DNA of 12,481 bases from assembly GCA_934702165.1 (NCBI GenBank), contig CAKUYG010000051.1:1-12481 (forward strand). Reading direction: 5' to 3'. Shown in pieces: positions 1 through 12,481 of the stretch. The DNA is from an uncultured Bacteroidales bacterium. Lineage in GTDB: Bacteria; Bacteroidota; Bacteroidia; Bacteroidales; UBA932. The notes under the pieces were generated by a model. That model ran no database searches, had not been told where the DNA came from, and saw only the letters and a list, made by a program, of their open reading frames with translations. The translations under genes and the position numbers were made by a program. Position 1 is the stretch's first letter. The number at the start of each line of letters is the position of its first letter.

Positions 1-2
1 TG

Positions 3-698
3 CCTTACAAGGAGAGGGCTCTGATGCCAGAGGATTCTTCGGACAGTGTAAGGGTGCTTGCTCTCCCGATGCTGGACTCTCTCAGGCAGGAGGAACTCAA
101 ACGTGCATTTGCATTCGCCCGCAAGCATTCGCTCCTGATCCGTGTGTGTCTTCCTGCCACACGGCCAGAACTGGAAAGTTTTGTAAAGAGCCATTCTGTA
201 AAGCCGCTGTTGTATCTTGATTCTCTTGGACTCCTGAAGGGTGATGTGCTGCTCTGCGGCTGCACTCTGATGGATGCCGAGGATTGGCGGACGGCCGCGA
301 GGCGTGGGGTAACGGTCATTCACTGCCCGTCCAGCGATCTCGCTTCTTCTTCTGTGAGGTTTCCCTATGAAGAAGCCGTCGGCTCGGGTGTGAGGATCTG
401 CCTGGGGGGACGGGGCAATACTATCACGGAAGAGATCAAGGCGGCGCGCCTGCTCTCATCTATGGGTCATGCTCCGCTTCCGTACGGGACCCTTCAGGAC
501 TGGGCGACAAAAAACGGCGCCGATGCTTTTGGCATCGACGCCGGAGAGATTACCTACGGAAAGTTTGCGGACGCTGTCCTCGCTTTGCCGGGCACTGCTG
601 ATGCCCCGGTAGAGCCGTCCTCTGTGAGGTACGTCTTCTGCCGGGGACAGATATTATTTGACTTCCGGTCTCATCACAAGTTCGATGAAGTTGCCTGA
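3..698 (+). CDS. Amidohydrolase-fold protein with degenerate active site, 5' end outside window
   Basis: This is the C-terminal part of a protein resembling the chlorohydrolase/MtaD-like amidohydrolases, which deaminate or dechlorinate purine- or triazine-like substrates at a metal centre. The family pattern is readable: a helix plus strand ending in LLIRVCLP, then PLLYLDSLGLL, VLLCGCTLMD, a well-kept VIHCPSSDLASS, GVRICLGGRGN, and a closing composite-domain strand VRYVFCRGQILFD. Numbering from the ATG at 24, the usual metal or catalytic residues are missing: the HxxE position reads R40 to L43, the AHxV His is G79, and the GTDG Asp is R130. Only H100 of the HCP motif remains. The frame is open to the left edge (P-Y-K-E-R-A-L precede Met1), and homologues have an N-terminal barrel half here, so the true start lies outside. 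Probably a non-catalytic or repurposed homologue; the HxH segment near the N-terminus cannot be inspected. Substrate unknown. Confidence 0.75.
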   Translation, partial: PYKERALMPEDSSDSVRVLALPMLDSLRQEELKRAFAFARKHSLLIRVCLPATRPELESFVKSHSVKPLLYLDSLGLLKGDVLLCGCTLMDAEDWRTAARRGVTVIHCPSSDLASSSVRFPYEEAVGSGVRICLGGRGNTITEEIKAARLLSSMGHAPLPYGTLQDWATKNGADAFGIDAGEITYGKFADAVLALPGTADAPVEPSSVRYVFCRGQILFDFRSHHKFDEVA

Positions 699-3467
699 AG
701 ACAGCAGCTCTTCTGCCGCTTTCTTGACATCTTCCGGTGAGAGCGCCTCTATGGCCGCCTCGTATTCAGCCACATAGTTGATACCGTATTTCTCGGCATC
801 CTGAAGGGCTGAACTCCACCATGCGTTGCGGAGTTTGTTCTCCGGGACGGTCTTCTCGAGGTTCTTCTTGGCCTTGTCGAACTTCTCGGCGTCAGGGCCG
901 TTCTTCGCAAGGTCTTCCATCCCCTTGACGGCGAGCTCACGAAGCTTGTCGCACTGCTCCTCATTGGTCTGGAATGCTACCTGGAGCAGGCGCATCTCGT
1001 AAGGCTGGTGAGTAAGCTGTGAGACTGCGCTTGCCCCGTAGGTGCCGCCTTCCTCTTCACGGAGGGTCTCAGTGTAGATCATGTTGAGGATGTAGCTGAG
1101 GGCTGTGTAGTCCACTTCTTCCTTGACGCTGTATGGTTTGTTGTCCTTGTAGAGCTGGACTACCGTCACCATAGGGGTCTGCATCGGGGTGCGGAAGTCG
1201 TTGACCTTGCGTCCGTCGATGATGCCGTCGTTGCGGTATTTCCAATTCGTGGCTTTTCTGCCCTTGGCAAGAGACCCGGCATATCTCTCGATGAGCGGCA
1301 GGATGGTGTCAGTGTCGAAGTCTCCTACGACTACAAGAGTGGCCCCGGCTGCGTCTTTGAAGAGCCTGCGATAGTTCTTTTCGAGAGTCTGAAGGTTAGC
1401 CTTGGCGAGCACGTTCTTGTCGAGGGTGAAGTCACGCGGACTGTCGTAGATGGTCTTCGCGAGCTGCTTCTGGAGCTGCCAGTTCGGCTGGTTTTCAAGG
1501 TTCGGGAGCACATTCTCGATCTGGGTGATGCCGTTGGCGTACTCATCAGGATCGAAACGTGGAGAGGTGAAATAGAGGTACATCAGCTGGAAAGCCGTCT
1601 CCAGGTCTTTGGTGGTGCTGGTGGCGCTGACGCCATGGGTGTATTCCCCGATGTAAGGGCTTACAGCCAACTGTTTGCCTGAAAGCATCTTCCTGACGGT
1701 TGTGGCAGGGAAAGCGGCTACACCGGTGTTCTGCTGGTAGAGGGACCAGATGTTGTCCTCGAAAGAGTAGAGGTCCTCGTCGGAGATGAGGCTCTGGCCG
1801 CCTCTCTTGAAGATGTTGAAGTTGATTTTGTCTTTCTCCCTGTCTGAAGGCAGGAGGATGACTTTCACTCCGTTCTTGAGGGTGAGCACTTCGGATCCGT
1901 AGAGTCCGGCCGCGGTCTTTTTGATCTTGCTGCCCTTGAGGGTTGAAGGGTCGAGGAAGGCTGTAGGGATCTCCTCTCCGGCTTCCTGGGTGTACTCGGC
2001 GTTCTCAACCTTGTCGATGATGGCCTGCACCTGCTCGGCTTCAGGATGGGATGCCCCTTCTTTTTCAGGGCCGGAGTAGATGACAACCATATTGTTGCGG
2101 GTGATGAGCTGCTGTGCGAGCTGGTTGAGGATGCTTGTGTTGAACTGCGCCATCAGGGCCTGCACCATCTGGTATTCGGTCTTCGGGTCCATGTAGGAGT
2201 AGTTGTCGAAGAAGTTCATTATCATCGGCATCACGAACTCTGAGTTCTTGCGGCTGTCTGCCTTGTTGGCTGCGGCTTCGTACTGTGAGAGGACTTCGTT
2301 CTTGGCGCGCTCGAACTCTGCGTCAGTGAATCCGAAGCGGTGCATCTTCTCGATTTCGGTGAGCATGGACTCGAATCCCTGGAGGGCTGCACCCTCTTTG
2401 CATGAGACCTCACCATAGGCCACATCCATGGTCTCGCAGACGTTGGTGATTCCGAATCCGGCGTAGAGGAACGGGGCGTCAGGTTTTGCGCTGATGTCGT
2501 TGAAGCGCTCGGCCATGATGGTGCTTATGAGGCTCTTGGCCACTTCGGTCATCAAGCCGACGGCAGTGCTGTTGAGCTCCTCCGGTTGGGCAGCGCTCTT
2601 CCAATATACTTCGAATGTGGAGGTGGTGGTCTCCGGGTCGGTGATGATGCCGATTACAGGCTTGTCGTTGTCCGGAATCGTTATGACATCTTTCGCTTTA
2701 GGGTTTTCGGCGGCCGGAATGTCGGCGAATGTCTTCTTGATCTTTGCCTCCACCTCATCTACATTTATATCTCCTACCACGATAAGGGCCTGCATGTCAG
2801 GACGATACCATGTGTGATAAAAGTTGGTGAGGCTCTCCGGCTTGAAGTTCTTGAGGTTGTCTTCGCTTCCTATGATCGTACAGCCTGCATATTTGGTGTC
2901 ACCGTACAGGTAAGGAAGCGTCTTCTCATGGAGTCTCCATGATGCTGTGTTGCGAGAGCGCTTCTCTTCGAGGATGACCCCGCGCTCCTTGTCTATCTCC
3001 TCCGGATCGCAGGTCACGAAGTGGGAGTAGTCGTGCATGATGAGCAGGCAGGTGTCCACTACCGTAGGACGGACAAGCGGGATGTTGTTGAGCAGGTAGA
3101 TGGTCTGCTCGACTCCTGTGGAGGCGTTGACGTTGCCTCCGAAAGAGGCTCCGATGCTTTCAAGCCAGTTGAGGATGTTCTTGCCGGGGAAGTTCTTGGT
3201 CCCGTTGAAGCACATGTGCTCGAGGAAATGCGCCAGACCGTCCTGGTCCGGGGTTTCCTGGATGGCTCCGACATTTGTGGCCAGGTAGAATTCGGCTCTT
3301 TGGGCCGGCTTGTCATTGTGTCGGATGTAGTAGGTCAGACCGTTGTCGAGTTTGCCTACTCTTGTCTCCGGGTCGTTTGGCAGCTGTGGCAGCTGCTGCC
3401 CCTGTCCGAAACACAAAGCAGCGGCACCAAGAAGTACCGCTGCTGAGATTAAGAATTTTTTGACCAT
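654..3467 (-). CDS. Secreted tandem M16 (pitrilysin/insulinase-type) zinc peptidase
   Basis: A 937-residue zinc metalloendopeptidase of family M16, predicted periplasmic. Residues 1 to about 22 form a signal peptide (MVKKFLISAAVLLGAAALCF core). The first half (about 36-180) is the catalytic M16 domain, with the inverted zinc motif HFLEH at 80-84 and the third ligand E161 in DKERGVILEE, 77 residues after the last His as in pitrilysin. An M16 C-type domain follows (about 195-375). The second half repeats the fold from about 524, lacks HxxEH, and ends with the family's GGTYGA element at 807-812, which helps shape the active site. The length is normal for the fused-half form of Bacteroidota. The family cuts peptides inside a closed clamp; the natural substrate is not evident. 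The ATG at 3467 is chosen because the signal peptide begins there. It has its own promoter-like element in the 85-bp gap behind nifJ. Its last 45 bp overlap the convergent amidohydrolase gene. Confidence 0.95.
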   Translation of the reverse strand: MVKKFLISAAVLLGAAALCFGQGQQLPQLPNDPETRVGKLDNGLTYYIRHNDKPAQRAEFYLATNVGAIQETPDQDGLAHFLEHMCFNGTKNFPGKNILNWLESIGASFGGNVNASTGVEQTIYLLNNIPLVRPTVVDTCLLIMHDYSHFVTCDPEEIDKERGVILEEKRSRNTASWRLHEKTLPYLYGDTKYAGCTIIGSEDNLKNFKPESLTNFYHTWYRPDMQALIVVGDINVDEVEAKIKKTFADIPAAENPKAKDVITIPDNDKPVIGIITDPETTTSTFEVYWKSAAQPEELNSTAVGLMTEVAKSLISTIMAERFNDISAKPDAPFLYAGFGITNVCETMDVAYGEVSCKEGAALQGFESMLTEIEKMHRFGFTDAEFERAKNEVLSQYEAAANKADSRKNSEFVMPMIMNFFDNYSYMDPKTEYQMVQALMAQFNTSILNQLAQQLITRNNMVVIYSGPEKEGASHPEAEQVQAIIDKVENAEYTQEAGEEIPTAFLDPSTLKGSKIKKTAAGLYGSEVLTLKNGVKVILLPSDREKDKINFNIFKRGGQSLISDEDLYSFEDNIWSLYQQNTGVAAFPATTVRKMLSGKQLAVSPYIGEYTHGVSATSTTKDLETAFQLMYLYFTSPRFDPDEYANGITQIENVLPNLENQPNWQLQKQLAKTIYDSPRDFTLDKNVLAKANLQTLEKNYRRLFKDAAGATLVVVGDFDTDTILPLIERYAGSLAKGRKATNWKYRNDGIIDGRKVNDFRTPMQTPMVTVVQLYKDNKPYSVKEEVDYTALSYILNMIYTETLREEEGGTYGASAVSQLTHQPYEMRLLQVAFQTNEEQCDKLRELAVKGMEDLAKNGPDAEKFDKAKKNLEKTVPENKLRNAWWSSALQDAEKYGINYVAEYEAAIEALSPEDVKKAAEELLSSGNFIELVMRPEVK

Positions 3468-3508
3468 TTTCTTATATTTGCTAAGTGTAATACTTCAATA
3501 GTACACTG

Positions 3509-3538
3509 CAAATATAAGTCTTATTTGTCAAATAGCAA
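3509..3538 (-). promoter_or_regulatory. Bacteroidota-type promoter for the M16 peptidase gene
   Basis: Read on the minus strand, TATATTTG (3509-3516) fits the -7 consensus TAnnTTTG. A TTG (3536-3538) lies 19 bp upstream, at the usual -33 position. Transcription would start about 35 nt before the ATG, leaving a short AT-rich leader with no Shine-Dalgarno site. The element also contains an inverted repeat CAAATA/TATTTG (3509-3514 and 3522-3527), which could be an operator or only base composition. The assignment rests on motif and spacing. Confidence 0.6.
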
Positions 3539-3552
3539 GTTTTTCCTTTAAA

Positions 3553-6500
3553 TTATTTTCCTGCAAGCCTCTTGTAGTTCTCGTACCTGAGCTTTGCGAA
3601 CTCTTCGGTCTTCTCGAGGAGCTCGGTGGCATGGTCAGGGAAGAGCTTGTAGAGGGATGCGAACCTCACCTCGCCCTTGAGGAAGTCCTGGAATTTGGTC
3701 CAGTCAGGCTCCTTGGAATCAAGTGAGAACGGATTCTTGTCTTCAAGCATAGGGTTGTACCTGTAGAGGTGCCAGTATCCGCACTCGACGGCAAGCTTCT
3801 CCTCCTTCTGGCTCAGACCCATGCCGGCCTTGAGGCCGTGGTTGATACAAGGTGCGTAGGCGATCACCAGGGACGGTCCGTCGTAAGCCTCGGCCTCCTT
3901 GATGGCGTTGAGGTACTGAACCGGGCTCGCTCCCATGGCAACCTGTGCCACATATACATATCCATAGCTCATGGCCATCATGCCGAGATCCTTCTTGCGG
4001 ATCTTCTTGCCGGAGGCTGCGAATTTGGCGATGGCACCTGCAGGGGTGGACTTGGATGACTGGCCGCCGGTGTTGGAATATACCTCGGTGTCGAGAACGA
4101 GGATGTTGACATTCTCGCCTGAAGCGAGCACATGGTCAAGTCCGCCGTATCCGATGTCGTAGCTTGCGCCGTCACCGCCGATGATCCACTGGCTGCGTGC
4201 CGGGATGTACTGCTTGAGCTTGAGCAGGCTCTGGCAGGTATCGCAGCCGCAAGCCTCCATGAGAGGAACGAGCTTGTCGGTCACTTCGCGGGTCACTGCG
4301 TAGTCCTCCTTGTTGTCAAGCCACTTCTGGAAGAGGGCCTTCATCTCATCGGAGCAGCACTCGCAGCTCAGGCCCTTGGTCATGAGCTCGCCCACGGTCT
4401 TGCGGATGCGCTCTGAACCGAGTCTCATACCGAGACCGAACTCGCAGAAGTCCTCGAACAGGGAGTTTGCCCAAGCCGGTCCGTGTCCGTGAGAATCTGT
4501 GCAGTATGGTGATGACGGGAATGAAGCTCCGTAGATTGAAGAGCATCCGGTCGCGTTGGCGATCATCATATGGTCGCCGAAGAGCTGGGTGATGTTTTTG
4601 ATGTACGGAGTCTCGCCGCAGCCTGCACATGCGCCGGAGAACTCGAACAGAGGCTGTGCGAACTGGGAGTTCTTCATATTGGCCTTAGGATCTCCGACAG
4701 TCTTGTATCCCACCTTGGTGTTGAGATAGTCGAAGTTGTCCTGCTCGGCAGTGTTGTCCATATACGGCTGCATCGAGAGGGCCTTGTCCTTGGCGAGGCA
4801 GACATCGACACAGTTGCCGCATCCCGTACAGTCTGAGACTGAGATTGAGATCGCGTACTTGTAGTCCTTGAGGTTGGCCTTGCCGTCTGCAAGCTTGATG
4901 CCTGCCGGGGCTGCGGCTGCCTGCTCAGGTGTGAGAAGGAACGGACGGATGGCAGCGTGAGGGCAGACGAATGCACAGCTGTTGCACTGGATACATTTGT
5001 CGGCATCCCATACAGGTACGTTGACTGCCACGCCTCTCTTCTCGTATGCGGCTGTGCCGGCCGGCATGGTGCCGTCCTTGTATGGCAGGAACGCGCTTAC
5101 CGGGAGGCTGTCGCCACACTGTGCGTTGACCACATCGGCGATCTCCTTGACGAACGGAGTGGCGAGGCGGTTGGCGTTGTGGTTGACGAACTTGGCGTTG
5201 ATGTTTGCCCACTCGGCAGGAACCTTGACCTCGATGTACTCACCACCGCGGTCGATTGCGGCGTAGTTCATGTTTACGATGTTCTCGCCCTTCTTGCCAT
5301 AAGACTTGAGAGCCGCATCTTTCATGTACTTGACAGCGTCATCGACAGGGATGATTCCGGAGATGCGGAAGAATGCGCTCTGGAGAATGGTGTTGGTGCG
5401 TCCTCCGAGGCCGATCTCGGCTGCGATCTTGGTGGCGTTGATGATGTAGAGCTTGATCTTCTTGCGCCCGATCACAGACTTGACGAAGTCAGGGATCCTC
5501 TCTTTGGTCTCCTCTTCGTCCCAGAGGGAGTTGAGAAGGAGGCTGCCGCCTTCCTTGATGCCCTTGAGCACATCGTATTTCTCGAGGTATGAAGGTACAT
5601 GGCAGGCCACGAAATCAGGAGTGTTGACAAGGTATGGGGCCTTGATCGGCTCTTTTCCGAACCTGAGGTGAGAGCAGGTGTATCCGCCTGACTTCTTGGA
5701 GTCGTAATCGAAGTATGCCTGGCTGTAGAGGTCGGTGTGGGTACCGATGATCTTGATGGTGTTCTTGTTGGCGCCGACGGTACCGTCAGAGCCGAGTCCG
5801 TAGAACTTGCACTCGGTGGTGCCCTTCTTCACGATGGAAACCTCACCCTTGGTAGGGAGGCTCTTGAAGGTGACGTCATCGGTGATGCCGATGGTGAAGT
5901 CGTTCTTAGGCTCCTTGCGGTCGAGGTTGTCGAACACTGCGATGATCTGGGCAGGGGTGGTGTCCTTTGAGGAAAGTCCGTAGCGGCCGCCGATTACGAG
6001 AGGCGCGTTGTCCTTGTCCTGGAAGAGGGCCTTGATGTCGAGGTAGAGTGGCTCCCCGAGCGCTCCCGGCTCCTTGGTCCTGTCGAGGACTGCAATCTTC
6101 CTGACGCTCTTAGGAAGCACTTTGAGAAGATACTTCTCGGAGAACGGACGGTAGAGGTGTACGGTGATGACACCGTATTTGCGTCCGCGGGTGGCGAGGT
6201 AGTCCACTGTCTCCCTTGCTGTCTCGGTGACTGAACCCATGGCCACGATGATGCATTCGGCATCCGGTGCTCCGTAGTATTCAAATGGACGGTACTGGCG
6301 TCCTGTCAGCTCGCCGATCTCTCCCATATAGCGTGCGACGATGTCCGGAACTGCTTCGTAAACCTGGTTGCGGGACTCCACAGCCTGGAAGTATACGTCT
6401 CCGTTCTGGGCGGTGCCGCGGGTCACAGGCGCCTCAGGGGTGAGTGCGCGTGCGCGGAAGTTGTCCAGTGACTTCTGGCTGACCATCTTCTTGAGGTCCT

Positions 6501-7071
6501 CCTCGTCTATGGCCTCGATCTTCTGGATCTCATGTGAGGTGCGGAATCCGTCGAAGAAGTGGAGGAAAGGCACTGAAGCCTTGATGGCGGAGAGGTGTGC
6601 CACAGCCGCAAGATCCTGAGCTTCCTGTACGGAACTTGATGCGAGCATGGCGAAGCCGGTCTGGCGGCATGCCATCACATCCTGATGGTCTCCGAAGATG
6701 GAAAGGGCGTGGGATGCCAGGGCGCGTGCTGATACGTGGAAGACAGCCGGGAGCATCTCGCCGGCGATCTTGTACATATTAGGAATCATCAGGAGGAGAC
6801 CCTGGGAGGCGGTGTAGGTGGTGGTCAGGGCACCGGCCTGGAGGGAACCATGGACAGCGCCGGCAGCGCCTGCCTCACTCTGCATCTCGGTGACTTTGAC
6901 AGTCTCTCCCCACAGGTTCTTCTTGCCGTGGGCAGCCCATTCGTCAATGTTCTCTGCCATTGTCGAAGATGGCGTGATAGGGTAGATGGCGGCGTGCTCG
7001 CTGAAAAGGTAAGCGATGTTTGACGCGGCCTGATTACCATCACAGGTGATGAATTTCTTTTCTTTAGCCAT
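3553..7071 (-). CDS. nifJ: Pyruvate:ferredoxin (flavodoxin) oxidoreductase
   Basis: A complete 1172-residue single-chain PFOR, cytoplasmic. It converts pyruvate and CoA to acetyl-CoA and CO2 and passes electrons to ferredoxin or flavodoxin, a central step of anaerobic fermentation. The N-terminal domain has IYPITPSST near 29-37, typical of the pyrimidine-binding and substrate side. The middle carries the gamma and EKR-type regions. Two 4Fe-4S motifs follow: CIQCNSCAFVC (C693, C696, C699, C703) and CTGCGNCVDVC (C748, C751, C754, C758). The thiamine-diphosphate domain has the proximal cluster ligands C815 and C818 (CAGCGE), C843 (ATGCSS) and C1075 (CINHG), plus GGDGASYDIG (965-974) and EVYSNTGGQ (996-1004). 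Length and domain order are normal for the family. Unusual are C903, C905, C906 and C941, C943, C946, placed where I do not expect family cysteines. The ATG at 7071 is supported by the family N-terminus (MAKEKKFITCDGN). The gene lies 80 bp behind the pectinase gene and has its own -7 element. Confidence 0.98.
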   Translation of the reverse strand: MAKEKKFITCDGNQAASNIAYLFSEHAAIYPITPSSTMAENIDEWAAHGKKNLWGETVKVTEMQSEAGAAGAVHGSLQAGALTTTYTASQGLLLMIPNMYKIAGEMLPAVFHVSARALASHALSIFGDHQDVMACRQTGFAMLASSSVQEAQDLAAVAHLSAIKASVPFLHFFDGFRTSHEIQKIEAIDEEDLKKMVSQKSLDNFRARALTPEAPVTRGTAQNGDVYFQAVESRNQVYEAVPDIVARYMGEIGELTGRQYRPFEYYGAPDAECIIVAMGSVTETARETVDYLATRGRKYGVITVHLYRPFSEKYLLKVLPKSVRKIAVLDRTKEPGALGEPLYLDIKALFQDKDNAPLVIGGRYGLSSKDTTPAQIIAVFDNLDRKEPKNDFTIGITDDVTFKSLPTKGEVSIVKKGTTECKFYGLGSDGTVGANKNTIKIIGTHTDLYSQAYFDYDSKKSGGYTCSHLRFGKEPIKAPYLVNTPDFVACHVPSYLEKYDVLKGIKEGGSLLLNSLWDEEETKERIPDFVKSVIGRKKIKLYIINATKIAAEIGLGGRTNTILQSAFFRISGIIPVDDAVKYMKDAALKSYGKKGENIVNMNYAAIDRGGEYIEVKVPAEWANINAKFVNHNANRLATPFVKEIADVVNAQCGDSLPVSAFLPYKDGTMPAGTAAYEKRGVAVNVPVWDADKCIQCNSCAFVCPHAAIRPFLLTPEQAAAAPAGIKLADGKANLKDYKYAISISVSDCTGCGNCVDVCLAKDKALSMQPYMDNTAEQDNFDYLNTKVGYKTVGDPKANMKNSQFAQPLFEFSGACAGCGETPYIKNITQLFGDHMMIANATGCSSIYGASFPSSPYCTDSHGHGPAWANSLFEDFCEFGLGMRLGSERIRKTVGELMTKGLSCECCSDEMKALFQKWLDNKEDYAVTREVTDKLVPLMEACGCDTCQSLLKLKQYIPARSQWIIGGDGASYDIGYGGLDHVLASGENVNILVLDTEVYSNTGGQSSKSTPAGAIAKFAASGKKIRKKDLGMMAMSYGYVYVAQVAMGASPVQYLNAIKEAEAYDGPSLVIAYAPCINHGLKAGMGLSQKEEKLAVECGYWHLYRYNPMLEDKNPFSLDSKEPDWTKFQDFLKGEVRFASLYKLFPDHATELLEKTEEFAKLRYENYKRLAGK

Positions 7072-7086
7072 ATTATTATAATAATA
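7071..7086. repeat. Perfect 16-bp AT-only palindrome at the nifJ start codon
   Basis: TATTATTATAATAATA is identical to its reverse complement, and its left end is the first base of the nifJ ATG. It replaces any Shine-Dalgarno site. It may just be an AT-rich initiation region of the kind Bacteroidota use, or a weak hairpin or operator; the sequence alone cannot decide. Confidence 0.5.
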
Positions 7087-7121
7087 GTTTTAGTAAGTCT
7101 TGTAAAGAGATTACATTCATA

Positions 7122-7129
7122 CAAAAGTA
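7122..7129 (-). promoter_or_regulatory. Probable -7 element of the nifJ promoter
   Basis: On the minus strand the bases read TACTTTTG, matching the Bacteroidota -7 consensus TAnnTTTG, about 50 nt before the nifJ start codon. No convincing TTG/TTTG lies at the expected -33 distance, so the upstream half is weak. The 80-bp gap (7072-7151) holds nothing else recognisable apart from an AT-only palindrome touching the start codon. Confidence 0.45.
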
Positions 7130-7151
7130 CTAATAAAATCCGAATAATTTG

Positions 7152-8216
7152 CTACAGTTTCGCGATTTCGCTTGCGGCGAGCAGGTAGCAGCCCGTGCCG
7201 AAGTCCTCGAAGTCCGGAATTCTGTCCCAGGTGGCGGGTTGGGCCTCTTTCGGTTCCTTGCCGGAGCCTTGTGAGTAGCCGATGAACCCGTTGTCGTGGA
7301 TACAGATCCGGTTCAAGGCGCTCCAGGCCCTGACGGCTGCGGGGCGGAAGACGGCTGCATCTAGCCTTCCGGTGCGCACGCCCCATGCCAGTCCGTAAGT
7401 GAACAGTGAGGTGCCTGTAGCCTCCGGGCCTCCGAAATCCTCGGGGTCGGCAAGGGAGCAGTTCCATGTGCCGTCTTCGCGCTGCACCTTGACCAGGGCT
7501 TCGCACATGGCCTTGAAATCCGCTTCGTAGACGGCCCTGTGTGGGTCATTGGCGGGAAGTTCATCGAGGACACGCACGTATGCGGCCACGACCCAGCCGT
7601 TGCCGCGACTCCAGTAGCAGTTTTTGCCTGCCGGAGTCTTGTAAGGCGGGCAGAAGTTCTTGTCGCGCCACCACAGGCCTTCGCCTTCGTTGAAGAACCG
7701 GTCGCGGGCCCACTTGTACATCTTCCACGCCTTCTCGAAGTACTCCGGCTTCCCGGCGGTGACGCCGTACTTGACAAGCACCGGCATCCCCATCTGTATG
7801 GCGTCGATCCATGTCCAGTCAGCATCAGACTCCCCGGTGGAGATGAGGTTGTCCATGCATTTGATGACGTTCTCCATCATCACGGGGTCCTTGCAGATGC
7901 GGTACATGTCGATGTATGCCTGGGCGCAGCAGTAATTGTCGGCGTTGCGTGTCAGGAAATTGCCTCCGCGCATGTTCCAGCCGAACTTCTCTCCCCAGCT
8001 CATGGTGTAGTCTAGATACTCCTGCTGAGGATCGACCCCGTAGAGGGCCAGAAGGCCTTCATAATAGACGGCGCGTGTCCAGATGTTTCCTTCGTATACC
8101 TTGCGGCGTGACGGGAACGGCACGGCCTTGCCGGGATCCGCGTATTTGTGCATGAAGTAGGAGTTGACCTTGCGGGCCTGCGCGATGACCGCTTCTTTGG
8201 ACGGGACATCGTAGTG
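7152..8216 (-). other. GH105 unsaturated rhamnogalacturonyl hydrolase module (C-terminal part of the fusion)
   Basis: GH105 enzymes remove the 4,5-unsaturated galacturonyl residue that pectin or RG lyases leave on oligosaccharides, by hydrating the double bond. Residues about 1398-1751 form an (alpha/alpha)6 barrel with family signatures: NIWTRAVYYEGLLALY, RNADNYCCAQAYIDMY, DWTWIDAIQMGMPVL with D1535 at the place of the catalytic Asp of YteR, CYWSRGNGWVVAAYVRVL, DGTWNCSLADP, GGPEATGTSLFTYGLAWG and a terminal DFGTGCYLLAASEIAKL. About 350 residues is the normal length for a stand-alone enzyme, so the module looks complete. It follows the GH106 beta-sandwich (VKLIPV) with almost no linker. Its substrate is the direct product of the PL11 module in the same chain. 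Confidence 0.92.
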
Positions 8217-11200
8217 CACCGGTATCAGCTTGACTTCGGAGCAGAGCCCGGACGGGTCAGTCTCCCATTTGCCGAAGTCCTTTTCGCGGCCGAGAGTGTT
8301 GATGTTGGCATCCTTGAAGATTCTCCATTTGACTCCGCGCCTGTCGTAGTCTGCAATCCTGTTGGACTGGAGATTGGTGACATACACGTCAAGCAGATTG
8401 ATGCCGGGCTTGAGATACTTGCCGACATCGATCCTGAACGGAACGCACCATGCCGTGCCGATTTCTTCCCCGTTTATGAACACGCGTGCGCTCTCCCGCA
8501 CATCGCCGAGGTCAAGTATCCAGCTGTCAGCCGCTTTCGGGTCTGTCATCGGTATGGCGGAGGAGTACAGGGCGGTGGCGAAGTTGATCTTGGCGTCAGG
8601 GCAGTTCTTGAGCTTGGTCCAGTCCATAGGCTTGTCCGTGAAGAAGTTGCCATTGATCTGCGGGTCACTCTGCGGGAATGAGATGTTCCACGCCCTGTCG
8701 ATCGCTATAGGCTCGCCTTCAGCGGCTATGTAGTTCCACTCCGGGGCTTCCACCTGTGTGGGAAAGGTCTTGATGAGCAAGGATTCTCCCGGCTTGAGCT
8801 GGAGGCGGATTTCTGCGCAGCCATCGGAGGAGCGGCGCAGCTGTGCCTTGCCAGAGACTCCGCTGACGGCATCATAGAGCATGGCCGATACGGCCGGCGT
8901 GCCGAGCTTTACCCAGCTGTCCACTTCTTTGCCGTTGAGCATGGCGGCGAAGTAGTTCCAGCCCCCGCATTCGTTGCGGCGGCGTATCATGGAGCCACCG
9001 AAGGCACTGCGGAACTCTTCCGGCAGCATGCCTTCAAGCGCCTTGTCGAGGCTTACGGCTTTTCCGAAGCTTCTGGCTATCTTTCTGAATTCTTTGCGCC
9101 TCGCAGACAGGTCATGCAGTCCCGGCACATCTTTGGGAACATTGCCGATGAAATACACCGGCACTCCGGCCTTTTTCAGCTCCACGAGTCTACGGGCCGT
9201 CTCCACAGGCATGAAACTGCAGGCCGGGACAATCACAGGCTTGTCTATAGCCAGTGTCTGCAACTGATGGTCGGAGATGTAGTCGGCATCATATCCTCGT
9301 GAGGTGATCTCGTTCATCACGGCTTTGAGTTCCGGAAGCTTGCGCCCCATGCTGTGGATGTCGAACATCATGTACGGGGTATCGGTCATGCTGCTCCAGG
9401 CATCGTAGACAGGGAAGTAGAGCAGAAAGTCGGAATCCGGGCTGCCGGCGGTAAGGAAGGCCTGGCAGCGCTCCACATATTTGAATAGTGCCGGCGCGTC
9501 TCTCCACATCCCTCCGGTAGGGGACATGTTGATGGAGGCATAGAACATCCATCCCGGGAATTCCGCCCCCTTCGTGGAGTATGGCGCACCATGGAAATAG
9601 ATGTGGTTTACGCCTGCGGCAAATGCCTGGTCGAGTTCCGGCTTGCACTGGCTGAGCGAGGTGCGGAAATGCTCCGTCATCCATGTCAGAGATTCGCAGG
9701 AGACATATTTGTGGCCTGCCACATGGGCGGCTGACGATGCGAATTTCAGCACTGCCGGGTCGCCGTCGTTAGGTCTGCGGATCGGATCCTGCCGCAGCCC
9801 AGGGATATTGAAGTCGGAGCGGCCGTAAGTCTCGCATTCCGGGATATCCACAGCCGCGTAGACATCCAGAAGGTTGGCCGGGGAGCCGTGGGACTGGTTG
9901 CGCACGAGAGAACCATGGCTGTGGCACCATTCTATCCATGGGTTGATGAAGTTCTCGATCAGAAGATTTCCGAGACACTCACGGTAGTCGGCGATGGCCC
10001 TGTCGTATTCTGTGGCTTTGGAAGGTTCCGCTTTTTGCGGGAGCTCGGGCTTTGCTTGAGGCGGTCTCGGGCCGCGCCCGCGTTCCTGCGGCTCCGGACG
10101 CATCTTGAGATATGGCACTATGTCGTAGCCATATCTCTCCATGAAGATCTGCGGTAATCTCTCTGTCCAGTCGGCCCCGTACACTTCGTACGAGTCGTTG
10201 AACCAGGTGTGCGGCCACTTGGCTCCGCTTTCCTTGAATGCTTTGTCGAAGCGCTCCAAGTAGACTTTCAGGGCTTCCGGATTGTAGTGGTCCATGACGA
10301 GGCCCTCTCCGCCCGGGGCGGCTCTTTTCACCTTCTGGCCTGTGAGTTCGGTGGAGATTCCCTCCGGGGTGATCTTCATCTTCTTGGCTGCCAGCTCTTC
10401 CGTGATCTGAGGGCCGCCGAACGGCCAGCCTGTGCCGTTGTTGAGGTCGCATTCGAGTCCAAGCCTTTCAGATTCGGAGACAAGGTGCTTGTACATCTTC
10501 ATCCATTCTGGGGAGAGGTAGTCAATGTCGTTCTCCTCATTGCCCTGGACCCCGTAGATGGGGGTGACCTCATATCCTCCTATGCCAGCCTTGGCGAACT
10601 GCTCAAGATTCCAGGTCAGGCCTTCTTTGTCTACGGCGCTGCCGAGCCACCACCAGCGGACAAACGGCTTGTTCTCTACGGTCGGGGTGTACCAGGCTGT
10701 AGGTTGTGGCCTGGATTGCGTCCGAGGGCTTTCCGGCCGCATCGGCGGGCGCTGCCCGCGCGGGTCTGGACGTCCCGGACGCGGAGAACTCTTGACGAGG
10801 ACTGAATCAAGGAGCGCGTCCTCGAGAATCACACCTTTCTTGACTTTGTTGCCCTTGACCACGCTCCCGCGGAATTTGCCGTTCAGGTCGGAACCGAAGT
10901 AGAATCCGGTCTCCGGCGGCTGGTTGTAGCAGACGTTCTCGTTGGCTAGGCTGGTCCTGTATACCGGATCCTCGAGGAAGGTGTGGAAGCGGTATGCGGT
11001 CGGCTCCGTGGAGACATAGAGCCTCAGTTCGGTGTTGTCGGCGGAACGCATGAGTGCCTCTTCTCTCCAGTCGCCGAAGAGGTCTCCTGAGATGCAAGGG
11101 TTGGATTTGCTGCCGTTGATGCTCGATGCGCCCTCGAATATGAAGTAGTCTTCGACCTTGCGGGTCTGAGGGTTGAATTTAAGCACTTTATTGCCGTCCA

Positions 11201-12481
11201 GCAGTTCGCGTGAGAGGTCCCCGTCCCACCAGATGGCGAAGTTCTGGCTGGCCGGCTTCTCTCCGATGCTCTCGCCCTTGTAGTCGCGAAGGGTTCCGGA
11301 GGCGGAGCTCCAAAGTTCCCACCCCGGGTTGGTCGGGTCGATGTCGGCCGCCATGGTGCGTCCCACGTCGATGTTGGACGGGATGCGGAAGTGGAGCTTG
11401 CCGGTGCGCGCATCGGTGAGCGTGGTCCCCACGCCCTTGGTCTCGTGTCCGATCCATATCTGGAGCGCGTCGCTGCCCGGGACCATGGCGCCGATGTGCA
11501 TGGCGTCACCGTGTTTCCAGCCGGTAGTGTAGAGCCCTGTGCCGTCGTGGTCGATGCAGCATGAGCCGTATACGATCTCGTCGCACCCGTCCCCGTCCAC
11601 ATCGGCTACGCGCAGGTTGTGGTTGCCCTGGCCGTCGTAGCCCTTGAGCTCCGGCTTGCTGTGCGAGTCGAAGAACCAGCGGAGCTTCAGGTCCTTGCCG
11701 TCCCAGTCGTAGGCGGCAAGGGTGGCACGGGTGTAGTATCCGCGGCACATCACCACGCTCGGGTGCTCCCCGTCGAGGTATGCTATGGCTGCCAGGTATC
11801 GGTCGGAACGGTTGGCGCGTGTATCGCCCCAGCTGCCGTTCTCCCCGCGTCCCGGCAGGTACTCGATGGTCTTCATGGCCGCGCCTGTGCGTCCGTTGAA
11901 GATGGTGAGGTATTCGGGCCCGCTCATGATGCGGCCCAGGGTGGCCTCGCTGTGCTCCCGGTAGTCGGCCGCCGGATCTCCGATCACCTTGCCGGTGCCG
12001 TCAACGGTGCCGTCGGAGGTCTTCACTACCATCTCGGCGCACCCGTCCCCGTCCAGGTCGTATACCATCATCTGGGTGTAGTGTGCCCCGGCGCGGATGT
12101 TGCGGCCGAGATTCACCCTCCATAGCCGTGTCCCGTCAAGTTTGATGCAGTCTATGAAAACGTCTCCGGTGTAGCCGTTGTGGGCGTTGTCGTGGGCGTT
12201 GGAAGGGTCCCACTTGAGGAAAATCTCATATTCTCCGTCCCCGTCCACATCTCCGATCGAGCAGTCGTTGGGCGTGTAGGTCGCAATCTCCCCGTTTGGC
12301 ATGGTCTGGTCTGCTGGCGTGTCAAGCGGTATGGGGATGTAGCCCTGCGGGGCTCTTGCCGGCAGGGTGAAGCTTCCGCTTCTGAGTCTCCCCGCGTGTG
12401 GGCGCACCTCGTATGTGGCGGCGGCAGGGGAAGGGTTGGAGTCGACAAACCAGCACGCGTCACTGATGGCCTTGCTGTTGA
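7152..12481 (-). CDS. Three-enzyme RG-I degrading fusion: PL11 lyase, GH106 rhamnosidase, GH105 hydrolase (5' end outside window)
   Basis: One frame without stops runs from the right edge to the TAG at 7152. Residues here are numbered from the GTG at 12407, which is internal: 24 further in-frame codons reach the edge and continue the lyase fold. The order is PL11 (up to about 530), a Pro/Arg linker (541-570), GH106 (about 571-1397) and GH105 (about 1398-1751), each entered separately below. All three act on rhamnogalacturonan-I, and motifs associated with catalysis or substrate binding are kept in the two hydrolase modules. The natural start and signal peptide lie outside the window. An extracytoplasmic site is expected for PL11 and GH106, but it cannot be shown. 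No internal signal peptide, start-like gap or frame change is seen at either junction, which argues for a genuine fusion rather than adjacent genes. There is no C-terminal sorting domain or anchor. GC appears higher than in nifJ or the peptidase gene. The gene lies 80 bp upstream of nifJ on the same strand with no hairpin terminator between them. Confidence 0.93.
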   Translation of the reverse strand, partial: NSKAISDACWFVDSNPSPAAATYEVRPHAGRLRSGSFTLPARAPQGYIPIPLDTPADQTMPNGEIATYTPNDCSIGDVDGDGEYEIFLKWDPSNAHDNAHNGYTGDVFIDCIKLDGTRLWRVNLGRNIRAGAHYTQMMVYDLDGDGCAEMVVKTSDGTVDGTGKVIGDPAADYREHSEATLGRIMSGPEYLTIFNGRTGAAMKTIEYLPGRGENGSWGDTRANRSDRYLAAIAYLDGEHPSVVMCRGYYTRATLAAYDWDGKDLKLRWFFDSHSKPELKGYDGQGNHNLRVADVDGDGCDEIVYGSCCIDHDGTGLYTTGWKHGDAMHIGAMVPGSDALQIWIGHETKGVGTTLTDARTGKLHFRIPSNIDVGRTMAADIDPTNPGWELWSSASGTLRDYKGESIGEKPASQNFAIWWDGDLSRELLDGNKVLKFNPQTRKVEDYFIFEGASSINGSKSNPCISGDLFGDWREEALMRSADNTELRLYVSTEPTAYRFHTFLEDPVYRTSLANENVCYNQPPETGFYFGSDLNGKFRGSVVKGNKVKKGVILEDALLDSVLVKSSPRPGRPDPRGQRPPMRPESPRTQSRPQPTAWYTPTVENKPFVRWWWLGSAVDKEGLTWNLEQFAKAGIGGYEVTPIYGVQGNEENDIDYLSPEWMKMYKHLVSESERLGLECDLNNGTGWPFGGPQITEELAAKKMKITPEGISTELTGQKVKRAAPGGEGLVMDHYNPEALKVYLERFDKAFKESGAKWPHTWFNDSYEVYGADWTERLPQIFMERYGYDIVPYLKMRPEPQERGRGPRPPQAKPELPQKAEPSKATEYDRAIADYRECLGNLLIENFINPWIEWCHSHGSLVRNQSHGSPANLLDVYAAVDIPECETYGRSDFNIPGLRQDPIRRPNDGDPAVLKFASSAAHVAGHKYVSCESLTWMTEHFRTSLSQCKPELDQAFAAGVNHIYFHGAPYSTKGAEFPGWMFYASINMSPTGGMWRDAPALFKYVERCQAFLTAGSPDSDFLLYFPVYDAWSSMTDTPYMMFDIHSMGRKLPELKAVMNEITSRGYDADYISDHQLQTLAIDKPVIVPACSFMPVETARRLVELKKAGVPVYFIGNVPKDVPGLHDLSARRKEFRKIARSFGKAVSLDKALEGMLPEEFRSAFGGSMIRRRNECGGWNYFAAMLNGKEVDSWVKLGTPAVSAMLYDAVSGVSGKAQLRRSSDGCAEIRLQLKPGESLLIKTFPTQVEAPEWNYIAAEGEPIAIDRAWNISFPQSDPQINGNFFTDKPMDWTKLKNCPDAKINFATALYSSAIPMTDPKAADSWILDLGDVRESARVFINGEEIGTAWCVPFRIDVGKYLKPGINLLDVYVTNLQSNRIADYDRRGVKWRIFKDANINTLGREKDFGKWETDPSGLCSEVKLIPVHYDVPSKEAVIAQARKVNSYFMHKYADPGKAVPFPSRRKVYEGNIWTRAVYYEGLLALYGVDPQQEYLDYTMSWGEKFGWNMRGGNFLTRNADNYCCAQAYIDMYRICKDPVMMENVIKCMDNLISTGESDADWTWIDAIQMGMPVLVKYGVTAGKPEYFEKAWKMYKWARDRFFNEGEGLWWRDKNFCPPYKTPAGKNCYWSRGNGWVVAAYVRVLDELPANDPHRAVYEADFKAMCEALVKVQREDGTWNCSLADPEDFGGPEATGTSLFTYGLAWGVRTGRLDAAVFRPAAVRAWSALNRICIHDNGFIGYSQGSGKEPKEAQPATWDRIPDFEDFGTGCYLLAASEIAKL
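8217..10697 (-). other. GH106 alpha-L-rhamnosidase module (middle of the fusion)
   Basis: GH106 enzymes remove terminal alpha-L-rhamnose from pectic chains by inversion in a calcium-dependent (alpha/beta)8 barrel. Residues about 571-1397 show the family opening RWWWLGSAVDKEGLTWNL and KAGIGGYEVTPIYG, then DLNNGTGWPFGGPQI, WFNDSYEV, NQSHGSPANLLDVY, DIPECETYG, YVSCESLTW and VNHIYFHGAPYS. E741 (DSYE) and E905 (SCES) are candidates for the conserved carboxylates, not confirmed by alignment. The C-terminal beta-sandwich SWILDLGDVRESARVFING, GTAWCVPFRIDVG and SGLCSEVKLIPV closes the module. It is shorter than many stand-alone members, which often exceed 1000 residues. A Pro-rich insertion at 769-797 interrupts the region after RYGYDIVPYL. 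The module has no signal peptide of its own. Confidence 0.87.
10017..10103 (-). other. Pro/Lys/Arg-rich insertion inside the GH106 module
   Basis: Residues 769-797 hold eight prolines and seven basic residues, falling between the RYGYDIVPYL and DYRECLGNLLIENF family segments, where a short connection is usual. Its composition resembles the PL11-GH106 linker, although it has more acidic residues (four Glu). Likely a surface loop; its role is unknown. Confidence 0.65.
10698..10790 (-). other. Pro/Arg-rich interdomain linker between PL11 and GH106 modules
   Basis: Residues 541-570 of the fusion contain ten prolines and seven arginines against two acidic residues, with no hydrophobic core. This reads as an extended, basic, probably disordered linker. 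It joins the last PL11 strand (GFYFGSD and a short tail) to the start of GH106 (WYTPTVENKPFVRWWW). Confidence 0.8.
10818..12481 (-). other. PL11 rhamnogalacturonan lyase module (N-terminal part of the fusion)
   Basis: PL11 enzymes cut the Rha-GalA bond of the RG-I backbone by beta-elimination and leave a 4,5-unsaturated galacturonate at the new end. The module shows the family's calcium-binding beta-propeller loops: DVDGDGEYE (53-61), DLDGDGCAE (117-125) and DVDGDGCDE (269-277), with weaker ones at DIDPTN (355-360) and GDLFGDWREE (441-450). Strong family strings include RAGAHYTQMMVYDLDGDG, GPEYLTIFNGRTG, RGYYTRATLAAYDW, GQGNHNLRVADVDGDG, HGDAMHIGAMVPG, NFAIWWDGDLSRELLDGN and NQPPETGFYFGSD, the usual end of the fold. 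The frame outside the GTG (CWFVDSNPSPAAATYEVRP) matches the end of the N-terminal beta-sandwich, so roughly a hundred residues are missing past the edge. Endo or exo mode cannot be told from sequence by eye. Confidence 0.93.

Follow-up and report, generated by a model that had tools for sequence, protein, structure and literature searches.

Background

In Bacteroides thetaiotaomicron, the breakdown of rhamnogalacturonan I (RG-I) after import starts with the lyases BT4175 and BT4183, which create unsaturated ends, and BT4174 and BT4176 remove these ends. The GH106 enzyme BT4145 and three GH28 enzymes then finish the breakdown (PMC8002723). A second group of described systems is the CE12:PL11 multidomain enzymes, with 50 candidates in CAZy and a described example of the order CE12-CBM35-PL11 (PMC10483417). 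For the GH106 enzyme BT0986, E461 has been proposed as catalytic acid and E593 as catalytic base (PMC6828813).

Here we analyse a window, i.e. the whole stretch of 12,481 nucleotides examined, from a Cryptobacteroides-like Bacteroidales bacterium. A sequence-only reading of this DNA had placed a PL11 lyase, a GH106 rhamnosidase and a GH105 hydrolase in a single polypeptide. A phrase search for GH106-GH105 or PL11-GH106 in the open literature, which covers few subscription journals, gave no paper.

Three enzyme modules in one reading frame

The fused frame is open at 12479, at the window edge, and is closed by a TAG stop at 7152-7154. The gene continues past this edge at its 5' end, so that its start codon, signal peptide and N-terminal lyase domain fall beyond the window. 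Position 12481, given as the end in the sequence-only reading, is the edge of the window and not the end of the gene. From the N-terminal side the modules follow in the order PL11, GH106 and GH88/GH105, key residues are retained in them, and their matches are far beyond chance. The claim of three RG-I-type enzymes in one frame is thus confirmed by 1775 codons, by Pfam and PDB matches and by the retained residues. The features of the window are given in Table 1.

Table 1. Positions of the features in the window (residues are numbered along the part of the fused frame inside the window)
Feature	Position	Strand	Residues	Remarks
M16 peptidase	654..3467	minus		second downstream anchor, in 6 relatives
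Pyruvate:ferredoxin oxidoreductase (PFOR)	3553..7071	minus		downstream anchor, 85-93% identical in 10 relatives
Fused open reading frame	7152..12479	minus		1775 codons and TAG stop, 0 internal stops
GH88/GH105 unsaturated rhamnogalacturonyl hydrolase-type module	7155..8174	minus	1436-1775
Asp1559 in WIDA	7803..7805	minus	1559	aligns with the WIDA Asp of GH105-type structures
GH106 alpha-L-rhamnosidase module	8220..10694	minus	596-1420
Glu929	9693..9695	minus	929	aligns with proposed catalytic base E593 of BT0986
Glu765	10185..10187	minus	765	aligns with proposed catalytic acid E461 of BT0986
39-nt filler	10695..10733	minus	583-595	between lyase-type linker and Trp
Pro/Arg-rich linker holding the junction	10695..10880	minus	534-595
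PL11 rhamnogalacturonan lyase module (RGL11_C)	10881..12341	minus	47-533	Pfam, 706 bits

The PL11 module covers positions 1-485 of the 490 in the RGL11_C propeller profile, and its PDB sequence matches are YesW and 4CAG (E about 1e-173, more than 500 residues aligned). The RGI_lyase beta domain PF18370 was found in the closest PL11 protein (P0044) and in one related locus (L013); the corresponding region of the fused gene, with the signal peptide, is cut off by the window edge. No SGNH domain was matched by Pfam at E <=0.01 in the part of the fused protein inside the window, which therefore falls outside the CE12:PL11 multidomain enzymes, defined by a CE12/SGNH domain in the same chain.

The second module matches the GH106 family profile and fold. 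The best stretch of Pfam Glyco_hydro_106 is at residues 710-1137 (148 bits), the PDB sequence match is the GH106 enzyme BT0986, and the columns of the putative acid and base, Glu765 and Glu929, are invariant across 38 aligned sequences. The NCBIfam model of BT4145-type rhamnosidases, NF049897, scored 1029 bits, under its equivalog cut-off of 1300, and the closest GH106-GH105 protein among the matches listed (P0002) scored 1035 bits on the same model.

Glyco_hydro_88, the Pfam model that the GH105-type module matches, extends over residues 1436-1774 with 257 bits. Sequence matches in PDB were 4Q88, 5NOA and 4CE7, and the module, assigned to the (alpha/alpha)6 fold, is nearer to GH105 than to GH88 structures. 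We take the position of Asp1559 to be that of the catalytic Asp of GH105-type enzymes; D143N appears in the title of structure 2GH4. The module is predicted to act on unsaturated RG-I oligosaccharides.

The corresponding locus in relatives

Scanning genome contigs yielded 75 loci, 14 of them close (L001-L013 and L016). In ten of these (L001-L007, L009, L010 and L013) a PL11-SGNH-SGNH gene stands directly before a separate GH106-GH105 gene. In another three (L008, L012 and L016) an SGNH end directly precedes GH106-GH105, and one (L011) is cut within GH106 by the end of its contig. The GH106-GH105 protein of the relatives is secreted separately with its own signal peptide, and measurement of five loci put the distance between the two genes at -4 to 11 nt. 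The SGNH domains of P0044 match the rhamnogalacturonan acetylesterase 1DEO (4e-27) and YxiM. The genes upstream of the pair in L013 include two for GH28, one for GH2 and one for a PD40 propeller protein, a content like that of a pectin locus.

The modules of the window are 72-80% identical to those of the relatives with the two-gene locus. Downstream, PFOR lies on the same strand in all 10 loci that reach that far, about 0.1-4.6 kb away; it adjoins GH106-GH105 in L001, L004, L005, L009 and L010, and is 0.8-4.6 kb off in five others. The M16 peptidase is present in L001, L003, L004, L005, L008 and L013, and is absent beyond PFOR in L009. Judged from this comparison of loci, the window appears to be the relatives' locus minus 1.5-1.9 kb: neither SGNH domain is left, and the stop of the first gene is gone together with the start and signal peptide of the second.

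Frames of 2436-2492 amino acids in four genomes of the first genus search described below (G068, G011, G179 and G157, corresponding to L013, L003, L006 and L010) looked like natural five-module fusions of the order PL11-SGNH-SGNH-GH106-GH105. They were rejected, as a stop separates two genes that share a frame; this stop codon was read directly in L003, L006 and L013.

Searches for the three-enzyme order

The whole frame was searched against about 5.8 billion proteins, scoring the 7987 candidates that shared most words; this gave 1134 matches, of which the best 120 were listed. A hand count of the Pfam tags among these 120 gave 68 proteins with GH106 and GH88/105, 48 with PL11 and SGNH, two with PL11 and GH106 (P0043 and P0045) and two with other GH106 combinations (P0078 and P0079). 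The closest GH106-GH105 protein listed, P0002, is 89% identical over that part and starts with its own signal peptide. The closest PL11 listed, P0044, shares 91% identity over 33% of the query, within PL11, and continues into its own SGNH domains.

The sequence-only reading had held that these enzymes are usually separate proteins, which stands for the Muribaculaceae and Prevotella loci, e.g. L014, L018 and L067, where GH106 and GH105 are separate adjacent genes, and does not stand for the close relatives, where the two are already fused, as in the 68 proteins above. The GH106-GH105 fusion is thus limited to part of the order. It is an older fusion common to the close relatives, with the link to PL11 as the only new element.

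The sequence-only reading had also named absence of the order from every related genome as evidence against the fusion, suggesting misassembly, and among the matches listed and the loci scanned the order did not recur. None of the 120 proteins listed for the whole frame holds all three enzymes. A search spanning the join (residues 400-1100) gave 7994 matches, of which all 120 listed carry a GH106 tag and none a PL11 tag, and no listed match covers more than 79% of this query. The order was likewise absent from the 75 loci of the contig scan. In a genus search of 400 genomes taken from a larger group, 262 of them with some match, no listed match spans the join; a second genus search, centred elsewhere, recovered these strong matches again, with E <=1e-200 for 21 of 400, and none closer than 78%. 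A search with P0045 listed 120 of 6309 matches, and two of these (P0045 itself and P0043) combine PL11 with GH106, so that PL11/GH106 joins are rare there.

One explanation of the fusion is an established, selected three-enzyme protein in a sparsely sampled lineage, where dropping the esterases would be an adaptation, e.g. to little-acetylated RG-I. The 1775 stop-free codons, the three intact module signatures and key residues, a join that respects module borders and the rare joins elsewhere (PL11-GH106 in P0045, GH106-PL11 in P0043) would all fit it. Against it stand the lack of a second example among the listed matches and the closest proteins, P0044 and P0002, neither of which has the fusion; a recent neutral deletion would also give the same picture. 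We consider an established protein very unlikely.

The junction between PL11 and GH106

In the window, PL11 and GH106 are separated by 183 nt (residues 534-594) that hold no stop; the ten relatives showing both modules have 1682-2107 nt there, each time including a stop. Past the PL11 domain the lyase linker matches P0044, with one substitution, up to RGQRPPMRP. This is followed by the 39-nt filler (13 hydrophilic residues) and then by WYTPT, which is the start of mature GH106 in the relatives. The filler has a hydropathy of -1.96 and is Pro-rich and linker-like. Exact words shared between the filler or junction and the rest of the window reach at most 10 nt.

In 34 of 36 relatives measured, the 13 residues before the first Trp resemble the end of a signal peptide (hydropathy -0.43 to 0.84). 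In the other two, P0019 and P0022, the Trp is preceded by a hydrophilic spacer with a hydropathy of about -2.0, like that of the filler, so this strain's own GH106 gene may have had such a spacer. A signal-peptide remnant at the join was suggested by short words that, by eye, the filler shares with the signal-peptide DNA of the relatives; we claim no such remnant, since in nine of nine relatives the filler aligns best (raw local scores of 18-21) away from the signal-peptide region. The join of P0045 contains, as judged by eye, the apparent end of a GH106 signal peptide.

Deletion or chimera

In our view the fusion most likely arose when one strain truly lost this stretch in frame, a reading to which we give moderate confidence; a real deletion of any kind, taking this event and the established lineage together, is probable. 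The downstream genes PFOR and M16 match those of the relatives, and the frame is kept across a join that respects module borders. Among random breakpoint pairs in five relatives, only about 0.04-0.11% leave PL11 whole and GH106 in frame while removing the SGNH pair along with the signal peptide, a figure to be read as an order of magnitude and biased, since the window was picked for its intact modules. The linker-like nature of the filler and the comparable PL11-to-GH106 join of P0045 in another lineage also argue for a deletion.

The main rival is a chimera formed during assembly or amplification, in which case the bacterium would carry the ordinary two genes and the middle would have been dropped in the contig or library. 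The downstream match and the in-frame join at module borders speak against this as they speak for a deletion. On the other hand, the exact order is a singleton among the listed matches of the two protein searches and the fetched loci, which counts against a deletion and favours a chimera. A chimera is also favoured by the lyase linker of the relatives, which is repetitive and Pro-rich, a type of sequence that assemblers collapse. An assembler joining by shared words of at least 21 bases would need the lyase-linker sequence also before GH106, where 34 of the 36 relatives have signal-peptide-like sequence; given the spacers of P0019 and P0022, this argument is not binding. An amplification chimera would need no shared words. 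Further points against a deletion are the unexplained filler, the missing M16 of L009 and the window itself, which holds the downstream flank only.

Composition as a test for a cross-species chimera gave a mixed result. The GC3 of PL11 exceeds that of GH106 by 0.097, compared with -0.045 to 0.023 in the relatives (n=10), and the difference between PL11 and the rest was reached by 13 of 5000 shuffles, both of which argue against a deletion. With a width of 500, GC3 changes most at codon 542 (a step of 0.112), close to the join, which favours a chimera; at codon 590 the step is 0.102, and one as large occurs at 94 of 775 positions. With the smaller widths (150 and 300), the maximum falls within PL11, close to codon 420. 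There is no sharp step at the join with a width of 150, as one equally large is found at 949 of 1475 positions, which supports a deletion. On all these points we rate a chimera as a serious possibility that falls short of being expected.

The observation of the sequence-only reading is correct and its interpretation was too strong: GH106-GH105 is ordinary in relatives, and what remains is a link to PL11 by an in-frame loss seen once. The three-way fusion is borne out by the frame; in the close relatives, the usual partners of PL11 are two SGNH esterases, which are absent from the window.

Possible function of the fused protein

In the case of a genuine deletion, the ancestral locus would have consisted of a gene for a PL11 lyase ending in two SGNH (CE12-like) acetylesterase domains and, a few bases further on, a gene for a secreted GH106-GH105 enzyme. 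The loss of 1.5-1.9 kb, in frame, would have run from the Pro-rich linker of the lyase to where the second signal peptide ends. The single product would presumably be exported by the lyase signal peptide outside the window. Going by the activities of the families, PL11 would cut RG-I by beta-elimination, GH105 would remove the unsaturated galacturonate, and GH106 would then remove the exposed rhamnose. The fused product would act without the tethered esterases of the relatives, both of which are absent from the gene, and may gain from the tethering of its modules. It is unlikely, in our view, that this is a working exported PL11-GH106-GH105 protein that makes, unmasks and trims RG-I ends, having swapped the acetylesterases for the exo-enzymes of the next gene, and perhaps kept for little-acetylated pectin.

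If true, the fusion would be a natural test of tethering successive RG-I enzymes, with the relatives, which have the same modules in two proteins, as matched control, and it would mean that multi-enzyme CAZymes can arise by one deletion between adjacent genes. The better-supported point is that many of these gut Bacteroidales carry a GH106-GH105 fusion.

Comparison with known systems

BT4175 and BT4183 carry PL family labels, and BT4174 and BT4176 carry GH105 labels. The window protein resembles the B. thetaiotaomicron RG-I pathway in the kinds of enzymes and in the order of the steps, and the order proposed by the sequence-only reading (lyase, unsaturated-end hydrolase, GH106 rhamnosidase) agrees with that pathway as described (PMC8002723). 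The enzymes of that pathway are separate proteins, whereas one chain would cover the first three steps in the window, and the window protein has no counterpart of the three GH28 enzymes.

The CE12:PL11 enzymes join PL11 and domains of the rhamnogalacturonan acetylesterase type in one protein, as the relatives do, so the lyase gene of the relatives is of a known kind. The window protein differs from them in having no esterase domain in the part inside the window and GH106-GH105 in its place. P0045 (1542 amino acids, PL11-GH106) and P0043 (1507 amino acids, GH106-PL11) resemble it in having PL11 and GH106 in one chain; they differ in the lack of GH105 and in coming from other lineages, and in P0043 the order is reversed. 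The closest system is the two-gene Cryptobacteroides-like locus, with the same modules and with PFOR downstream where the contig reaches that far. In the window, the SGNH pair is missing from that arrangement, as are the stop and the second signal peptide, and two products thereby become one.

Domain arrangements

Among the proteins matched in the protein search with the whole frame, P0086 (1615 aa; 158 member sequences) carries GH106, GH105 and GH28 in one chain, the GH28 domain being a further RG-I enzyme joined onto the GH106-GH105 fusion. The two domains are also found in the opposite order to that of the window, GH105 preceding GH106 within a single frame, at a locus of a Bacteroidaceae genome from horse faeces (L038). 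Another of the matched proteins, P0079 (1473 aa), has GH97 fused to GH106.

The SGNH (CE12-like acetylesterase) domain follows GH106-GH105 in P0042 and GH106 in P0078, and the attachment site of the esterase therefore varies within the group.

GH106 sequence and neighbouring genes

Between the motifs GGPQIT and KVKRAAPGG, the GH106 domain of the window's clade is about 60 residues shorter, in an alignment judged by eye, than that of P0045, a 1542 aa PL11-GH106 protein from another lineage. The position of this region in the window is listed below together with those of the L038 frame and of two neighbouring-gene features.

Positions of the features
Sequence	Position	Feature
L038	5615-9352	GH105-GH106 frame
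Window	about 10330-10415	GH106 region between the two motifs
Window	654-698	45-nt tail-to-tail overlap of the M16 peptidase gene (-) with a truncated amidohydrolase gene (+)
L009 (close relative)	21850-25968	Cas9-type gene past PFOR, with RuvC_III, HNH_4 and Cas9_a
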